64,000 nucleotides of DNA from Geobacillus thermocatenulatus (GTDB taxonomy: Bacteria > Bacillota > Bacilli > Bacillales > Anoxybacillaceae). Under the pieces are notes generated by a model. The model was not told the origin of the DNA. It searched no databases and saw only the letters and a program-made list of their open reading frames with translations. Positions 1-64,000 of this stretch are shown here, piece after piece. The stretch covers positions 311,164-375,163 of the forward strand of contig NZ_NEWK01000002.1 of NCBI RefSeq assembly GCF_002217655.1, in the 5' to 3' direction. The stretch's first letter is position 1, and each line of letters opens with the position of its first letter. Both the position numbers and the translations under genes were made by a program.

Positions 1-188
1 TCGGCGCAACGCGGCCGCAAGATGCGCCGCGCGTGCATTGAAAAAGCAGCTGTCCATCGGTGCAGATGCCGCCATCTGACCGGGACAGCCGCCTCACAGG
101 CAATGCCTCAGCGCCCGCTCGGGACGGCTTCGGACAAAGCAGCCGCCCCTTCGAATGGGCAGGGTGCACGATATTCGAGCGGCCTTAT
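1..188. other. Window edge, no confident gene
   Basis: A + strand frame open from the window edge ends at a TGA at 77-79 and could be the tail of a gene lying mostly outside the window; its last residues read KKQLSIGADAAI, which I do not recognise. The remaining bases up to the end of the threonine ammonia-lyase gene contain no ORF with a ribosome-binding site and no convincing T-tailed hairpin. Confidence 0.2.
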
Positions 189-1400
189 TCAACGGTAAAA
201 TTGCACATCATATCCTTCTTTCAACAACACTTGGTAGATTTGTTGAATGTGGTCTTCGTTTTTCGTCTCGAGCGAGAAGTGAATTTCCGCCTGGCCCGGC
301 AGCACTTTGGCGCCGATGCGCTGATGGTGGATCGACATCACGTTTGCCTCAAGCTCCGCAATAATGCGCAGCAGCTTGTTCAGCTGGCCCGGCTTGTCGG
401 AGATGACCGTTGTAAACGTCACAAACCGGCCTGCTTCGACAAGCCCCCGCTCAATGATGCGGGAAATCAACGTCACATCGACGTTGCCGCCGCTTAGCAC
501 AGCGGCGACTTTTTTGCCGCGAAACGGCAGCTTTTGATACAACAATGCCGCCAACGGACAAGCTGCCGCCCCTTCGATTAACAGCTTGTTCCGCTCGAGC
601 ACATACAGCATCGTCCGGGAAATTTCCGCCTCTTCCACGCATACAACGCCATCGACGTATTGCTCAATGTATTGGTACGTAATATTGCCCGGCTTTTTCA
701 CGGCAATCCCATCGGCGATCGTATTCGATGCGGCAATGGAGACGGGCTGTTTATGGCGTATGGCCGCCGTCATGCCGGGGCAAGCCGATGACTCAACGCC
801 GTACACTTCAACCGACGGCTTCAGCTGTTTTAACGTAAGCGCCACCCCCGCAAGCAACCCGCCGCCGCCGACCGGGCAAAGAACGACATCGACGTCGGGA
901 AGCTGCTCGATCAGCTCTAAGCCGATCGTCCCTTGGCCGGCCATCACCGCTAAGTCGTCAAACGGATGAACAAATGTCATCCCCCGTTCACGTTGCAACT
1001 CTAACGCATATTCCAAAGACTCGTCAAACACATCGCCGTACAGCACGACTTCCGCCCCGTAGCTTTTCGTCGCTTCAATTTTGCTGAGCGGCGCCCCTTT
1101 CGGCATGACAATCGTGCAAGGAATGCCGAGCATGCCGCTTGCGTAGGCGACCCCTTGGGCGTGGTTGCCGGCCGAGGCGGCGATGACGCCTCGCGCCCTT
1201 TCTTCTTCCGTGAGCGACATAATTTTATTGAATGAGCCTCTTACCTTAAACGAACCTGTTTTTTGCAAATTTTCCAGTTTCATATACACGTCATTGCCGG
1301 ACAGCCGGCTGAACGTCTGCGAATGCTCAAGCGGCGTTTGGTGGACGATGCCTTTCATTTTCGCTCGCGCTTGTTCAATGTCTGTTAACGTCAACATCAT
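189..1400 (-). CDS. ilvA: Threonine ammonia-lyase (threonine dehydratase)
   Basis: PLP enzyme converting L-threonine to 2-oxobutanoate and ammonia, the entry step of isoleucine synthesis. The N-terminal fold-type II domain carries KTGSFKVRG with the PLP lysine and a glycine-rich phosphate loop CPVGGGGLLAG. Roughly the last 75 residues form a single ACT-like domain (starting near RFVTFTTVISDKPGQLNKLL), the usual architecture of the short ~400-residue bacillary enzyme. The upstream in-frame ATG at 1478 lacks a ribosome-binding site, whereas AAAGGGTGG precedes the double ATG at 1400/1397, so I start there (403-404 aa). It stands alone, without other ilv genes. The family is certain; a biosynthetic rather than catabolic role is inferred from the ACT domain. 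Confidence 0.93.
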   Translation of the reverse strand: MMLTLTDIEQARAKMKGIVHQTPLEHSQTFSRLSGNDVYMKLENLQKTGSFKVRGSFNKIMSLTEEERARGVIAASAGNHAQGVAYASGMLGIPCTIVMPKGAPLSKIEATKSYGAEVVLYGDVFDESLEYALELQRERGMTFVHPFDDLAVMAGQGTIGLELIEQLPDVDVVLCPVGGGGLLAGVALTLKQLKPSVEVYGVESSACPGMTAAIRHKQPVSIAASNTIADGIAVKKPGNITYQYIEQYVDGVVCVEEAEISRTMLYVLERNKLLIEGAAACPLAALLYQKLPFRGKKVAAVLSGGNVDVTLISRIIERGLVEAGRFVTFTTVISDKPGQLNKLLRIIAELEANVMSIHHQRIGAKVLPGQAEIHFSLETKNEDHIQQIYQVLLKEGYDVQFYR

Positions 1401-1448
1401 CAAACCACCCTTTCCGATCGGGCGACCGGTTCTTGTTCGCCCCGCTTT

Positions 1449-1478
1449 ATTATATACAAAACATTTCATCGCCGACAA
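1449..1478 (-). promoter_or_regulatory. Putative sigma-A promoter of ilvA
   Basis: On the minus strand TTGTCG (1473-1478) and TATAAT (1449-1454) are separated by 18 bp, about 50 bp upstream of the chosen start. The 409-bp gap 1401-1809 otherwise holds only AT-richer divergent promoter sequence; I see no T-box or CodY-like palindrome in it. Confidence 0.5.
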
Positions 1479-1809
1479 ATGTTGCTTTTCTTTAGTTGGT
1501 TTTGGATTATTTTTAGCATATAGTTTTGTTGCATAAAATCATGTTCAACAAACATCGCTGCAACCCGCTTCCTTTGTCAAACCGTTTGAACGTTGGACTT
1601 GTCCCAAAACATCAGAGTGTTTCTAGGGGAAGAGCTGTCTACGGTCTGTTCTTTTTCTTTTGTGAATATTGTTTATTTAGAACATTGTGCTATAGATATA
1701 GCCGATTGCCAACGGGAAAAAGCGGCCGAAAAGATCGGCGATAGGCAAACGCGAGGGAATTTGCTAATATGAAAGAAAAGCATTCGGAAGACGAAAGGAT
1801 GAAGGGGTT

Positions 1810-2979
1810 GTGACGGAAAAGTTGTACTATACGGCGCCGGATGTTGACGTGTGGACGACAACGGTGACAAGCGTCCGCCAAGACGGCGAAACATACATTG
1901 TCACCTTGGCGGAAACAGCGTTTTACCCGGAAGGCGGCGGCCAACCGTCTGACGCCGGCACGATCGCCGGCTTGCCGGTGCTCGATGTGTTTGACGAAAA
2001 CGGGGAAGTGTATCACCGCCTTCCTGTCCCCCCGGGAATGGGCGCCGTTTCATGCGTCCTTGATAGGAAGCGGCGCCGCGATCATACACAACAGCATAGC
2101 GGCCAACATTTATTATCCGCTGTACTCGTTGAACAGCTCGGCGCCGAAACAGTCGGTTTTCACCTTGGACGCGAGGTCGTCACAATCGACATCACGGCGG
2201 GTGCGCTGACGGAAGCAGACATGCTGGCAGTGGAAAACCGGGCCAACGAACTCATTTACGCGAATCTCCCTGTCGAGACGTATTGGGTGACGCCGGAAGA
2301 AGCAGAACGGATGCCGTTTCGCAAGCGTCCCGATGTTCAAGGTTCTGTCCGTGTTGTCGAGATGAAAGGGATCGATTTATCGGCGTGCTGCGGCACCCAT
2401 GTGAAACGCACGGGCGAAATCGGCGTGATCAAATTGCTGAAAGCAGAGCGCCATCGCGGCATGACGCGTCTTTCCTTTCTTTGCGGCGGCCGGGCGCTTG
2501 CCGACTACCAGCAAACCCACCGCGTCGTGCAGGCGGCAGCAGGGCGGTTCGGGACAAGCCGCGATCAGCTGCTCGACGTGATCGCAAAATGGGAACAAGA
2601 GAAAAAAGAATGGGAAAAACGGCTGCGCCAATACGAGGCAATCGTCTTTGCCGTCGAAGCCGAACGGGCCGCCGCCGAATCAGGCCGTGCAGTGATTGGC
2701 CGTTACGACCAATATGGGGCAAAAGAACTGCAAATGATCGCCCGTCTGATCGCCGACCGTTATGGCAAAACCGCGCTTCTCGCCTCCACCTCCGATTGGC
2801 GCGCCGTGATCGCCAAAGCACCGTCTTCCTTGCTCCACGCAGGGAACTGGCTGAAAGAACAAGCCGCCCTGTTTGGCGGCAAAGGGGGCGGCAACGAGCG
2901 GCAGGGGCAAGCTGCTTTTCCGTCTCGTGAGGCGCTTAGCCAGTTCCTTTTCCGCGTGGAAGCGGCAGGCATCGATTGA
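1810..2979 (+). CDS. Alanyl-tRNA editing protein, AlaX-L type with DHHA1 domain
   Basis: Free-standing homologue of the alanyl-tRNA synthetase editing and C-terminal domains; such proteins hydrolyse mischarged Ser-tRNA(Ala) or Gly-tRNA(Ala) in trans. The zinc site is visible as HTQQHSGQH near residues 92-100 and CCGTH near residue 197. A coiled-coil stretch (WEQEKKEWEKRLRQYE) follows, then a DHHA1-like end with FGGKGGGNERQGQA, as in AlaRS C-termini. There is no class II aminoacylation domain, so it cannot charge tRNA. The start is GTG with AGGATGAAGGGG just upstream. The 389-aa length fits the long AlaX subgroup. Confidence 0.9.
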   Translation: MTEKLYYTAPDVDVWTTTVTSVRQDGETYIVTLAETAFYPEGGGQPSDAGTIAGLPVLDVFDENGEVYHRLPVPPGMGAVSCVLDRKRRRDHTQQHSGQHLLSAVLVEQLGAETVGFHLGREVVTIDITAGALTEADMLAVENRANELIYANLPVETYWVTPEEAERMPFRKRPDVQGSVRVVEMKGIDLSACCGTHVKRTGEIGVIKLLKAERHRGMTRLSFLCGGRALADYQQTHRVVQAAAGRFGTSRDQLLDVIAKWEQEKKEWEKRLRQYEAIVFAVEAERAAAESGRAVIGRYDQYGAKELQMIARLIADRYGKTALLASTSDWRAVIAKAPSSLLHAGNWLKEQAALFGGKGGGNERQGQAAFPSREALSQFLFRVEAAGID

Positions 2980-3113
2980 CAGCGCCTGCCCGCACCCTCC
3001 GGTTTCTTGGATTCGTTTCGTCCCCGTCGAATCGATAGGATGTCCGCCATAGCCAACGGAGGGCGGGTCTTGTACAATAAAAAACGAAATGTGCAGCTAA
3101 GGAGTTTGGAAAG

Positions 3114-4376
3114 ATGAACGATCGACTCGTACAATCGCAAATCGAAGAACTCGAACGAAAGCTGCGCGCTTATGAGCGGTTGGTTAAAAAACTTCCGTTT
3201 CCATTCATCTTCACCGATTACGAAGCGGGAATTTCCATTGAAAAAAAGCGCGGAGAAACCTCACTGCTCCTTCGTTCCATCCCGCCCTCCCCTAAACGGG
3301 AGGCGGAATGGCAGTGGAATATTGATTTACATCGCGACGTACCGTTTGAAAAAGTGGAAGCCTTTTTGACGCCGTTGCTCGATCTTGTTCCACACCATAT
3401 CGTTTTTGTCGACGACAAAGGGATTATCACGCTTTGCAATTTGCAGGCGGCTGTTGACACCGGCGTGGATCGCGACGCCATCATCGGCAAACATATTCGC
3501 GAGCTGCTGAAGCTCCCTGATGAGCTGATCGCGACGCTCGAATCGCTTGAAAAAGGCGAGCCGCTTTATAATTACGAAGTGCTCGACCGATTTTACGGCA
3601 TCGTCAACACCCGTTTGATTTACAACGATGACGGATCGATCAAACGAGTCATCAGTGTGTTTCAGTCGCTCAATATGATGAAAGAAACAGAAAAGCTGGC
3701 GGTCGCTGGCCGCATCGCCGCCGGCATCGCCCATGAAATCCGCAATCCGCTGACGACAGTGCGCGGATATTTGCAACTATTGAAAAGCGATTTGCCGGAT
3801 CGCATCGCCTCGCTCGTTGAGCGGCTTTTAATTCCTGAGCTCGACCGAGCGAACGACATTATCACGGATTTTTTGAATATCGCCAAGCCGGCGGACGTCA
3901 AAATGGAAACGTTCAACTTGCACCGCTTTTTGCGCGACGATGTCGGCGTCCTATTGCAAAGCGAAGCGCTATTGCATAACGTCGACGTCCATTTTGACCT
4001 TGATGACCAGCTTGACGATTACGAAATGAACGGCGACCGCAACCAGCTTTTGCAAGTGTTTTTAAACTTATTTCGCAACGCCGTGGAAGCAAAAGTGGCG
4101 AAAACGATGAAGGTGTCGATCTGCAGCCGAAAAATCAACCATCTTGTTCAGCTTCGCTTCTGCGACGATGGGCCCGGCATTCCGCCGTCGGTCATCGACC
4201 ATGTTTTCGATCCGTTTTTTTCAACGAAGGAAACGGGAACTGGGCTCGGCCTGTCATTATCGAAAAAAATCGTCGAACTGCATCGCGGGACGATGAAAGT
4301 GCAAAGCGACGCGCACGGCACATGTTTTTTGATCGAATTCCCGCTTTGCAGCCAACCGCCGTTTCTTTCGTCATAA
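3114..4376 (+). CDS. Cytoplasmic PAS-domain sensor histidine kinase (sporulation-kinase type)
   Basis: Two-component kinase. A single PAS-like domain lies around residues 85-195 (HHIVFVDDKGIITLCN). The HisKA H-box AGIAHEIRNPLTTVRGYLQLL follows with the phospho-accepting histidine, then the HATPase boxes: N (NRNQLLQVFLNLFRNAVEA), G1 (DDGPGIPP), F and G2 (FFSTKETGTGLGLSLSKKIVELH). No membrane segment is present, so it should sense a cytoplasmic signal. The H-box is typical of the sporulation kinases that feed phosphate to Spo0F, but no response regulator gene is adjacent and the target is inferred. AAGGAG lies 10 bp before the ATG. Confidence 0.88.
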   Translation: MNDRLVQSQIEELERKLRAYERLVKKLPFPFIFTDYEAGISIEKKRGETSLLLRSIPPSPKREAEWQWNIDLHRDVPFEKVEAFLTPLLDLVPHHIVFVDDKGIITLCNLQAAVDTGVDRDAIIGKHIRELLKLPDELIATLESLEKGEPLYNYEVLDRFYGIVNTRLIYNDDGSIKRVISVFQSLNMMKETEKLAVAGRIAAGIAHEIRNPLTTVRGYLQLLKSDLPDRIASLVERLLIPELDRANDIITDFLNIAKPADVKMETFNLHRFLRDDVGVLLQSEALLHNVDVHFDLDDQLDDYEMNGDRNQLLQVFLNLFRNAVEAKVAKTMKVSICSRKINHLVQLRFCDDGPGIPPSVIDHVFDPFFSTKETGTGLGLSLSKKIVELHRGTMKVQSDAHGTCFLIEFPLCSQPPFLSS

Positions 4377-4474
4377 ATCGTTTCCGAAGAGGGGGGGGCA
4401 TCCCAGCTTCGGAAGTGGGGAGATTGATGATTTAGAACAATGTGTCACTTTATCACAGAAAAGGAGGAGCCATT

Positions 4475-5842
4475 ATGGCAACGACCGCTCCGCCCAACAG
4501 CAAATGGCGGCACTTGTTTTCTTTATTTCTTCCTATTTTCATTTCACAAACCGGTGAATATGCTATGAATTTTGTCGATGTCGCCATGTCCGGTCACGCG
4601 AGCACCGAAGATCTTGCCGGCGTGGCAATTGGCTCAAGCCTATGGGTGCCGGTGTTGACCGGCGTTGACGGCATTTTGCTTGCTCTGTCGCCGATCGTCT
4701 CTCACCATTTTGGCGCCGGACGACATGACTCGATCACTCGCGCCGTCACCCAGGCGCTCTACTTGGCAGTCGCGCTTGCTGCCGCCATTGTCCTGATCGG
4801 CGCCGCTTCTGTGCCGTTGATTTTGAAACAAATGTCTTTGGACGAAAACGTTCGGCATATCGCCTTTCATTATTTGCGCGCCTTGTCGTTTGGGATCGTC
4901 CCGTTGTTTCTTTATTCCGTGCTCTGCTATTTCATCGATGCGCTTGGACAAACGAAAGTGACGATGTGGATTACGCTCACCGCCTTGCCGGTCAATATGC
5001 TGTTCAACTGGCTGTTCATCTACGGGCATGGCGGATTTCCATGCCTTGGCGGCATCGGCACTGGGTATGCGACAGCAATCACGTACACATACTGCTTTGC
5101 GGCTGCTGCCTTTGCCGCTTTGAAATTTCGCCGCTTGGCTCCCTATCGTGTACTCGTCCGTTTCTACCGTCCGTCATGGGCCGCATGGAAAGAGTTGCTG
5201 AAAACCGGGGTGCCGATCGGATCGGCCATCTTTTTTGAAACGAGCATTTTCGCTGCGGTGACGCTGCTTGTCGGCCAGTTTGGCGCGGAAACGGTCGCCG
5301 CCCATCAAAGCGCCCTCAACTTCGCCTCCCTGTTGTATATGATCCCGCTCAGCTTATCGATGGCGCTGACGATCGCCGTGGGGGTTGAAGCTGGGGCCAA
5401 CCGTTATGAAGCAGCCAAGCAATATTGCCTGATCGGCATCACCCTCGCCTTGTCCATCGCAGCCGCCGTTGCACTGTTCCTTTTCATTTTCTGCGGCAAT
5501 ATCGCCCGGCTGTATACAAACGACCCGACCGTGGCGGCGTTGACGGAGAAGTTTTTGCTCTATGCGATCTTCTTTCAAGTTTCCGATGCCATCGCCGCTC
5601 CCATCCAAGGAGCGCTCCGAGGCTATAAAGAGGTGAATGCCGTCTTTTGGTCCGCTTTTCTCGCCTATTGGGGCGTTGGCCTTCCGCTTGGCTGCGCGCT
5701 CGCTCTATTGACTGCCGCCGGAGCGTTCGGCTATTGGATCGGCCTGATCGCCGGATTGGCAGCAGGCGCACTGTTTCTCAGCTTTCGCCTGCGGGCCGTT
5801 TGGCGCAGACATGACAGCGGGCATGCGCCGCTCGCCTCCTAA
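4475..5842 (+). CDS. MATE family multidrug/sodium antiporter (NorM-like)
   Basis: Polytopic inner-membrane exporter with about 12 hydrophobic segments and the two-fold repeated MATE architecture; FISQTGEYAMNFVDVAMSGHAS near the N-terminus is typical of the family. Members expel cationic drugs or dyes in exchange for Na+ or H+. An upstream in-frame start at 4442 is rejected because AAAGGAGGAGC sits 5-8 bp before the ATG at 4475, giving 455 aa. The gene lies about 100 bp downstream of the histidine kinase in the same direction, but I see no evidence of shared function. Substrate unknown. Confidence 0.9.
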   Translation: MATTAPPNSKWRHLFSLFLPIFISQTGEYAMNFVDVAMSGHASTEDLAGVAIGSSLWVPVLTGVDGILLALSPIVSHHFGAGRHDSITRAVTQALYLAVALAAAIVLIGAASVPLILKQMSLDENVRHIAFHYLRALSFGIVPLFLYSVLCYFIDALGQTKVTMWITLTALPVNMLFNWLFIYGHGGFPCLGGIGTGYATAITYTYCFAAAAFAALKFRRLAPYRVLVRFYRPSWAAWKELLKTGVPIGSAIFFETSIFAAVTLLVGQFGAETVAAHQSALNFASLLYMIPLSLSMALTIAVGVEAGANRYEAAKQYCLIGITLALSIAAAVALFLFIFCGNIARLYTNDPTVAALTEKFLLYAIFFQVSDAIAAPIQGALRGYKEVNAVFWSAFLAYWGVGLPLGCALALLTAAGAFGYWIGLIAGLAAGALFLSFRLRAVWRRHDSGHAPLAS

Positions 5843-5938
5843 ACGGCCGCTACCCAAACAAAGATTGGTCGAAAAGGCTGTGTTTCTTGAACCTAAACAC
5901 CGCATAAATCGTTGTTTGCACATATGCAGTCATAGGAA

Positions 5939-5967
5939 AAGGTGTCCCGCTCCTTTTGGGACACCTT
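5939..5967. terminator. Intrinsic terminator, GGTGTCCC-type hairpin
   Basis: A perfect 10-bp stem (AAGGTGTCCC / GGGACACCTT) with a 9-nt loop between the convergent MATE and DUF1028 genes. It is AT-rich on both sides and may serve both. A near-identical stem recurs at 41320 and a related one at 63272. Confidence 0.75.
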
Positions 5968-6020
5968 CGCTTTTCACATAACGCCATTCATCCGCCCGAC
6001 CTACAATGCAGCGGCCTTTT

Positions 6021-6914
6021 TTATTTTTCCCCCTGCGGCGACGGCTGCTGTTTCATATACGCGAGCACGTCAAGATCGATTTTCCCTTTTTCCAGTTCGC
6101 GTTCCTCAAAGTTTTCTGTATGTATATACACAGTCAGCGCCTCATAAAGCGCCTCGCTGTCCGCGGCGCGCTCTTTCGGCAAGTAGCCGAGCCGGATCAA
6201 GTGGGCGGCCGCCTCTTCCTTGACCGCACCTTCAACCACAGCCACTTTTTCGGGGCGCGGTTTCTCAAAATAAAGCTGGCGCAGCTCATACAGGCGAATG
6301 AGCTCCTCGATCGGCCGCGGGTGGTCGTCAACGCGCAAATCGATATAGCGGTCATTGTACCCGCCATAACCGCCCCTTTCTTTCACAACGAGCAAGGCAG
6401 CCGATTGCTGCCCGCGGCGGTCGCCCCCCGCCGCCTGGCCGGCCCGAAGCGCCTTTAACAGTCGCTCGGCGAGCGGCCCTTTTGTCTGCTCGAATGTTCT
6501 TCCCATCGCCAGCACCGTTTCCTCCCCGGCTAAAAGGTTGCCTTGCGCTGCATAGTTCGGCCCGGTGATGCCGCCCGCCCACGGATAACATTTTTCTCCG
6601 GTGAACGTCGCCGCTTTCCCTTTGGCGTCAACGATGCCGACTTGGCGCAAATCGCGCTCACTGTCATCGGCAACGAGCAACTCAAGCGTTTCTTGCGCCG
6701 ATTTCCCTTTTGCCATCCATTCGAGGCCGCGCGGTCCGTACGACGTGTTGGCGTACGATTGCGTCGCCAACGCTCCGACACCCGCTTTCGCCCACGGAAC
6801 AACCGCACCAACGCCTAAAAATTTCGATTGAACAGCGATTCCAAGCTCCTCGGTCGCCGGATCGAACGCGACGATCGAAAACGTCGCCACAAGATCTTTT
6901 GGAATATGAATCAT
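6021..6914 (-). CDS. DUF1028 family protein (Ntn-hydrolase-like)
   Basis: The N-terminus (LVATFSIVAFDPATEELGIAVQSKFLGVGAVVPWAKAGVGALATQSYANTSYGPRG) is the hallmark of DUF1028, a family predicted to have an Ntn-hydrolase fold and annotated in some genomes near amino-acid or peptidoglycan catabolism. The C-terminal ~70 residues are charged and helical (a possible peptidoglycan-binding-like appendage in some members). The long ORF begins at 7028, but GGAGGG lies 8 bp before the ATG at 6914, giving 297 aa. Substrate unknown. Confidence 0.85.
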   Translation of the reverse strand: MIHIPKDLVATFSIVAFDPATEELGIAVQSKFLGVGAVVPWAKAGVGALATQSYANTSYGPRGLEWMAKGKSAQETLELLVADDSERDLRQVGIVDAKGKAATFTGEKCYPWAGGITGPNYAAQGNLLAGEETVLAMGRTFEQTKGPLAERLLKALRAGQAAGGDRRGQQSAALLVVKERGGYGGYNDRYIDLRVDDHPRPIEELIRLYELRQLYFEKPRPEKVAVVEGAVKEEAAAHLIRLGYLPKERAADSEALYEALTVYIHTENFEERELEKGKIDLDVLAYMKQQPSPQGEK

Positions 6915-7000
6915 GTCTTTGTCCCTCCACGCAGTTCCCATTTTTCCTCTCTTTGTATAACTTCTCCCCGCCCCTCTCATCCTCCTGCCTCTCTCACCAC

Positions 7001-7045
7001 AAAAATGGCGGGGGACAGCTGCTCTCAAGCCGCCTCCCCCGCGCC
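7001..7045 (-). terminator. Terminator after the first YjcZ gene
   Basis: On the minus strand a stem pairs GGCG/GGGGGA with TCCCCCGCC and is followed by ATTTTTGT, 14 bp after the stop of the microprotein gene at 7059. Confidence 0.6.
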
Positions 7046-7058
7046 GCCCATTATCCGT

Positions 7059-7199
7059 CTAGCACCATGTTGCCCCAACGATAATGAGCAAAATAAACAA
7101 GACGACGATTAACACAAAGCCGTGGCCGTAGCCGCCATAACCCGGGTAGCCGAAGCCATAGCCGCCCCAGCCCCAGCCGCCATAAAAGCCATATGGCAT
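7059..7199 (-). CDS. YjcZ-family sporulation microprotein (46 aa)
   Basis: Gly/Tyr-rich N-terminus (MPYGFYGGWGWGGYGFGYPG...) followed by one C-terminal hydrophobic helix (FVLIVVLFILLIIVGATW), the YjcZ/sporulation membrane microprotein pattern. GAGGAGGTGACGAAT gives an excellent ribosome-binding site. The second of a tandem pair with 7233-7331. Family members are expressed during sporulation and are thought to sit in membranes; molecular function unknown. Confidence 0.88.
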   Translation of the reverse strand: MPYGFYGGWGWGGYGFGYPGYGGYGHGFVLIVVLFILLIIVGATWC

Positions 7200-7232
7200 A
7201 TTCGTCACCTCCTCGCTAGCAAGTAGGGTTCG

Positions 7233-7331
7233 TTAGTACACCCAACCACCGATACATGCGCATCCGACAATAATCAACAAGATGAACAGAACGACGATCA
7301 ACGCGAATCCGCCGCCGTAAGCTGCACCCAT
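7233..7331 (-). CDS. YjcZ-family sporulation microprotein (32 aa)
   Basis: MGAAYGGGFALIVVLFILLIIVGCACIGGWVY: a short glycine-rich head and a single membrane helix with the family's hydrophobic core, ending in a Cys-containing tail. AAGGAGGTGCTGGC provides a strong ribosome-binding site. It is encoded directly upstream of the 46-aa paralogue, with 33 bp between them, so the two are probably co-transcribed. Confidence 0.88.
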   Translation of the reverse strand: MGAAYGGGFALIVVLFILLIIVGCACIGGWVY

Positions 7332-7425
7332 TTGCCAGCACCTCCTTCGCTTTTGTACTAGTAGACTATTCAGAAGCCGAGGAAATGGTTAGATGTTTCG
7401 GAAAAAATGGGTATTTGCCAAAACG

Positions 7426-7452
7426 AAAAAAAAACGGTCCATCCGCGGACCG
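7426..7452 (-). terminator. rarD terminator
   Basis: On the minus strand CGGTCC pairs with GGACCG over a 6-nt loop and runs directly into nine T residues. It begins 3 bp past the rarD stop codon. Confidence 0.85.
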
Positions 7453-7455
7453 ATG

Positions 7456-8385
7456 TTATGCTCCGAGCGAGCTTCGCTTCCATTTTTTCCGCCCTGACGC
7501 CTGCTTGATTTGAACAGCGGAAAACAACATAAGCGCCGCCCAGATGCAGCTAAACGCATAAAAATGCGCTTTCGTAAACGGCTCGCCGAACAAAAAGACG
7601 CCAAGGAGAAGGCTGATCGTCGGGGAAATGTATTGCAAAAAACCAAGTGTTGCCATCGACACACGCTTCGCCCCTTTGGCGAAATACAAAAGCGGCACGG
7701 CCGTCGCTGGCCCAGCTCCAGCCAACAGCGCCCATTGCCACCATTCGGCCGTCTTGACGAGGGCTGGCATTTCGTTGTACACCCATAATAAGTAAACGGC
7801 TGAAAGCGGCATGACGGCCATTGTTTCAAGCGTCAAACCAATGGACGAGTCAACGTTGGCCAGTTTTTTCACTAAGCCGTAAAATCCGAATGTCAACGCG
7901 AGCGATATGGCGACCCACGGAAACACGCCATATTCCACCGTCATCGTCGCCACGCCGGCGGCGGCAAGAAAAACAGCGGCCCACTGCCCAACGCTCAACC
8001 GCTCGCGCAATACGATCGTCCCAAGCGCCACGCTGACAAGCGGGTTGATATAATAGCCAAGACTCGTTTCAACGACATGATGATGATTCACCGCCCATAT
8101 GTAGACAAACCAATTGGCGCTGATGAGCACGGCAGCAACGGCGATCCCCCTTGCCTTAGCCGGCTTACAGCGCATCGTCTGAAGCTCCCGTCGGAAGGCG
8201 CCAAGCTGCCCAGTCGCTGCCAAAAGAATGGCCATAAACACGAACGACCAAACGATGCGGTGCGCCAAAATCTCAAGCGCCGGGCGCGCCTCTAGCAGCT
8301 TCCAGTAAAGCGGCAATACCCCCCACAGCAAGTACGAAGCAACAGTATACAAGATGCCTTGCTTTTCTTCGCTCCAATGCCCCAC
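7456..8385 (-). CDS. rarD: EamA-family transporter RarD
   Basis: A 309-aa drug/metabolite-superfamily permease with about ten hydrophobic segments. The opening (GILYTVASYLLWGVLPLYWKLL) and NHHHVVETSLGYYINPLVSVALG are characteristic of RarD, named for a chloramphenicol-sensitivity phenotype in Pseudomonas. A good AAAAGGAGAAG lies before the ATG. It sits between three YjcZ microprotein genes, all on the minus strand, and has its own terminator. Substrate unknown. Confidence 0.9.
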   Translation of the reverse strand: MGHWSEEKQGILYTVASYLLWGVLPLYWKLLEARPALEILAHRIVWSFVFMAILLAATGQLGAFRRELQTMRCKPAKARGIAVAAVLISANWFVYIWAVNHHHVVETSLGYYINPLVSVALGTIVLRERLSVGQWAAVFLAAAGVATMTVEYGVFPWVAISLALTFGFYGLVKKLANVDSSIGLTLETMAVMPLSAVYLLWVYNEMPALVKTAEWWQWALLAGAGPATAVPLLYFAKGAKRVSMATLGFLQYISPTISLLLGVFLFGEPFTKAHFYAFSCIWAALMLFSAVQIKQASGRKKWKRSSLGA

Positions 8386-8571
8386 GTCGTCTTCTCCTTT
8401 TCCATGATCATTTCTGTTCCATTATACCGCCGTCGCTTCACTTTATCCATCGAAACACTCACCCGCATCGCTCGACGCGGTTGCCCAATGGAGAAGGGGC
8501 GCAGCCGACTACGAGCACCCGCCCCCCTTCGCGGCCCGTTTGACCGCTGCCCTTTCTTATTTTTTCGCTCA

Positions 8572-8658
8572 TCAAGCGACACAGGCACAGCCAACAATAA
8601 TCAGTAAAATGAACAGGACAATGACGACCGTATAACCGCTGTTGACAAAACCGCTCAC
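8572..8658 (-). CDS. YjcZ-family microprotein (28 aa, GTG start)
   Basis: Translates as MSGFVNSGYTVVIVLFILLIIVGCACVA from a GTG with GAAGGAGGTGCCCC upstream. The helix core VLFILLIIVGCAC is almost identical to that of the 32-aa protein at 7233-7331, so the two are paralogues. It lies upstream of rarD, about 190 bp before its start. Confidence 0.85.
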   Translation of the reverse strand: MSGFVNSGYTVVIVLFILLIIVGCACVA

Positions 8659-8873
8659 GGCGGGGCACCTCCTTCATCGATTCACAGGGCCATCATATGC
8701 GCCCGCCCGCCCAAACGGCCAGGCGAATGCCCAAATTTCTATAAAATTGGTGAAAAACGCATTTTCTTCAAAAAGATAGGTCAACAAACGAACGGAAGAG
8801 CCGTTGATCCATTGGCGAAAGCTCCTTGCTGGAGCGTTTTCTCCGTTACATCACCGACCTTCTAGAAAAACGC

Positions 8874-9830
8874 CTATTTTTCTTTCGTCCCTGTCTCTCC
8901 CCACCAGCCTTTTCGCTTAAAATAGAGGGCGATGAGCATCGCAACAGTTGCCATGAGCAACAAGGCAAACGGGTAGCCGTATCTCCATTTCAGCTCTGGC
9001 ATAAACGCAAAATTCATGCCATATACACCGGCAATAAACGTCATCGGCAAAAATATGACGCTCACCAATGTCAATGTCTTCATAATAACGTTCATATGAT
9101 CGGATTTGAGCGACAGTTGCAAATCGAAAATGGCGGACAATGATTCCTTAAACGCGTCGAGCGCAGCGGGCACGCGCGAGAATCGCGACGCCACTTCCTC
9201 GATATACGGATTCGTCTCTTGGTTGATATACGGCAAATCAGCGTGACGAATCATTTTGATCGCTTCTTCCTGCGCCTCGGCGATTTGGCGCAGCTCATGA
9301 AGGTGTGTTTTCATCCGATAAATCTCGCGTCCGATTTCGTTGGCAAACGGGGTCGCAAACACTTGCCGTTCAAGCATCTGAATGCGGTCAGCGATCTGAT
9401 CGATGACTTGCAAAAAACGGATGGCGGCCAAGTCTAAAAAGTGATACAGCACATACCCAGGATACAGCGCCTGACCGCGATGGTTCAACAAACGTTCTTT
9501 CACATGATCAACAAACGGATCGTTTTCATCCATATAGCTGATCATATATTGGCTGCCGGCCAGCAAACGAACGTTTACGGTCCGGCCGGACGGACGAACG
9601 ATAAACAACGATAAGAAGAAACATCCTTCGTATTCGTCAAACGTGGGAATATCTGTCCCGTTCATCAGCCGCTGTTGGGCGAGAGGGTGAATGGACAGCG
9701 AAGAAAGAAGCTGCTCCAAATCCGGCTTGGCGGCGGCGGTGAAATGAAGCCAACACGACTGGCTGCCCGCTGGCGCATGGCGTTTGTACGTTCCGTCAAC
9801 CGTCAAACGAAAGTTCTTCTCGATCACCAT
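8874..9830 (-). CDS. corA: CorA-family Mg2+/divalent cation channel (first copy)
   Basis: A 318-aa pentameric cation channel protein: a cytoplasmic alpha/beta and long-helix domain, then two C-terminal membrane helices with the selectivity motif YGMNF directly after the first (VSVIFLPMTFIAGVYGMNFAF) and a basic tail. AAAGGA precedes the ATG. It is only distantly similar to the second CorA at 23340. The 226-bp upstream region to the CDF gene contains no recognisable M-box riboswitch. Confidence 0.93.
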   Translation of the reverse strand: MVIEKNFRLTVDGTYKRHAPAGSQSCWLHFTAAAKPDLEQLLSSLSIHPLAQQRLMNGTDIPTFDEYEGCFFLSLFIVRPSGRTVNVRLLAGSQYMISYMDENDPFVDHVKERLLNHRGQALYPGYVLYHFLDLAAIRFLQVIDQIADRIQMLERQVFATPFANEIGREIYRMKTHLHELRQIAEAQEEAIKMIRHADLPYINQETNPYIEEVASRFSRVPAALDAFKESLSAIFDLQLSLKSDHMNVIMKTLTLVSVIFLPMTFIAGVYGMNFAFMPELKWRYGYPFALLLMATVAMLIALYFKRKGWWGETGTKEK

Positions 9831-10056
9831 AGACTGACGTCCTTTCCGTGCAATCGATTTTACTTGTATTGTTTGCTGTTTGCCGCAAAACTACTCCCCT
9901 CCCGCCGCCAAAAACAAGCCAGCGGCAACGGTTTAGCCGCATCCGCTCGCTGTTGGCGACAAGCCACTTCTCCCGACTGCAAAGCGTCACATCCCGACAA
10001 GTCATTCGCTGTCTAGGCGCCTCGCCGCGTCCGCCCGCCAATGCGTCCAAAGCCAG

Positions 10057-10944
10057 TCATCGCACTGCTTCCGGTTCCACATGGACGTGCGTCGCCCGAA
10101 TGTTATGCCGGTTTCGCATCAAACGTTCGACTTCATCAGCGATTTCATGGCTTTTTGCCACCGTCAAATGCGAGTCAACGCGGATCGTCACTTCCAGCAC
10201 AATGTCGTTGCCTAACATGCGCGCTTTAATGTCAGCGACATCGCGCACGCCGCTCACCGCTGCAATTTCGTCTTTATAAACGGCGAGCTGCTGTTCATCA
10301 AAACCGTCGGTGAGCGTATGCGCCGTCTCCATAAACACCTCCCACGCCGTCCTGCCAATCATCGCCCCGATCACAAGCGCCGCCAGCGGATCAAGCCATG
10401 GCCACCCAAGCCGCGCGCCGGCGATGCCAATGGCGGCGCCAATGCTCACCAGCGCATCCGATAAATTGTCTTTCGCCACGGCCGCCAGCGCCATGCTGTT
10501 CGTCCGCCGCGCCAGCCGACGATTGATGGCATAAACGCCAATCATAACGGCCGCCGAGGCGAGCGCAACCACAGCCGCTAAAACATCAGGAGCCGCTGCC
10601 TTTTCTTTGCCGAACAGCGAGCGGACGCCGCTTGTGATCACATCAATGCCAATGGACATCATCAAAAAAGCAGCCAACAGCGAGGAGATGTTTTCCGCCC
10701 GCGAATGTCCGTACGGGTGGTTGCAATCACGTGGTTTTTTCGCGATTTTCATGCCAATATAGACTGCCGAGGAAGCGATAATATCACTCAAATTATTCCA
10801 ACCGTCCGCTTCCACCGCATCCGAGCCGAACACCCCCCCAGCCAACAGCTTGCCGGCCGAAAGGAGAAGATAGACGAAAATGCTCAGCAATGCGCCCGCC
10901 TCGGCTCCTTGTTTTCGATCCACTTTCTTCACCAACCTAGCCAT
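10057..10944 (-). CDS. Cation diffusion facilitator, probably manganese type
   Basis: A 295-aa CDF exporter with about six membrane helices and a cytoplasmic C-terminal domain (VHVEPE end). The helix-II metal site reads EADGWNNLSD and the helix-V site AxxDNLSDALVS. The DGxNN form, with Asn where zinc transporters have His, is the pattern in the Mn2+ exporters MneP/MneS and MntE, so I favour manganese efflux; that is inference from motif only. No strong Shine-Dalgarno precedes the ATG at 10944. Divergent from the methyltransferase gene. Confidence 0.87.
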   Translation of the reverse strand: MARLVKKVDRKQGAEAGALLSIFVYLLLSAGKLLAGGVFGSDAVEADGWNNLSDIIASSAVYIGMKIAKKPRDCNHPYGHSRAENISSLLAAFLMMSIGIDVITSGVRSLFGKEKAAAPDVLAAVVALASAAVMIGVYAINRRLARRTNSMALAAVAKDNLSDALVSIGAAIGIAGARLGWPWLDPLAALVIGAMIGRTAWEVFMETAHTLTDGFDEQQLAVYKDEIAAVSGVRDVADIKARMLGNDIVLEVTIRVDSHLTVAKSHEIADEVERLMRNRHNIRATHVHVEPEAVR

Positions 10945-11111
10945 CTCATTTTTGCACGTATCAGTGTACCAGCTTGAAGCCGGTTGGGTCTACAGCAAGA
11001 AAATTTCCTCTTTTCACAAGAATAGGGACAAGCAAATTTTTTTGTCTAAAGGCAAAATTGAGCGCATTTGCGTATGATAAACCAAGTCGAAACAAAAAAG
11101 GAGAGGAACAG

Positions 11112-11810
11112 ATGTCTGCATATTTAGACTGGTTGGCGGACATGGGGATTGATGGCGCTCACCCAGGTGGTTTTGAGTTAACAAAACAAATCTTACGTAA
11201 ACTTAAGATCGACCGTTCGACATCCGTGCTTGACGTCGGCTGCGGAACCGGACAGACGGCGGCTTATATCGCCGAACAGTACGGGGCCAACGTCACCGCC
11301 ATCGATATCCACCCGACGATGATCGACAAGGCGAAACAGCGTTTTGCCGCCAAGGCGGTCTCGGTCTGTTTGCATCGCGCCTCGGTCGAAGCGCTCCCGT
11401 TTTCCTCGGGGACGTTTGACCTCGCGCTTTCTGAATCGGTGCTTGCTTTCGTTTCATTGCCAAACGCGCTTGCCGAAATCCGCCGCGTGCTCAAAAACGA
11501 CGGCTTATTTGTCGGCATTGAAGCGTGTCATGAGCGGCTGACCACCGCCGAGCAAAAGCAAATCGCCGCCTTTTACGGCTTCCGTCAGCTCATGACGCCA
11601 GCGGAGTGGAAAGAAGTGCTCGAACAAAGCGGCTTTGGCTGCCGCCAGTTTTCCTACGCGGCTGCGGCCGAAGCGCCAAGCCTTGGAGGATCCATCGTCA
11701 TTGCCCTTCCGCCGACACCGGAGATGGCGAGCATGTGGCAGATGCACCAACAGTTGACAACTCAATTCGGCGACCGTCTTGGCTATTGCGTCTTTTGCTG
11801 CGAACCATAA
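11112..11810 (+). CDS. Class I SAM-dependent methyltransferase
   Basis: A 232-aa Rossmann methyltransferase: motif I VLDVGCGTGQTAAYIAE, motif II VTAIDIHPTMIDKAK, motif post-I around ALPFSSGTFDLALSESVLAFV. It resembles the ubiquinone/menaquinone-biosynthesis-like small-molecule methyltransferases (Methyltransf_11), but no pathway gene is nearby, so the substrate is unknown. AAGGAGAGGAACAG before the ATG at 11112 fixes the start and rejects the longer ORF from 10974. Confidence 0.85.
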   Translation: MSAYLDWLADMGIDGAHPGGFELTKQILRKLKIDRSTSVLDVGCGTGQTAAYIAEQYGANVTAIDIHPTMIDKAKQRFAAKAVSVCLHRASVEALPFSSGTFDLALSESVLAFVSLPNALAEIRRVLKNDGLFVGIEACHERLTTAEQKQIAAFYGFRQLMTPAEWKEVLEQSGFGCRQFSYAAAAEAPSLGGSIVIALPPTPEMASMWQMHQQLTTQFGDRLGYCVFCCEP

Positions 11811-11819
11811 CCGGCAAGA

Positions 11820-11850
11820 AAAACGGCGTCCTCGACAAGGCGCCGTTTTC
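11820..11850. terminator. Bidirectional terminator
   Basis: AAAACGGCG pairs with CGCCGTTTT, with A and T runs on both sides, exactly between the convergent methyltransferase and VanY-type genes. Its right arm reaches the stop codon of the latter. Confidence 0.75.
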
Positions 11851-12670
11851 ATACTTTTTTTACTACTTTGAAATATTCTTCGAGCGTCAAGCCGCGCTTT
11901 TTGATCACTGCGGCCGCCTTCCGCCCGACATAGCGGAGATGCCACGGCTCATACTTGTAGCCCGTCACCGCTTCCTTTCCTTTCGGGTAGCGGATGATGA
12001 ATCCGTACTCGTGCGCATGGGCGGCTACCCATTGCCCTTCTTTTGTCGCCCCGAACGATTCGGTCAGCTGACAGCCGGCCGAGCGGCTGCTGATATCAAC
12101 CGCCAGCCCTGTCTGATGCTCGCTCTGCCCTGGGTGAGCGACCGCTTGAACCGCTTTTTCCCTCCCCTTTTGCCGCACTTCTTCCGCAAAAATCACCTGC
12201 TGCCGCTCGTATGAACGATAAGCGGACACGGCCACCAGCTCAATGCCATCGCGGCGTGCGGCGGCAAACATCTCCTCAAGCGCCGCGGCCGCTTCGGCCC
12301 GCATATGCCGCTTTTCCGCGTTCGGGTCAGCACACAAAAACGGCACGTGCGGCACGACCAAGTCCGCCGGCTTATAGCCAGGCGGGAGCGACTGTTCTTT
12401 ATTGACGAGCACCAAAATATTGTCAGGGTTTTGAATCACTTTTTGTCCGTTTTGCACCTTGACGATGTTCCAATATTTCGCCTCAAGCTGCAAATCGGGA
12501 TCGACGGGGCTCTCGCTCGTTTTCCCTTGTTGTTGATGAGCGCTTGGGTGCACCGCGCTTTCCGGCGGCTGGCCGGACGGGCCGGCCGCGCCGTTGCTGC
12601 TGATCTCCCCTGTTTGGCAGCCGGCGAGCAGCAGGCACACCAACAGCGCCGCTTGCCATCGCTGGTTCAT
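11849..12670 (-). CDS. Lipoprotein D,D-/L,D-carboxypeptidase, VanY/LdcB type
   Basis: A 273-aa secreted lipoprotein: N-terminal signal MNQRWQAALLVCLLLAGC with a lipobox cysteine at residue 18, a low-complexity linker, and a peptidase M15B domain. Zinc-site motifs are visible: SAYRSYERQQVIF, HPGQSEHQTGLAVDIS and YEPWHLRYVG. Such enzymes trim D-alanine or tetrapeptide stems of peptidoglycan on the outer face of the membrane. AGAAAAGGAGAAGG before the ATG at 12670 sets the start. A 49-bp gap separates it from deoD upstream. Confidence 0.9.
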   Translation of the reverse strand: MNQRWQAALLVCLLLAGCQTGEISSNGAAGPSGQPPESAVHPSAHQQQGKTSESPVDPDLQLEAKYWNIVKVQNGQKVIQNPDNILVLVNKEQSLPPGYKPADLVVPHVPFLCADPNAEKRHMRAEAAAALEEMFAAARRDGIELVAVSAYRSYERQQVIFAEEVRQKGREKAVQAVAHPGQSEHQTGLAVDISSRSAGCQLTESFGATKEGQWVAAHAHEYGFIIRYPKGKEAVTGYKYEPWHLRYVGRKAAAVIKKRGLTLEEYFKVVKKV

Positions 12671-12719
12671 GTTCCTTCTCCTTTTCTGTTTTCCCAGGCC
12701 CAAGCGCCCGGCATCCCAA

Positions 12720-13430
12720 TCACGCGCCATTGCGGATCGCCGCTTCAAGCGCCACTTCAATCATCTCGTTAAACGTCATTTGCCGCTCCTCAGCCGTCGT
12801 TTCTTCTCCGGTGAGAATATGGTCGCTGACCGTCAGCACCGACAGCGCCCGGCAACCGAATTTCGCCGCCAGCGTATAAAGCGCCGCCGTTTCCATTTCG
12901 ACAGCCAATACACCGTAGCGCGCCCACGTTTCCCAATTCGGTTCATCATTGTAAAACATGTCGGCGGTGAACACATTGCCGACTTTTAGCGCCAGCCCTT
13001 TTTCCACCCCTACTTCATACGCCGTCCGCAGCAGATGGAAATCGGCGGTTGGCGCATAATCACGGCCGCGGAAAATGAGCCGGTTCATGTTGGAATCGGT
13101 CGACGCGCTCATCGCCAAAATGACGTCGCGGACGCGCACATCCGGCTGAATCGCTCCGCACGTTCCGACGCGGATGAGCGTCTTGACGCCGTAGCTTTGG
13201 ATCAGTTCGTTCACATAAATCGAAATGGACGGCACGCCCATGCCGGTCCCTTGCACGGAAATGCGCTCCCCCTTATACGTCCCGGTAAATCCGAGCATGC
13301 CGCGCACTTTGTTGTAGCATACCGCTCCTTCCAGAAACGTTTCGGCAATGTATTTGGCGCGCAGCGGATCACCCGGCAGCAAAATGCGCTCTGCGATCTC
13401 CCCTGCCTTCGCTCCGATATGTACGCTCAA
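12720..13430 (-). CDS. deoD: Purine-nucleoside phosphorylase (hexameric type)
   Basis: A 236-aa enzyme that phosphorolyses (deoxy)purine nucleosides to base and (deoxy)ribose-1-phosphate. [11 protein letters not shown] (phosphate site), RVGTCGAIQ and [12 protein letters not shown] (nucleoside/ribose site) identify DeoD rather than the trimeric PunA type. The start codon is TTG, supported by AAAGGAGGAATCCC immediately upstream and by family length. Its divergent upstream region also serves the small gene at 13587. Confidence 0.95.
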
Positions 13431-13586
13431 TGGGATTCCTCCTTTGGTTTGAACGATCGTTGTCGGGCCATGCCCTCGTCTATCATATCATATGTTTGCG
13501 GAAAATGGCAGTCTTCCTTCGAGTAGTCGAGGCGGCGAACGGGCATACTATGTGTGCCTGCCCGAGGAGAAAGGAGGAAAAGACCG

Positions 13587-13694
13587 ATGAAAAAGAAACT
13601 CGAACAAGCGGTGGAATACGCCAACAAAACCAATCCATCGTCCAAATCAAACAATCAGCCGTCCACATCGAAAAAGGAAAAGACCAAATTCTAA
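13587..13694 (+). CDS. Small basic hydrophilic protein (35 aa)
   Basis: The predicted peptide begins MKKKLEQAVEYANKTNPSSK and ends KKEKTKF: Lys/Ser/Asn-rich with no hydrophobic segment. AGAAAGGAGGAAAAGACCG is a strong ribosome-binding site, which is the main reason to call it. Composition resembles minor small acid-soluble spore proteins, but I cannot assign a family. Confidence 0.5.
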   Translation: MKKKLEQAVEYANKTNPSSKSNNQPSTSKKEKTKF

Positions 13695-13950
13695 CATCAC
13701 TCCGAAAGAAGTCTCCCACTTCGAAACGTGAAGGTGCACGAGCGCCCGTCTCCGTCAATGTGGGAGATGAATTTGGCCGGCAATCGCCGTCGGATCGAAT
13801 CACATGTTGTTCAAACGGGCGCCTTCGAAACGAAGGAAAGCGGAAAGGGTCCTTGTGCGGCTTGTCGTTTGGCACATAGGCAAATCGCTGAAAGCTCCCC
13901 CTATGCACTCGCGTAGGTGGGTGAGTCGTTTGCGGGGGAGCCGCTCTCTT
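13695..13950. other. Structured non-coding stretch, possible decayed IS200/IS605 end
   Basis: Holds two nested inverted repeats: TCTCCCAC (13710-13717) with GTGGGAGA about 45 nt later, with an inner CTTC/GAAG stem, and AGCTCCCCC with GGGGGAGC near 13895-13943 followed by CTCTCTTTTA. The second may terminate the 35-aa gene. The sequence around the first (AAGAAGTCTCCCAC) resembles the AAGAATCCCAC right-end motif of the TnpB element at 45 kb, but the match is short. No supported ORF. Confidence 0.3.
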
Positions 13951-14358
13951 TTATGATGTTTTGGATCGGCGGTAATCGCTGCGATGACGGCGCGCCAAAT
14001 ACCGCTCATTGATATACAGCACCTTTTTGTCTTTGCTGCGCGTATATTTTTTCTCGCGCTCGCGCCGCCTAGCGACAAGCCAACAGGAAAACAAATACAG
14101 CGGAAAGACGAGCTGCATCGCGCCGGCAAAGACATACCAAAAACCGTTGATATCGGCCAAATCGCGCAAGTACACGTCGATGCCGCTGAGCCGATAGTAC
14201 ATGCCAGCAACGATGGCAGCGATGATGACGACGTTGACCGCATGGAGAAGGGGCACGCTTCTCCAGCGGAACAAGAATCGCTCAACTTGCCCTTTGACCC
14301 AAAGCAATGCCGCAATCGAGACGACGCACACAAGCAGCGACAGCGCCAGTGCGGCCAT
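13951..14358 (-). CDS. Small integral membrane protein, unknown function (135 aa)
   Basis: Starts MAALALSLLVCVVSIAALLWVKGQ from an ATG with GAAGGGGGCG upstream; the longer ORF from 14448 has no ribosome-binding site. Four hydrophobic segments can be seen, the last near FAGAMQLVFPLYLFSCWLVA, followed by a strongly basic tail (RRREREKKYTRSKDKK...RRHRSDYRRSK) that should lie in the cytoplasm. No family recognised. Confidence 0.6.
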   Translation of the reverse strand: MAALALSLLVCVVSIAALLWVKGQVERFLFRWRSVPLLHAVNVVIIAAIVAGMYYRLSGIDVYLRDLADINGFWYVFAGAMQLVFPLYLFSCWLVARRREREKKYTRSKDKKVLYINERYLARRHRSDYRRSKTS

Positions 14359-14486
14359 CGTTTCGCCCCCTTCCCTCTTTTCTCCTGCGCCCGCCGCATG
14401 ATGCCGCCTGCAAACATTTTCCGTCGATGAACCGCCGCCAGACCGCATACACTAAAACGACGACAACGGTTCAAGGAGGGAAAACG

Positions 14487-14645
14487 ATGGGCAAAAAACA
14501 CCGCAACCGCATTAACGGGCAGAAAAAGAACAACCATATTCCAAAAGAAGCATTGATCGCTGAAGACGAGGCGCATGCCAAAGAATATTCCGCCGCCGGC
14601 GGCCGGAAAAACGGTCCAGGCCATCATGACAATCCCGAATCGTGA
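14487..14645 (+). CDS. Small hydrophilic protein (52 aa)
   Basis: Begins MGKKHRNRINGQKKNNHIPK with a basic head and an acidic, glycine-rich tail. CAAGGAGGGAAAACG is an excellent ribosome-binding site and a terminator follows at once. Size and composition are those of a minor spore-associated protein; I do not recognise the family. Confidence 0.6.
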   Translation: MGKKHRNRINGQKKNNHIPKEALIAEDEAHAKEYSAAGGRKNGPGHHDNPES

Positions 14646-14654
14646 CAAACCGCA

Positions 14655-14681
14655 GAAACCCTTGTGCGATACAAGGGTTTC
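14655..14681. terminator. Terminator between convergent small genes
   Basis: GAAACCCTTGT pairs perfectly with ACAAGGGTTTC over a 5-nt loop. It lies 9 bp past the stop of the 52-aa gene and touches the end of the minus-strand 54-aa gene. Confidence 0.65.
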
Positions 14682-14845
14682 TATCGCGGTTCCGACGGCT
14701 CGGATTCGTCCCAAGCAAGCGTGACGACTTTTGTATATTCCCCGCGTTCCATTTCCTCTTTTGTCGCTCTTTCATTCAGCTCCTCATCGTCGTCGATGCC
14801 CGGGGCCACCGTCGGCATGTCGCGCCGCCGTTCGCCATATTCCAT
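14681..14845 (-). CDS. Small acidic protein (54 aa)
   Basis: MEYGERRRDMPTVAPGIDDD... to the end ESEPSEPR, rich in Asp/Glu with no hydrophobic segment. I start at 14845 because AAAGGGGGCGG precedes that ATG; an in-frame ATG at 14902 has weaker context. Family not recognised. Confidence 0.5.
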   Translation of the reverse strand: MEYGERRRDMPTVAPGIDDDEELNERATKEEMERGEYTKVVTLAWDESEPSEPR

Positions 14846-14951
14846 CAAGTCCGCCCCCTTTCCTTTCTTATCTGTTCCCGAAACAAGGGGGGCTTTATTC
14901 ATATTATATCATCTCTAGCTCTTGCTGGCGACTATATTTTTGAATATTCCG

Positions 14952-15269
14952 TCAACAAATGAGCTGACGTTCCACTTGTTTCCATCCGTCTGGACAAAGG
15001 CGATCGTACGTCTGTCCTTTCCGCCCTTCATCGATCAGCACAACATCCCCAGTCCGCATAAACCGAGCTTGACAGTTTTTCGGCATCAGATCGGCGACAT
15101 TCAACATCCGATACAACACCGCCAGCACTTCATCATGTCCGGCCGCCGTCACCGTCATGCGGCACACTTGCCGGTAGCTTTTCGTTCCCCCAAAGCGCGG
15201 TGTTTGAAAAACGACCGCCTCATATGCACGTTTTGTCATCCACATTCGTTTCCCCCATAAACGAACCAT
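14952..15269 (-). CDS. yodL: YodL-domain protein
   Basis: A 105-aa protein with the YodL pattern VFQTPRFGGTKSYRQVCRMTV...YRMLNVADLMPKNCQARFMRTGDVVLID. In B. subtilis YodL is made during sporulation and interferes with the MreB cytoskeleton. Here yozD and yodN homologues lie within 3 kb, supporting orthology. GGGAAAGGAAAACA precedes the ATG at 15269; the ORF extending to 15440 lacks a ribosome-binding site. Confidence 0.8.
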   Translation of the reverse strand: MVRLWGKRMWMTKRAYEAVVFQTPRFGGTKSYRQVCRMTVTAAGHDEVLAVLYRMLNVADLMPKNCQARFMRTGDVVLIDEGRKGQTYDRLCPDGWKQVERQLIC

Positions 15270-15491
15270 TGTTTTCCTTTCCCTTCTCCCAATAAATCGG
15301 CCCTCCGCGTCCCATACTATGATTGATGTCGAATTCGAGCGTGAATCGTCTTCGAAGCCGAGGAAAATGTGTATTGTACTTATTTGGTGATTTGGTGTGT
15401 CGATTCCTTCAGCAAACGAGCACTCTTTTTGTCGAAACAATCGCGGTCTTCTGACAAACGTCTACAAATGATGCAAAGGAGAGACAGCCTG

Positions 15492-16613
15492 ATGCCGACT
15501 CGCCTGCTCGCTTGGCTGCGCCATCCCCTTCAGTATGCCTACCGCTCCTTTTTGTACCGCCATCCGGTCCGCCTCGCCGATGACGGCCTGCTTCGCCGGA
15601 TGGCTGCCCGCACAACGGTCCCGACTGACGGACCGCTCAGCGCGGAAGAAAAGGGCATTGTTGCCGCCATTCGACGGAAAACGGCGGAACATAACCGCAA
15701 CAACGTGACGCGCACCGCCGCCTACTTAGCGTTTTTTGAGCGCCATCGGGAAATTCATTGGGCGTTTTTAGCCCATCTCGTCTCGCGCAACGGTGGTTGG
15801 AACATGACGGATTTGCGCGGCGGCCTTCTTCCGTTTTTGCTGCCGGAACAAATCATTGCACCCCTTTTTTTGTTTTTGGAGCGCGCCAATGCCCTCATTT
15901 TTCATGATGCCTATCCGCAGCTTCTGCTGTACGAAGAAAGCAAACGGAGGGAGACGCCGCTGTTTCATTTGTTGCCAGCGCTAGCGGTGTCTTCGTTTAT
16001 GAAGCCGATGTGGGAACATTTTTGGGAAACGGGGAATGCCGCGCTTCTTACGGTTGCTCTGATCATCAACGAACAGCAGTACATCCAGCTTCGCGTCATC
16101 GAACATCCGTTTTTCCGCACCCGCGTGCTGTCAAGCTGGCCGTTTCTTGTCGAGCAATGGCTCGGGTTCAACGATGTGCTCATCCCATATGCCAAAGGCC
16201 GCCGCGTAGCGCTTGCCGGAACGACGGTGCGCGATTTCGCCGACGTCCACCACCGCATCGATATCGGCAAAACGCTGTACAGTCTGCTGCTGTTTGACGC
16301 CCGGCTGTTTCGCGGCGCCTGCCGCTTTGCCTGTTGCGTCCCCCACAGCGGCTCACGCGCCGACTTCTGGCCGCAATCGTTCGCTGAAACGCCTGATGGG
16401 CGCCGCTTTTACAGCCCCCGCCTTGAGGAAGCTTGGCCGGATCTTGCGCACCCGTTCCACGATCATCGCGATTGGTTCACCGATGAGGCGATCATGCAGG
16501 CGCTTGAAACGCTCCCGCTTCCAGCCTCGAGCGACATGACCAGCCGCTACGAGCGGCATTTGTCCATGATGAAAACAGCCGCCATCGCGGCGGCCCAATC
16601 AACTTCATCATAA
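15492..16613 (+). CDS. yppC: DUF2515 family protein (YppC-like)
   Basis: A 373-aa protein matching the B. subtilis YppC/DUF2515 type: a long helical, aromatic-rich body (HNRNNVTRTAAYLAFFERHREIHWAFLAHLVSRNGGWNMTDLRGG) and a C-terminal SPRLEEAWPDLAHPFHDHRDWF motif. No transmembrane helix or known catalytic motif is obvious. AAAGGAGAGACAGC before the ATG at 15492 rejects the longer start at 15369. Biochemical function unknown. Confidence 0.82.
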   Translation: MPTRLLAWLRHPLQYAYRSFLYRHPVRLADDGLLRRMAARTTVPTDGPLSAEEKGIVAAIRRKTAEHNRNNVTRTAAYLAFFERHREIHWAFLAHLVSRNGGWNMTDLRGGLLPFLLPEQIIAPLFLFLERANALIFHDAYPQLLLYEESKRRETPLFHLLPALAVSSFMKPMWEHFWETGNAALLTVALIINEQQYIQLRVIEHPFFRTRVLSSWPFLVEQWLGFNDVLIPYAKGRRVALAGTTVRDFADVHHRIDIGKTLYSLLLFDARLFRGACRFACCVPHSGSRADFWPQSFAETPDGRRFYSPRLEEAWPDLAHPFHDHRDWFTDEAIMQALETLPLPASSDMTSRYERHLSMMKTAAIAAAQSTSS

Positions 16614-16624
16614 AACGACGAGGA

Positions 16625-16804
16625 CTACTCCCCGTCGATGTCAATCTCTTCATCAATGATGCATTTTTCAAGCAAATAGTCAAACGTAATATCCGCGAGC
16701 TCCTCAAGCTCCTCTTGCGTTGGCACAAAGCCGCGGCGGATGAGTTCTTGGTAAAAAAACTCAGCGATTTCTTCCGTATCGATAATCACTTCAATTTCCT
16801 TCAC
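16625..16804 (-). CDS. yozD: YozD family protein (59 aa, GTG start)
   Basis: Translates as MKEIEVIIDTEEIAEFFYQE...LADITFDYLLEKCIIDEEIDIDGE from a GTG with AAAGGGGGCG upstream. Acidic and helical, matching B. subtilis YozD, whose gene neighbours yodL and yodN; both neighbours are present here. Function unknown. Confidence 0.8.
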   Translation of the reverse strand: MKEIEVIIDTEEIAEFFYQELIRRGFVPTQEELEELADITFDYLLEKCIIDEEIDIDGE

Positions 16805-16934
16805 CGCATCTCGCCCCCTTTGTAATGTTGTATGTCGCCGCCTTCCGTTTTATGTCAAAAATCATGTTGTACTATTTTTTCCGTCTCCCCCATACATATG
16901 TACCAACCAAACAAAAAACACGGAGGCGGACAAA

Positions 16935-17057
16935 ATGGACAAATTCACTGCGATCGATAAAATGATGGAAACAGTTGTCAATGGATTGGGCGCGATCGTC
17001 CTATTCGCCGGCATTCCTTATTTTCTTTTTATTCTTTATCAATTTCTATCCTGGTGA
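16935..17057 (+). CDS. Single-pass membrane microprotein (40 aa)
   Basis: An amphipathic head (MDKFTAIDKMMETVVNG) is followed by one hydrophobic helix (LGAIVLFAGIPYFLFILYQFL). CACGGAGGCGGACAAA precedes the ATG. Its last 19 bp overlap the 3' end of the convergent yodN gene. Not recognised, but codon use and ribosome-binding site support expression. Confidence 0.55.
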   Translation: MDKFTAIDKMMETVVNGLGAIVLFAGIPYFLFILYQFLSW

Positions 17058-17683
17058 TCGGCGATTGCCCGCAAACGTTTTACAACTGTTTCCATCATCC
17101 GTTGGTACTGTTCATCGCCGAACCATTCATATAACGCTTTATAATCGTTGTACATGTCAAGGAGCTCGTCGACCGACGGCCCTTTCTCTCCGCTGTCGGC
17201 CGGCGGCAATAGAAGCGACGCTTTCACCGGCGCGGCGATGACAATATCTTGCACGAGCGTAACAGACGTCTCGTCTCCGTCGGCAAGCGGAATGATGTCT
17301 TCCAGATGGACTTCAATCTCCCAACCATCCATCAGCCGTTTCAATTCGTAAATCGTCTCTTCCCATCCTTCCCCGTAGTAGCGGTAAATTTCTGTCCGCA
17401 CCCCGACAATTTTGAACAAATGGCCGCCATAATCGCGGACGCGGACAATTTCACCGAGAAAAAACGGCAGCTCAATTTCAATCTCTTCCGCGATCCATAA
17501 ATCACCCGCAAACTCAGACAATAAAATGAGCGCTTGCTCGGCAAACAAACTATGGCCATGGTTGATTTCGTATAAAAACGCACCGTCAATCTGCTGAATA
17601 TCGGTGATCGTTCCGACCGTTCCGTACAATGTATTGACGACGATGTCGCCGACGGAAAATTTCGGGCGTTTCGGCGCGCTCAT
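17039..17683 (-). CDS. yodN: YodN family protein
   Basis: A 214-aa protein matching B. subtilis YodN. The N-terminus (KFSVGDIVVNTLYGTVGTITDIQQIDGAFLYEINHGHSLF) forms a small beta-barrel-like domain of the kind that follows DIVVNxxYGxxGxI; a second similar block, FFLGEIVRVRDYGGHLFKIVGV, suggests an internal repeat. AAAGGGTGG is 8 bp before the ATG at 17683 and too close to the one at 17689. The gene is followed on the right by the IS cluster. Function unknown. Confidence 0.75.
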   Translation of the reverse strand: MSAPKRPKFSVGDIVVNTLYGTVGTITDIQQIDGAFLYEINHGHSLFAEQALILLSEFAGDLWIAEEIEIELPFFLGEIVRVRDYGGHLFKIVGVRTEIYRYYGEGWEETIYELKRLMDGWEIEVHLEDIIPLADGDETSVTLVQDIVIAAPVKASLLLPPADSGEKGPSVDELLDMYNDYKALYEWFGDEQYQRMMETVVKRLRAIADHQDRN

Positions 17684-17892
17684 TGGCATCTCCACCCTTT
17701 GAAACAAATAGTTAGTATAGTATATGCATGCCAAGAAGGGTGGACACCTGCAACCGCGCGGAAAAAAGTTATTTCTGTAGATGAGCAAATTCGCTAACAT
17801 AAATTGACAATCAAACAAAAAAGGAGGCATGAACCGGACTCCTTGGTTAGAATAGATGTGCTACCAACTACCCACAAGGAGGTTCATGTCCC

Positions 17893-18050
17893 ATGAATAG
17901 ATTAGCACATCACCAAGGAATCTACAAGTTTTTCTTCACTTTGGGGTTGACGCTGCAACTTTCCAAACCGGTCTTGAAGCATCTCGTTCACATTGTCGAT
18001 GCCTTGACCACCAAGGGATTTTCGGGAACGTTGACCGATGTCCATCACTG
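17893..18050 (+). pseudogene. DDE transposase, N-terminal fragment
   Basis: Reads MNRLAHHQGIYKFFFTLGLT...KHLVHIVDALTTKGFSGTLTDVHH and has its own ribosome-binding site (CAAGGAGGTTC). The match to IS4/IS701-like bacillary transposases is from memory of the family's opening. After about 52 codons the frame passes into inverted IS110 sequence, so the junction near 18050 is an insertion/deletion point. Confidence 0.6.
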
Positions 18051-18423
18051 TGGCAATGACCAGGGCGTCTTTGGCGTCGTGTTTCGTCGGCAGGTTGTCA
18101 TCAAGTTCTTTCGACCGGCACACATACGCCGGGTTGACCATGACCAACGGGATCCCGTGCTCCTCGAGGAAGTAGGCCAGGTTCAACCAGTAGTGCCCGG
18201 TCGGCTCCACCGCGACGATCACCTGTGACTTCCCGAACGCTTGCATCGCCCCCTGAATCGCTTCATACAGCTGTTGAAACCCCTCTTTCGACTGGAAGAT
18301 CGGGAACGACTTGCGAAGCACACGCCCCCGGTCATCCACGAAGCAGGCGTAGTGGGTTCGTTTCGCGATATCGATGCCCACGACAAGCGTTTGTTGTGTG
18401 AGTAAAATATTTGTGGGTGACAT
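18050..18423 (-). pseudogene. IS110-family transposase, N-terminal fragment
   Basis: Starts MSPTNILLTQQTLVVGIDIAKRTHY at 18423. The DEDD RuvC-like motifs are visible: GIDIAK (first Asp), VEPTGHYW (Glu), KHDAKDALVIAT (Asp). About 125 codons of an expected ~400 remain; the C-terminal Tnp20 domain with the catalytic serine is absent, so it is inactive. The ORF remains open past the junction only by reading the other transposase in antisense. Confidence 0.75.
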
Positions 18424-18518
18424 TCCGAAATGATCCCCGACGAGGGTTGCGAACTTTTTTCGCGACGCTCGTCGGGGCCACCAAGCGAAGCGCGGTAGAA
18501 CAAGCAAAGGTCATGCAA
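18396..18518 (-). ncRNA. IS110 5' end, candidate bridge-RNA region (copy A)
   Basis: The stretch just upstream of the IS110 ORF contains a long stem, GCCCCGACGAG paired with CTCGTCGGGG, around 18434-18478. In IS110-group elements the non-coding 5' end encodes the bridge RNA that specifies target and donor. A nearly identical 125-bp copy lies at 48760-48884. That this is RNA-coding is inferred from the family. Confidence 0.45.
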
Positions 18519-18584
18519 AAAGGACTCTCTCCCTGCTATGATGGTGATTGTCAACATCAACCGAAAACAGGAGGGAAAGAGTCC

Positions 18585-18644
18585 ATGAAACATCTTACCA
18601 CAGAATGGCCTTTATTAAAAGAGTTGGAGGAACATGTAAATTAG
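18585..18644 (+). pseudogene. Transposase start fragment (possibly ISLre2 type)
   Basis: MKHLTTEWPLLKELEEHVN then stop, preceded by an excellent CAGGAGGGAAAGAGTCC site that itself pairs with GGACTCTCTCCCTG at 18520-18533. Only 19 codons remain before a new junction. The resemblance to ISLre2 (UPF0236) openings is from memory and uncertain. Confidence 0.35.
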
Positions 18645-18651
18645 TACATTA

Positions 18652-18873
18652 CCTGAATCCGTGACAGAAGTGCATCAAAAATGCTGGGAAACCCAATCGT
18701 GTCGAGACTTCGACTCCATTTCGAATGTTCACCTATTAGGTGAAGAACCCCGAGTGCAATATTTTGTTGATTGATCCAGTTTTCTTGGCAGCTTTGAACG
18801 CGTCTTTATCACGGATTCAGGCATTATTTCAGAATCACTTTTTCAAATTATTTCAGATGGATTCTGAAATAAT
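18652..18873. repeat. Two inverted repeats inside the IS graveyard
   Basis: CCTGAATCCGTGA (18652-18664) recurs inverted at 18809-18821, enclosing 144 bp. Directly to the right ATTATTTCAGAATC (18823-18836) and GATTCTGAAATAAT (18860-18873) form a perfect 14-bp hairpin. The stretch 18645-18960 is AT-rich and contains no ORF I can identify. Confidence 0.6.
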
Positions 18874-18966
18874 GTGCAAAATCTACTCTCATTGGTATAG
18901 TGACCATCGGATTGTAAACAAGCTGTAGCAATTCTATAAATGCACCTTGAAAAGTTAACCTTTGCA

Positions 18967-19251
18967 TCACGCTGCACACCCCAAGCGTCGAAGCACCTCT
19001 TCCGGTTGTTGATCTATATATTCCATAAACCGGGCAATGGCTTGGTCAATATCCATTTGATGGTGAAACGGTATTGGGCGGTGGTGCTGCTCTCCTGCGT
19101 GTACAGCATCGCCGAATCCCGACAAACCCTTTCCGCTGGACTGGAGCTTCTTCGATCGCGGAAAGGCCACAGCGTCGTCGAGTTCATTGATGACGCCGCG
19201 AAGCAAGATATTCCCATTGATGTGATCAAAAAACAGCTCCATGTGGCCTAA
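18967..19251 (+). pseudogene. DDE transposase, C-terminal fragment
   Basis: The frame reads ASKHLFRLLIYIFHKPGNGLVNIHLMVKRYW...ESRQTLSAGLELLRSRKGHSVVEFIDDAA...IKKQLHVA and ends 50 bp before the right inverted repeat, as expected for the transposase of the outer element. There is no start codon in a proper context; it is the tail of the gene begun at 17893. Confidence 0.6.
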
Positions 19252-19359
19252 GGGGTATCCTGTTTGTCTCTTAGAACATGGAAATTATTGTAATTAAAAA
19301 TGCTCATCTACAGTTATTTGAAAGCGCTCCCAATTTATGAAATGGGAACGCCCCCTTCG

Positions 19360-19578
19360 TTACGCTTCATGCAAAAATTGCTCCCATAGCTCATCAAACA
19401 CAACCATACTTTCCAAATAGTCACCGTTAAGCTCCAAATAGCCGCTCAGTTCTTCATAGTCCGTCGACCCTTTTGGAAAGCTGTGGTCTTCATACGCTCC
19501 GTTCGCAAACCGGACGACCGGATCTTCCTGGTGTCCATGGCGGAAGCGCAGCAAGTAACGGTAGAATGACTTTGCCAT
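19360..19578 (-). CDS. yozE: YozE family protein (UPF0346)
   Basis: A 72-aa acidic helical protein, AKSFYRYLLRFRHGHQEDPVVRFANGAYEDHSFPKGSTDYEELSGYLELNGDYLESMVVFDELWEQF, a textbook YozE/UPF0346 sequence. An ATG three codons upstream (19587) is an alternative start. Just left of it lies the right boundary of the IS block. Function unknown. Confidence 0.88.
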   Translation of the reverse strand: MAKSFYRYLLRFRHGHQEDPVVRFANGAYEDHSFPKGSTDYEELSGYLELNGDYLESMVVFDELWEQFLHEA

Positions 19579-19925
19579 GTCCCCCATCCTCTTCCTTTCC
19601 TTTTGTTGCTATTATAATGAGCTTTTAGCTGTTTGTGAAGCCTTTTTTTCGCCGCTTGTATTCCCATCGTACGCGTCGGGTTGGCTTTTCATGCCAAAAA
19701 AGCGCGTCAAACGGCGCAATAGGGGTTCAATCCGCTTTTCTCGTCAGAGCATAGGCAGGCCAAGTCCACCGTCTGATCATGCGCTTCGCTTCTCGCCAAG
19801 GCTTGCGATGCGCCATCGTGGCGTCCCATCTGAAACCGCATGGCGCCTCCCATGCCTCCCGCTTCGCTAGGTCTTGTCCTCGGTGAGCGCACATACAAAA
19901 AGCCGCCATCTTCCGGCGGCATCGT
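19579..19925 (-). terminator. Gene-free gap containing the bioB terminator
   Basis: GCCGCC (19902-19907) and GGCGGC (19915-19920) form a short stem that on the minus strand runs into TTTTTG, 6 bp after the bioB stop. The rest of this 347-bp stretch contains only ORFs without ribosome-binding sites, and I see nothing else in it. Confidence 0.6.
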
Positions 19926-20927
19926 TCATGATACGACTCCGGCTTGCGGAGCCGGGGCAAATTCGATTTCAAACCCAAGATCCTCAAGCATTTGATAATC
20001 GGCTGACTTTTCTTGCCCGGCGGTCGTCAAATAGTCGCCGACAAAAATCGAGTTGGCGGCATACAGGCCAAGCGGCTGAAGTGAGCGCAAATTCACTTCC
20101 CGCCCGCCGGCGATGCGGATTTCTTTGGTTGGATTCATATAGCGAAAAAGGGCCAGCACCTTCAAACAGTAACGTGGGTTTAATTCGTTCGTGCCAGCCA
20201 GCGGCGTGCCGTCGATCGCATGCAAAAAGTTGATGGGAATGGAGTCGGCGTCAAGCGCCCGCAAACTGCGTGCCATATCGACGACATCCTGCTTCGTTTC
20301 TTTCATGCCGATGATGACGCCGGAACAAGGCGAAAGACCGGCTTCTTTCACCGTTTCCACCGTCCGCACCCGATCGTCGTATGTATGGGACGTCGTAATG
20401 TTCGGATGGTGCTGCTTCGACGTGTTGATGTTATGATTGTAGCGATCCACCCCCGCCTCTTTCAGCCGCGCCGCCTGCTCCGGCTTTAAGATCCCAAGGC
20501 AGGCGCACACTTTCAGCCCGAACCGCTCTTTAATTTCCTTGACCGCGGACACAACGGTGTCGATCTCTTTATCGCTCGGCCCGCGGCCGCTGGCGACGAT
20601 GCAGTACGTCCCAATGCGCAAACGGTGTGCTTCTTCCGCGCCGCGCAACAACGTCTCTTTGTCGACCATTTTATACGTTTTCACCGGCGCCGTCGATACG
20701 GCGGACTGCGAACAGTAGCCGCAGTTTTCCGGACAGAGGCCGGATTTGGCGTTGATGATCATGTTCAGCTTCACTTTGTTTCCATAATAGGCGGAGCGAA
20801 TCCGGTACGCCCCTTGCAGCAAAAGGAGCAACTCCTCGTCCGCACAATCCAATATCGCCAATGCTTCCTCATCGGTCAGCTCGTGGCCTCCCAACACTTG
20901 CTCGGCCAACACCAGCCAGTTTGCCAT
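19926..20927 (-). CDS. bioB: Biotin synthase
   Basis: A 333-aa radical-SAM enzyme that inserts sulfur into dethiobiotin. The [4Fe-4S] SAM motif is CPENCGYCSQS near residue 65. Further conserved cysteines (KVCACLG), YNHNINTS and the C-terminal region with SIFVGDYLTTAGQ are present. The other bio genes are not adjacent, so biotin synthesis here depends on a distant locus. A sigma-A-like promoter lies upstream; I do not see a clear BirA operator palindrome. Confidence 0.96.
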   Translation of the reverse strand: MANWLVLAEQVLGGHELTDEEALAILDCADEELLLLLQGAYRIRSAYYGNKVKLNMIINAKSGLCPENCGYCSQSAVSTAPVKTYKMVDKETLLRGAEEAHRLRIGTYCIVASGRGPSDKEIDTVVSAVKEIKERFGLKVCACLGILKPEQAARLKEAGVDRYNHNINTSKQHHPNITTSHTYDDRVRTVETVKEAGLSPCSGVIIGMKETKQDVVDMARSLRALDADSIPINFLHAIDGTPLAGTNELNPRYCLKVLALFRYMNPTKEIRIAGGREVNLRSLQPLGLYAANSIFVGDYLTTAGQEKSADYQMLEDLGFEIEFAPAPQAGVVS

Positions 20928-20959
20928 CTCTCCTCTCCCCTTTCCATATCATTACATTT

Positions 20960-20989
20960 ATCGTAACGGACCAGCCGCATATTTGTCAA
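20960..20989 (-). promoter_or_regulatory. Putative sigma-A promoter of bioB
   Basis: On the minus strand TTGACA (20984-20989) and TACGAT (20960-20965) are spaced by 18 bp, about 33 bp upstream of the bioB start. Confidence 0.5.
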
Positions 20990-21045
20990 CTATATTTTCA
21001 TTTCAGTTTACTTTTTAATCCGTCCTCAGGCAGACAGCAAAAAAA

Positions 21046-21069
21046 CAGGCCCCCGTTTGAAGGGGCCTG
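21046..21069 (-). terminator. Terminator of the flavoprotein gene
   Basis: CAGGCCCC pairs with GGGGCCTG across an 8-nt loop and on the minus strand is followed by seven T residues, 15 bp past the stop. Confidence 0.85.
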
Positions 21070-21084
21070 CCCTCGGTTCCTCAC

Positions 21085-22524
21085 CTAATGCGTCAATTTC
21101 TCGACGATATCGCGGGCGATCCAGACGCCGCAGGCGCTCGCCTGCGCAAGGCCGCGCGTAATGCCGGCGCCGTCGCCGCCGACATACAACCCGGCGATTT
21201 CGGTTTCAAAGCGGTCGTTCAGTTTCGGACGCGCCGAATAAAACTTCGCTTCCACCCCATAAAAGAGCGTATGCTCAGAGGCAAGCCCCGGAGTAACATG
21301 GTTGAGCGCTTCCGTCATTTCGATCAAGCTTTTCATCGTGTTGTACGGCAAAACGAGGCCTAAATCGCCCGGCACCGCCTCTTTTAGCGTTGGTTCAATA
21401 AATCCTTCTTTAATCCGCTTTTCCGTCGACCGCCGTCCTTTTAAAATGTCGCCGTATTTTTGCACGATGATGCCGCCGTTGGACAACGCGTTCGCCAGCC
21501 GGGAAATTTCATGGGCATACTCGTTCGGCTTGTCAAACGGATCGGAAAACTTATGTGAAACAAGAAGGGCAAAGTTCGTGTTGTTGCTGCCGAGCTTTGG
21601 ATCTTTGTACGCATGGCCGTTGGCGAGCATGATGCCGGAATGGTTTTCGACGACGACATGTCCGGACGGGTTGCTGCAAAACGTGCGCACTTTCGTCCCA
21701 ACCGACGTGTTGAAAATGAATTTCCCTTCATACAGATGTTCGTTAATTTCTTGCATGACGATGTTCGATGTTTCCACGCGCACTCCGATGTCAACCTGAT
21801 TGTTGATCATCCGCAAACGGCGCTTGCGCAAGATTTTGCTCAGCCAAACCGAGCCATCGCGCCCCGGAGCGATGACGACTTTTTCCGCTGTCAACGTTTC
21901 GCCGTTTTTCAGCACAACGCCTTTCACTCGATGGCCGCTCTCCGTCCGCTCGGTCACGATATCATCCACTTCCGTTGTAAAGCGCATCGCAATCCGCTCG
22001 CGCAAATATTCAAAAATGCTTTTCAAAATTTCCAAATTTTGCTCTGTACCCAAATGGCGGACGTACGCGCGCAATAGCTTCAGCCCGGCCGCATAGGCGC
22101 GCCGCTCGATCTCTTTCACTTTATCGGTCATCGGGTCGGTGATGGATGTCGTCGCTCCGTGCTTCAAGTTGATCTCATCGACATAGCGGATGAGCTCAAG
22201 TACGGTCGAAGCCGGCAAATAGTCGGTCATCCAGCCGCCGAATTCGCTCGTGATATTGAATTTGCCGTCCGAATACGCCCCCGCTCCGCCGAATCCATTC
22301 GTGATCGAACAGGCCGGCACGCAGCCGGCATAGTCTTTTTTGCCGGCCGGCGGCGGACACTTTTCAATTTTTTTTTGCAAAATCGGACAATTGCGTTTAT
22401 AGATATCGTGCCCTTTATCGATTAAGAGCACGTTCGCTCCAGGGAGTTTGAGCGTTAGTTCGTAGCAAGTGAAAATGCCGGCCGGCCCGGCGCCGACCAC
22501 GATCACATCGTAATGATTGTTCAT
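21085..22524 (-). CDS. FAD-dependent dehydrogenase (COG2509 type)
   Basis: A 479-aa flavoprotein. The Rossmann FAD motif DVIVVGAGPAGIFTCYEL is at the N-terminus, a Cys-rich segment NCPILQKKIEKCPPPAGKKDYAGCVPACSITNGFGGAGAYSDGKFN follows, and a C-terminal FAD loop GLYVGGDGAGITRGLAQASACGVWIARDI closes the protein. This matches the uncharacterised FAD-dependent dehydrogenase family. Electron acceptor and substrate are unknown. The ATG at 22524 has GGGGGAT 7 bp upstream; the ORF extension to 22755 runs into the divergent DUF502 gene and is rejected. Confidence 0.87.
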   Translation of the reverse strand: MNNHYDVIVVGAGPAGIFTCYELTLKLPGANVLLIDKGHDIYKRNCPILQKKIEKCPPPAGKKDYAGCVPACSITNGFGGAGAYSDGKFNITSEFGGWMTDYLPASTVLELIRYVDEINLKHGATTSITDPMTDKVKEIERRAYAAGLKLLRAYVRHLGTEQNLEILKSIFEYLRERIAMRFTTEVDDIVTERTESGHRVKGVVLKNGETLTAEKVVIAPGRDGSVWLSKILRKRRLRMINNQVDIGVRVETSNIVMQEINEHLYEGKFIFNTSVGTKVRTFCSNPSGHVVVENHSGIMLANGHAYKDPKLGSNNTNFALLVSHKFSDPFDKPNEYAHEISRLANALSNGGIIVQKYGDILKGRRSTEKRIKEGFIEPTLKEAVPGDLGLVLPYNTMKSLIEMTEALNHVTPGLASEHTLFYGVEAKFYSARPKLNDRFETEIAGLYVGGDGAGITRGLAQASACGVWIARDIVEKLTH

Positions 22525-22703
22525 GATCCATCCCCCATTTCCCATGTTCCATTCGAAAGTATACGGAACATTTGGCAGTTCGTCAAGGAAAAACACGAAC
22601 TTTCTTACCGAATATAACGAAAAACGTTCGATATAATAGAGAGTTGTATAAAGCCAAAAAAATTGGTATGGTGGTAGAGAATGAATAGCGGGGAGGGAAA
22701 GGG

Positions 22704-23297
22704 ATGCGTTTTTTCGTGAAACATTTTCTAAACGGCATGCTGACGATCGTGCCAATTTTACTCGCCGTCTATATGTGCTACAAAGTGTTCACCGTTTTGG
22801 ATGGACTGCTTGGCCAATACGTCCGTCCGTATTTGGATGGCCGCTACATTCCCGGCCTAGGCCTACTGGCGACTGTCGCGCTCATTGCCGTCTGCGGTTG
22901 GCTGTCAACGCAATACGTAAGCGGCCGCCTCATTCGATTGATCGACCGGTTGCTTGAAAGCATTCCCTTGATGAAAACGGTTTATTCCGTCGCCAAAGAT
23001 ACAATCGCTTCCTTCGTCGGAGAAAAACGATCGTTTTCGCAAGTTGTGCTCGTTACAATGCCAGAAAGCGGCTGGAAATGCCTCGGCTTCATGACGATGG
23101 AGGATGTCGGCGCTTGGCACGATCCTCTCGCCGACTACGTCGCCGTCTATATCCCGCAGACGTTTCAAGTCGCCGGGTTCACCCTGCTCGTCCCAAAAGA
23201 TCAAGTGGAAGTCGTCGACATCTCGCCGGAAGAGGCGATGAAATTCATCCTCTCCGGCGGTGTGGCCGTCCGAAAGCAAAAGCGGCTGCCCCAATGA
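22704..23297 (+). CDS. DUF502 family membrane protein
   Basis: A 197-aa protein with two N-terminal membrane helices (LNGMLTIVPILLAVYMCYKVF and GLGLLATVALIAVCGWLST) and a soluble C-terminal domain. PLMKTVYSVAKDTIASF and DYVAVYIPQTFQVAGFTLLVPK are typical DUF502 motifs. GGGGAGGGAAAGGG precedes the ATG. Divergent from the flavoprotein; the intergenic region has a TATAAT-like box (22633-22638). Function unknown. Confidence 0.88.
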   Translation: MRFFVKHFLNGMLTIVPILLAVYMCYKVFTVLDGLLGQYVRPYLDGRYIPGLGLLATVALIAVCGWLSTQYVSGRLIRLIDRLLESIPLMKTVYSVAKDTIASFVGEKRSFSQVVLVTMPESGWKCLGFMTMEDVGAWHDPLADYVAVYIPQTFQVAGFTLLVPKDQVEVVDISPEEAMKFILSGGVAVRKQKRLPQ

Positions 23298-23308
23298 CAG
23301 GGCAGCCG
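23283..23308 (+). terminator. Terminator overlapping the DUF502 stop
   Basis: CGGCTGCCC pairs perfectly with GGGCAGCCG over an 8-nt loop that contains the stop codon of the DUF502 gene. The T run is short, so strength is uncertain. Confidence 0.5.
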
Positions 23309-23339
23309 TTCGCATGGCCATCCAAAACGCGCCTGGCCG

Positions 23340-24278
23340 TCAAAAGTATCGCTTTTTCCAAAAGATATACGCCGTCGCCGCTGACAGTGAACCGGCGAGC
23401 GCCATCGCGATCAAAAAGGCGTACGGAGAGTGTTGGTACGGAATCGGTACGTTCATGCCATAGAAACTCGCCACCATCGTCGGCAGCGAAATGACGATCG
23501 TAATGGCCGTCAAAAACTTCATCACAATGTTTAAGTTGTTTGAGATGACCGAAGCAAACGCGTCCATCATGCCGCTTAAAATGCTGCTGTATACTTCGGC
23601 CATTTCAATCGCCTGCTTGTTTTCAATAATGACGTCCTGCAGCAAATCTTGGTCATCTTCGTACATGCGCAAATAGTTGAGGCGCATAAGCCGCTCCATG
23701 ACGATGTTGTTTGCTTTGAGCGACGTCATGAAATACACCAAGCTTTTTTCCATGCTGAGAAGCGAAAACAGCTCCTTGTTTTTCATCGACTGGTGCAATT
23801 CTTTTTCGATTTCGCTCGTCCGCCGATTGATTTGCTTCAAGTAGCGCAAATAATACGTGGAAATCATGTACAGCATTTGCAACGCAAACCGCGTCTTCAT
23901 AAACGTGTAAAAGTTTTTGATTTTGTTTTTGGAGAATTCTTCGAAAATCGGATTCTCCTGCAAACAAACCGTAATAAAACACGTGTTCGTAATGATCATG
24001 CCGATCGGAATCGTCTCGTAAATCGGGCCGTCCACTTCATCATGGGCGACAATCGGAATGTCGACGATAATGAGCACATGGTTGTCTTCCTTTTCGACGC
24101 GCGACCGCTCCTCGTCATCCAACGCGTCTTTGATCGAATCGATCGGAATGTCCAAATGGTGGGCGATGTAGCGAATTTCGTCTTCCGTCGGGGCAACGAG
24201 ATTGATCCAGCAGCCATTTTCAATATGATCGATTTCGCGCATTTTGCCGCTGGCATCGGACAAATACATTTTCATCAT
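23340..24278 (-). CDS. CorA-family Mg2+ channel (second copy)
   Basis: A 312-aa CorA with a long helical stalk and two C-terminal membrane helices; the selectivity motif is FYGMNVPIPY after the first (ITIVISLPTMVASFYGMNV). The C-terminus KKRYF is basic, as in the family. It is a different subgroup from the first CorA. AAAGGAGG followed by AAGG lies upstream of tandem ATGs at 24278/24275. The leader upstream contains a short ORF and hairpins that hide this ribosome-binding site, so translation is probably regulated. Confidence 0.92.
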   Translation of the reverse strand: MMKMYLSDASGKMREIDHIENGCWINLVAPTEDEIRYIAHHLDIPIDSIKDALDDEERSRVEKEDNHVLIIVDIPIVAHDEVDGPIYETIPIGMIITNTCFITVCLQENPIFEEFSKNKIKNFYTFMKTRFALQMLYMISTYYLRYLKQINRRTSEIEKELHQSMKNKELFSLLSMEKSLVYFMTSLKANNIVMERLMRLNYLRMYEDDQDLLQDVIIENKQAIEMAEVYSSILSGMMDAFASVISNNLNIVMKFLTAITIVISLPTMVASFYGMNVPIPYQHSPYAFLIAMALAGSLSAATAYIFWKKRYF

Positions 24279-24285
24279 CTGGCAT

Positions 24286-24443
24286 CCTTCCTCCTTTTCA
24301 CGCGAGGAAGGCGGCGCCTCTTCCTTTCCGACCGGAGCCCGTTTTCGTATGATGAGCAGCCGGCAAGAAAAGGAACAGGCCGCGTTCCCCGCTATATTCC
24401 GGTTCCGGTTCGTTCGGGCTTGAACTACTCATATACGAAAACG
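24286..24443 (-). promoter_or_regulatory. corA leader with mutually exclusive hairpins
   Basis: Three stems can be drawn on the minus strand. The first pairs 24425-24443 with 24340-24359: 11 bp, one bulge and 8 more bp, covering the start codon of a 44-codon leader ORF. The second is a hairpin at 24306-24324 (GGAA/TTCC and GGC/GCC pairs around a 2-nt bulge). The third pairs CCTTCCTC (24304-24311) with GAGGAAGG (24286-24293) and buries the corA ribosome-binding site. The second and third share bases and cannot coexist. This is the architecture of a translational attenuator; Mg2+ control is inferred from the downstream gene. Confidence 0.55.
24298..24432 (-). CDS. Leader ORF upstream of corA (44 aa, EPEPE motif)
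   Basis: ATG at 24432, TGA at 24298-24300, 19 nt before the corA ATG and inside the loop of the hairpin that hides the corA ribosome-binding site. The peptide begins MSSSSPNEPEPEYSGERG and ends with a basic tail. An AAAGGAG lies 14 nt before the ATG, a long spacing. Alternating Glu-Pro near the N-terminus is the feature that destabilises ribosomes at low Mg2+ in the enterobacterial MgtL leader. Whether it is translated is unproven. Confidence 0.45.
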   Translation of the reverse strand: MSSSSPNEPEPEYSGERGLFLFLPAAHHTKTGSGRKGRGAAFLA

Positions 24444-24513
24444 CCACTCCTTTCGAAAAAGATGTCCCTCAAGTAATAATAGCGCGGACCGGCCCGTTTG
24501 TATAGTAGGTGCC

Positions 24514-24541
24514 ATAAAAAAAGCAGCCTACTGGCTACTTT
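24514..24541 (-). terminator. Terminator of the 48-aa gene
   Basis: AAAG-AGCC pairs with GGCT-CTTT around a 4-nt loop with one mismatch and on the minus strand runs into seven T residues. It separates the small gene from the corA leader. Confidence 0.65.
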
Positions 24542-24591
24542 ATTCACAAAACAGCGCGATGTTCAACCATCGCCCGCTCGATTCGGCTTTT

Positions 24592-24738
24592 TTATTCGCT
24601 CGATGGCGTCGTGTTGAAAAAATCAGGCGCTTGTTTGCCGGTTTGTTGTCGTTCCGAGCGGCGCGGATGTTTTTCGCTGTTTTTCCCCATCACCCCGTCG
24701 GATTCGTAACTTGGTGCAAATGGCAGCTTTTTATTCAT
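24592..24738 (-). CDS. Small hydrophilic protein (48 aa)
   Basis: MNKKLPFAPSYESDGVMGKN... to the end FFNTTPSSE, charged and without a hydrophobic segment. AAGCGAAGGAGGTGAGGGG is one of the best ribosome-binding sites in the window. Family not recognised; the presence of many spore proteins nearby makes a sporulation role possible. Confidence 0.6.
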   Translation of the reverse strand: MNKKLPFAPSYESDGVMGKNSEKHPRRSERQQTGKQAPDFFNTTPSSE

Positions 24739-24919
24739 CCCCCTCACCTCCTTCGCTTTTACTGTTTGTCGCCAGCCGCCATTTTACTCGAACGAATGAA
24801 GGCAAGGAGCCGCCACTTTATGGAAAGCGTTTTATCCTAAAATTGTCAGCCAATGTTCACACAATCGTTTTACCGGCGCCGTCCATTCACTTATAATAAA
24901 CAAGTGAGGAGGGGAAGCC

Positions 24920-25210
24920 ATGAATATCATGATTACAAAAAAAGCGTTTGATTGGTACAAGCGGGAGCTCGGGCTGAAGCCGGGCGATGCGATCCGCTTT
25001 TTTGCCCGCTACGGCGGGTGCAGCACCGTGCAAAAAGGGTTTTCGCTTGGCATGGCCAAAGACGAACTGGTCGACAAGCCGGCGGCGCAGACGACAGTTG
25101 ATGGCATCACCTTTTTTATTGAAGAGAGCGACCAATGGTATTTCGATGGACGTGATTTGACTGTGGATTTGGACGAAAAAAGCGATGAGCCGGTTTTTCT
25201 CGTCCATTGA
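24920..25210 (+). CDS. yneR: HesB/IscA-like protein YneR
   Basis: A 96-aa protein starting MNIMITKKAFDWYKRELGL with FFARYGGCSTVQKGFSLGMA, matching YneR. It has the IscA-like fold but lacks the C-terminal CxC that binds Fe-S clusters in A-type carriers; a single Cys is present. In B. subtilis it lies beside yneP and yneQ, which are here convergent. GTGAGGAGGGGAAG precedes the ATG. Function unknown. Confidence 0.85.
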   Translation: MNIMITKKAFDWYKRELGLKPGDAIRFFARYGGCSTVQKGFSLGMAKDELVDKPAAQTTVDGITFFIEESDQWYFDGRDLTVDLDEKSDEPVFLVH

Positions 25211-25233
25211 ATGCCCCGCGGCGATTGAAAAAG

Positions 25234-25656
25234 CTAGCCTTGGCGCTCGCTTTTTCGAATAATGGCGATCGTGCAGCGGGAGATGCAGACGAGCTCCCCT
25301 TGTTCGTCCGTAATGCGCACATCCCACACCATCGTCGTCCGGCCGCGGTGCAACACCGTCCCTGTCGCCGTCACCGTCCCGCGGCGAACGGCGCGAACGT
25401 GATTGGCATTGATTTCCAATCCAACGACGTTTTCCGTGTTGGGGTCCACAAGCGCGTACGCGCCGATGCTGGCGACCGTCTCCGCTAAGGCGACTGAGGC
25501 GCCGCCATGCAGCAGCCCAGCCGGCTGGTGCGTGCGCCAGTCGACCGGCATCGTCGCGACGACGCGGCCTTCGCCAATCTCAACCATTTCGATGCCGAGC
25601 GTATCGATCAACGTATGTTTCGACATTTCCTTCACAACGGCCAAATCGATCATCAT
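25234..25656 (-). CDS. Hotdog-fold thioesterase (PaaI/MenI type)
   Basis: A 140-aa acyl-CoA thioesterase with the PaaI signature PAGLLHGGASVALAETVASIGA and a conserved GLEINANHVRAVRRGTVTATGTVLHRGRTTMVWDVRI. The closest characterised type in B. subtilis is the 1,4-dihydroxy-2-naphthoyl-CoA thioesterase, but no men genes are nearby. Its ATG overlaps the yneQ stop (ATGA), so it is translationally coupled to that gene. Confidence 0.85.
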   Translation of the reverse strand: MMIDLAVVKEMSKHTLIDTLGIEMVEIGEGRVVATMPVDWRTHQPAGLLHGGASVALAETVASIGAYALVDPNTENVVGLEINANHVRAVRRGTVTATGTVLHRGRTTMVWDVRITDEQGELVCISRCTIAIIRKSERQG

Positions 25657-25967
25657 TCCTTCTTCCCCCGTTTCGTGAATCGTTCCAGTTCAAACAGCCG
25701 TCCTTCCTGCTGCAAAATGCGCGTTTGCGTCTCACCGAGCAAATCGAAATGCGGAAACTCACCGCGCCGGTCGATCCACTCTTCCCTCAGCCCGTACTTC
25801 CGCCCCCAAGCGGCAAGTTTTTCGACATCGGCGCAGCCGACTTTCGTCACTGTCGTGCAATGCGGAAACCGTTCGTCATACCAATAGTGGGTCAAAAAGG
25901 CGATTTCACCGCGCTTCACTTTCTCTTTCCATGCTGCGAGCTCATGTCGGCGGATGCCAAACGCCAT
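25653..25967 (-). CDS. yneQ: YneQ family protein
   Basis: A 104-aa basic protein matching B. subtilis YneQ: MAFGIRRHELAAWKEKVKRGEIAFLTHYWYDERFPHCTTVTKVGCADVEKLAAWG. It lies between yneP (14 bp upstream) and the thioesterase (4-bp overlap), so these three form an operon. No catalytic motif is recognised. Confidence 0.82.
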   Translation of the reverse strand: MAFGIRRHELAAWKEKVKRGEIAFLTHYWYDERFPHCTTVTKVGCADVEKLAAWGRKYGLREEWIDRRGEFPHFDLLGETQTRILQQEGRLFELERFTKRGKKE

Positions 25968-25981
25968 CGCACCGCTCCCCT

Positions 25982-26398
25982 TTACCGCTTCGCCCGCTCA
26001 TATGCTTCATGCCAGTCAGGAAAATATTTGCGGATCACGATCGGCCGAAACGTATCGCGCTTGACGCAAACGTGCTGCGACTTTCCGGTCACCGCCACCT
26101 CGCCGTCCGGGGCGAGAATCTCGTAGCCGTATGTCACACGGATGCCGTCATAGGCGTCAATCCATGTGCGGACAGTCGCCGTTTCCCCATAACGAAGCGG
26201 CTTTTTGTACGACACTTGCAAATCGACAACAGGCGAAATGATGCCTTCTTTCTCCATGTCGGCATAATGAAAGCCAAGCTGTTTGATCAATTCCGTACGC
26301 CCGACTTCCATCCAAACTAAATAGTTCGCGTGGTAGACGACGCCCATTTGGTCTGTTTCCGCATAACGCACTTCAATTTGTTTTTCTGCCACTTTCAC
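25982..26398 (-). CDS. yneP: Acyl-CoA thioesterase YneP (YbgC/FadM type)
   Basis: A 138-aa hotdog enzyme with the YbgC active-site motif RYAETDQMGVVYHANYLVWMEVGR, in which the Asp is catalytic. Such enzymes hydrolyse short or branched acyl-CoAs. Translation starts at GTG, supported by GGAGGGAGAACGAAC. It is the first gene of the yneP-yneQ-thioesterase operon. Confidence 0.9.
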   Translation of the reverse strand: MKVAEKQIEVRYAETDQMGVVYHANYLVWMEVGRTELIKQLGFHYADMEKEGIISPVVDLQVSYKKPLRYGETATVRTWIDAYDGIRVTYGYEILAPDGEVAVTGKSQHVCVKRDTFRPIVIRKYFPDWHEAYERAKR

Positions 26399-26480
26399 GT
26401 TCGTTCTCCCTCCATTTTTTACCGGGCCTCCTCTTCTATGTTACCATTCGCCCGTCGGCTCGCTCAAGCGGTAGACAAAA

Positions 26481-26517
26481 AAACGAAGCCGCCCCCCGCA
26501 TGAGGGCTGCTTCGTTT
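26481..26517 (-). terminator. tlp terminator
   Basis: AAACGAAGC pairs with GCTTCGTTT, enclosing a second small CCC/GGG stem, and runs into TTTTTT on the minus strand. The stem includes the tlp stop codon region. Confidence 0.75.
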
Positions 26518-26743
26518 ACTGGTAGCCGTGTTCCCGTGCAGCGGCTTCGTCTCGGATTTCCGCGCGCATCGCAGCGATCGCTTCTTCGCGGCGGCGGTTT
26601 TTCGCACGGATCTTCTCCTGCTCCTCCGGCGACGCAAACTGCATCGTTTCTTCGGCTTTTTCGATATTCTCAATGGTATTTTGCACCATTTCTTGCAGCT
26701 TCTCCACATTATCGCTGCGGTCATCCGGTTTCGGACGCGGCAT
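26516..26743 (-). CDS. tlp: Small acid-soluble spore protein Tlp
   Basis: A 75-aa helical protein, MPRPKPDDRSDNVEKLQEMVQNTIENIEKAEETMQF..., the Tlp family made in the forespore. It lies 30 bp downstream of sspN in the same direction, as in the B. subtilis sspN-tlp operon. Confidence 0.92.
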   Translation of the reverse strand: MPRPKPDDRSDNVEKLQEMVQNTIENIEKAEETMQFASPEEQEKIRAKNRRREEAIAAMRAEIRDEAAAREHGYQ

Positions 26744-26773
26744 ACAGGCTTCCTCCTTTACAAGAGTTTCCGG

Positions 26774-26917
26774 CTATTCACCTTTCGTTTGGATGACTTG
26801 GGCGTGCTGGCCGGATTGGTCTTGCATTTGTTTGCCCTTGTTTCCTCCTGCGGCGCGAGGCTGTGTGCCGATATGGTTCGGCACGAAATGTTTGCGGCTT
26901 CCTTTCGGATTGCTCAT
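26774..26917 (-). CDS. sspN: Small acid-soluble spore protein N
   Basis: A 47-aa protein, [20 protein letters not shown]...[23 protein letters not shown], a clear SspN. GGCGAGGAGGCGAAGACA precedes the ATG. It is co-directional with tlp. The family is expressed only in the forespore and is presumably sigma-G dependent; I did not identify the promoter. Confidence 0.92.
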
Positions 26918-26972
26918 TGTCTTCGCCTCCTCGCCATCTAGTCTGTCCGCCCGAAGAACCGCTATGCATGGG

Positions 26973-27104
26973 TCATTCTGCTTTTTTGAGCATCCGCTCT
27001 TCCAGTTTTTTCTCGATTTTTTCGAGCGCTTCCCGATCGTTCAACAATTGCCGTTTGTTCTCGCTGATCAGTTCTTGGAGAGTCATTTTGCGGGATCGTC
27101 TCAT
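26973..27104 (-). CDS. Fur-regulated basic protein (FbpB-like, 43 aa)
   Basis: [20 protein letters not shown]...[19 protein letters not shown] matches the short FbpB-type proteins that help the iron-sparing response in Bacillus. AGGGGAGGTTGAAGCG is the ribosome-binding site. I looked for a Fur box in the 120 bp upstream and found none that fits well, so iron control is only inferred from family. Confidence 0.7.
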
Positions 27105-27225
27105 CGCTTCAACCTCCCCTCACTTTTATTGTAATCTTATTCATGCCCAAAAAAGATAAAAATTATGACAACTTTTTGAAAAATAATGAACCACGAAGAA
27201 AGCGCCTTTCGCTGCAGCCATCTGC

Positions 27226-27771
27226 TCAACGAAAAAGCGCTGTTTCCTGCTCGAGCCGCTTCGCCGTCACCGGGCCGACAATTTTTCGCCGAATGACGCC
27301 GTTTGGATCAATAATATACGTCGTTGGAATCGTTTGGATTCGATATTGACGAAGCGCTTCGCCGCGCACATCCAAGGAGATCGGCAGCGCCAATTTCCTG
27401 CTTTTCGCAAATCGCTCCGCGTTATCGAGCGTATCTTGGGTGGTCAAATGGACAGTCAACACCGCGACTTCATGGCCATGTTGCTTGTAAAACTTCTCAA
27501 GCTCCGGCATTTCCTTTTTGCACGGCGGGCACCACGACGTCCAAAAGTTGAGGACGACCGCTTTGCCGCGAAAATCCGAAAGCTGGATGGTGTCACCACC
27601 CAAAGCCGGCAACTCCAAATTGGGGGCCACACGCCCGATTTCGGCTCCGGCTTCCCCCGCACTGCTCGGTTTCTCTCGCTCAGTCTCACTCCATTGTTCT
27701 GCCGCCGTCGCATTCCAAAGACCGTAGCCGGCGACAGCCAAGAACAAAAGAACAACGAGCCACTTCCGCAT
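27226..27771 (-). CDS. yneN: Thiol-disulfide oxidoreductase YneN (TlpA/ResA type)
   Basis: A 181-aa protein anchored or exported by an N-terminal hydrophobic segment (MRKWLVVLLFLAVAGYGLW) with a thioredoxin-fold domain carrying FWTSWCPPCKKEMPELEKF. Redox site WCPPC and the cis-Pro loop IPTTYIIDP are present. It acts outside the membrane, possibly in cytochrome or spore-coat thiol chemistry. Its position beside sspN-tlp-yneP-yneQ reproduces the B. subtilis yneN context. Confidence 0.88.
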   Translation of the reverse strand: MRKWLVVLLFLAVAGYGLWNATAAEQWSETEREKPSSAGEAGAEIGRVAPNLELPALGGDTIQLSDFRGKAVVLNFWTSWCPPCKKEMPELEKFYKQHGHEVAVLTVHLTTQDTLDNAERFAKSRKLALPISLDVRGEALRQYRIQTIPTTYIIDPNGVIRRKIVGPVTAKRLEQETALFR

Positions 27772-27846
27772 ATTGTCCCCTCCCCGCCGCTCTGTCCACG
27801 ATTATAGCACATACGTTTGCTATTTGCCAACCATCGCGCTTGAAAT

Positions 27847-27868
27847 AAAAAACGAGGGGCACGCCCTC
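27847..27868 (-). terminator. Terminator of the gamma-type SASP gene
   Basis: On the minus strand GAGGG and CCCCTC form a short hairpin directly after the stop codon at 27870, followed by GTTTTTTATTTC. Confidence 0.75.
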
Positions 27869-27869
27869 A

Positions 27870-28019
27870 TCATCGGATGTTTTGATGATCGTTTTTCATT
27901 TTCTCCGCTTCGACTTCTGCGTACGAAGCGAATTCGCTCCTCCATTCGTTAAAACCGTTTTTCTTCTTCGCGTTGTTGTTTCGTTGGGCATTGGCATTGC
28001 CCAATTTTGTACGGCCCAT
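27870..28019 (-). CDS. Probable gamma-type small acid-soluble spore protein (49 aa)
   Basis: MGRTKLGNANAQRNNNAKKK...FNEWRSEFASYAEVEAEKMKNDHQ. SEFAS resembles the TEFASE site cut by the germination protease in gamma-type SASPs, and Asn/Gln/Lys richness fits. It is much shorter than SspE and has one cut-like site only, so another small spore protein is possible. GAGGAGGAGACGC precedes the ATG. Confidence 0.55.
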   Translation of the reverse strand: MGRTKLGNANAQRNNNAKKKNGFNEWRSEFASYAEVEAEKMKNDHQNIR

Positions 28020-28268
28020 GCGTCTCCTCCTCTGCTTCCGTCGGTTCACCTATAGTATCCGCGGGCGGCCAAACAACTATGCATACAGCGGCTTCAACCG
28101 GCGGCCGAAACAATGGAAGAAAAGCAAAACAAACACTAGGTGAAAATCGTTGAAAATCAACAACGCTTCGACCTCATGCGGACCGAAAAAAGAAAACGAA
28201 AAGGAAACAATGGTTCCATCCGACAACACCGAGGCGTCGAATGATGTTTCAGCCCGAATCGGAGAAAA

Positions 28269-29117
28269 CTAAGCATCGGATGACGGGTCACCCGTTTCAA
28301 TCGGGTGGTCCGGATAGGAAATCCAGTCGCTGAAACTGCCGACGTACAGCCGAACGTTGTGATAACCAGCTTCGTGGAGCGCCAACACGTTCGGGCAGGC
28401 GGTGACGCCGGAACCACAGTAAACGATCAACGGCTGCCCACGGTCAAAATCGGCAAACCGAGCCGCCTGCTCGACAGCGCTTTTCCAGTAGCCGCCTTCC
28501 GTCATTCCGTCTTTCCAAAACCGGTGCACCGCTCCTGGGATGCGGCCGGCTCGGCGGTCGATCGGTTCTTCCAGGCCGGCATATCGCTTCCATTCACGCG
28601 AATCAATGAGCACAGCCGAGCGATCGCGGACGACGGCGCGCACATCTTCAACCGTCGCCAGCCATGACCGATCCGGACGCGGCCGAAACGGGCGGGACGC
28701 CACAGCAGGGACGACGTTCGTCACCGGATGCCCTTTCTTCTTCCATTCACGATAATTGCCGTCCAATACGTATGCGTGGGCATGGCCGAAATAGCGAAGC
28801 AGCCACCAGCAACGCGCCGCCATCGCCCCGTCTTGGTCGTCGTAAGCGACAACGGTCACCGTTTCATCGATGCCGACCCGGCCAAACACGTCCGCCGCTT
28901 GCTCGGCCGACGGAAGCGGGTGGCGGCCGCCGTGCTCTCCGACTGGGCCCGACAAGTCGCGTTCCAAGTCCATATATACGGCACCGGGAATATGATCTTC
29001 CTGGTAAACGGCCGCTCCTTTCGCAGGATCGCCAAGCCAAAACCGACAATCAAGAATGCGCGTGTTTTCGTCGTGCAAATAGCGAAGGAGCCATTCATGG
29101 GAAACAAGCGACGCCAT
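28269..29117 (-). CDS. Sulfurtransferase (thiosulfate/3-mercaptopyruvate type)
   Basis: A 282-aa protein made of two rhodanese domains. The N-terminal one (ILDCRFWL...VVAYDDQDGAMAARCWWLLRYFGH) has lost the catalytic cysteine loop; the C-terminal one carries IVYCGSGVTACPNVLALHEAG, with Cys-Gly-Ser-Gly-Val-Thr as in 3-mercaptopyruvate sulfurtransferases. AAGGGGGAGG precedes the ATG at 29117. The 250-bp stretch upstream to the SASP gene (28020-28268, on its other side) contains no ORF I can support. Confidence 0.88.
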   Translation of the reverse strand: MASLVSHEWLLRYLHDENTRILDCRFWLGDPAKGAAVYQEDHIPGAVYMDLERDLSGPVGEHGGRHPLPSAEQAADVFGRVGIDETVTVVAYDDQDGAMAARCWWLLRYFGHAHAYVLDGNYREWKKKGHPVTNVVPAVASRPFRPRPDRSWLATVEDVRAVVRDRSAVLIDSREWKRYAGLEEPIDRRAGRIPGAVHRFWKDGMTEGGYWKSAVEQAARFADFDRGQPLIVYCGSGVTACPNVLALHEAGYHNVRLYVGSFSDWISYPDHPIETGDPSSDA

Positions 29118-29237
29118 ATGTCCTCCCCCTTTTTGTTTTTGCTGACGCCAAACGTTGTTTCTTGATCGGAACGGAAAGCAGCCAATCATCAACAGGACGC
29201 CGGCGGCGCCGACACGCTCAGCCAGCGCTCGCCATCG

Positions 29238-29513
29238 TCACGACCGCTCTTTCCCTTCAAGCCGGCTCACGTACTCGCACACCATCTCCGGCGTCACGCA
29301 CCGGCGCGCCGGCACGAGGCCGCTTTTGGCCAGTTCGTTCATCCGCTTCGTCACTTCATTGATCCCATCAACCGTAAACGACTCGCCGCGGCGGCACCGC
29401 TCGACCGCTTCGTCGATGAGCCGCTCGCGCTCGGCGTCGAGCATCGCAAATTGCTTCAAGATGGTATGCTGTTTTTGCACATGGGCCGTGATCGCGTGAT
29501 GCACTTCGCTCAA
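29238..29513 (-). CDS. ypbS: DUF2533 protein YpbS (TTG start)
   Basis: A 91-aa helical protein, SEVHHAITAHVQKQHTILKQFAMLDAERERLIDEAVERC...VTPEMVCEYVSRLEGKERS, matching YpbS. Translation from TTG at 29513 overlaps the TGA of the preceding gene as TTGA, with GGAAAGGACGAGG upstream. It is the last gene of the bpsA-bpsB-dynA operon, as in B. subtilis. Function unknown. Confidence 0.8.
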   Translation of the reverse strand: MSEVHHAITAHVQKQHTILKQFAMLDAERERLIDEAVERCRRGESFTVDGINEVTKRMNELAKSGLVPARRCVTPEMVCEYVSRLEGKERS

Positions 29514-29698
29514 TGGTCCTCGTCCTTTCCTGCTTCTTTTTCCATCAAACGCCGGACGTTCGGTTTCGGCGTCCAACAGTTGAACCGATAGTTCGGTTTC
29601 GTCGCATAGCCGAGCCGGCGGCAATACGTGTACAGCCCGTCAGCTCGCTTTTCTATACGGTAGTGGATGCATGTAGCGCAAGCGTGAAACCGGTTCAT
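29510..29698 (-). CDS. Small cysteine-rich protein (62 aa)
   Basis: MNRFHACATCIHYRIEKRADGLYTYCRRLGYATKPNYRFNCW... has CxxC followed by two later cysteines, a possible zinc ribbon. Its ATG overlaps the dynA stop (TGATG) and its stop overlaps the ypbS start (TTGA), so all three are translationally coupled. No function recognised. Confidence 0.65.
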   Translation of the reverse strand: MNRFHACATCIHYRIEKRADGLYTYCRRLGYATKPNYRFNCWTPKPNVRRLMEKEAGKDEDH

Positions 29699-32600
29699 CA
29701 ACGCGCCTCCCCGCCGCGGCCCGAAAGAAGGCCGCGAAGCGCCGCTTCGATGCGGGCGAGCGCCTCATGATCCGCCGTTGCGGAGAGCACGGCAAGCAAG
29801 CCCTCCATATAGCTGTCGACTTGTTCCGCGAGAGCGGCCGAAAGTGCGGCGACGGCAGCCTTGTATTGTTCTGCGTACGTCGCCACAAGCCGCTCTTTTT
29901 GCTCAGCCAAATAGGCGTCGATCGGCTCGACAAGCGCCGCCTCAATTTCCTCTTTCATCCGCCGCTTTTCGTCGCGCTCAAAAAACGATTTGGCGTTTTT
30001 ATACAGCGAAAGCGCCTTGGTAAACCGCACCCGGTCTACATCCCCAAGGGCGTTGGCAAACTCCGGCGCCGAAAAGGCAAACGGCTCAGGCGGCGTGAGC
30101 GCGAGCGCATCATCGAAACGACGAAGCTCATGGAATAGGCGCGAGAACTGCTCGGCCAGCTGCTTGTGCAAAAACGACTCAACACGCAAGCTCGTCGCCC
30201 GCAACTCTTGAGCCAAATCAAAGCCAACCGATGCGAGCAACTCGTCGAGGCAACGCTCAAGCGCCCGACGCGCCGGACCTTGGTCGTCGCGGAGCACCGC
30301 CGGGTTGAACGCCTCCTTAAACACATCGTTGAGGCGGAAAAAGACGCGCTGCTTGACGTAATAGAGCAATTCGTCGACTTCCTGGCGAAGCGCCTGCCGG
30401 CCGTAGGCATCATCAATGCCAGCAAGCACGGCGTGCATCTTCGTTTTCACCGCCTCAAGCGCCTGCCGTTTCTCCGCTTTTTCCGTTTCGCTTTGCCCGG
30501 CGGCGCGCGCGAATTCCTCTGCCGTCCGCCGCGCCCGCTCAAGCTCGGCATATGCACTCTCGACGGCGACTTCCGCCAGTTCTTCCGTTAAGAAGCGGAA
30601 GAAGTCGGTTTCAAAGGCAGACAAGCCGGAGTCCGCCAAGACGCCGCGCGGACCGGGCTCGGCCCCCGTTTTTTCCGCCAGCGCCAAGCGGCTTGAGAGC
30701 GCATAAAGGCGCGGAAAGCGGATGCCAAAGCGCCCCAGCTCGCCGTTCATATAGGAAATGACGGCCTCAAGCTCCTCTTTCGACTGGGCCAAATCAGCCG
30801 CATTGATGACGAAAAACATTTTATCAAGCGCAAACGTGTCTTTCACGCGCCCAAGCTGAAGCAAAAACTCGCGGTCTGCTTTCGAGAACGCATGGTTATA
30901 ATACGTCACAAACAACAACGCATCAGCATGCTTCATGTAATGAAACGCCACTCCCGTATGGCGGGCGTTAAGTGAATCCACTCCCGGGGTATCCACAAGC
31001 GTCACCCCTTGGCGGGTGAGCGGACAGTCGGCGTACAACACGACCTCATCTAAGAAGCATGACACCGCTTCGTCAGCGACATACGTCTCGAGTTCTTCCC
31101 AACCGATGGAAACCACTGCCCCGAATCGGTCGTTCATCCGCTCATAGCCGGCCGCGGCAGCTGCCAAAAAAGCCACATGCGGCTTTTGCGCCGGATGTTC
31201 GGCCCCGGATTCGGCAAGGCGGGCGCAAAGGCGGAGCGCCTCATCCCACGTATTTGCCTCATGGCCGCACTGCCGAAGCGACGATTGCACATCCGCCCAA
31301 ATTTGTGGTTCGCTTTTCACTTTCACGACCGCCGTGCCGTGCGGATGCTTGTGATCAGGCGGGGCGATTTTGCTGATGGCGGCGGTTGTCGGGTTGGGCG
31401 ACGATGGCAGAAGCGGGGCGCCGAGCAAGGCGTTTGCCAGCGACGATTTGCCGGCGCTGAAGGCGCCAAACAAAGCGACGGTAAACGATCGCTCGCGAAG
31501 CCGACGCGCCTTGTCGCGCAACGGTCCAGCGAAGCGGCCAAGCATTTCGGACCGTTCAAGCCAAGCCGCCGCCGCCTCAAGCCGCTCGGCCGCCTCTTCG
31601 CTCCGCTGTTTTCCGCCGCTTGAAAGCGCCCGAGCTTCGTCCGCTCTTTCGCTCACTCCGAGGCCGGCCGCTTCCTGACCGAGCGCTTGCTCTTTGACGG
31701 AAAGACGGCTTGTTTCCGCTGGCTTGGATGCTGCTTGCGGTTTTGCCGCCTCGGCATGACGCGCTTTCCGGAAGACCGGCGGCGCCGTCAACGCGGCGAG
31801 ACGGTTTTCATCAAGTGATGCAGACTCGCATGGAGCAGCGATCAGCTGCTCGAACGCACGCCGGCGCTCGTCCCGCTCGGCTCTGAGGCGGGCGAGGCGG
31901 GCGGCGAGCTCCACTTTTTCGCGCGCCGCCGAAAGCTGTCCGTTCAATGTTTCTGTTTGGGCGGCCGCCCGTTTGGCGATTTGTTCCTTCAGTTCGGCAA
32001 ACAAGGCGAGCGCCGAGTCGCGGTAGCATTTTTTCAGCGCCGCCGCCACCTCATCCGTATAATTTAATAGCGCGGCGCCGCTTGATTCCGCCCCTTGTTT
32101 GACGAGGCCGGCAAGCATCGTCTCATCCCACTCCGCCGTCCATTGCTGGCACTCGCTGAGCCAAGCGTCATCAGCATGCCATTCTTTTCCAAACTGAACA
32201 AGGAGCTGGCGGACGTGCCATTCAATTTGCGCCGCCGCTTGCGCTTTGACGCTTTCATAAAACGCCTCAAGCCGCCGCTTGCGCTCTTGCTCCGTTTTTG
32301 TCTTCGCGAACAACAAGCCCACTTTGAAATTCGGTTGCATCGCCTGCAAGTACGCCTCAGCCCGCTCCCTCGTCTCAAACGGCATCACGTACGCGTTTTG
32401 CAGCACGCGCTCAAGCTCCGAACGGAACGCCTCCTCCGCCCGCGACGGCGCTGTTTGCCAATCGGCAAGCTCCGCCTCAAGGCGATCGAGCTCCGCGATG
32501 GCAGCCGCCTCGTCATCGGCGCCGCCAAGCGCCTCGAGGCGCGCCTCAATCTTTTGCTCAAGCGGCTCGTGCCGTGCGCGGAGATGCTCAAGATGGCCGT

Positions 32601-33447
32601 CGGCGATCCGTTTTAACGCCGATTCGGCGCCGCGGACGAGCCATTCCTCCTTGTCGGCAAACAACCGGCGCAAACAAGCAACAAGCTCATGCCATTCGTT
32701 GTGCGGATGTGACGGGTCTTTCAGCGACAAGAAAAACAAACGGGCCGCCTCAACCCCCCAACGCCGGAACGCCTCGGCGGCCGAGGTGCGAAATTCAGCG
32801 AACGGCAGCTCGTCGTCGCGATGTTTATCGATTTGGTTGATGATCAAATAAACGGTCTTTCCTTCATCTGTTAATTGTTTTGTAAATTGGAAATTTAATT
32901 CCGCCTGCACATGGTTATAATCCATGACGTAAAAGACGACATCCGCCAAATGAAGCGCTGACTCCGTCGCCAGCCGGTGGGCGTCATCGGTCGAATCGAT
33001 GCCCGGCGTATCGAGGATCGCGACCCCCGGCGGGATGGCGTCCGTCGTTCGGCTGATTTCAATCCATTCGATCGTCTCCCCGTCCCGGCATTGGGCGCGA
33101 ATCAAGTCCGGGTCGTACGGCGGTTCATACTCGACCGGCTCATCGTGATGGAAAAAGACGCGCACATAGTCTGGGCCGGCTTTCACTTTAACGAGGTTGG
33201 CGCTCGTCGGAATCGGGCTCGACGGCAAAAGCGGCTCGCCGAGCAGCGCGTTGATCAAACTTGACTTTCCAGCGGAAAAATGGCCGCAAAACGCGACAAC
33301 AAGCTCGCCGGACGCTGCCTTTTCGATCAACTGCTTCACTTTGTCCGCATGCTCCTGGTCATCCGCGGACTGAAGTTGTTCGTGCATGTCGATCATTTTC
33401 GAAAGCCACAGCCGCAATGACGGCCGCTCAATCGCAATATGCCCCAT
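29698..33447 (-). CDS. dynA: Dynamin-like GTPase DynA (fused two-GTPase type)
   Basis: A 1249-aa protein with two dynamin modules in one chain. The first P-loop is GHFSAGKSSL at residues 55-64 with switch DTPGIDSTDD; the second is GAFSAGKSSL near residue 660 with DTPGVDSLNARH. Long helical stalks follow each. In B. subtilis DynA tethers and fuses membranes, repairs membrane damage and protects from phage. AAAGGGG precedes the ATG at 33447 and the longer ORF is rejected. It sits directly after bpsB and is translationally coupled to two small downstream genes. Confidence 0.93.
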   Translation of the reverse strand: MGHIAIERPSLRLWLSKMIDMHEQLQSADDQEHADKVKQLIEKAASGELVVAFCGHFSAGKSSLINALLGEPLLPSSPIPTSANLVKVKAGPDYVRVFFHHDEPVEYEPPYDPDLIRAQCRDGETIEWIEISRTTDAIPPGVAILDTPGIDSTDDAHRLATESALHLADVVFYVMDYNHVQAELNFQFTKQLTDEGKTVYLIINQIDKHRDDELPFAEFRTSAAEAFRRWGVEAARLFFLSLKDPSHPHNEWHELVACLRRLFADKEEWLVRGAESALKRIADGHLEHLRARHEPLEQKIEARLEALGGADDEAAAIAELDRLEAELADWQTAPSRAEEAFRSELERVLQNAYVMPFETRERAEAYLQAMQPNFKVGLLFAKTKTEQERKRRLEAFYESVKAQAAAQIEWHVRQLLVQFGKEWHADDAWLSECQQWTAEWDETMLAGLVKQGAESSGAALLNYTDEVAAALKKCYRDSALALFAELKEQIAKRAAAQTETLNGQLSAAREKVELAARLARLRAERDERRRAFEQLIAAPCESASLDENRLAALTAPPVFRKARHAEAAKPQAASKPAETSRLSVKEQALGQEAAGLGVSERADEARALSSGGKQRSEEAAERLEAAAAWLERSEMLGRFAGPLRDKARRLRERSFTVALFGAFSAGKSSLANALLGAPLLPSSPNPTTAAISKIAPPDHKHPHGTAVVKVKSEPQIWADVQSSLRQCGHEANTWDEALRLCARLAESGAEHPAQKPHVAFLAAAAAGYERMNDRFGAVVSIGWEELETYVADEAVSCFLDEVVLYADCPLTRQGVTLVDTPGVDSLNARHTGVAFHYMKHADALLFVTYYNHAFSKADREFLLQLGRVKDTFALDKMFFVINAADLAQSKEELEAVISYMNGELGRFGIRFPRLYALSSRLALAEKTGAEPGPRGVLADSGLSAFETDFFRFLTEELAEVAVESAYAELERARRTAEEFARAAGQSETEKAEKRQALEAVKTKMHAVLAGIDDAYGRQALRQEVDELLYYVKQRVFFRLNDVFKEAFNPAVLRDDQGPARRALERCLDELLASVGFDLAQELRATSLRVESFLHKQLAEQFSRLFHELRRFDDALALTPPEPFAFSAPEFANALGDVDRVRFTKALSLYKNAKSFFERDEKRRMKEEIEAALVEPIDAYLAEQKERLVATYAEQYKAAVAALSAALAEQVDSYMEGLLAVLSATADHEALARIEAALRGLLSGRGGEAR

Positions 33448-33624
33448 GGCCAAAACCCCTTTGTTTCCGTCAATGTCATTTACATTCATTTTACTGCATT
33501 TCGCCCCGTTTCCCAATAAAAAAATGAAAAATCCCGCCGTAACCCGACAGGATGACATAGAGAAAGAGGCAACGCCCTGCCGCCGCCCGCAGGCGAACGG
33601 CGAACAGATGCCATCATAGACGGC

Positions 33625-34242
33625 TCAAGGGCTGTTTTTCATTTGTCCGCTGCTTTCAGCTTGCCGCATCTTGCGGATGGCAGCCTCCCCCCTTAACCGG
33701 GGCAAAAAACGCGGCCGCTCCCGAAACGCCTCCCGGTAGTCGGTGAGCGCCGCCAGCGCTCTTTCCTCAACCGCGATGCGAATCGACAGCAAAAATGCGT
33801 TCAAAAGCGAAAAGACAAGCGCGGTGATCGGCGCTTGAAACAAAAGCGGCAACAGCGCGATCTCTAAGGCGACAACCACATAGTTCGGGTGGCGAAGCCA
33901 TCGGTACGGCCCTTTTTTCACTACTTGGCCGTTTGGCACGATCAAAATTTTCGTATTCCAAAAGCGACCGAGCGACAAAATGGTCCATACGCGCAGCCCT
34001 TGCACGGCAAGAAAAAGTGGAAACAAAAGCGGCCAGCGGCGCGACGGACGCGCGCCTTTTCGAAGCGTCTCAACAGCCAATGACAAAAAGAAACCGACAT
34101 GCATCAATACGATCAACGGGTAATGGCGAGCGCCGAACTCCCTCGCCCCGAGCGCTTTCACATACTGTTCGTTTCGTTTTGCAAGCTGAAGCTCAAACAA
34201 ACGCATCGCGATCACCGCGAAAAACACAAAGGCAAATCGCAT
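33625..34242 (-). CDS. bpsB: Alkylpyrone O-methyltransferase BpsB (YpbQ)
   Basis: A 205-aa integral membrane protein of the isoprenylcysteine carboxyl methyltransferase family: about five hydrophobic segments and the C-terminal SAM-binding motif GPYRWLRHPNYVVVALEIALLPLLF with RPRFLPRL. In B. subtilis it methylates alkylpyrones made by BpsA. It starts within the bpsA stop (ATGATGATG after GGGAGGG); I choose the third ATG by spacing, but 34245 is possible. Confidence 0.9.
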   Translation of the reverse strand: MRFAFVFFAVIAMRLFELQLAKRNEQYVKALGAREFGARHYPLIVLMHVGFFLSLAVETLRKGARPSRRWPLLFPLFLAVQGLRVWTILSLGRFWNTKILIVPNGQVVKKGPYRWLRHPNYVVVALEIALLPLLFQAPITALVFSLLNAFLLSIRIAVEERALAALTDYREAFRERPRFLPRLRGEAAIRKMRQAESSGQMKNSP

Positions 34243-34244
34243 CA

Positions 34245-35312
34245 TCATCCCTCCCATTTGAGGAGCACCATCTCGGCGCTAAAGCCCGGGCCGAGAGCGA
34301 TAAGCAGGCCGTGCCCGGGCGAAAGCGGCTGCCGCATCATCTTTTCGAGCACAAAATACACGGTGGCCGACGACATGTTGCCGTAGCGGGCGAGCACGTC
34401 TCTAGCGGCTTTTGTCTGTTCCGGACCGAATCCGAACGCCTCCTCGTACGCTTCAATGACTTTCCTTCCGCCCGGATGGGCGATGAAATAATGAAGATCC
34501 CCAAGTCCTAACCCATGTTCCTGCAAAAACGACTCGACTTGCGGGCGCAGCCAAGAGCGAACGATCGCCGGAATGTCTTTTGAAAAGATGACAAACAAAC
34601 CTTCGTCACGAACATCCCAGCCCATCACGTCTTCCGAGCCGGGCATGAGCACCGAGCGGGCGGCGATGACACGCGGCGCGTCAGCTGTCGGCGCCGCTCC
34701 ATCGCCAGCCACAAGCAAGCACGCCACACCGTCGGAAAAAAGCGACGTACCGATCACATTGCTTTTGGACCAATCATTGAGTTGAAACGTCAAACTGCAA
34801 AACTCAACGGCGATCACAAGCGCCTTGGCATTCGGAAACGCCCGGCAATAGTCGGCTGCCCGGGCGAGCCCAGCCGCCCCTCCCGCACAACCGAGCCCCC
34901 AAATCGGCACTCTTACGGCATGAGGGGAGAACGGCAATACGTTCATCAGCCGCGCCTCGATGCTCGGCGTCGACAGCCCTGTCGTTGAGATGTAAAACAG
35001 CGCATCGATCTCCTCATGCAAAACAGGGCCGGACGAAGCCTTGCGCAAACAGTCATTGACCGCCTCTCGGCTGTAGCGGACGGCACGGTCGATGTACACC
35101 CCATTTTTTTCACCGAAACCGCGCGGCGCGCTGTACCAGGCAAGCGGTTGGACAAACGTGCGCGTATGAATGCCGCTGTTGTCAAACGCCTGCAACAGCC
35201 GCTCCGCACGCGCCATTCGACCGGCGAACAGCCTGGCGACATGCTGCTTCACCTCGTTTTGGGAGGCTGTATACGGCATCCTTGCTGTGCCGACGGATAA
35301 AAGAACCGGCAT
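34245..35312 (-). CDS. bpsA: Type III polyketide synthase BpsA
   Basis: A 355-aa chalcone-synthase-fold enzyme that builds triketide and tetraketide alkylpyrones from long-chain acyl-CoA and malonyl-CoA. The catalytic triad is visible: Cys in IWGLGCAGGAAGLARA, His in FIAHPGGRKVIEAY, Asn in RYGNMSSATVYFVL. GGGPGF-like end is LIALGPGFSAEMVLLKW. The product goes to BpsB, whose gene overlaps. The link to dynA in one operon suggests a membrane-lipid context. Confidence 0.95.
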   Translation of the reverse strand: MPVLLSVGTARMPYTASQNEVKQHVARLFAGRMARAERLLQAFDNSGIHTRTFVQPLAWYSAPRGFGEKNGVYIDRAVRYSREAVNDCLRKASSGPVLHEEIDALFYISTTGLSTPSIEARLMNVLPFSPHAVRVPIWGLGCAGGAAGLARAADYCRAFPNAKALVIAVEFCSLTFQLNDWSKSNVIGTSLFSDGVACLLVAGDGAAPTADAPRVIAARSVLMPGSEDVMGWDVRDEGLFVIFSKDIPAIVRSWLRPQVESFLQEHGLGLGDLHYFIAHPGGRKVIEAYEEAFGFGPEQTKAARDVLARYGNMSSATVYFVLEKMMRQPLSPGHGLLIALGPGFSAEMVLLKWEG

Positions 35313-35425
35313 ACAAACACCTCGGTCTGTTCCTCTTTATTCTATTAGGATGCGCAACAAGCCAAACGATATGCAATGGAAAATATGTTTGTACACCCGT
35401 TTTTTCAGGAACAGCCGATGGATCT

Positions 35426-35667
35426 CTATATAGATGCAATTTGAAGCTTTACCATTTGCAGCTTTTACCGAGTATTTGAACGACTGTCGGGCGACCGAAC
35501 AACGCCGCTTAAAGACCCATATATGGGTCTGTGAAGCAGGCGGTTGTTCGGTCCTCCGTCACGCCTTGGCGTGACGGAGAAGCCTGTGGCTTTCCTCCGA
35601 CAGTCGAAAAGAGGCCAACCGCTTTTCCGTCAAGGATATGGTAAACTTCTTCGTTGCATCTATATAG
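35426..35667. repeat. 242-bp palindromic element (candidate MITE or structured RNA)
   Basis: CTATATAGATGCAA at 35426-35439 is exactly inverted at 35654-35667, and the similarity extends imperfectly inward (TTTACCAT in both arms). Nested inside: CGACTGTCGG (35481-35490) with CCGACAGTCG (35597-35606); GACCGAACAAC-CCGC (35493-35508) with its complement at 35540-35553; the palindrome AGACCCATATATGGGTCT (35513-35530); and a 12-bp hairpin with a TT loop at 35554-35579. There is no ORF. The form is that of a non-autonomous inverted-repeat element; no target duplication is certain. Confidence 0.7.
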
Positions 35668-35779
35668 TTTTCGCAGCCAAAAAAGTTGCTGCAATCAAAA
35701 AACAGGCGCGGACAAAACCGGCCTGTTTTGGAAGGAACATGATCATCAGCGAGGATGTACAATAGGAGAGGTTCGTTAT

Positions 35780-36310
35780 TTATCTCGCTTTTAGCGCGCG
35801 GATTTCACTTTCATGCTCGAGCAAGTGCAAAGCGAGGGATTGAAGTACGAGCTCTTGCCGCGCTTGTCCGGCAATGACTTCATTGGCTTTTTGTTGCATT
35901 TCTATGAGGGTTTGTTTCATCGCCGAAATTTCATGGAGCGTTTCTAACGTTTCCACGACAGCTTGCCGAATAAACGGCAATTCGGCAACGTCCTCTTTCG
36001 TCGCCATCGTCCGCTCAATGGTCTCGATGCGCCCATCCAGCGCGGCGACGTCTTCTCTCGTCGCTGCCACGGTCTGCTCAAGCCGCCCGATGCGATCATT
36101 CATCCGGACAACGTCTTCTCTCGTCGCCGCCACGGTCTCTTCGAGTTGCCCGACGCGTCCGTTTAACCGCGCAACATCCTCTTTCGTCGCGCTCACCGTT
36201 TGTTCAAGCCGCCCGATGCGCCCGTTTAACCGCGCAACATCCTCTTTGGTCGCCATCTGAGTCCGCATTTGCCGCAATTCATCGAAAAGGCGCTCCACCC
36301 ATTCGTCCAT
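35780..36310 (-). CDS. Coiled-coil protein with 21-residue tandem repeats
   Basis: A 176-aa protein. Copies of ATKEDVARLNGRIGRLEQTV start at residues 20, 41, 62, 83 and 103, a 21-residue (three-heptad) period, so the middle is a continuous coiled coil. The DNA repeats have the same 63-bp period at about 36000-36250. The C-terminus (ETLHEISAMKQTLIEMQQKANEVIAGQ) is another helical stretch. AAAGGAGGTG precedes the ATG. No function recognised; TKEDV repeats also occur in the DUF1640-like and other coiled-coil families. Repeat number may vary between strains. Confidence 0.75.
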   Translation of the reverse strand: MDEWVERLFDELRQMRTQMATKEDVARLNGRIGRLEQTVSATKEDVARLNGRVGQLEETVAATREDVVRMNDRIGRLEQTVAATREDVAALDGRIETIERTMATKEDVAELPFIRQAVVETLETLHEISAMKQTLIEMQQKANEVIAGQARQELVLQSLALHLLEHESEIRALKAR

Positions 36311-36400
36311 TGTTTCACCTCCTTTTTCCTCTCCATTATACCATCAGCCTTTCACCATCTTCTAGCATTCTTCCCGTCAATCGAGGCGCAAACAAGAAAA

Positions 36401-36445
36401 AGTCATCTCCATTTCCCGAGCGACACACGGAAAATGAAGATGACT
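36401..36445 (-). terminator. pbuX terminator
   Basis: AGTCATCT-CATTT-CCG pairs with CGG-AAATG-AGATGACT (two mismatches, long stem) and on the minus strand is followed by TTTTTC. It lies 20 bp past the pbuX stop. Confidence 0.8.
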
Positions 36446-36464
36446 ACCAAGCTCATGACCAGAA

Positions 36465-37772
36465 TTATGAGATTTTTTGTTCCTGCAGCGGCAGTGTAGC
36501 CGCTTTTCTTGCCTTACCGAAATGGAAGACGGCGTTTAAGATGATGGCGGTCATGCTGCCGGCGACGATGCCGCTGTCGGTTAAAATGCGCAAGCCGGTC
36601 GGCAGCTCGGCAAACAAGTTCGGCACCGCCGTCACCCCAAGCCCCACGCCGACCGAGCAGGCGATGATCAGCAAGTTCTCTTGCACAGTTAGGTCAACTT
36701 GGCCTAACATTTTCACACCGTAGGCAATGACCATGCCGAACATCGCGAGCATCGCCCCGCCTAAAACTGGAGCTGGTATGATCGTCGCCACCGCGGCGAT
36801 TTTCGGCACGAACCCAAGCAAGACAAGAAACGCAGCAGCAGCGTAAATGACGCTGCGCGTTTTCACGCCCGATAATTGGACAAGGCCGACGTTCTGCGAG
36901 TACGTCGTGTACGGAAACGCGTTCAACAGCCCGCCGATGATGATGGCCAATCCCTCGGCGCGGTAGCCGCCCGCCAAATCATCATCCGTCAGACGGCGGC
37001 GGCAAATGTCGGATAAAGCGAAGTAGACGCCGGTCGATTCAACAAGGCTGACGATCGCGACGAGCACCATTGTGAAAACAGCGGGTCCATGAAACGACGG
37101 AGCGCCGAAGTAAAACGGCTGCGGCCAATGAACCCACGATGCCTCAGCGACCGCTGTCCAGTCCACTTTCCCCATCATGGCCGCTGCCGCCGTGCCAGCT
37201 GCCATGCCGAGCAAAATGGCAATGGAGCGAATGAACCCTTTGAAGCAACGGTACAACACGATAATGATGGCAAGCACGCCAAACGACAACGCCAAGTTAG
37301 CCGGATCACCAAAGTCCTTCGCCCCTTGTCCGCCGGCCATATTGTTCACCGCTGCCGGGATGAGCGTCAAGCCAATGACGGTCACAACCGAACCGGTGAC
37401 AACTGGCGGAAACAACGTCCGCAACTTGCCGAAATACGGACTGATGAGCACCACAACCGCTCCGGCGCAGAGGATCGCCCCATACACCGCCGGCATCCCG
37501 TACTGTCCGCCAATAGCGATCATCGGCCCGACCGCCGTAAATGTGCAGCCAAGCATAACCGGCAAGCCGATGCCAAACCACTTGTTTTTCCACGCTTGCA
37601 AAAACGTCGCAATGCCGCACGTCAATAAGTCAATGGCCACTAAATACGTCAGCTGCTCGCTCGTTAAATGCAGCGCCCCGCCGACGATGAGCGGAACGAC
37701 AATCGCCCCGGCGTACATGGCCAATACATGTTGGATGCCGAGCGATCCGATTTGCCACCATTTCATCTTCAT
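36465..37772 (-). CDS. pbuX: Xanthine permease
   Basis: A 435-aa NCS2 transporter with about 14 membrane segments. [25 protein letters not shown] at the start and [21 protein letters not shown] near the substrate site identify the xanthine/uracil permease family. The start overlaps the xpt stop by 4 bp, so it is the second gene of the xpt-pbuX operon and shares its guanine riboswitch. Confidence 0.94.
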
Positions 37773-38356
37773 CGACTCATCACCTCGTCAGCAAATTGAA
37801 TGGCGCCACCATCAAGCGATGCAATGCGGGCGAGCGACACAACGCGGAAGCCGCGCGAACGAAGCAGCCGGCCGCCGTCTTGAAACGCTTTTTCAATGAC
37901 AATGCCGATGCCGACCATATCAGCCCCCGCTTGCTCGATGATCTCCACCATTCCGAGCGCCGCTTGGCCGTTGGCTAAAAAATCATCAATGATCAGCACC
38001 CGGTCGCCGCGGCCAAGCAGCGAGCGAGAAACGATGATTTCATTCGCCTCTTGCTTTGTAAAGGAGTATACTTCCGTGCGGTACACGTCGCCGGTCATCG
38101 TCAACGGCCGCCGCTTGCGGGCAACGACAAGCGGAATGCCGAGTTCATAGGCGGCCATAAGCGCCGGGCTGATGCCGGACGACTCGAGCGTCAACACTTT
38201 CGTCGGCCGCTCGTCACGAAACCGGACAGCAAACGCCTCGCCAATCCGCTTCATCAGCTGAGGATCCACTTGATGGTTTAAAAACCGGTCGACTTTCAGC
38301 ACCCCGTCCGCCGCGACCTCCCCTTCAGCGGCGATTTTCTCAAGCAACTCACGCAT
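37769..38356 (-). CDS. xpt: Xanthine phosphoribosyltransferase
   Basis: A 195-aa enzyme converting xanthine and PRPP to XMP. The PRPP-binding loop is [16 protein letters not shown] near residue 125. It lies directly downstream of a purine riboswitch and overlaps pbuX. GGGGGGGAACC precedes the ATG. Confidence 0.96.
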
Positions 38357-38385
38357 ATTTGGTTCCCCCCCAATAAAAAAAGCTT

Positions 38386-38420
38386 AAAAAACACCGGCCT
38401 CACTCATTCCATGAGTCAGG
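38386..38420 (-). terminator. Riboswitch-controlled terminator of xpt-pbuX
   Basis: CCTGACTCAT pairs with ATGAGTGAGG (one mismatch) and on the minus strand is followed within 5 nt by six T residues. ACTCAT also occurs in the aptamer P1 arm, so the stem competes with an antiterminator as expected for a guanine off-switch. Confidence 0.75.
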
Positions 38421-38487
38421 CAATGTCTTTTAAGCCAAGGCAAAAGAAAGGCGCAAAACATCCATTGCCGCCTTCCCTTGACATTGC

Positions 38488-38558
38488 CACTCATAGTCAG
38501 CCGATTTACGGTCGGCTGGTAGAGACTCGCAAGCCATATTCTTGCGATTATATGAGTG
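38488..38558 (-). promoter_or_regulatory. Guanine (purine) riboswitch aptamer
   Basis: On the minus strand P1 pairs CACTCATA with TATGAGTG. The conserved core ATATAATCGC..ATATGG, TCTACC and the loop complement ACCGTAAAT are all present. The discriminating base before the P1 3' arm is C (in CTGACTATG), which selects guanine over adenine. It precedes xpt-pbuX, the classical location. Confidence 0.95.
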
Positions 38559-38890
38559 AGTCAGCGCGATTCAGTTATTAGCAGTATACCATGAGGGGGC
38601 GTGTTTGAAAAGCGGGTTTTTAAAAAAACACGAACATTAAACAAAAAAAACTTTCAATCATTCGTTTTTTTCGATATTCGCCTTGACAGAAGCCGTTGCT
38701 TTAACGGGTGGCAAACAGCGTCTTTATAATGGGCTTAATCTCTTTGCTGCATCGCATTGCCTGTTCAATCGCCGGCGCTTTACATGCCAGCAAAAAGAAC
38801 ATTGGCGGGCTCTGCTGCCGCGAGAGAAAATGACGTCTTCATCATTTTTTCACAAACGTCACCATTTGTTCACACTTCCAGCATCGTTTT

Positions 38891-38933
38891 TGTGAGAAAA
38901 GTCACTGTTGCCCCAGTTTTGTACAGTTATGAT
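38891..38933 (+). promoter_or_regulatory. FNR-type site and -10 box of the oxidase operon
   Basis: TGTGA-N6-TCACT (38891-38906) matches the B. subtilis Fnr consensus. A TATGAT -10 box lies at 38928-38933 with no clear -35; the predicted start near 38940 puts the box centre at -41.5, the usual class II activator position. It is about 80 bp upstream of the first oxidase gene. The rest of the gap 38559-38890 contains no ORF I can support. Confidence 0.6.
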
Positions 38934-39020
38934 AGTGTCAAAGCAGGGAAATTGGCCGTTTGGCGCACCTGCCGAATTGCTGTTATGGGGGATGAATCCA
39001 ACAAAGAGGAGGGATACGGC

Positions 39021-39167
39021 ATGGCAAAACTGATCACAGCGGCCCGGCAAACGAAACAGGAAAAAGAGCCGGCGCTCAAAGGCACGCTGGCCTCTGTGTT
39101 TCTGCTCGGCTTTTTCATCATTTTTTCTTGGGTCAGCGTCTACTTTTTATTTTTGCACCGCCTGTAA
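39021..39167 (+). CDS. cbaD: ba3-type cytochrome oxidase subunit IIa
   Basis: A 48-aa protein with one hydrophobic helix (ALKGTLASVFLLGFFIIFSWVSVYFLFLHRL) after a basic head, as in the subunit IIa of ba3-type oxidases that replaces the missing second helix of subunit II. AAGAGGAGGGATACGGC precedes the ATG. First gene of the operon, 24 bp before subunit II. Confidence 0.8.
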   Translation: MAKLITAARQTKQEKEPALKGTLASVFLLGFFIIFSWVSVYFLFLHRL

Positions 39168-39191
39168 GCGGCAAAGGAGGGAATCGGTGGT

Positions 39192-39662
39192 ATGCACATC
39201 CATAAGTATGAAAAAATTTGGCTTGCGTTTGGCATCGGCTGTTTGATCGTCTTTTTGACGGTCGTCGGCGTGAGCGCTTTCGCCGCCGGACAGCAGCCGC
39301 CAAGCTGCCTGACGACGATCGATCCGGAAAAAGTGGACACCACCCCGCCGTTTGATCATCCGGGGCTCGTCAAAAAAGGAGACAAGGAATACGAGTTGAA
39401 CATCGTCGTCGCCGCGTTTTCTTTTACACCGAATGCGATCGAAATTCCAAAAGGAGCGAAAGTGACGATCAACGTCACTTCGAAAGACGTCATCCACGGA
39501 TTTGAAATCCCGGGAACGAACGTGAACATGATGGTCGAACCCGGTTATGTGAACAGCTTAACAACCACGTTTGACAAGCCGGGCGAGTATACGATTCTTT
39601 GCAATGAATATTGCGGCGCCGGCCACCATATGATGACGGCGCGCATAAAGGTGGTGGAGTAA
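39192..39662 (+). CDS. cbaB: ba3-type cytochrome c oxidase subunit II
   Basis: A 156-aa protein with one N-terminal membrane helix (LAFGIGCLIVFLTVVGVSAFAAG) and an outer cupredoxin domain. The CuA ligands are visible: HGFEIPGTNVNMMV and CNEYCGAGHHMMTARI (two Cys, His, Met). It accepts electrons from cytochrome c. The small single-helix form fits class B (ba3) oxidases and not the caa3 type. It ends 1 bp before subunit I. Confidence 0.93.
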   Translation: MHIHKYEKIWLAFGIGCLIVFLTVVGVSAFAAGQQPPSCLTTIDPEKVDTTPPFDHPGLVKKGDKEYELNIVVAAFSFTPNAIEIPKGAKVTINVTSKDVIHGFEIPGTNVNMMVEPGYVNSLTTTFDKPGEYTILCNEYCGAGHHMMTARIKVVE

Positions 39663-39663
39663 C

Positions 39664-41313
39664 ATGGCACAACCGTTGGAAAAAGTCGATCACCGCGATG
39701 CGAAACTGGCGCTTGCCCATTTGTTCGTCGCCTTTACCGCCCTCGCGCTCGGGGGGTTCGCCGGTTTGCTGCAAACACTCGTCCGTTCCGGCAAGTTTGA
39801 GCTTCCATCTGGAATCAGCTATTACACGATTTTGACGACGCACGGCGTCTTGCTTGGACTTGTGCTGACGACGTTTTTCATTATCGGCTTTCAATTCGCC
39901 GCGGTCAGCCGTACAACCGGGGCGCTCTCAGACGGTTCGCGCCGGACCGGTTGGATCGGTTTTTGGCTGATGACAATCGGAACAGCCATGAGTGCGTTTT
40001 TCATCTTAACCGGTAAGGCGTCTGTCTTATATACGTTTTACGCGCCGCTTCAGGCGCACGCCGGCTTTTACATCGGCTTGGCGCTTGTCGTCGTCGGCAG
40101 CTGGGTGAGCGGCTTTGCGATGTTCGCTCATTACGCCCGCTGGCGGAAAACGCACCGCGGTCAAGCGAGCCCGCTGCTGGCGTTCATGTCAGTGACGAAT
40201 ATGGTGCTATGGCTCGTCTGTTCGCTTGGCGTCGCCGCCACTGTCGTCTTCCAGCTCATTCCGTGGTCGCTCGGGCTCACCGATCGGGTGAACGTGCTCT
40301 TGAGCCGGACGCTGTTTTGGTATTTCGGCCATCCGCTCGTTTACTTCTGGCTATTGCCGGCGTATATGGTTTGGTACGCCGTCATTCCGAAAGTGATCGG
40401 CGGCAAAATGTTCTCCGATTCGCTCGCGCGGCTGGCGTTTATCTTGTTTTTGCTGTTTTCGATTCCGGTCGGCTTCCATCACCAATTGCTTGAGCCGGGG
40501 ATTTCGCCGTTTTGGAAATACGTGCAAGTCGTCTTGACGTTCATGGTCATCATTCCGTCGCTCATGACCGCGTTCGCCATGTTTGCGACGTTTGAATCGT
40601 ACGGCCGCTCGCAAGGGGCGACCGGCTGGTTCGGCTGGCTGCGGAAACTCCCGTGGAGCGACGCCCGCTTTTTCGCTCCGTTTGTCGGAATGCTGTTTTT
40701 CATTCCGGCCGGCACCGGCGGGATTATTAACGCCTCGCACCAACTCAACCAAGTCGTCCATAATACGATTTGGGTGACCGGCCACTTCCATTTAACGGTG
40801 GCAACGACTGTCGTCCTAACCTTTTTTGGTGCGTCATACTGGCTCATTCCGCATTTGACCGGCCGGGTGATGACGAAAGCGATGAACCGGCTCGCCATCA
40901 TTCAAACGATCGTTTGGGCGGTTGGGATGACGTTCATGTCCGGCTCGATGCATGTTGCCGGTCTGCTCGGCGCACCGCGGCGCTCGGCGTTCTCCACGTA
41001 CGGCAATTCGCCGCAAGCGCTTGAATGGATTCCGTACCAAATCGCGCAAGCGGTCGGCGGCACCATCTTGTTCATCGGCATTATTTTGATTCTCGTCATC
41101 GTGATCAACTTGGCCTTTTTCGCCCCGAAAGGCGAAACGGAGTTTCCGGTCGCCGAGGCAGCTGCTCCGTATGAACGGGCTGCACTGGCGCTTGAAAACT
41201 GGAAGCTTTGGATCGGCCTCGTCGTTGCGCTCATTTTGATCGCCTATACGGTGCCGATCATCGACATCATTCAAAACGCTCCGCCAGGGTCGAAAGGATA
41301 CAAATTATGGTGA
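39664..41313 (+). CDS. cbaA: ba3-type cytochrome c oxidase subunit I
   Basis: A 549-aa catalytic subunit with about 13 membrane helices. Haem and CuB ligands are visible: HGVLLGLVLTTF (low-spin haem), FGHPLVYFWLLPAY (CuB His with the cross-linked Tyr), FHHQ (CuB pair) and GHFHLTVATTVVLTF (haem pair). Such b(o/a)3 oxidases of Geobacillus reduce oxygen with high affinity. A terminator follows. Confidence 0.95.
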   Translation: MAQPLEKVDHRDAKLALAHLFVAFTALALGGFAGLLQTLVRSGKFELPSGISYYTILTTHGVLLGLVLTTFFIIGFQFAAVSRTTGALSDGSRRTGWIGFWLMTIGTAMSAFFILTGKASVLYTFYAPLQAHAGFYIGLALVVVGSWVSGFAMFAHYARWRKTHRGQASPLLAFMSVTNMVLWLVCSLGVAATVVFQLIPWSLGLTDRVNVLLSRTLFWYFGHPLVYFWLLPAYMVWYAVIPKVIGGKMFSDSLARLAFILFLLFSIPVGFHHQLLEPGISPFWKYVQVVLTFMVIIPSLMTAFAMFATFESYGRSQGATGWFGWLRKLPWSDARFFAPFVGMLFFIPAGTGGIINASHQLNQVVHNTIWVTGHFHLTVATTVVLTFFGASYWLIPHLTGRVMTKAMNRLAIIQTIVWAVGMTFMSGSMHVAGLLGAPRRSAFSTYGNSPQALEWIPYQIAQAVGGTILFIGIILILVIVINLAFFAPKGETEFPVAEAAAPYERAALALENWKLWIGLVVALILIAYTVPIIDIIQNAPPGSKGYKLW

Positions 41314-41319
41314 AACAAG

Positions 41320-41348
41320 AAGGTGTCCCCAAGCGATCGGGACACCTT
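41320..41348. terminator. Oxidase operon terminator, GGTGTCCC-type hairpin
   Basis: AAGGTGTCCC pairs perfectly with GGGACACCTT over a 9-nt loop; the stem is identical to that at 5939-5967. TCCTCTTTAT follows. Confidence 0.8.
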
Positions 41349-41445
41349 CCTCTTTATGTGCATAAAACCGAGACATAATAGGACTTTGTCGACAGAAAAA
41401 CGAAACGAACAGCGTAAGAACGATGTTTGCACTGACGCGCCTGTT

Positions 41446-42948
41446 CTATAATCGATAAAGCGCCTTATATTTTTCTTCTAAATATTGAATAAGATAATCG
41501 GCTTTCAGCGTTTCGCCCGTCGCATCGCGCACAAGTTCGAGCGGCTTTTTCATTTTTCCAAACTGGTGGATATGAACGGTCAGCCATTCACGGATCGGTG
41601 CGATGTCCCCCTCTTCCAGCAGCCCAGCTACATCCAACTCTTTTTCCATCGCTTGCTTGAATTGCGCCGCATACATATAGCCAAGCGCATACGATGGGAA
41701 ATAGCCGAAGCTGCCGCCGGACCAATGGACGTCCTGCAACACGCCGACCGCATCGTTGTGCGGGCGGATGCCAAGGTATTGTTCATATTTCTCATTCCAT
41801 ACATCCGGCAAGTCGATCGCTTCCAGCTCCCCAGCAAACAGCTGCTTTTCGATTTCATAGCGGATGATAATATGGAGCGGATACGTCAGTTCGTCCGCTT
41901 CAATACGAATGAGCGACGGCTTCGCTTCATTGATCGCCCGGTAAAACGCATCAAGCGAAACGTCGGCGAACTGCGTGGGCGCGTATTGCTGCAGGCGCGG
42001 ATAATGCCGCTTCCAAAACGCATAGTGGCGTCCGATCATATTTTCAAAAAAGAGCGACTGCGATTCATGAATGCCCATCGACGCCCCGCTTGCAAGCGGA
42101 GTGCCGACAAGCGACTCGGAAATGTGTTGTTCATACAGCGCATGGCCGCATTCATGGATCGTGCCAAACACCGCGGTGCGGAAGTCGCGCTCGTCGTAGC
42201 GCGTCGTAATGCGCACATCGTTCGGGTTGAGCCCGATCGCAAATGGATGGACCGTCTCATCAAGCCTCCCCTTGCCAAAATCATAGCCGAGCTCCTTAAG
42301 CAACTCAAGCAGAAAAGCGCGCTGCTTTTCTTTTGGAAACGGCGCGAACAAAAAGGACACATCCGGCTTGTCGGACGCGGCGGAAATGGCGTGCACAAGC
42401 GGGACGATGCGTTCGCGCAGGCGGCTGAACAGTTCGTCAAGCAAATCGACGGTCATGCCCGGCTCGTATTGATCGAGCAGCGTATTGTACGGGTGTCCTT
42501 CATACCCCCAATAACGGATAAAGCGTCGCTGAAACTCGATGATTTGCTCCAAATACGGGCGAAACCGGGCGAAATCAGCAGCCGCTTTCGCTTCTTCCCA
42601 AACGCTTTCCGCTTTGGAACAAAGCACGACAAACTCTTTGTATTCATCCGCTGGAATTTTTTTATTGCGCTCGTATTCTTTTTTGCATTCATCAAGCGTT
42701 TTCTTTGTCACATCATCGAGCTCTTCATAGACGGCTTTGGGCGACAGCTTGGCGATAAAGGCCGCCATCTCCTCGGATGTCGACATGCGAAACACTTCTT
42801 CTGACAGCATGCCGATCACTTCTGATCGCTGCTCGACCCCTTTTTTCGGGGCGCCAGTCCGCAAATCCCAATACATGAGGCCAATCGCTTCGCGGTAGCC
42901 CGTCATTTTTTTCACGTATTGCAAAAACTGCGCTTCGATTGGTTTCAC
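41446..42948 (-). CDS. ypwA: Thermostable carboxypeptidase, peptidase M32 (YpwA)
   Basis: A 500-aa zinc carboxypeptidase with the M32 motif TIHECGHALYEQ (HEXXH) and the downstream glutamate region GIHESQSLFFENMIGR. It trims C-terminal residues with broad specificity in the cytoplasm. I use a GTG at 42948, preceded by GGGGGA; the ORF extends to 43026 but without a ribosome-binding site. Next to ypvA, as in B. subtilis. Confidence 0.92.
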   Translation of the reverse strand: MKPIEAQFLQYVKKMTGYREAIGLMYWDLRTGAPKKGVEQRSEVIGMLSEEVFRMSTSEEMAAFIAKLSPKAVYEELDDVTKKTLDECKKEYERNKKIPADEYKEFVVLCSKAESVWEEAKAAADFARFRPYLEQIIEFQRRFIRYWGYEGHPYNTLLDQYEPGMTVDLLDELFSRLRERIVPLVHAISAASDKPDVSFLFAPFPKEKQRAFLLELLKELGYDFGKGRLDETVHPFAIGLNPNDVRITTRYDERDFRTAVFGTIHECGHALYEQHISESLVGTPLASGASMGIHESQSLFFENMIGRHYAFWKRHYPRLQQYAPTQFADVSLDAFYRAINEAKPSLIRIEADELTYPLHIIIRYEIEKQLFAGELEAIDLPDVWNEKYEQYLGIRPHNDAVGVLQDVHWSGGSFGYFPSYALGYMYAAQFKQAMEKELDVAGLLEEGDIAPIREWLTVHIHQFGKMKKPLELVRDATGETLKADYLIQYLEEKYKALYRL

Positions 42949-43066
42949 TATACTCAGTCCCCCTATGTATTTCATGGCCGTATCATCATTTCCATAACAA
43001 GGTGCCATTTTCCTGCTTGCCAGCAAGAAAATGCTATTTTTGTGGAAAATGAAAAAGGGAAGAATA

Positions 43067-45004
43067 TCATTCTTCCCTCACCGCTGTCGGCAACACGTCT
43101 TTGATCGCCGCAATGACCCGTTCATCTTCCCTGTCGGTGACGAAAATGGAAACGATGCCGCAGTCGTCGCGCGTGCGGATGAGCCGTCCGACTCCTTGGC
43201 GAAGGCGAAGAAGCATATACGGCACATCGACGTCCCAAAACGGGTTGCGATACGCTTTTCGCTTCGCCTGAAACACCGGATCATTCGGCGGATACGGCAA
43301 CGACCAAATCATGACGTTCGAAAGCGACGGCCCCGGGATGTCAAGTCCTTCCCATAAATGTTCGGAACAAAGCACCGTTTCCTCGTTACGCTGAAACTCG
43401 GCGACCAAATCGCTGATTTCGCGGTCGCCTTCAAATAAAAACGAAAACGGTTCGCCGGCGGCCGCTTCTTTGAACTCGAGCAGCTCCTCGCGCGTCGGGA
43501 ACAAGATGAGCGCCCGGCCCCCGGTTTCGCGCAATTTTTCAAGCGCATATGCGTATTTTTTGGCAAACAGCGTCTCATCCGCGCGGAACGTCGGCATAAA
43601 AATCGTCATCTGTTCGTCGTAATCAAACGGCGACGGCACGCTGAACGATAAATAGTCATCAATGCCTAAGCTTTGCGCTATATATTGGAATGATTTTCCG
43701 TTTGATAGTGTTGCCGATGAAAAGACAAACGGCATGCGTTTGCTGAACACTTTTTCGCGCAACACTTCCTGAACGGTGCGCGGCATGACGACAAACGTCG
43801 CCTCTTGACGCGACGACTCAAGCCACGTAATGGCGTCGGCGTTTTTCAAAAACAAATCGAGTGAATACTGGATTTGGTCCAAATATTCATCCACAATGTT
43901 CAGCTGGTAATGATCGATCGTATACGTCTCGCTTTCAAACACAAGCTCGTTGCCGATTTCGACTATTTGGCCGCGGAGCCGCTTCGCCCTTTGTTCAAGA
44001 CGCGGCGACGGCAAAATTTCTTTTCGGTTCGAACCCGGAACGTCTTTCGCGCACGCTTTCAGCTCATCAAAAAAACGCGTGCTCGTCTCCAGCGTCTCCT
44101 CAATTAAATAGGCGAGCTCTTCACGGATGTCGTTTTCAAGAAGACGTGTCAGCAACGTCTCAAGCGTCGTCTCTTTCATTCGATATGTCAACGCCTTTTG
44201 CGCAGCGAACTCCAATAAATGTCCTTCGTCAAACACGACACAGCTCGCTTCCGGCAACAGCGGCAGCTGTCCTTCCCGCTTGCGCGCTTCATACGTCCAA
44301 ACATGTTCCATATAAAAATCGTGCGAGCAGACGATCAAATCCGCCGCCTTCCGGTAATAGTCGCGCCAAAGCGTCTGTCCGCAGCGATGCCGCTTTTCGC
44401 ACGTGAAACAGTCTTGAAACGGATCCCAGGCGATTTTTTTCCACTGTTCATCGGTCAGATGGGCGTATTCTTTTCGGTCGCCGTAGCGGTAGAACGACTG
44501 CAGCGGTTTGTTGTCATGGACGAAGGCCGGAAGTTCATCGTAAATTTGCTCATACAGCTCGATGTCGTCATCGTCATACGTCGTCACTTCTTCCAGTTTA
44601 TTCAAACATAAATATTGATCCGGCGATTTCGCCAGCCGGACGTCGATTTCCAGCCCAAGCACGTTGGATAGCTTCGCAATATCGCCTTCCTTTTTGACAA
44701 GTTGCTCAATGAGCGTCTCATCGGCGCAGGCGATAATGGCCGGCTTGCCTGTATAACGGGCGTAACAAATCGCATACAACAAATACACGATCGTTTTCCC
44801 TGTGCCAACTCCCGCTTCGGCGAAGATCACCTTTTTTTCTCGAAACGCCCGCTCGAGCTGAAACGCCATATAAATTTGCTCGTCGCGCAGCTCAAAGCCG
44901 GCTTCCGGCAAAATGTCATAAAAAACATCGCCGATCCACTGGCTCAACTTATCAAAAAAGTTTTCATTTTTTTCTACAACAAACGGATAACGCTCATGGC
45001 CCAT
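43067..45004 (-). CDS. ypvA: DinG/XPD-family helicase YpvA
   Basis: A 645-aa superfamily 2 helicase. Walker A AEAGVGTGKT, Walker B VVFDEGHLLEFAA, motif V SEHLWEGLDIPG and motif VI RLRQGVGRLIRTRDD are present. An iron-sulfur-type Cys quartet (DCFTCEKRHRCGQTLW) is visible between motifs I and II. GGAGGGGTGGCGACG precedes the ATG at 45004. Role in DNA repair or R-loop removal is inferred from family. Confidence 0.9.
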   Translation of the reverse strand: MGHERYPFVVEKNENFFDKLSQWIGDVFYDILPEAGFELRDEQIYMAFQLERAFREKKVIFAEAGVGTGKTIVYLLYAICYARYTGKPAIIACADETLIEQLVKKEGDIAKLSNVLGLEIDVRLAKSPDQYLCLNKLEEVTTYDDDDIELYEQIYDELPAFVHDNKPLQSFYRYGDRKEYAHLTDEQWKKIAWDPFQDCFTCEKRHRCGQTLWRDYYRKAADLIVCSHDFYMEHVWTYEARKREGQLPLLPEASCVVFDEGHLLEFAAQKALTYRMKETTLETLLTRLLENDIREELAYLIEETLETSTRFFDELKACAKDVPGSNRKEILPSPRLEQRAKRLRGQIVEIGNELVFESETYTIDHYQLNIVDEYLDQIQYSLDLFLKNADAITWLESSRQEATFVVMPRTVQEVLREKVFSKRMPFVFSSATLSNGKSFQYIAQSLGIDDYLSFSVPSPFDYDEQMTIFMPTFRADETLFAKKYAYALEKLRETGGRALILFPTREELLEFKEAAAGEPFSFLFEGDREISDLVAEFQRNEETVLCSEHLWEGLDIPGPSLSNVMIWSLPYPPNDPVFQAKRKAYRNPFWDVDVPYMLLRLRQGVGRLIRTRDDCGIVSIFVTDREDERVIAAIKDVLPTAVREE

Positions 45005-45088
45005 CGTCGCCACCCCTCCAATTGGCATAAACTCCCCCGGCATATCATGCATAAGCGCGCAACAAGTTTGTTGCGCGCCCGATCCCTA

Positions 45089-45255
45089 TTGACACTCCGC
45101 ACGCCTAAAGGCGTGGGATTCTTGGGTCGTTTGCGTCCTCATCCATTTCTGGTTCGGACAACGCCCAAATTCAGGGGTGTGTCATCACCCCGTCCCATCG
45201 GGTTAGGATGTACCCCAATGGGCGGCGCACCTGTGACCCGTGCGCTAGGTTAGAC
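45089..45255 (-). ncRNA. Candidate omega (guide) RNA of the TnpB element
   Basis: The non-coding stretch between the TnpB stop and the right end is where IS605-type guide RNAs are processed; the guide would be taken from the sequence beyond GTGTCAA (leftwards of 45089). CCCATTGGGG and other short complementary blocks suggest structure. Expression not demonstrable here. Confidence 0.5.
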
Positions 45256-46301
45256 GGCAAAGCCCGAAATCGCTTTGGCGATGTTGATGGCGCCATTCAA
45301 GTCGGCGTGGAGAGTGTATCCACACCTTTGGCATCGGAAGCGGATGCCATTTCGGTTCGCTTTCTCTCGATGACCACATTGACACGTTTGGCTCGTGTAG
45401 GTTGGATTCACCCACTCCACCCGAATGCCCGCCATTTCCGCTTTATAGGCGATCATCGTTTGCAATTGATGGAACGCCCAAGCATGAAGGCTTCGCCCCG
45501 CTTCTTTGATGTTGCCCGTTTCCGAATCCCCGTCAACGCTTCCATCCGAATCACGCCAACACCGTTGGCGAGGGCAACATTCACGATTTGACGGCTGATT
45601 TTGTGATTTTGATCCTTCATCCAGCGGGACTCTTTACGGCCGATTTTGCGAATCATATGAAGCTTCTTGGCTTGGCCCAGCCTTCGCCGCAAAGCCGCAT
45701 AGCGTCGGCGAATGAAGGCGCATTGGTTCCCTTTGAAAAACAGTGATTTCGTTCCTACGCTGGCCACGGCGATATAGCGAAGCCCAAGGTCAACCCCCAT
45801 CACCTTTGTTTCGTGTCGCGGTTCCACTTCAAATGTGACCGCAACAGCCAAGTACCATTTCTTTCTCTTTTTATAGAGCTTGGCGGCCCCTTGTTTGGCG
45901 GTTCCATCGAGCAGCCGATTCAGCCACGCTTCTTGATAGGGGCGCGTGACGACAGGCACGCCGATTCGCTTCTCCAGTGTGGGGAAGGAAACCGTATAGA
46001 AATCCCCCTTCTTTACTATTTTTAAGTTTTGGTTGTTGAAGCAACACCATCGTTTTTGAAATGTCTTTGCCTTTTGATTTTTCTTTTGGGACTTCACTTC
46101 TCGAATCGTCTGATTCACGACGGCGGAAGGAAACCGCTGCGACGAAAACGCTTTAAACAGTTTGCTCGTCGCTTGATTTAGCTTGGGATGATTCAACAGC
46201 CAATTCGCAAACGCGGTATTCACTTCTGTCATCCGTTCATACATATCTTGTTTCACTTTCGTCGGCTTGTACAGCTCCAGCTTTAGTGTGATCGTGGGCA
46301 T
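45250..46301 (-). pseudogene. tnpB: TnpB, single-base frameshift
   Basis: The first ORF carries RuvC-I (GVDLGLRYIAVAS) and RuvC-II (IRMEALTGI). It then shifts frame, and the second frame continues EAGRSLHAWAFHQLQTMIAYKAE to the zinc ribbon (CQCGHREK...CQRCG) and RuvC-III (HADLNGAINIAK). Restoring one G (C on the + strand) in the run at 45515-45517 joins the two into about 350 aa. All catalytic residues would then be present. Either a recent inactivation or a sequencing error. Confidence 0.85.
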
Positions 46302-46460
46302 GGATTCACCTCCTTGCGACGATTACATGATATCGTTTTTTTTTCATCATCATTCAATTATGAAGAAAACGGCTCGCTTTCATCCCACCCCTCAAGGAGT
46401 GGGCTTTCTCGCTCGCTGATCTGTAACAAAACAATATTATGATCGATGGCCGCCGAGAAG

Positions 46461-47603
46461 TCAACTTCGAGTTTCGCGCGGCGGCCGTGGCCCCCAGTAC
46501 TGGTAGTAATGCGTTTCAATAAAGCCGTTAAACAGTTTGCGCCGCTTCGTCGCTGGGCGGCCGTAATGCGTTTCAAAACCGCGGTGGGCGGTTAAAATGT
46601 ACACCGACCACGTATCCAAGGCGGCGAAGGCGCGGCCGATGGCGCGATAGAGCGCTTCGACCTCCCGTTGTTCGCCAAGCCGTTCGCCGTATGGCGGGTT
46701 GCCGACGATCACCCCGTATTGTGCATCGGTCCGAAACTGCTCGGCGCGGCCCTCCCGAAAAGAAATGAGATCGGAAAGCCCCGCTTCGGCTGCATTCATC
46801 TTGGCGATCTCGACCATGTGCGGGTCAAGGTCAATCCCGCAAATATCAAGCGGTTGGTCGTAACGCGCCATCTGTTCCGCCTCTTGGCGCGCCTCTTCCC
46901 ATACCGATTCCCCGATCCACGGCCATTGCTCCGAGACGAAATCCCGGTTAAACCCTGGGGCGATGTTTTGGCCGATCAGCGCCGCCTCAATGGCAATCGT
47001 GCCCGACCCGCAAAACGGATCGACGAACGGGCGCTCGGGCGTCCAATTGGTGAGCAACACTAAGGCGGCCGCGAGCGTCTCTCTTAGCGGCGCCTCCCCT
47101 TGGCGAGCACGGTAGCCGCGTTTATGCAGCCCGGCGCCGCTTGTATCGATCGTCAACGTCGCGATATCTTTGTGAAGCGCCACCTCGATCCGATACAACG
47201 GCCCGGTTTCCGGGAACCACGACAAATGATAGCGCGCTTTTAAGCTTTCGACGACTGCCTTTTTCACAATGGCTTGGCAGTCGGAAACGCTGAACAGCGT
47301 TGATTTGACCGACTTCCCGATCACCGGAAACTCGGCATCTTTCGGCAAATAATCGGCCCACGGCAGCGCCTTCGTTTGTTCAAACAACTCCTCAAACGTC
47401 GTCGCTCGAAACTCGCCGACTTTCAGCTTCACGCGGTCAGCGGTGCGCAGCCAAAGGTTGGCCCGGCAAATGGCGAGCGCATCGCCTTCAAACGTCACTT
47501 TGCCGTTCTCCACTTGGCACTCATAGCCAAGCCGGCGCACTTCTTCCGCGACGACGGATTCGAGCCCCATCGCGGCCGTGGCAATCAGCGAAAACGAAGT
47601 CAT
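46461..47603 (-). CDS. ypsC: 23S rRNA (guanine-N2)-methyltransferase, THUMP/RlmL-like YpsC
   Basis: A 380-aa protein with an N-terminal THUMP RNA-binding domain and a Rossmann methylase. Motif I is VDPFCGSGTIAIEAALIG and the catalytic motif is VGNPPYGERLG (NPPY), typical of guanine-N2 methylation. The B. subtilis orthologue neighbours rnpB and gpsB, as here. GGGGGAACAGG precedes the ATG at 47603. Confidence 0.9.
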   Translation of the reverse strand: MTSFSLIATAAMGLESVVAEEVRRLGYECQVENGKVTFEGDALAICRANLWLRTADRVKLKVGEFRATTFEELFEQTKALPWADYLPKDAEFPVIGKSVKSTLFSVSDCQAIVKKAVVESLKARYHLSWFPETGPLYRIEVALHKDIATLTIDTSGAGLHKRGYRARQGEAPLRETLAAALVLLTNWTPERPFVDPFCGSGTIAIEAALIGQNIAPGFNRDFVSEQWPWIGESVWEEARQEAEQMARYDQPLDICGIDLDPHMVEIAKMNAAEAGLSDLISFREGRAEQFRTDAQYGVIVGNPPYGERLGEQREVEALYRAIGRAFAALDTWSVYILTAHRGFETHYGRPATKRRKLFNGFIETHYYQYWGPRPPRETRS

Positions 47604-47693
47604 CCTGTTCCCCCTATCGGATAGATGTATGGATCCCTTCATTCATGGCCTATACTTCCATTATAGTCACATGGAAGGAAAACACACAAAAGA

Positions 47694-47723
47694 GAAAGCC
47701 CTCCTTCCTGCAGGAGGGCTTTC
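47694..47723 (-). terminator. rnpB terminator
   Basis: GAAAGCCCTCC pairs with GGAGGGCTTTC over a short loop and on the minus strand leads into TCTTTTGTG, just past the 3' end of RNase P RNA. Confidence 0.8.
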
Positions 47724-47741
47724 CCACGATTCCAATCACCG

Positions 47742-48156
47742 CGTTAATCATGTTCTGTAAGCCATGTTCTGTACCTTCGTACTGCAAGCGGCTTTCGCCT
47801 CGTACTCCGGCGGTAATCATCTATCTACAGGCAGCGTACGCCGCCTGTCCTTCCCTCCGTTCATTTCCTTCGGGAAGGTGCCCCTACCATCATTTGGGTT
47901 TCTCGCTCGTGGGGTTTACCGCGTTCCACCTCTAAGGTTTCCCTTAGAGCTGCGTCACTGTGGCACTTTCAGGGTAATCGAACCATATCCGCATGCGGAC
48001 GTAGGTTCTTTCCCCGCCGTCAGCCCAGCCGAAGCCAGACTGCCCTAGCTTATGGATTCGCTAGGCACGAACACTACGGGCATCTCAGCACCGTGCGAGC
48101 ATGGACTTTCCTCTACGGCCGAAACCGGCCGCAGCGATTACCCGAACATGATTAAC
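47742..48156 (-). ncRNA. rnpB: RNase P RNA, bacterial class B
   Basis: The minus strand carries the universal P4 region GAGGAAAGTCCATGCTCGCAC near the 5' end and ACAGAACATGG near the 3' end. The outer helix P1 is GTTAATCATGTTC with GAACATGATTAAC, which fixes the ends to within a few bases. About 415 nt, normal for Bacillota. It is the catalytic RNA that matures tRNA 5' ends, lying between ypsC and gpsB as in B. subtilis. Confidence 0.96.
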
Positions 48157-48248
48157 GCTGCGAGCATCTTACAGTATAGCTGATCTTGGTGTGAGAATCA
48201 AGAAGAAAAAATTAGAAATCCCTGCATCAACTTCGCCCTGCCGGCTGG

Positions 48249-48545
48249 TTATTCATACAGTTTCCGGCCAAACACATGCTTTTCTAAGTTGGAAAGGCGC
48301 TGCAAAATGTCGTAGTTCGTCGTTCCCGCCGACATCGCCGGCCGTTTTTGAAGCTCCTCGACTTGCCGCTTCAGCCGGGCGTTTTCCTGGCGCAGCTCGT
48401 CAATTTCTTGCTGAAATGCTTCATAATCTTTAATAATGAGATCCAAAAATTGATCCACTTCGTCTTGGTTGTACCCCCGTATGCTTACCTTAAATTCCTT
48501 TTCTAAAATGTCTTTCGGCGTCAGTTTCACTTGATGGGCTGACAT
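48249..48545 (-). CDS. gpsB: Cell division regulator GpsB
   Basis: A 98-aa DivIVA-like protein. The N-terminal lipid-binding/peptidoglycan-synthase-binding domain is [35 protein letters not shown], followed by coiled coil and a C-terminal [16 protein letters not shown] hexamerisation segment. It shuttles PBP1 between side wall and septum. GAGGTGAAAAGCC precedes the ATG. Confidence 0.96.
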
Positions 48546-48759
48546 GGCTTTTCACCTCAATCCGCATTCAACGATCATCTTCTCTTTATTTTTTCAGAAA
48601 TTCAGCCGGTTGTCAATTGACGGTTGGCTTGCGAGTCAGTCAAGACTTTGTGGAGAACATTTTTTCGGTTCACTACGGGTGTTGTCAATCACTAGTTAGC
48701 GAACCATTTTCAGGAATTGATATCGTAAGCGCTTTCGGACTCTCATCCCTCATCTTGAG

Positions 48760-48884
48760 TTGCATGACATTTGCTTTTTTCTACCGCGCTTCGCTTGGTG
48801 GCCCCGACGAGTGTCGCGAACAAAAGTTCGCAACCCTCGTCGGGGATCATTTCGGAATGTCACCCACAAATATTTTACTCACAC
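48760..48884 (+). mobile_element. Solo IS110 5'-end remnant (copy B)
   Basis: About 125 bp nearly identical to 18396-18518, including the GCCCCGACGAG / CTCGTCGGGG stem and the first codons MSPTNILLT, then abruptly unrelated sequence. No transposase remains. The surrounding gap 48546-49041 has no supported gene; in B. subtilis ypsA occupies this interval between gpsB and cotD. Confidence 0.7.
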
Positions 48885-49002
48885 TTGGCTTGCCGCATCG
48901 ATCGGGAAGCCGCATGGCGCCCACGCAGACTTCCCGGCGGCGCCGAAACGCCGTCCTCCCGCCCAAACGCTGCTGGCTGCCGGCGTTTTCCATCCGTAAA
49001 AA

Positions 49003-49030
49003 AACAGAAGCCGACAAAGCGGCTTCTGTT
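49003..49030 (-). terminator. cotD terminator
   Basis: AACAGAAGCCG pairs perfectly with CGGCTTCTGTT over a 6-nt loop; on the minus strand it runs into TTTTTTTACGG. It starts 12 bp past the cotD stop. Confidence 0.85.
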
Positions 49031-49041
49031 TTTGGCCCTTA

Positions 49042-49290
49042 CTATCGCAGCGGAAACGGCGGAAATGGCATCGGTCCCGGACCCGGGCAGTACAGATGGC
49101 GATTGGCAGCCTGAGCCACCGCCGATTCCGTATGCGGGAAATAATGTTGATGTTCATACAAGTGATGGTAAACATGCGTCGTATGCGATGGATGGATATG
49201 CGGTACAATCGTTGCTTCAAAGTGATGCAAAACGTTGCAACGAGGCGGATGAACGATCGGCGCCGTTACATTCGGCAGGCAATGCATCAT
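49042..49290 (-). CDS. cotD: Inner spore coat protein CotD
   Basis: An 82-aa His-rich protein, MHCLPNVTAPIVHPPRCNVLHHFEATIVPHIHPSHTTHVYHHLYEHQHYFPHTESAV, the CotD family. AAAGGAGAGGAAT precedes tandem ATGs. CotD is made in the mother cell under sigma-K; I did not identify the promoter. Neighbours mrfB and mrfA match the B. subtilis order. Confidence 0.9.
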   Translation of the reverse strand: MMHCLPNVTAPIVHPPRCNVLHHFEATIVPHIHPSHTTHVYHHLYEHQHYFPHTESAVAQAANRHLYCPGPGPMPFPPFPLR

Positions 49291-49366
49291 ATTCCTCTCC
49301 TTTCATCAAGTTAGGCTGTTGCTTGACAATACTAGCCTATGATGAACGGAGTGGACTCGTACTAGT

Positions 49367-49498
49367 TTAAACACCCATTTTGAAGAGCTGTTCGCGCCAA
49401 CAATCTACCGGCTCTCTCGCCCCCGGTGCTTCGGACGTTTCGGCATCGTCATTCGTCTTTTTGAATCCGTTATGCGGCGCCGGCCCTCTGACGTTCAT
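49367..49498 (-). CDS. Possible small protein coupled to the 27-aa ORF (43 aa)
   Basis: Starts at an ATG that overlaps the stop of the upstream 27-aa ORF (TAATG) and reads MNVRGPAPHNGFKKTNDDAE... It has no ribosome-binding site of its own, so expression would depend on coupling. Family not recognised. Confidence 0.3.
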   Translation of the reverse strand: MNVRGPAPHNGFKKTNDDAETSEAPGAREPVDCWREQLFKMGV

Positions 49499-49581
49499 TA
49501 ATAGATATAATTGAACACGACAAACGTCAAACCGACGACAATAAAAAAGAGATACAAAATTTTTTTGTACATGCTCCGCAT
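49498..49581 (-). CDS. Membrane microprotein (27 aa)
   Basis: MRSMYKKILYLFFIVVGLTFVVFNYIY: a basic head and a single hydrophobic helix. AGGGAGAAGAAGACG lies before the ATG. It lies between mrfB and cotD. Size and pattern fit a one-helix membrane microprotein. Confidence 0.4.
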   Translation of the reverse strand: MRSMYKKILYLFFIVVGLTFVVFNYIY

Positions 49582-49725
49582 CGTCTTCTTCTCCCTGCCA
49601 TCGTTTTCGTTCATTCCGATGCCATTGTACACGTTTTTTCTTTTTTCTACAAGATTCACAACAAAAAGACGAAACATTTTCGTTTTCTGTCATATTTTGC
49701 GCTTGCCAGGGAAATGGATGAGTTC

Positions 49726-50991
49726 TCACCCGTTTTTCTTGCGTTCAAGCCGCGCGAGCCGCCTGCGCCATTCCGCTTCTTCTTTCTCTCTATGTTGTCG
49801 GCTCATCCTAGCGAGCGACCGCCACGCTTCATATGCCATAACAGCATAACGGTGCGCTTCGGCCGCATCCCGGAAATAATGCTCATACACCTTCGCCAGT
49901 TCAAGCCCGGCCTTCGCCTTCCAATAGCCATTTCCGTGGATCAACAAGTCGCGCCAAAGGAGAGCAGCCTCTTCATATCGTTTTTCTTTTCGGTATAAAA
50001 GCGAAAGCTGCCATTTCGCCGCCTGCGCTTCCTTCGCCCCTTTGCCGCTCGCCTCCTCGTACACCCCCCGTGCAGCTGCTGTTTCCCCGATGGCTTCAAA
50101 CCAACGGGCGGCGGCCAACAGCTCCTTGGGGTCAGCGAGCCGGTCCGCTTCAAGCAGCTGAACGGATAGGTGAATGTAGAGAGCAATGAGCGACAACACG
50201 TCGCGCTCGTTATGGCGCAATACTGGCATCAGCCGGTCTGGATGGGGCGTTTGCAAAAACTCCTTGTACATCATCGGCGCCAAAAAGCCCGGCACATCAT
50301 CGCCCCGCTCGACATGGAGAATGTGCCGCTCCACTTCCGAAAGACGCAGCGAATCCAATTTGTCTTTCCATAAGCGGCGGGCGGCGTGATACAAATCAAA
50401 ATGACCGAACGCTGGCAATTTTGGCACCATGTTGCGGACAAGCGCATGGCGCGTTTTCAGGCGCGGCCAGTCGAACGCTTTTCCGTTATAGGTGACAAGC
50501 GTCGTATAATCAACGTCAGACAAAAAACTTTGATAGAGCGCCGCTTCCGCCCCCGGATGCGGCAAAACGTGCTGGCGGACGACGATGCGGTCTCCAAGCA
50601 CGCGGGCGTGGCCAAGCAAGAACATGATGTTTCCCGCCCCGCTTGAAAGTCCCATCGTCTCCGTGTCAAAAAAGAATAAGTCACGAACGGCAAAGCCGCG
50701 GCATGAGAGCGGATGGGAAAACGGCGCTTCCTGCCATCTTTCGTGCACTTCATACAGCGCTCCGAGCCGATAGCGGCCGTGCTGATAGTCAAGCGGATAC
50801 ACCGTTTCCCGAATGAGGCAGTAATCGCCGTCAAACCAATACGGCTTGGCGCCGTACTCCCGCCAAACGTCGGCATACGGCACGTCCGTCACAGGTCGTC
50901 CGTCCGGTTTCTCTTCTTCTTTTTCTTCATCGTTCTCCTTTTGATGCCGGGCGGCAAGCAATTCTTTCCATTGCGCCAACTTCGGCTTCAT
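49726..50991 (-). CDS. mrfB: Mitomycin repair exonuclease MrfB (YprB)
   Basis: A 421-aa protein with a DEDD exonuclease domain: DLFFFDTETMGLSSG (Asp, Glu), TLVTYNGKAFDWPRLKTRH (Asp) and later HNERDVLSLIALYIH (Asp). The C-terminal third is helical, with repeat-like WRDLLIHGNGYWKAKAGLELAKVYEHYFRDAAEAHRYA resembling TPR. In B. subtilis MrfB acts with helicase MrfA in removing mitomycin C lesions. 83 bp downstream of mrfA. Confidence 0.92.
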   Translation of the reverse strand: MKPKLAQWKELLAARHQKENDEEKEEEKPDGRPVTDVPYADVWREYGAKPYWFDGDYCLIRETVYPLDYQHGRYRLGALYEVHERWQEAPFSHPLSCRGFAVRDLFFFDTETMGLSSGAGNIMFLLGHARVLGDRIVVRQHVLPHPGAEAALYQSFLSDVDYTTLVTYNGKAFDWPRLKTRHALVRNMVPKLPAFGHFDLYHAARRLWKDKLDSLRLSEVERHILHVERGDDVPGFLAPMMYKEFLQTPHPDRLMPVLRHNERDVLSLIALYIHLSVQLLEADRLADPKELLAAARWFEAIGETAAARGVYEEASGKGAKEAQAAKWQLSLLYRKEKRYEEAALLWRDLLIHGNGYWKAKAGLELAKVYEHYFRDAAEAHRYAVMAYEAWRSLARMSRQHREKEEAEWRRRLARLERKKNG

Positions 50992-51074
50992 CCGTTCACC
51001 CCCTCCTTGCTTGACATCGGCTTGCTTCTATAAGTTGATTCTTCCACACTCGGCAAAAACACGCATGACGACGC

Positions 51075-53351
51075 TTAAACGGACGGACCGGCCCAAACGG
51101 CAAGTTGTTCGTCCAAAAACTGGACAAGTTCGCGCTTCAACGACGGTCCATCAGCGCTTGAAATGCCGATGCACGATGGGCAGCCGTCCGCACACGGGCA
51201 GCGTTCGACCCATTCTTTCACCTGTTTCATGATCTCTTCATGCCGTTCAAACACCGCCTCCGACAGGCCGACTCCGCCTGGATAGCGATCATAAAGAAAA
51301 ATCGTCGGCCGTCCGGAATGCGGTGCCTTCAGCTGCGGCACGACGTGAAGATCGGAGCGGTCGCACATGACAAACACCGGCACGAGATGGCCAAGCACAT
51401 TGGCGATGCCGACAAGGAGTTGTTCAAACAGCGCCGGGGAAAACCGCGACGGCACCACCTCCCATTCGATCCACGCCGCCGATGTATGCAGCGTTTCCTC
51501 GGGAAGCCGGATCGGTCCTGATCCGATGTTTTCAAACGTCGACAGCTTCAGTTTTTTAAACATCGTCGCCATCGCTCGGACCGATACATCACCGTAACGC
51601 ACCGCCATTTGTCCGCGCGTTTCGCTTCGGTCTTCCGACAACACATCAAGCCGGACAGCCAAATTGGCGTCCGTAAAATATTCCACATCAACTTGGCGGA
51701 CGTACGCCTTTTTCTCCTCCCAGTCGAGCTTTTCCACTTGGTATTGTGCTCCTTCATGCAAATAAATCGCTTCATCATGAAGCAGCGTCATCGCGCTGAA
51801 GCGGTCCATTTCGCCGATGACGCGATGGCGGGCGGTGTCGGAAATATCGATGATGACGACGTTTTCCTGAGCCGCGGAGCGCAAACTGATATCATGCGCG
51901 GGAAACGCGTCGCTCATCCAATGCCAGCGCCCAGCTCGCTCATGGAGCACCCCTTGCTCGGCCAAAAAGTCGAGCACCTCTTCGACCTCGACGCCGCCGA
52001 ACGTCTCTCCGCGCCGGAACGGAAGCTCATAGGCGGCGCATTTCAGATGATCGACCAAAATGAGCAGATTGTCCGGGTTGATGCGCGCCGCCTCCGGCGA
52101 GCGGGCGAAAAAGTATTCTGGATGGGAGATGATGTACTGATCAAGCGGACTCGAGCTTGCGATCATCACAACGAGCGAATCGCCCTGGCGCCGGCCGGCG
52201 CGCCCGGCTTGCTGCCACGTGCTGGCGATCGTTCCCGGATAGCCGGTTAAAATGCACGCTTGCAATTGGCCGATATCAACACCGAGCTCGAGCGCATTCG
52301 TACTGACAACCCCGATAATCTCCCCGCTGCGCAACCCTTTTTCAATGGCGCGCCGCTCATTTGGCAAGTAGCCGCCGCGGTAGCCGCGGATCGTCGTTTC
52401 GCCGATTCGTTCGTTCACCGCCGCCTGCAAATGGCTTAAAATCAACTCGACACGGACGCGGCTGCGGGCGAAAACGATCGTCGGAATGCGGTTGACAAGC
52501 AGCTGTCGTGCGAGCTCAACGGCCGTTTTTGCCGCGCTTTGGCGGATGTTCATCGTCCGCTCGACAACCGGCGGATTGTAAAACACAAAATATTTCCGCC
52601 CGCGCGGCGCCCCGTTGTTGTCAATAAGCGTCATCGGTTCGCCGATCAGCCGCTCCGCCAACTCTTTCGGATTGGCGATCGTCGCCGACGTGCAAATAAA
52701 CGTTGGTCGACTCCCGTAAAAGGCGCAAATGCGCTTTAAGCGGCGGATGACGTTCGCCACATGGCTGCCGAATACACCGCGGTATGTATGCAGTTCATCG
52801 ATGACGACGTAGCGCAGCTGTTCAAAAAGAGAAATCCATTTCGTATGGTGCGGCAAAATGGCCGTATGGAGCATATCTGGGTTGGTGATGACAATATGGC
52901 CCGCTTGACGGATTTTTTGCCGCAGCGCCGGCGCCGTGTCGCCGTCGTATGTATGGCTGTAAATCGACACCCCCATCTCGGCGATGATCTCGTTTAGTTC
53001 ATTTTTTTGATCTTGAGCGAGCGCCTTCGTTGGAAAGATATACAGGGCGCGGCTCGATGGCTCTTTGGCAATGGCATCGAGCACCGGCAAATTGTAGCAA
53101 AGCGTTTTCCCGGAAGCGGTCGGCGTTACGGCGACGATGTTCCGTCCGCTTTGCACCGCGGCGTAAGCGGACGCCTGGTGCGTATACAACGAAGTGATGC
53201 CGCGCGCTTCAAGCGCCGCGCCAAGCCGCGGGTCAAGTTCGTCTGGAAACGGTGCGAGTTTCGCTTCTTTCGGTTCGATTTCATGCCAATAGACGACGTT
53301 CGGATCTTGGCGGAGCTGTTCGATCCATTCGGAAAGCGTCTGTTTTTTCAC
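51075..53351 (-). CDS. mrfA: Mitomycin repair helicase MrfA (YprA)
   Basis: A 758-aa SF2 DEAD/H helicase: Walker A VTPTASGKTLCYNLPVLDAI, motif II VVIDELHTYRG, motif III CTSATIANP, motif VI QQAGRAGRRQGDS. The C-terminal DUF1998/MZB domain has four cysteines (CPCADGCPSC) that bind zinc. Starts at GTG with GAGGTGACTTGCGAC upstream. The upstream region 53352-53588 shows no LexA-type GAAC-N4-GTTC box. Confidence 0.93.
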   Translation of the reverse strand: MKKQTLSEWIEQLRQDPNVVYWHEIEPKEAKLAPFPDELDPRLGAALEARGITSLYTHQASAYAAVQSGRNIVAVTPTASGKTLCYNLPVLDAIAKEPSSRALYIFPTKALAQDQKNELNEIIAEMGVSIYSHTYDGDTAPALRQKIRQAGHIVITNPDMLHTAILPHHTKWISLFEQLRYVVIDELHTYRGVFGSHVANVIRRLKRICAFYGSRPTFICTSATIANPKELAERLIGEPMTLIDNNGAPRGRKYFVFYNPPVVERTMNIRQSAAKTAVELARQLLVNRIPTIVFARSRVRVELILSHLQAAVNERIGETTIRGYRGGYLPNERRAIEKGLRSGEIIGVVSTNALELGVDIGQLQACILTGYPGTIASTWQQAGRAGRRQGDSLVVMIASSSPLDQYIISHPEYFFARSPEAARINPDNLLILVDHLKCAAYELPFRRGETFGGVEVEEVLDFLAEQGVLHERAGRWHWMSDAFPAHDISLRSAAQENVVIIDISDTARHRVIGEMDRFSAMTLLHDEAIYLHEGAQYQVEKLDWEEKKAYVRQVDVEYFTDANLAVRLDVLSEDRSETRGQMAVRYGDVSVRAMATMFKKLKLSTFENIGSGPIRLPEETLHTSAAWIEWEVVPSRFSPALFEQLLVGIANVLGHLVPVFVMCDRSDLHVVPQLKAPHSGRPTIFLYDRYPGGVGLSEAVFERHEEIMKQVKEWVERCPCADGCPSCIGISSADGPSLKRELVQFLDEQLAVWAGPSV

Positions 53352-53588
53352 GTCGCAAGTCACCTCGTTTTCTATTTTACATGTATTCCGTTTGTTTGCA
53401 CTACAAAAAACGCCCACCAAGAGGCAGTCCGCTCTCGTTTCAAACTGGCAGACAACCGATATATCGGAGCCGGCCGAACGACAGAACGTTCGATTGTATC
53501 TGAACGGTTTTGGAAAAAAGGATGCCTTCCTCTCACCTTCCCCGCCAAGGCGGCATCGACATGGGTCATTCTTGTTGGTACAAAAAAA

Positions 53589-53611
53589 CGTCCAGCCGCT
53601 ACAGCTGGACG
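53589..53611 (-). terminator. iclR terminator
   Basis: CGTCCAGC pairs with GCTGGACG over a 7-nt loop, with TTTTTTTG following on the minus strand. It overlaps the last codons of the regulator gene. Confidence 0.75.
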
Positions 53612-54384
53612 GAATGGACTCCACGATAGCCGAGTCTTGCCGACAGTTCTTTGCCGATCTGCCGCATGCGCACAGCGAGTCCTTTGACGCGGTCGTCCGT
53701 CATGCGGATCGTCGGGCCGGAAACGCTGATTGCCGCGACGACGCCGCCGGTATAGTCAAAAATCGGAACGGCAACACATCGGATGCCGTACTCGTTTTCT
53801 TCCAAGTCAAGCGCATACCCGTTTTGCCGGACGGTCTCAAGTTCGCGGAAAAATGCCTCGCGGTCGGTGATCGTCCAATCGGTATGCTTTGGCAGTCCTT
53901 TCCGATCGATGATCTCTGCAGCCACCGCGGGCGGCAAATGGGCTAAAATGGCCTTGCCGACCGCCGTGCAATGCATCGGAGCCCGCTTGCCGACTTTGGA
54001 GTGCATGCGCAGCGTCTCTGTTCCTTCCAATTTTTCAATATAAATGACTTCCCCTTGATCATAGACGACAAGGTGGATGACCTCGTTCGTTTCTTTTTCG
54101 AGCTCGCGCAAATATGGCTTCGCTTCTTGGCGCAAATCGATCGAATCAAGCAGCTTTGAGCTGAGCTCTAAAAACTTGTAGCCGAGCTTATACCGCTCCG
54201 TTTCCGGATGTTGTTCGATATAGCCGTATTGGGCAAGCGTCGTTAAAATGCGGTACACCGAACTTTTGTTGATGTCCATTTGTTTCGCGATTTCCGTCAC
54301 GCCCAGCCCGTCCTTTTTCGTGCTGACGATTTCGATAATTTGCAACGCCCGGCGGACAGATTTGACCATGTTTTCTCGTTCCAT
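53599..54384 (-). CDS. IclR-family transcriptional regulator
   Basis: A 261-aa regulator: N-terminal winged helix with GLGVTEIAKQMDINKSSVYRILTTLAQYGYIEQ, C-terminal effector domain (HCTAVGKAILAHLPP...GIRCVAVPIFDYTGGVVAAISVSG). It is the only regulator in the glycolate/glyoxylate island and the obvious candidate for the paired operators before glcB and glcE. GAGGTGAATGCG precedes the ATG at 54384. Effector unknown; glyoxylate or a related acid is plausible. Confidence 0.88.
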   Translation of the reverse strand: MERENMVKSVRRALQIIEIVSTKKDGLGVTEIAKQMDINKSSVYRILTTLAQYGYIEQHPETERYKLGYKFLELSSKLLDSIDLRQEAKPYLRELEKETNEVIHLVVYDQGEVIYIEKLEGTETLRMHSKVGKRAPMHCTAVGKAILAHLPPAVAAEIIDRKGLPKHTDWTITDREAFFRELETVRQNGYALDLEENEYGIRCVAVPIFDYTGGVVAAISVSGPTIRMTDDRVKGLAVRMRQIGKELSARLGYRGVHSVQL

Positions 54385-54417
54385 CGCATTCACCTCGATT
54401 TGTTCTCTCCGCTCGCC

Positions 54418-54446
54418 ATTATACACGAACAGCCGGGCTTTTGCAG
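54418..54446 (-). promoter_or_regulatory. Putative promoter of the iclR gene
   Basis: TATAAT (54418-54423) and a weak CTGCAA (54441-54446), 17 bp apart on the minus strand. No operator like those at glcB and glcE lies here, so strong autoregulation through that site is unlikely. Confidence 0.4.
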
Positions 54447-54559
54447 GCGGGAGAGCAGCGCAGGCGCGCGTGGCAGCGAGCGCCGCCTTAACGGACGGAA
54501 TATATTCACCGTCAGGACGCGCCTGATGCCTTGTTTAGCCCAGAGATGCCGCAGGTTCG

Positions 54560-55348
54560 TTATGAACGTCGGATAGAAACGGCCGGCGCTTTGGCGGCGA
54601 CAAACGTATTGCGGAGCGTGCCGATGCCGTCCACTTCGCATTCAATGACCGTCCCCGGGCCGACAAGCTCGGCGCCGACCGGGCTTCCCGTCAAAATGAC
54701 GTCGCCCGGTTGCAGCGTCATGACATGAGACAAATACGAAATCATTTTGCTGATGGAAATGATCATCAGCTCGGTCGAGCTGTTCTGCTTTTCTTCACCA
54801 TTGACCCGCGCCTTCACCGATACAGCCCGAGGATCGAGCTCTGTTTCAATGACCGGGCCGAGCGGTGTAAACGTATCGAACGATTTTCCGATCGTCCAAT
54901 GGCCGTCCGGGTGGAAAAACTGCGGCGCGGTGACATCGTTGGCGACCGTATAGCCGAAAATATACGACCACACGTCTTCTTCGCTCACCTGCTTTGCCTC
55001 TTTGCCGATCACGACCGCCAGCTCGGATTCAAATTTCACTTCACCGGCCGCGTTTGGAATGACCACCTCCGCTTCCGGCCCGACGACGGATGAAGATGGT
55101 TTAAAGAAAAAGACGGGAATGTCCGGCATTTCAGCCGGCAGCTGTTCATGGGAAGCCACATAGTTGGCGCCAATGCCGATCACATGGCGCGGCGCAAGCG
55201 GCGCCACGAGCGAAACGCGATCATAGCGGAATACGTTTCCCGTATAATCCCAAGCGGTGAACATATTTCCTTCGATTTCGCGGATCACTTCACCGTTCAC
55301 CACACCGGCGCGAATCACGCCATCAGCGAGAAAACGGGCAAATTTCAT
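54560..55348 (-). CDS. Fumarylacetoacetate hydrolase family protein
   Basis: A 262-aa protein with FAH motifs FFFKPSSSVVGPEAEVVIP, FESELAVVIGKEA (metal-binding Glu) and GDVILTGSPVGAELVGPGTVIECEV. Members cleave or decarboxylate acylpyruvates, 2-oxo-hex-enedioate or oxaloacetate. It begins 6 bp after the malic enzyme stop, so the two are co-transcribed. An oxaloacetate-related role is possible; substrate unknown. Confidence 0.85.
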   Translation of the reverse strand: MKFARFLADGVIRAGVVNGEVIREIEGNMFTAWDYTGNVFRYDRVSLVAPLAPRHVIGIGANYVASHEQLPAEMPDIPVFFFKPSSSVVGPEAEVVIPNAAGEVKFESELAVVIGKEAKQVSEEDVWSYIFGYTVANDVTAPQFFHPDGHWTIGKSFDTFTPLGPVIETELDPRAVSVKARVNGEEKQNSSTELMIISISKMISYLSHVMTLQPGDVILTGSPVGAELVGPGTVIECEVDGIGTLRNTFVAAKAPAVSIRRS

Positions 55349-55354
55349 CGATGG

Positions 55355-56572
55355 CTACCCCTCTCTGACACGATTTTGTTCCTCAACTTTTTCCTTGACT
55401 CGAGCCACCCCGGTCTCCATGGCGGCGCGGGCGACGGCGGAAGCGACGGCCTCGACGACGCGACGGTCAAACGGATTCGGGATGACATACTCTTCCGTCA
55501 GCTCTTCCGGCTGGATGAGCCCGGCGATGGCTTCGGCAGCGGCAATTTTCATCGCCTCATTAATTTGCGTCGCCCGCACATCGAGCGCGCCGCGGAAAAT
55601 GCCAGGGAACGCCAACACGTTGTTCACTTGGTTCGGCAAATCCGACCGGCCGGTCGCGACCACGGCGGCGCCGGCGGCTTTTGCCTCATCCGGCATGATC
55701 TCAGGGACCGGATTGGCCAAGGCGAATACGACCGCCCCGCGGTTCATCATCCGAACCATCGCTGGCGTCAACGCCCCAGCAACCGAGACACCGATAAACA
55801 CATCCGCGCCTTGAATGACGTCCGCAAGCGTCCCGGAGATACGGCGGCGGTTCGTTTGCCGGGCGATTTCTTCCTTGATGGCGTTCATCCCATGCGGACG
55901 TCCTTCGTAAATGGCGCCTTTCGTGTCGCACATAATCAAATCGCCGACCCCGATTGACAGCAGCAATTTGGCGATCGCCACCCCAGCAGCGCCAGCTCCG
56001 TTGATGACAACCCGGCAATCGGCGAGCTGTTTGCCAACGACTTTTAAGGCGTTCGTCAGCCCAGCGGCCACGACAATCGCCGTGCCATGCTGATCATCAT
56101 GAAACACCGGGATCGCCATCTCTTGGCGAAGACGCTCTTCAATGACAAAGCAGGCGGGGGCGGCGATATCTTCCAAATTGATGCCCCCAAACGCCGGTTC
56201 CAGCAACTTGACCGTTTGAATGATTTGTTCCGGATCTTCGGTATCGAGGCAAAGCGGCACGGCATCGATCCCGGCGAACGCTTTGAACAAGGCGGCTTTT
56301 CCTTCCATGACCGGAAGCGCCGCCCGCGCGCCGATGTTGCCAAGTCCAAGCACCGCCGTGCCATTCGAGACGACGGCGACAAAATTGCCCTTCACTGTAT
56401 AGTTGTACATTTCGTCTTGATCGACGTAAATTTCTTTGCACGGCTCAGCCACTCCCGGCGAATAAATGAGACTTAAATCATTGGCATTCACGACCGGCAC
56501 TTTCACTTCGACGGATAGTTTTCCTCTTGCCTGTCGATGAACAAGCAACGCTTTTTCCCGCAAATTTTTCAT
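55355..56572 (-). CDS. Malic enzyme (malate dehydrogenase, decarboxylating)
   Basis: A 405-aa enzyme producing pyruvate from malate. Motifs: [12 protein letters not shown] (tyrosine proton donor), [33 protein letters not shown] (lysine), [16 protein letters not shown] (metal ligand) and the nucleotide fold [19 protein letters not shown]. It is the short MaeB-like bacterial form. It lies next to malate synthase G, so malate made from glyoxylate can be drained to pyruvate. AGGGATCAGCG precedes the ATG. Cofactor preference not readable. Confidence 0.92.
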
Positions 56573-56714
56573 CGCTGATCCCTAGCTACCAGCCTTCCCC
56601 CATCCCCTTGTACCGCCTTTTGTGCTGCTTTGCCTTTGACAACCGGCCAGTAGTAACTAGGAGCTGCCCCCTTTCTCTATTTATTTTCTTAATTTTCTGA
56701 TCAAAATAGATAGG

Positions 56715-56745
56715 AAGGAACAAGGGCGCCCGTCCCTTGTTCCTT
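56715..56745 (-). terminator. glcB terminator
   Basis: AAGGAACAAGGG pairs perfectly with CCCTTGTTCCTT over a 7-nt loop, 16 bp past the malate synthase stop. The T run is weak, but the 12-bp stem is strong. Confidence 0.75.
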
Positions 56746-56761
56746 ATGCCGCTTTCGGTGC

Positions 56762-58945
56762 TTATTGCTCAATAGCGGCAAATTTCGCTTTTGCTTCTTG
56801 GCGGCGGCGGTGCAAAATCGGCTCTGTATAGCCGTTTGGCTGTTCATAGCCGAGGAAAATAAGGTCGCACGCCGCTTGGAACGCCACCGAATCATCGTAA
56901 TTTGGCGCCATCGGGCGATAGTTCGGATCGCCAGCGTTTTGTTCGTCAACGACTTTGGCCATTCGCTTGAGCGCCTCGAGCACTTGCTCTTTCGTGCAAA
57001 TGCCATGATGGAGCCAGTTGGCGAGAATTTGGCTCGAGATGCGAAGCGTCGCCCGGTCTTCCATCAGTCCAATGTTATAGATGTCCGGCACTTTCGAGCA
57101 GCCAATTCCTTGATCGACCCAGCGGACGACATAGCCTAAAATGCTCTGGCAGTTGTTGTCGATTTCTTCTTGAATTTCCTCTGCCGTCCATTGCGGATGG
57201 TCGACAACCGGAATTTGCAACATGTCGTCGCGGTAGTCGGCCCGCTCGTTCGCCAGCTCGCTTTGCACAGCCGCGACGTTCACTTGATGGTAATGAAGCG
57301 CATGGAGCGTAGCCGCCGTCGGCGACGGCACCCATGCCGTGTTGGCGCCGGCTTTCAGCTGTGCTCCTTTTTGCTTCAGCATTTCTGCCATCAAATCCGG
57401 CATCGCCCACATTCCTTTGCCGATTTGCGCCCGGCCGCGGAAGCCGGCGGCAAGCCCAACGGCGACGTTCGATTTTTCATACGCCTGCAGCCAAGTCGAT
57501 GATTTCATCTCGTTTTTGCGCAGCATCGGCCCCGCTTCCATCGATGTATGAATCTCGTCGCCCGTCCGGTCGAGGAAGCCGGTGTTGATAAAAATGATGC
57601 GGTCGCGCACTTGGTAGATGCAGTTTTTCAAGTTGAGCGACGTGCGGCGCTCCTCGTCCATCACGCCGATTTTAATCGTGTTGCGTCGAAGGCCGAGCAT
57701 ATCTTCGACGCGGTCAAACAGCTCGTTGGCAAACGCCACTTCTGCCGATCCGTGCATTTTCGGCTTGACGATGTAAATCGAGCCTTTGCGCGAGTTCAAA
57801 TAGCGCGTATTGCCGATGAGCGAGTGTTTCATGATCAAGCTCGTAATGACGGCATCGATGATCCCTTCATGCACTTCTTCGCCATTCGCATGCAAGATCG
57901 CGTTGTTCGTCATGAAGTGCCCGACGTTGCGCACGAACATGAGCGAACGGCCCGGCAGCACGAGCTTTCCGCCATCCGGCGTTTTGTATACGCGATCCGG
58001 GTTCAGGGAGCGCGTCATGATTTTGCCGTTTTTCTCAAACGTCGCTGTCAAATCGCCTTTAACGAGACCAAACAAGTTGCGGTAAACGAGCACTTTGTCT
58101 TCGGCGTCAACGGCCGCCACCGAATCTTCGCCGTCCATGATCGTTGTAAACGCCGCTTCGAGCACAATGTCTTTAATGCCGGCTTTGTCCGTTTTGCCGA
58201 CCGGATGCTCGCGGTCGATTTGAATTTCAATGTGAAGGCCATTGTTCTTCACCAACACCGCTGTCGGATGTTGCGGGTCGCCTTGGAAGCCGACGAATTT
58301 TTCCGGCTCTTTCAGCCTTGTCGTCGCCCCTCCTTCAACCGTCACGACAAGCCGCCCGTCCACGATCGCGTATTGGACTGCGTCTTGATGGGAATATTCG
58401 GCAAGCGGCACTGCTTCATCCAAAAACTTCCGTCCGTAGGCGATGACTTTCGCCCCGCGCACCGGATTGTACGACGAACCGCGTGAGGCGCCGTCTTCTT
58501 CGCTGATGGCGTCGGTGCCGTACAGCGCGTCATATAAGCTGCCCCAGCGGGCATTGGCGGCGTTCAGCGCATAGCGGGCGTTTGTGAGCGGCACGACGAG
58601 CTGCGGCCCGGCCTGCACGGCAATTTCATCATCCACATTTTCTGTCGTAATTTCGAAGTCCTCGACTTCCGGCTCCAAGTAGCCGATTTCGGTTAAAAAC
58701 GCTTTATACTCGTCAAAATTGAAGCGGCCGCGGTGCGCTTTATGCCACTCATTCAATTGTTGCTGGATCTCATCGCGGCGCGCCAACAGCTCTTTGTTGC
58801 GCGGCGTCAAATCGGCGATGAGCGCGGCAAAATCGCGCCAAAACTTGTCTTGGTCGAGCCCGCTGTTCGGCAGGAGCTCCTCGTTGACAAAGTCGTACAA
58901 CACTTTGGCGACTTGGATGTTCGCTTTTTGTACGTATTCGCCCAT
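56762..58945 (-). CDS. glcB: Malate synthase G
   Basis: A 727-aa enzyme condensing glyoxylate with acetyl-CoA to malate. The G-isoform hallmarks are the length and motifs [31 protein letters not shown]-like [23 protein letters not shown] and [45 protein letters not shown]. No isocitrate lyase is adjacent, so it probably serves glyoxylate from glycolate. A strong promoter and three-half-site operator lie upstream. Confidence 0.96.
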
Positions 58946-58964
58946 TATTCTCTTCCCCTCTCTT

Positions 58965-59044
58965 GTTTCTTATTACGAAACATTGTTTCTCAATTTCTCT
59001 AAAAAGATGATACCATGAAACGAAATGACTGGCAATCGTTTTCA
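58965..59044 (-). promoter_or_regulatory. glcB promoter, IclR-type operator and cre-like site
   Basis: On the minus strand TTGCCA (59030-59035) and TATCAT (59007-59012) are 17 bp apart. Downstream, at about +11 to +35, the + strand reads GTTTC-N7-GAAAC-N3-GTTTC (58965-58989). GAAAC-N3-GTTTC is a palindrome of the kind IclR-family repressors bind. A 12/14 match to the CcpA cre consensus overlaps the -35 (59031-59044). Confidence 0.6.
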
Positions 59045-59052
59045 AAAAATTT

Positions 59053-60498
59053 TCATTTCACTGTCGACGGCGTCTTTGTCTCTACACAACGCCCCGGCGT
59101 CGGGAACAGCTTGCCGGCGTTGAGCAAGTTTTTCGGGTTAAACACGTCGCGGATGGCCGTTTGCGCCAAAATTTCCTCGTCAGTGAAAATGAAGCGCATC
59201 TCTTCTTTTTTCTCAATGCCAACGCCATGTTCGCCGGTGATCGATCCGCCGACCGCTGCACACGCCTTGAGGCATTCGCTTCCGGCGGCAAGCGCCCGCT
59301 CTGTCTCCCCAGGCTTGCTCGCATCAAACAACACAAGCGGGTGCAAATTGCCGTCTCCAGCATGGAAAATATTCGCAATCCGAAGCCCGTATTTGCGGCT
59401 GATGTTGGCGATTTCGTTCAACACTTCCGGCAGCCGGCTGCGCGGAATGACGCCGTCTTGCACTAAATAATCCGGCGAAATCGCCCCCATGGCGCCAAAG
59501 CCGGTTTTCCGGTTCGCCCACCAGCGCGCCCGCTCTTCCTCTGACTGGGCGACTTTCACTTCGCGCACATGGTGGCGGCGGCAAATCGTTAAAATATCGT
59601 CGATTTGCTCGTCAATCCCGGCGGAAATGCCGTCCACTTCAATGAGCAACAGCGCGGCGATGTCTTTCGGATGGCCGACTGGAAACGCAGCCGCTTCAAC
59701 CGCCTCGATGGCCGTCTGGTCCATCATCTCCAGCGCCGCCGGCACAATCCCGGCGGAAATGATGTCGGAAACAGTCTGGCTCGCATCTTCCACTTCGTCA
59801 AAATAGGCGAGCACCGTCTGTTTGGCCTCAGGATTTTTCAACAAACGGACGGTGATTTTGGTCACGATGCCAAGCGTCCCTTCCGACCCGGTCAGCAGCC
59901 CGAGCAAATCGTAGCCGGGCGGGTCGGGAACGCCGTTTGCGCCGATTTCAATCACTTCGCCGTTCGGCAAGACGACTTCAAGCCCTAAAATATGGTTCGT
60001 CGTCACTCCGTATTTTAAGCAGTGGGCGCCGCCAGCGTTTTCCGCGACGTTGCCGCCGATCGTGCAGCAGTATTGGCTTGACGGGTCGGGGGCATAGTAA
60101 TAGCCGCGGTGGGCGACCGAGTTCGTCAACTTCAAGTTGACAAACCCCGGCTCGACGACGGCGCGCCGGTTTTCGAGATCGACGTGCAAAAGCCGCTTCA
60201 TCCGCGTTAAGCTGATCACCACTTCGCCGTTTAACGGAATCGCCCCGCCGCTTAGCCCCGTGCCGGCGCCGCGGGCAAGAAACGGAAGATCATGGTCATG
60301 GCAGTATTTGACGACCGCCGCCACTTGCTCCGTGCTGTTCGGGAATACGACCGCCTTCGGCAAATGGCGGTGAACGGTAAACCCGTCACAGTCGTACGCC
60401 ATCAAATCTTCTTTCCGGTATAAAATCGCCTGTTCCCCAACGATGCGGGCAAGCGCCTGAATGTGCGGGTCGCTCGTTGCAATCGGCCGTTTTCTCAT
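59053..60498 (-). CDS. glcD: Glycolate oxidase subunit GlcD
   Basis: A 481-aa FAD enzyme of the PCMH/VAO family. FAD-binding segments ARGAGTGLSGGAIPL and GGNVAENAGGAHCLKYGVTTNHILGLEVVLPNG are visible, with the C-terminal HAGDGNLHPLVLFD and GEHGVGIEKKEEM. It oxidises glycolate to glyoxylate together with GlcE and GlcF. Its ATG overlaps the glcF stop (ATGA). A D-lactate dehydrogenase activity cannot be excluded from sequence. Confidence 0.9.
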   Translation of the reverse strand: MRKRPIATSDPHIQALARIVGEQAILYRKEDLMAYDCDGFTVHRHLPKAVVFPNSTEQVAAVVKYCHDHDLPFLARGAGTGLSGGAIPLNGEVVISLTRMKRLLHVDLENRRAVVEPGFVNLKLTNSVAHRGYYYAPDPSSQYCCTIGGNVAENAGGAHCLKYGVTTNHILGLEVVLPNGEVIEIGANGVPDPPGYDLLGLLTGSEGTLGIVTKITVRLLKNPEAKQTVLAYFDEVEDASQTVSDIISAGIVPAALEMMDQTAIEAVEAAAFPVGHPKDIAALLLIEVDGISAGIDEQIDDILTICRRHHVREVKVAQSEEERARWWANRKTGFGAMGAISPDYLVQDGVIPRSRLPEVLNEIANISRKYGLRIANIFHAGDGNLHPLVLFDASKPGETERALAAGSECLKACAAVGGSITGEHGVGIEKKEEMRFIFTDEEILAQTAIRDVFNPKNLLNAGKLFPTPGRCVETKTPSTVK

Positions 60499-61856
60499 AT
60501 GCGCACGTCCTTCCCTTCTTCTTTTTGGTACGCCCAATCCAACAGCTGCACCGTATGGACGATTTTTTGGCTTCGCCCGTATTTTTTCACGCCAAGCGCC
60601 ATTTGCAGCATGCAGCCTGGATTGCCCATGGAAATGAGCTCCACCTCTTGCGGCACGTGTTGCATTTTGCTCTCAAGCACCGCTTGTGCCATGTCCGGAT
60701 GGGTGATGTTGTAAATCCCCGCGCTGCCGCAGCAACGATCGGCGTTTGGCATGGCGACCATTTCCATCCCCGGAATGCTTTCAATCAAAGCGCGCGGCTC
60801 TTGGCGGATGCCCTGGCCATGGGCGAGGTGACATGCATCATGGTAGGTGAGGCGCACGTTCAGTTCGGCTTTCGGCGGTTTGAAGCCCGTGTCATGCAAA
60901 AATTTGGACACATCCTCAACTTTGGCGGCAAATTGCTCCGCCTTTTCATGCCATTCCGGATCATGGCGGAACAGTTCCGGATACTCTTTCAACATGCAGC
61001 CGCAGCCGGCGGCGTTAACGATGACATGGTCGACATCTTGAAACGCCTCAATATTTTGCTTGGCGAGCTTCCGGCCCGTTTCGCGGTCGCCGGCGTGCAC
61101 ATGGAGCGCCCCGCAGCACGTCTGATTCGGGACGATGACGACGTCGTTCCCATTCCGGGTTAAAACGCGGATCGTCGCTTCATTAATGTCACTAAACATC
61201 ACATCCATCACACAGCCGGTCAAAATCGCAACCGTCCGCTTCGTTTCCCCTTTCGCCTTAATGAGCGGCTGGTGTCGATACTTTTTCCGCACCGGCGTGC
61301 CGACCTCCGGCAAAATGGCCTCCATCTCGGCCAAATGATCCGGCATCACCTTGAGCAGCCCCGTTTTGCGCGCCACCGTCTGCAGCCCGCTTTTTTGGTA
61401 CCATTTCAGCAGGCGGCCGAGCCAATCGAGACGCGACGGATGCGGAAACACCCCTTTTAAGAACAAGTCGCTGACAAACGCCTTCCAACCAGTAAGCGGC
61501 ACCGCCTGGCGAAGCTGGCCGCGCACTTGTTCAATGAGGCCGCCGACATCGACATCCGCCGGACAGGCCGTCGTGCAGGCGCGGCAATCCAAGCACGTAA
61601 AAATCGGGTCAAGCAAATCAGGCGTCAGCTCAAGCTTTCCTTCGCCGACCGACTTCATCAAATGAACGCGGCCGCGCGGGGAGTGCTGCTCTTGGCCGGT
61701 TTGTTCGTACGTCGGACACGATTCCAAACACATGCCACAATGAACGCAATCAGCCCACTTGCTCGGGTCCGGCAAATCGTGAAATCGATAGTTGCCGAGG
61801 CTCGCTGTCGCACACGCCGGGCTGTCCGCCCGCTCATTGGTCATCGTGCTCATCAT
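60495..61856 (-). CDS. glcF: Glycolate oxidase iron-sulfur subunit GlcF
   Basis: A 453-aa electron-transfer subunit with two [4Fe-4S] motifs (CVHCGMCLESCPTYE and CLDCRACTTACPADVD) and the CCG-type cysteine repeats CCGALHVHAG and CCGSAGIYN that bind a further cluster or haem partner. GGGGGG before ATGATG and a TAATG overlap with glcE give translational coupling. It passes electrons to the quinone pool. Confidence 0.92.
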   Translation of the reverse strand: MMSTMTNERADSPACATASLGNYRFHDLPDPSKWADCVHCGMCLESCPTYEQTGQEQHSPRGRVHLMKSVGEGKLELTPDLLDPIFTCLDCRACTTACPADVDVGGLIEQVRGQLRQAVPLTGWKAFVSDLFLKGVFPHPSRLDWLGRLLKWYQKSGLQTVARKTGLLKVMPDHLAEMEAILPEVGTPVRKKYRHQPLIKAKGETKRTVAILTGCVMDVMFSDINEATIRVLTRNGNDVVIVPNQTCCGALHVHAGDRETGRKLAKQNIEAFQDVDHVIVNAAGCGCMLKEYPELFRHDPEWHEKAEQFAAKVEDVSKFLHDTGFKPPKAELNVRLTYHDACHLAHGQGIRQEPRALIESIPGMEMVAMPNADRCCGSAGIYNITHPDMAQAVLESKMQHVPQEVELISMGNPGCMLQMALGVKKYGRSQKIVHTVQLLDWAYQKEEGKDVRI

Positions 61857-63178
61857 TAAATCCCCCCAATAAAGCGTTGATCGTTGACCGTTTTGTTCGG
61901 ATCGATTTTCCGCTTAATGCCTTCGAGCAAGAAAAAATACGCCGGCTTTCCTCCCCAGACGTCGACGCGCTGGCGCAGCGAAAGCGGCAAATGTTTCACG
62001 ATCGCATAGCCGCCAAGGCGAACCGCGGTTTGGCGCAGCTCCTCGATCGCGGTCAACACTCCCTCTTCGCCGCCGTGCATATACGCCTGACAAAGCCCGT
62101 GGCCCAATCCGCCATGCGCCTCGATGCGGACATGGCAACGGTCAGCAATTAAAACGCTTTCACGTAAGATGGAGAGTACATCCAAGTTGACAACCCCGAT
62201 TTTCACTGCCGCTTCCACACCGTTTTCCGCCATCGCCAGACGCCCGTTTGGCGCCGCTGTATAAAACGTCCGCCAAAAGGCGGAAGCCTCCTCGCCGACT
62301 AAAATAGACATTTCCACCGCTTTCGGCCGCAGTCGTTCCACCCAATGCTCTTGGTAATGGACGGCGTTTTCCACATCTTCAAACCCGATCACAAGCGTAT
62401 AAACCGGTTGTCCCGTCAACCGCTCGGAAAGCGCCGGGTTAAGCAGTTCAAAGCAAACCGGCTCCATCATCGTATCAAGGAAGGAAACCGCAAATGAGCG
62501 AATATCATGAACATCGCCGGTTGGAAACGACAATAAAACAACGCTTTCGTATTTCGGCAGCGGCCGGAGCTTGAGTGTGATCTCGCTCAACACGCCAAGC
62601 GTTCCCATCGCCCCGATGAACAGTTTGTTCATATCATAGCCGGCGACGTTTTTCACGACTTTGCCGCCTGAACGGATGATCGTCCCATCTGGGTACACGA
62701 TGCGCAGCCCGATGACGGAATCGCGCGCCGATCCGTAGCCGAGCCGCTTCGGGCCGCTGTCATTCGCCGCAATCACTCCGCCGATCGTCGCTTCCTCCGG
62801 CCAAAACGGATCCAAGGCGACCTTTTGCCGATACGGGGCGAGCGCGCGCTGCAAATCGCCAAATTTCGTTCCTGCCTTAACGGTGACCGTCATATCAGCG
62901 GCCGCATGTTCGACGATGCCGGTATACTGTTCAAGCGACAACAAGATGTCCGCCTGTTCCCGTTGCCCGCCAAACCCCCGTTTTGTGCCGCGTCCAGCGA
63001 TGACGACTTTTTTGTCATGGCGGTCGGCATAGCGGAGCACCGCAGCGATTTCTTCCTCTGTTCGTGGATAGACGGCCACCGCCCCATCATTGCCGAGGGG
63101 ATGGAACGATTCATTCCGTTTGATCTGTTCTGGATGCAAAAACGCCTGCAGCTCCTCAATCCATGTCAATGAAAGCAT
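61856..63178 (-). CDS. glcE: Glycolate oxidase FAD-binding subunit GlcE
   Basis: A 440-aa PCMH-type protein: RGTKRGFGGQREQADILLSLEQ and GGVIAANDSGPKRLGYGSARDSVIGLRIVYPDG bind FAD. It is longer than E. coli GlcE but matches the bacillary form. AAGGAGGGCGCTC precedes the ATG at 63178, and the operator overlaps the region just upstream, so the repressor could block initiation. First gene of glcE-glcF-glcD. Confidence 0.87.
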   Translation of the reverse strand: MLSLTWIEELQAFLHPEQIKRNESFHPLGNDGAVAVYPRTEEEIAAVLRYADRHDKKVVIAGRGTKRGFGGQREQADILLSLEQYTGIVEHAAADMTVTVKAGTKFGDLQRALAPYRQKVALDPFWPEEATIGGVIAANDSGPKRLGYGSARDSVIGLRIVYPDGTIIRSGGKVVKNVAGYDMNKLFIGAMGTLGVLSEITLKLRPLPKYESVVLLSFPTGDVHDIRSFAVSFLDTMMEPVCFELLNPALSERLTGQPVYTLVIGFEDVENAVHYQEHWVERLRPKAVEMSILVGEEASAFWRTFYTAAPNGRLAMAENGVEAAVKIGVVNLDVLSILRESVLIADRCHVRIEAHGGLGHGLCQAYMHGGEEGVLTAIEELRQTAVRLGGYAIVKHLPLSLRQRVDVWGGKPAYFFLLEGIKRKIDPNKTVNDQRFIGGI

Positions 63179-63192
63179 GAGCGCCCTCCTTC

Positions 63193-63217
63193 GTTTCGTA
63201 ATAAGAAACATCGTTTC
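63193..63217 (-). promoter_or_regulatory. IclR-type operator before glcE
   Basis: Same GTTTC-N7-GAAAC-N3-GTTTC arrangement as before glcB. The N7 spacers are exact reverse complements of each other (GTAATAA here, TTATTAC there). It ends 14 bp before the glcE start, next to the ribosome-binding site. Confidence 0.65.
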
Positions 63218-63271
63218 TTTTTATCTGCAAAAAAAGCGAACCGCTCGAACCGTTTTCTTTATCAGGCGGAG

Positions 63272-63298
63272 GATGTCCCAAAAGAATCAGGACACCTT
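63272..63298 (-). terminator. Terminator between the dehydrogenase and glcE
   Basis: GG-TGTCC pairs with GGACA-CC (one mismatch) over about 10 nt, followed by TTTT on the + strand. It is a divergent member of the GGTGTCC stem group seen at 5939 and 41320. Confidence 0.5.
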
Positions 63299-63421
63299 TT
63301 CTGATCACCGTCATATATACAAGTGATTTAGCGCAAAACAACCTTTGGAGCCAACCCTCCCTGCTACTTCTATTAAACCATCGCTCCTCCATTTTTTCAA
63401 CGAATTTTTCGAATTTGACGA

Positions 63422-64000
63422 TCATTTTGTCCATTCTGTCTCTTTTACCACCACCCCGACCCGCTGTTCGAGCGGCTGGATGACCGCTGACATATCCAAA
63501 TCGGCAAAACCGGCGGCGATCGCTTCGGCAAACGCTTTTTCCGCCTGAACGCCAAGACGGTGGCCAAGGCCGATCTCGTCCATCAACTCGTTCGCCAGGC
63601 GCACGTCCTTATGCACATACTTCACCGCCCCGCCAGGAGTGAATCGACGCGGCAACACGAACTGCTCCATATGGCGGCGCAACATCCGGCTGTCTCCGTA
63701 GCTTTCTTTTAACAGCCGATACAGCTTCCCGGCATGAAGCCCATAAGCGACGCCAGCGACCATCGCTTCCGCCGCGGCGACGGAATGGACAGCGACTAAG
63801 TACTGGTTGATCACTTTCGCCGCGCTGCCGGCGCCGCTTTCCCCTAAATATTCGACCGTTTTTCCCAGCACACCGAGCAACGGGCGCACCTGCTCCCATG
63901 CTTCTTTCGCTCCGCCGACCATGATTGTCAGCGCCCCTTGCTCCGCCCCTTCCGGACCGCCGCTTACTGGCGCATCCAAATAGGCGACACCGCGCTCACC
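63422..64000 (-). CDS. 3-hydroxyisobutyrate/tartronate-semialdehyde reductase family, 5' end outside window
   Basis: At least 192 C-terminal residues of an NAD(P)-dependent beta-hydroxyacid dehydrogenase. The visible motifs are LDAPVSGGPEGAEQGALTIMVGG (substrate-binding) and GAGSAAKVINQYLVAVH (catalytic Lys). A tartronate-semialdehyde reductase role would suit glyoxylate metabolism; 3-hydroxyisobutyrate dehydrogenase is equally possible. The Rossmann domain is outside the window. Confidence 0.85.
   Translation of the reverse strand, partial: GERGVAYLDAPVSGGPEGAEQGALTIMVGGAKEAWEQVRPLLGVLGKTVEYLGESGAGSAAKVINQYLVAVHSVAAAEAMVAGVAYGLHAGKLYRLLKESYGDSRMLRRHMEQFVLPRRFTPGGAVKYVHKDVRLANELMDEIGLGHRLGVQAEKAFAEAIAAGFADLDMSAVIQPLEQRVGVVVKETEWTK

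Follow-up and report, generated by a model that had tools for sequence, protein, structure and literature searches.

A corA leader of Bacillales in which an acidic-proline upstream reading frame probably lets the ribosome sense low Mg2+

The corA locus and its upstream reading frame

The window, i.e. the whole stretch of 64,000 nucleotides of Geobacillus thermocatenulatus DNA analysed here, carries on its minus strand a corA gene preceded by a leader with a short upstream open reading frame (uORF). The features are as follows.

23340..24278, minus strand: corA, encoding a CorA-type Mg2+ transporter of 312 aa (PF01544, 198 bits; transport itself is predicted)
24298..24432, minus strand: the uORF, 44 codons, MSSSSPNEPEPEYSGERGLF... 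(ORF list and translation)
24400..24411, minus strand: codons Glu8-Pro9-Glu10-Pro11 of the uORF, a putative ribosome-destabilising motif (40/40 family leaders)
24447..24453, minus strand: Shine-Dalgarno (SD) sequence of the uORF, AAAGGAG, 14 nt from the uORF ATG (read from the sequence)
24476..24504, minus strand: promoter-like site of the corA leader, TATACA-17-TATTAT (9/12 consensus match; predicted only)

The uORF product is MSSSSPNEPEPEYSGERGLFLFLPAAHHTKTGSGRKGRGAAFLA, which begins MSSSSPNEPEPEYSGERG..., and the stop codon lies 19 nt ahead of the corA ATG at 24278. A 44-codon frame ending at this distance from corA had been proposed in a sequence-only reading of the window, and both sequence and translation confirm it. 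A GTG start at 24447, which would give 49 codons, was rejected, as the frame is broken in relatives by indels just 5′ of the ATG. The stretch CTATACAA...TATTATTA of the promoter-like site is seemingly kept in the family alignment, and this site, together with a terminator-like hairpin upstream of the leader (24541–24520), suggests that the leader may have a transcript of its own.

Before that hairpin lies a 51-codon ORF (24747–24592, minus strand; start at 24747 or 24738) with a strong SD and no Pfam match. A purine riboswitch (38474–38575) and a class B RNase P RNA (47753–48149, minus strand), also in the window, are ordinary. No curated Rfam family matches the uORF leader at gathering score, either in the window or at 20 loci. 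Near these 20 loci the only Rfam hits are M-boxes upstream and one fluoride riboswitch downstream (RF01734), which is just 3′ of corA in one Bacillus (L167 2509–2568). Plasmid and phage collections gave no match.

A corA orthologue is present in 41/41 genomes of the window's family and in 57 of the 229 genomes sampled from the order; two partial matches, one to a second corA in G026 and one in G260, were left aside. A DNA search for the leader finds a match in 33/41 family genomes, and reading upstream from corA gives more: of 42 corA loci taken from the family, 40 are immediately preceded by the uORF. The remaining loci are that of a paralogous corA (L088) and that of G007, where a transposon stands between leader and gene; the leaders of the paralogues L088 and L159 are left out of the counts. 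In G007, one Geobacillus, the insertion brings an IS110-type transposase gene (PF01548, PF02371; L269 614–2008) between the leader and the corA SD, with a repeat of about 4 bp at the joint. The parted leader still encodes EPEP, and corA has lost its anti-SD, which amounts to a natural by-pass of the leader.

The peptide motif is conserved. Met1, Ser2 and Glu8-Pro9-Glu10-Pro11 are invariant in 40/40 family leaders, and the codons used are GAA39/GAG1 for Glu8, CCA24/CCG12/CCT4 for Pro9, GAA31/GAG9 for Glu10 and CCG28/CCA11/CCC1 for Pro11. Since there is synonymous variation at all four motif codons, selection appears to act on the E-P-E-P peptide. The second half of the uORF behaves differently: its RNA is largely alignable between family genera, but the reading frame differs, and the position of the stop varies between 37 nt ahead of the corA start and 59 nt beyond it. 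It seems that what is conserved is the peptide at the front of the uORF and the RNA at its back. A conserved structure that lacks the proposed sensing, such as an mRNA stability element or a protein site, with the EPEP frame as a passenger, is scarcely credible; third-base freedom in codon register, together with the Asp/Glu exchanges described below, points to peptide selection.

The long distance between the uORF SD and ATG, which had been held to be a weak point, is real and also conserved, with 13–15 nt in 40/40 family leaders. Among 124 distinct leaders of all families, where the gap was measured to the AGGA core and is hence one nt longer than the family figure, it is 14–15 nt in 41 and 9–11 nt in 71.

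Three helices and the position of the ribosome

The free leader folds at -76.7 kcal/mol relative to a shuffle mean of -59.5 kcal/mol (z -4.0) and beats 200/200 dinucleotide shuffles. Helices P1, P2 and P4 are formed from the following parts.

24425..24450, minus strand: P1 5′ arm, covering the uORF SD and start codon (folding and covariation)
24334..24359, minus strand: P1 3′ arm, within the uORF (folding and covariation)
24304..24311, minus strand: anti-SD CCTTCCTC, the P2 5′ arm, also within P4 (pairing, arm swaps)
24286..24293, minus strand: corA Shine-Dalgarno region GAGGAAGG, the P2 3′ arm (read from the sequence, pairing)
24385..24392, minus strand: anti-anti-SD GCGGGGAA, codons 14–16, which can pair with TTCCTCGC at 24309–24302
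24354..24392, minus strand: P4 5′ arm, of the putative on-state hairpin (pairing, arm swaps)
24302..24340, minus strand: P4 3′ arm, of the putative on-state hairpin, overlapping the P1 3′ arm and the anti-SD (pairing, arm swaps)

The core of P1 is 19 bp long (24443–24425 with 24359–24340) and has one bulged C and one G-U pair. Because P1 continues outward through GGAGT (24450–24446 with 24338–24334), the SD of the uORF is paired as well. In P2 (24311–24304 with 24293–24286) the SD of corA is buried, and the uORF stop is part of the loop. Both stems had been described beforehand, P1 with its 19 bp, bulge and G-U pair (24425–24443 with 24340–24359) and P2 as a stem over the corA ribosome-binding site (RBS), and both are present, P1 being even longer outward. 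Missing from that list of helices was P4, a 33-pair hairpin (24392–24354 with 24340–24302, -49 kcal/mol) based on the pairing of GCGGGGAA with TTCCTCGC. P4 excludes P1, as the 3′ arm is shared, and excludes P2, as the anti-SD is shared. A hairpin at 24306–24324 had been put forward as the competitor of P2; it was compared across genera by eye only and left out of the counts, and by eye it is possible, but the main conserved competitor is the GGGGAA:anti-SD helix of P4.

The RNA is bistable, since the GGGGAA behind the motif pairs with the anti-SD. Transcription reaches the corA SD only after P4 has been completed. With that SD included, the leader RNA of the window from codon 13 on folds most stably with P2 again (-55.0), and the on state of the window leader therefore requires that P4 form first.

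Conservation of pairing was assessed with an alignment-free arm-swap test, in which the duplex energy of the native arms is compared with that of arms exchanged between species. It was used beside alignment columns because MAFFT misplaces the P1 3′ arm (g2, g9); the P4 5′ arm is apparently also misplaced. Among nine family genera, the permutations as good as the native arms, out of 20,000, number 1 for P4, 106 for P1 and 838 for P2. With 25 leaders less than 72% identical, P1 and P4 reach z -9.8 each (0/20,000 each), the base of P4 z -6.2 (0/20,000) and P2 z -3.4 (15/20,000). In the P1 columns of the family, 89.2% of cells are paired vs 34–46% in slid controls. The P1 covariation score is reached by 1/500 shuffles; three pairs have two-sided changes, a modest signal that 22/500 shuffles reach. 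These comparisons support P1 and P4 as mutually exclusive, covarying helices and P2 as a stem over the corA SD. The earlier proposal had been staked on the ORF and the pairing being shared by relatives, and both are conserved, with stems that covary in the arm swaps.

The output looks translational, as had been surmised, the corA SD being hidden. It is very unlikely that the leader acts instead on transcription, through Rho-dependent or intrinsic termination within it, with the SD stem secondary. Rho-dependent termination is described for Salmonella mgtA and corA, and such a mode would agree with published accounts of mgtL, the nearest peptide analogue, described as acting on a Rho-dependent terminator (PMC11282234), and of Escherichia coli corA, which uses Rho (PMC11552253), and there is a weak terminator-like match at 24393–24374 within the leader. 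Nevertheless, the SD stem is conserved and covarying, and inspection by eye shows no U-run behind P2, either in the window or in the other families.

Counted from the first base of the codon, GGGGAA begins 15 nt after Glu10 in the window leader, and a GRGGAA-like element likewise begins 15 nt after the second acidic residue in 40/40 family leaders. In 33 other leaders the distance is 15 nt (14 leaders), 18 nt (9), 14 nt (3) or 12, 11 and 36 nt (one each), and the element was not found in four. The predicted P4-base helix starts 11–19 nt after the second acidic codon in 61/124 distinct leaders; it is lacking in 20 and starts elsewhere in 43.

Folding models relate this spacing to the position of the ribosome. 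The P-site scan is an equilibrium folding in which only the RNA downstream of the ribosome is free, and a 16-nt leading edge is assumed. With codon 9 in the P site, the nine-genus mean is 3.5 expected anti-SD:SD pairs vs 6.5 expected anti-SD pairs with codons 14–18; with codon 10 it is 7.2 vs 1.5, and the mean exposure of the corA SD falls from 0.42 to 0.11. The mean change of partner is thus between Pro9 and Glu10 in the P site, i.e. within E-P-E-P. The window's own genus shows little change (P2 from 6.1 to 7.4 pairs, codons 14–18 from 4.0 to 3.5, SD exposure from 0.23 to 0.10), as does g4, and g9 shows none. When the leader carries no ribosome, P2 prevails except in g3 and g6.

A turn of this kind is found in 10/11 families, from the Pro9/Glu10 equivalent to three codons further, with none in f12. 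It occurs as the second acidic codon enters the P site in f1, f41 and weakly f23, one codon later in f14, f16, f29, f38 and f47, and two or three later in f9 and f31. Where the RNA behind the ribosome is allowed to pair across it, SD exposure is about 0.2 at the motif and 0.09 beyond; the value at the motif is low because P1 re-forms. In these models, a ribosome held on the motif would favour SD release and one beyond the motif would hide the SD, and the spacing between motif and GGGGAA fits a ribosome footprint.

The models also show SD exposure climbing again once the ribosome has passed the P2 5′ arm (codon 40). This raises the question of coupling in the opposite sense, whereby full translation of the uORF would place a terminating ribosome in the P2 loop and open the corA SD, and drop-off on EPEP at low Mg2+ would turn corA off. 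The uORF stop is 10–42 nt before the corA start in 116/124 distinct leaders, i.e. in or near P2, and P2 belongs to the most stable fold of the free leader, as such coupling would have it. It would leave the conserved GGGGAA:anti-SD helix without a role, however, three uORFs extend beyond the corA start, and an Mg2+ importer would be lowered when Mg2+ is short, which goes against the M-box found on the same gene in family f12 (see below), going by the part of PMC6711546 that deals with this switch. Coupling is considered unlikely, and it ranks below translational attenuation by a ribosome at the motif because the GGGGAA:anti-SD helix proved conserved.

Occurrence in the order and relation to the M-box

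A covariance model of the SD-to-GCTCC part of the leader (R1) has matches in 20/397 order genomes. Three are outside the family, all directly 5′ of corA, and read EPDP, EPDP and DPE. It should be pointed out that the R1 search was not started from corA, and that 20/20 matches are corA leaders (that of G007 now parted from its gene by the transposon).

Outside the family, 33/47 order leaders have [DE]P[DE], P[DE]P or better (shuffle mean 0.31, maximum 3), and 22/47 have [DE]P[DE]P within 15 codons (shuffle mean 0.01, maximum 1). The control consisted of 200 dinucleotide shuffles, with an identical uORF detector on real and shuffled leaders. A stricter first detector, in which an SD pattern was required, missed some sites and gave 33/40 family and 29/47 order leaders; the final one makes no SD demand, has other start and length limits, allows P[DE]P and gives 40/40 and 33/47. 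The 14/47 leaders without the motif are from f22 (six), f46 (one), f21 (two), f14 (three) and f41 (two).

By eye, uORF, SD stem and a GRGGAA-like element are all retained in the seven leaders of f21, f14 and f41 (L141, L144, L146, L149, L156, L157 and L158), where the motif is weakened, e.g. to NPLPSP, DDPRPG, NPGP or MDSDAHP. They are possibly tuned or decaying sensors.

The device is present in 42/229 sampled order genomes (9 of the window's family and 33 others). The observation first made in Geobacillus was real but understated, and the leader is no peculiarity of that genus. Of the named-genome leaders, a set that overlaps with the order sample and was counted without a shuffle control, 73/80 have the motif; the window's family contributes 12 of the 80, and outside it the count is 61/68. 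Genera with the motif include Peribacillus, Mesobacillus, Neobacillus, Heyndrickxia, Schinkia, Rossellomorea, Anoxybacillus and Geobacillus. The seven named genomes without it are two Ectobacillus, one Gottfriedia and four Bacillus sp. records. Outside the order, 1/24 examined leaders has the motif (L246, EPDP), these 24 being part of 62 outside-order genomes with a CorA relative.

The Glu-Pro codons, whose conservation had been singled out as a check, are thus kept as EPEP in 40/40 family leaders, and acidic-Pro-acidic is found in most orthologous leaders examined beyond. There are 150 motif leaders, all picked for having the motif, and the 124 distinct ones divide into EPEP (52), DPDP (32), EPDP (16), DPEP (10) and variants (14). 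On a CorA tree (FastTree) of 106 rows, also chosen for bearing the motif, at least 6 and at least 9 Asp/Glu exchanges took place at the two acidic sites. The uORFs are about 25–70 codons long; the acidic/Pro alternation lies within the first ~30 codons of a short ORF, upstream of a CorA gene.

The M-box (RF00380) had been named as the usual device of Bacillota. None was found in the window leader or anywhere in the family (0/41 genomes; B. subtilis and L. lactis, used as controls, were positive), but one other family has both kinds of leader in tandem. MgtE was not found in the window's own genome. In the order, the M-box is present in 54/229 genomes: 5/42 with a motif leader, 2/14 with an orthologue but no motif, 47/172 without an orthologue and 0/1 with an orthologue whose upstream region was not read.

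In family f12 (G051, G096), an M-box, a terminator-like hairpin and then an EPDP uORF leader precede one corA (L121 1106–1274 and L161). G099 has one corA with a TEPDP uORF leader and a second, divergent corA, 43% identical to the window's, with an M-box (L159 262–431). The tandem arrangement on one corA and the pair in G099 tie gene and leader to Mg2+. As described in the relevant part of PMC6711546, the M-box-type switch of B. subtilis mgtE is on when Mg2+ is below 1 mM and off when it exceeds 10 mM.

These findings bear on whether the leader senses proline, tRNA-Pro, EF-P or ABC-F status, as a classical or stress attenuator would, and not Mg2+ itself. Two Pro codons are fixed, and any hold at the motif would switch the RNA. 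Moreover, in the part of PMC11381351 drawn on here, B. subtilis ribosomes without EF-P stall at Asp-Pro repeats, and supplying more of the ABC-F protein YfmR relieves the stalling. On the other hand, the acidic positions are conserved no less than the prolines, with Asp/Glu exchanges among the motif-chosen rows, the matches of the R1 search are all corA leaders, and an M-box stands in tandem on corA. We regard sensing of this kind as improbable.

Proposed mechanism and known systems

The corA leader is quite probably a translational attenuator in which the ribosome is the Mg2+ sensor and low Mg2+ turns corA on; the acidic-Pro stretch probably lets the translating ribosome sense low Mg2+ and uncover the corA start site. 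Earlier descriptions of such sensing come mainly from enteric bacteria. On a leader without a ribosome, P1 and P2 would form and corA would be off. With ample Mg2+, ribosomes would pass the acidic-Pro-acidic-Pro codons and cover GGGGAA before it pairs, whereupon P2 would form, again with corA off. At low Mg2+, we infer that a ribosome is destabilised by, or held on, E-P-E-P, with P1 open and its leading edge halted just short of GGGGAA. The long P4 might then capture the anti-SD before the corA SD is transcribed, and corA would be translated. The conditional is used here for four points: that the ribosome pauses or drops off, that Mg2+ is the signal, that P4 captures the anti-SD kinetically, and that the switch is on at low Mg2+.

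The evidence also leans towards a wider claim, namely that Bacillales have a widespread class of corA leaders with the ribosome as Mg2+ sensor that evolved independently of the enterics, that a [DE]P[DE]P hold site is set about one footprint from the anti-anti-SD element, and that the class replaces the M-box or, in one family, stacks behind an M-box on the same mRNA. If true, direct sensing of Mg2+ by ribosome stability is more than an enteric oddity, a second phylum having arrived at it with the same short acidic-Pro code, and there is a possible route to control of Mg2+ uptake in lineages without the M-box. More than 100 distinct natural variants are at hand for testing what makes a nascent chain destabilise the ribosome, and the heat-loving hosts may be of use in structural work. 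The tandem M-box/uORF mRNA allows two kinds of Mg2+ sensor to be compared on one transcript.

The closest parallel in stem arrangement is the Salmonella mgtQ leader of mgtB. As far as the mgtQ sections of PMC8092293 go, this is likewise a short ORF with acidic codons and an Mg2+ transporter downstream; stems 1:2 and 3:4 form vs stem 2:3, the RBS is freed on ribosome destabilisation and the output is translational. The corA leader would work alike, and mutually exclusive stems of this type, one of which hides the RBS, are seen here in both energies and covariation. By the same sections, mgtQ has only 8 codons (Asp2, Glu5), with a Pro codon that acts through the stem, and lies between two operon genes of Salmonella, whereas the uORF described here has about 25–70 codons with [DE]P[DE]P and belongs to a corA leader of Bacillales.

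The enteric mgtL leader of mgtA is the parallel in peptide. In the passages of PMC11282234 on mgtL, an acidic-Pro-acidic-Pro sequence (EPDP) is near the N-terminus ahead of an Mg2+ transporter, as in the corA uORF, and E. coli ribosomes held by EttA stop with Pro3, the first Pro of E-P-D-P, in the P site. The EPDP of mgtL itself is found in 16/124 distinct corA leaders. The same passages place the mgtL motif at codons 2–5 and describe it as acting on Rho-dependent termination, whereas it is at codons 8–11 in the window's family. No Rfam relationship between mgtL and the corA leader was found in the window or at the 20 loci.

The gammaproteobacterial corA motif with its uORF, corL, is likewise a corA leader with the uORF SD in a stem and competing structures, according to the portions of PMC6429828 and PMC11552253 concerned with it. 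Translation of corL represses corA, as full translation of the uORF described here would. In contrast to this uORF, corL is described as having a single conserved proline, fewer acidic or Pro residues and Rho dependence (PMC11552253, in the same portion). In these two sources, as drawn on here, the motif is reported only in Gammaproteobacteria, and both host and peptide differ from ours. The M-box also controls Mg2+ transporter genes in Bacillota, either in tandem with the uORF leader or on a paralogue instead; it is aptamer-based, whereas the corA leader is uORF-based, and it was not found in the window's family.

The best reading is that the corA leader probably joins the stem logic of mgtQ to the peptide code of mgtL. 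Since no Rfam family matches it and the hosts are far apart, it is apparently of separate origin from the enteric leaders. No Bacillota corA leader of such a kind was found in the literature covered, with subscription papers and preprints mostly outside its scope. What appears to be new is the gene, the phylum and the wide spread (42/229 order genomes); the principle is a known one.
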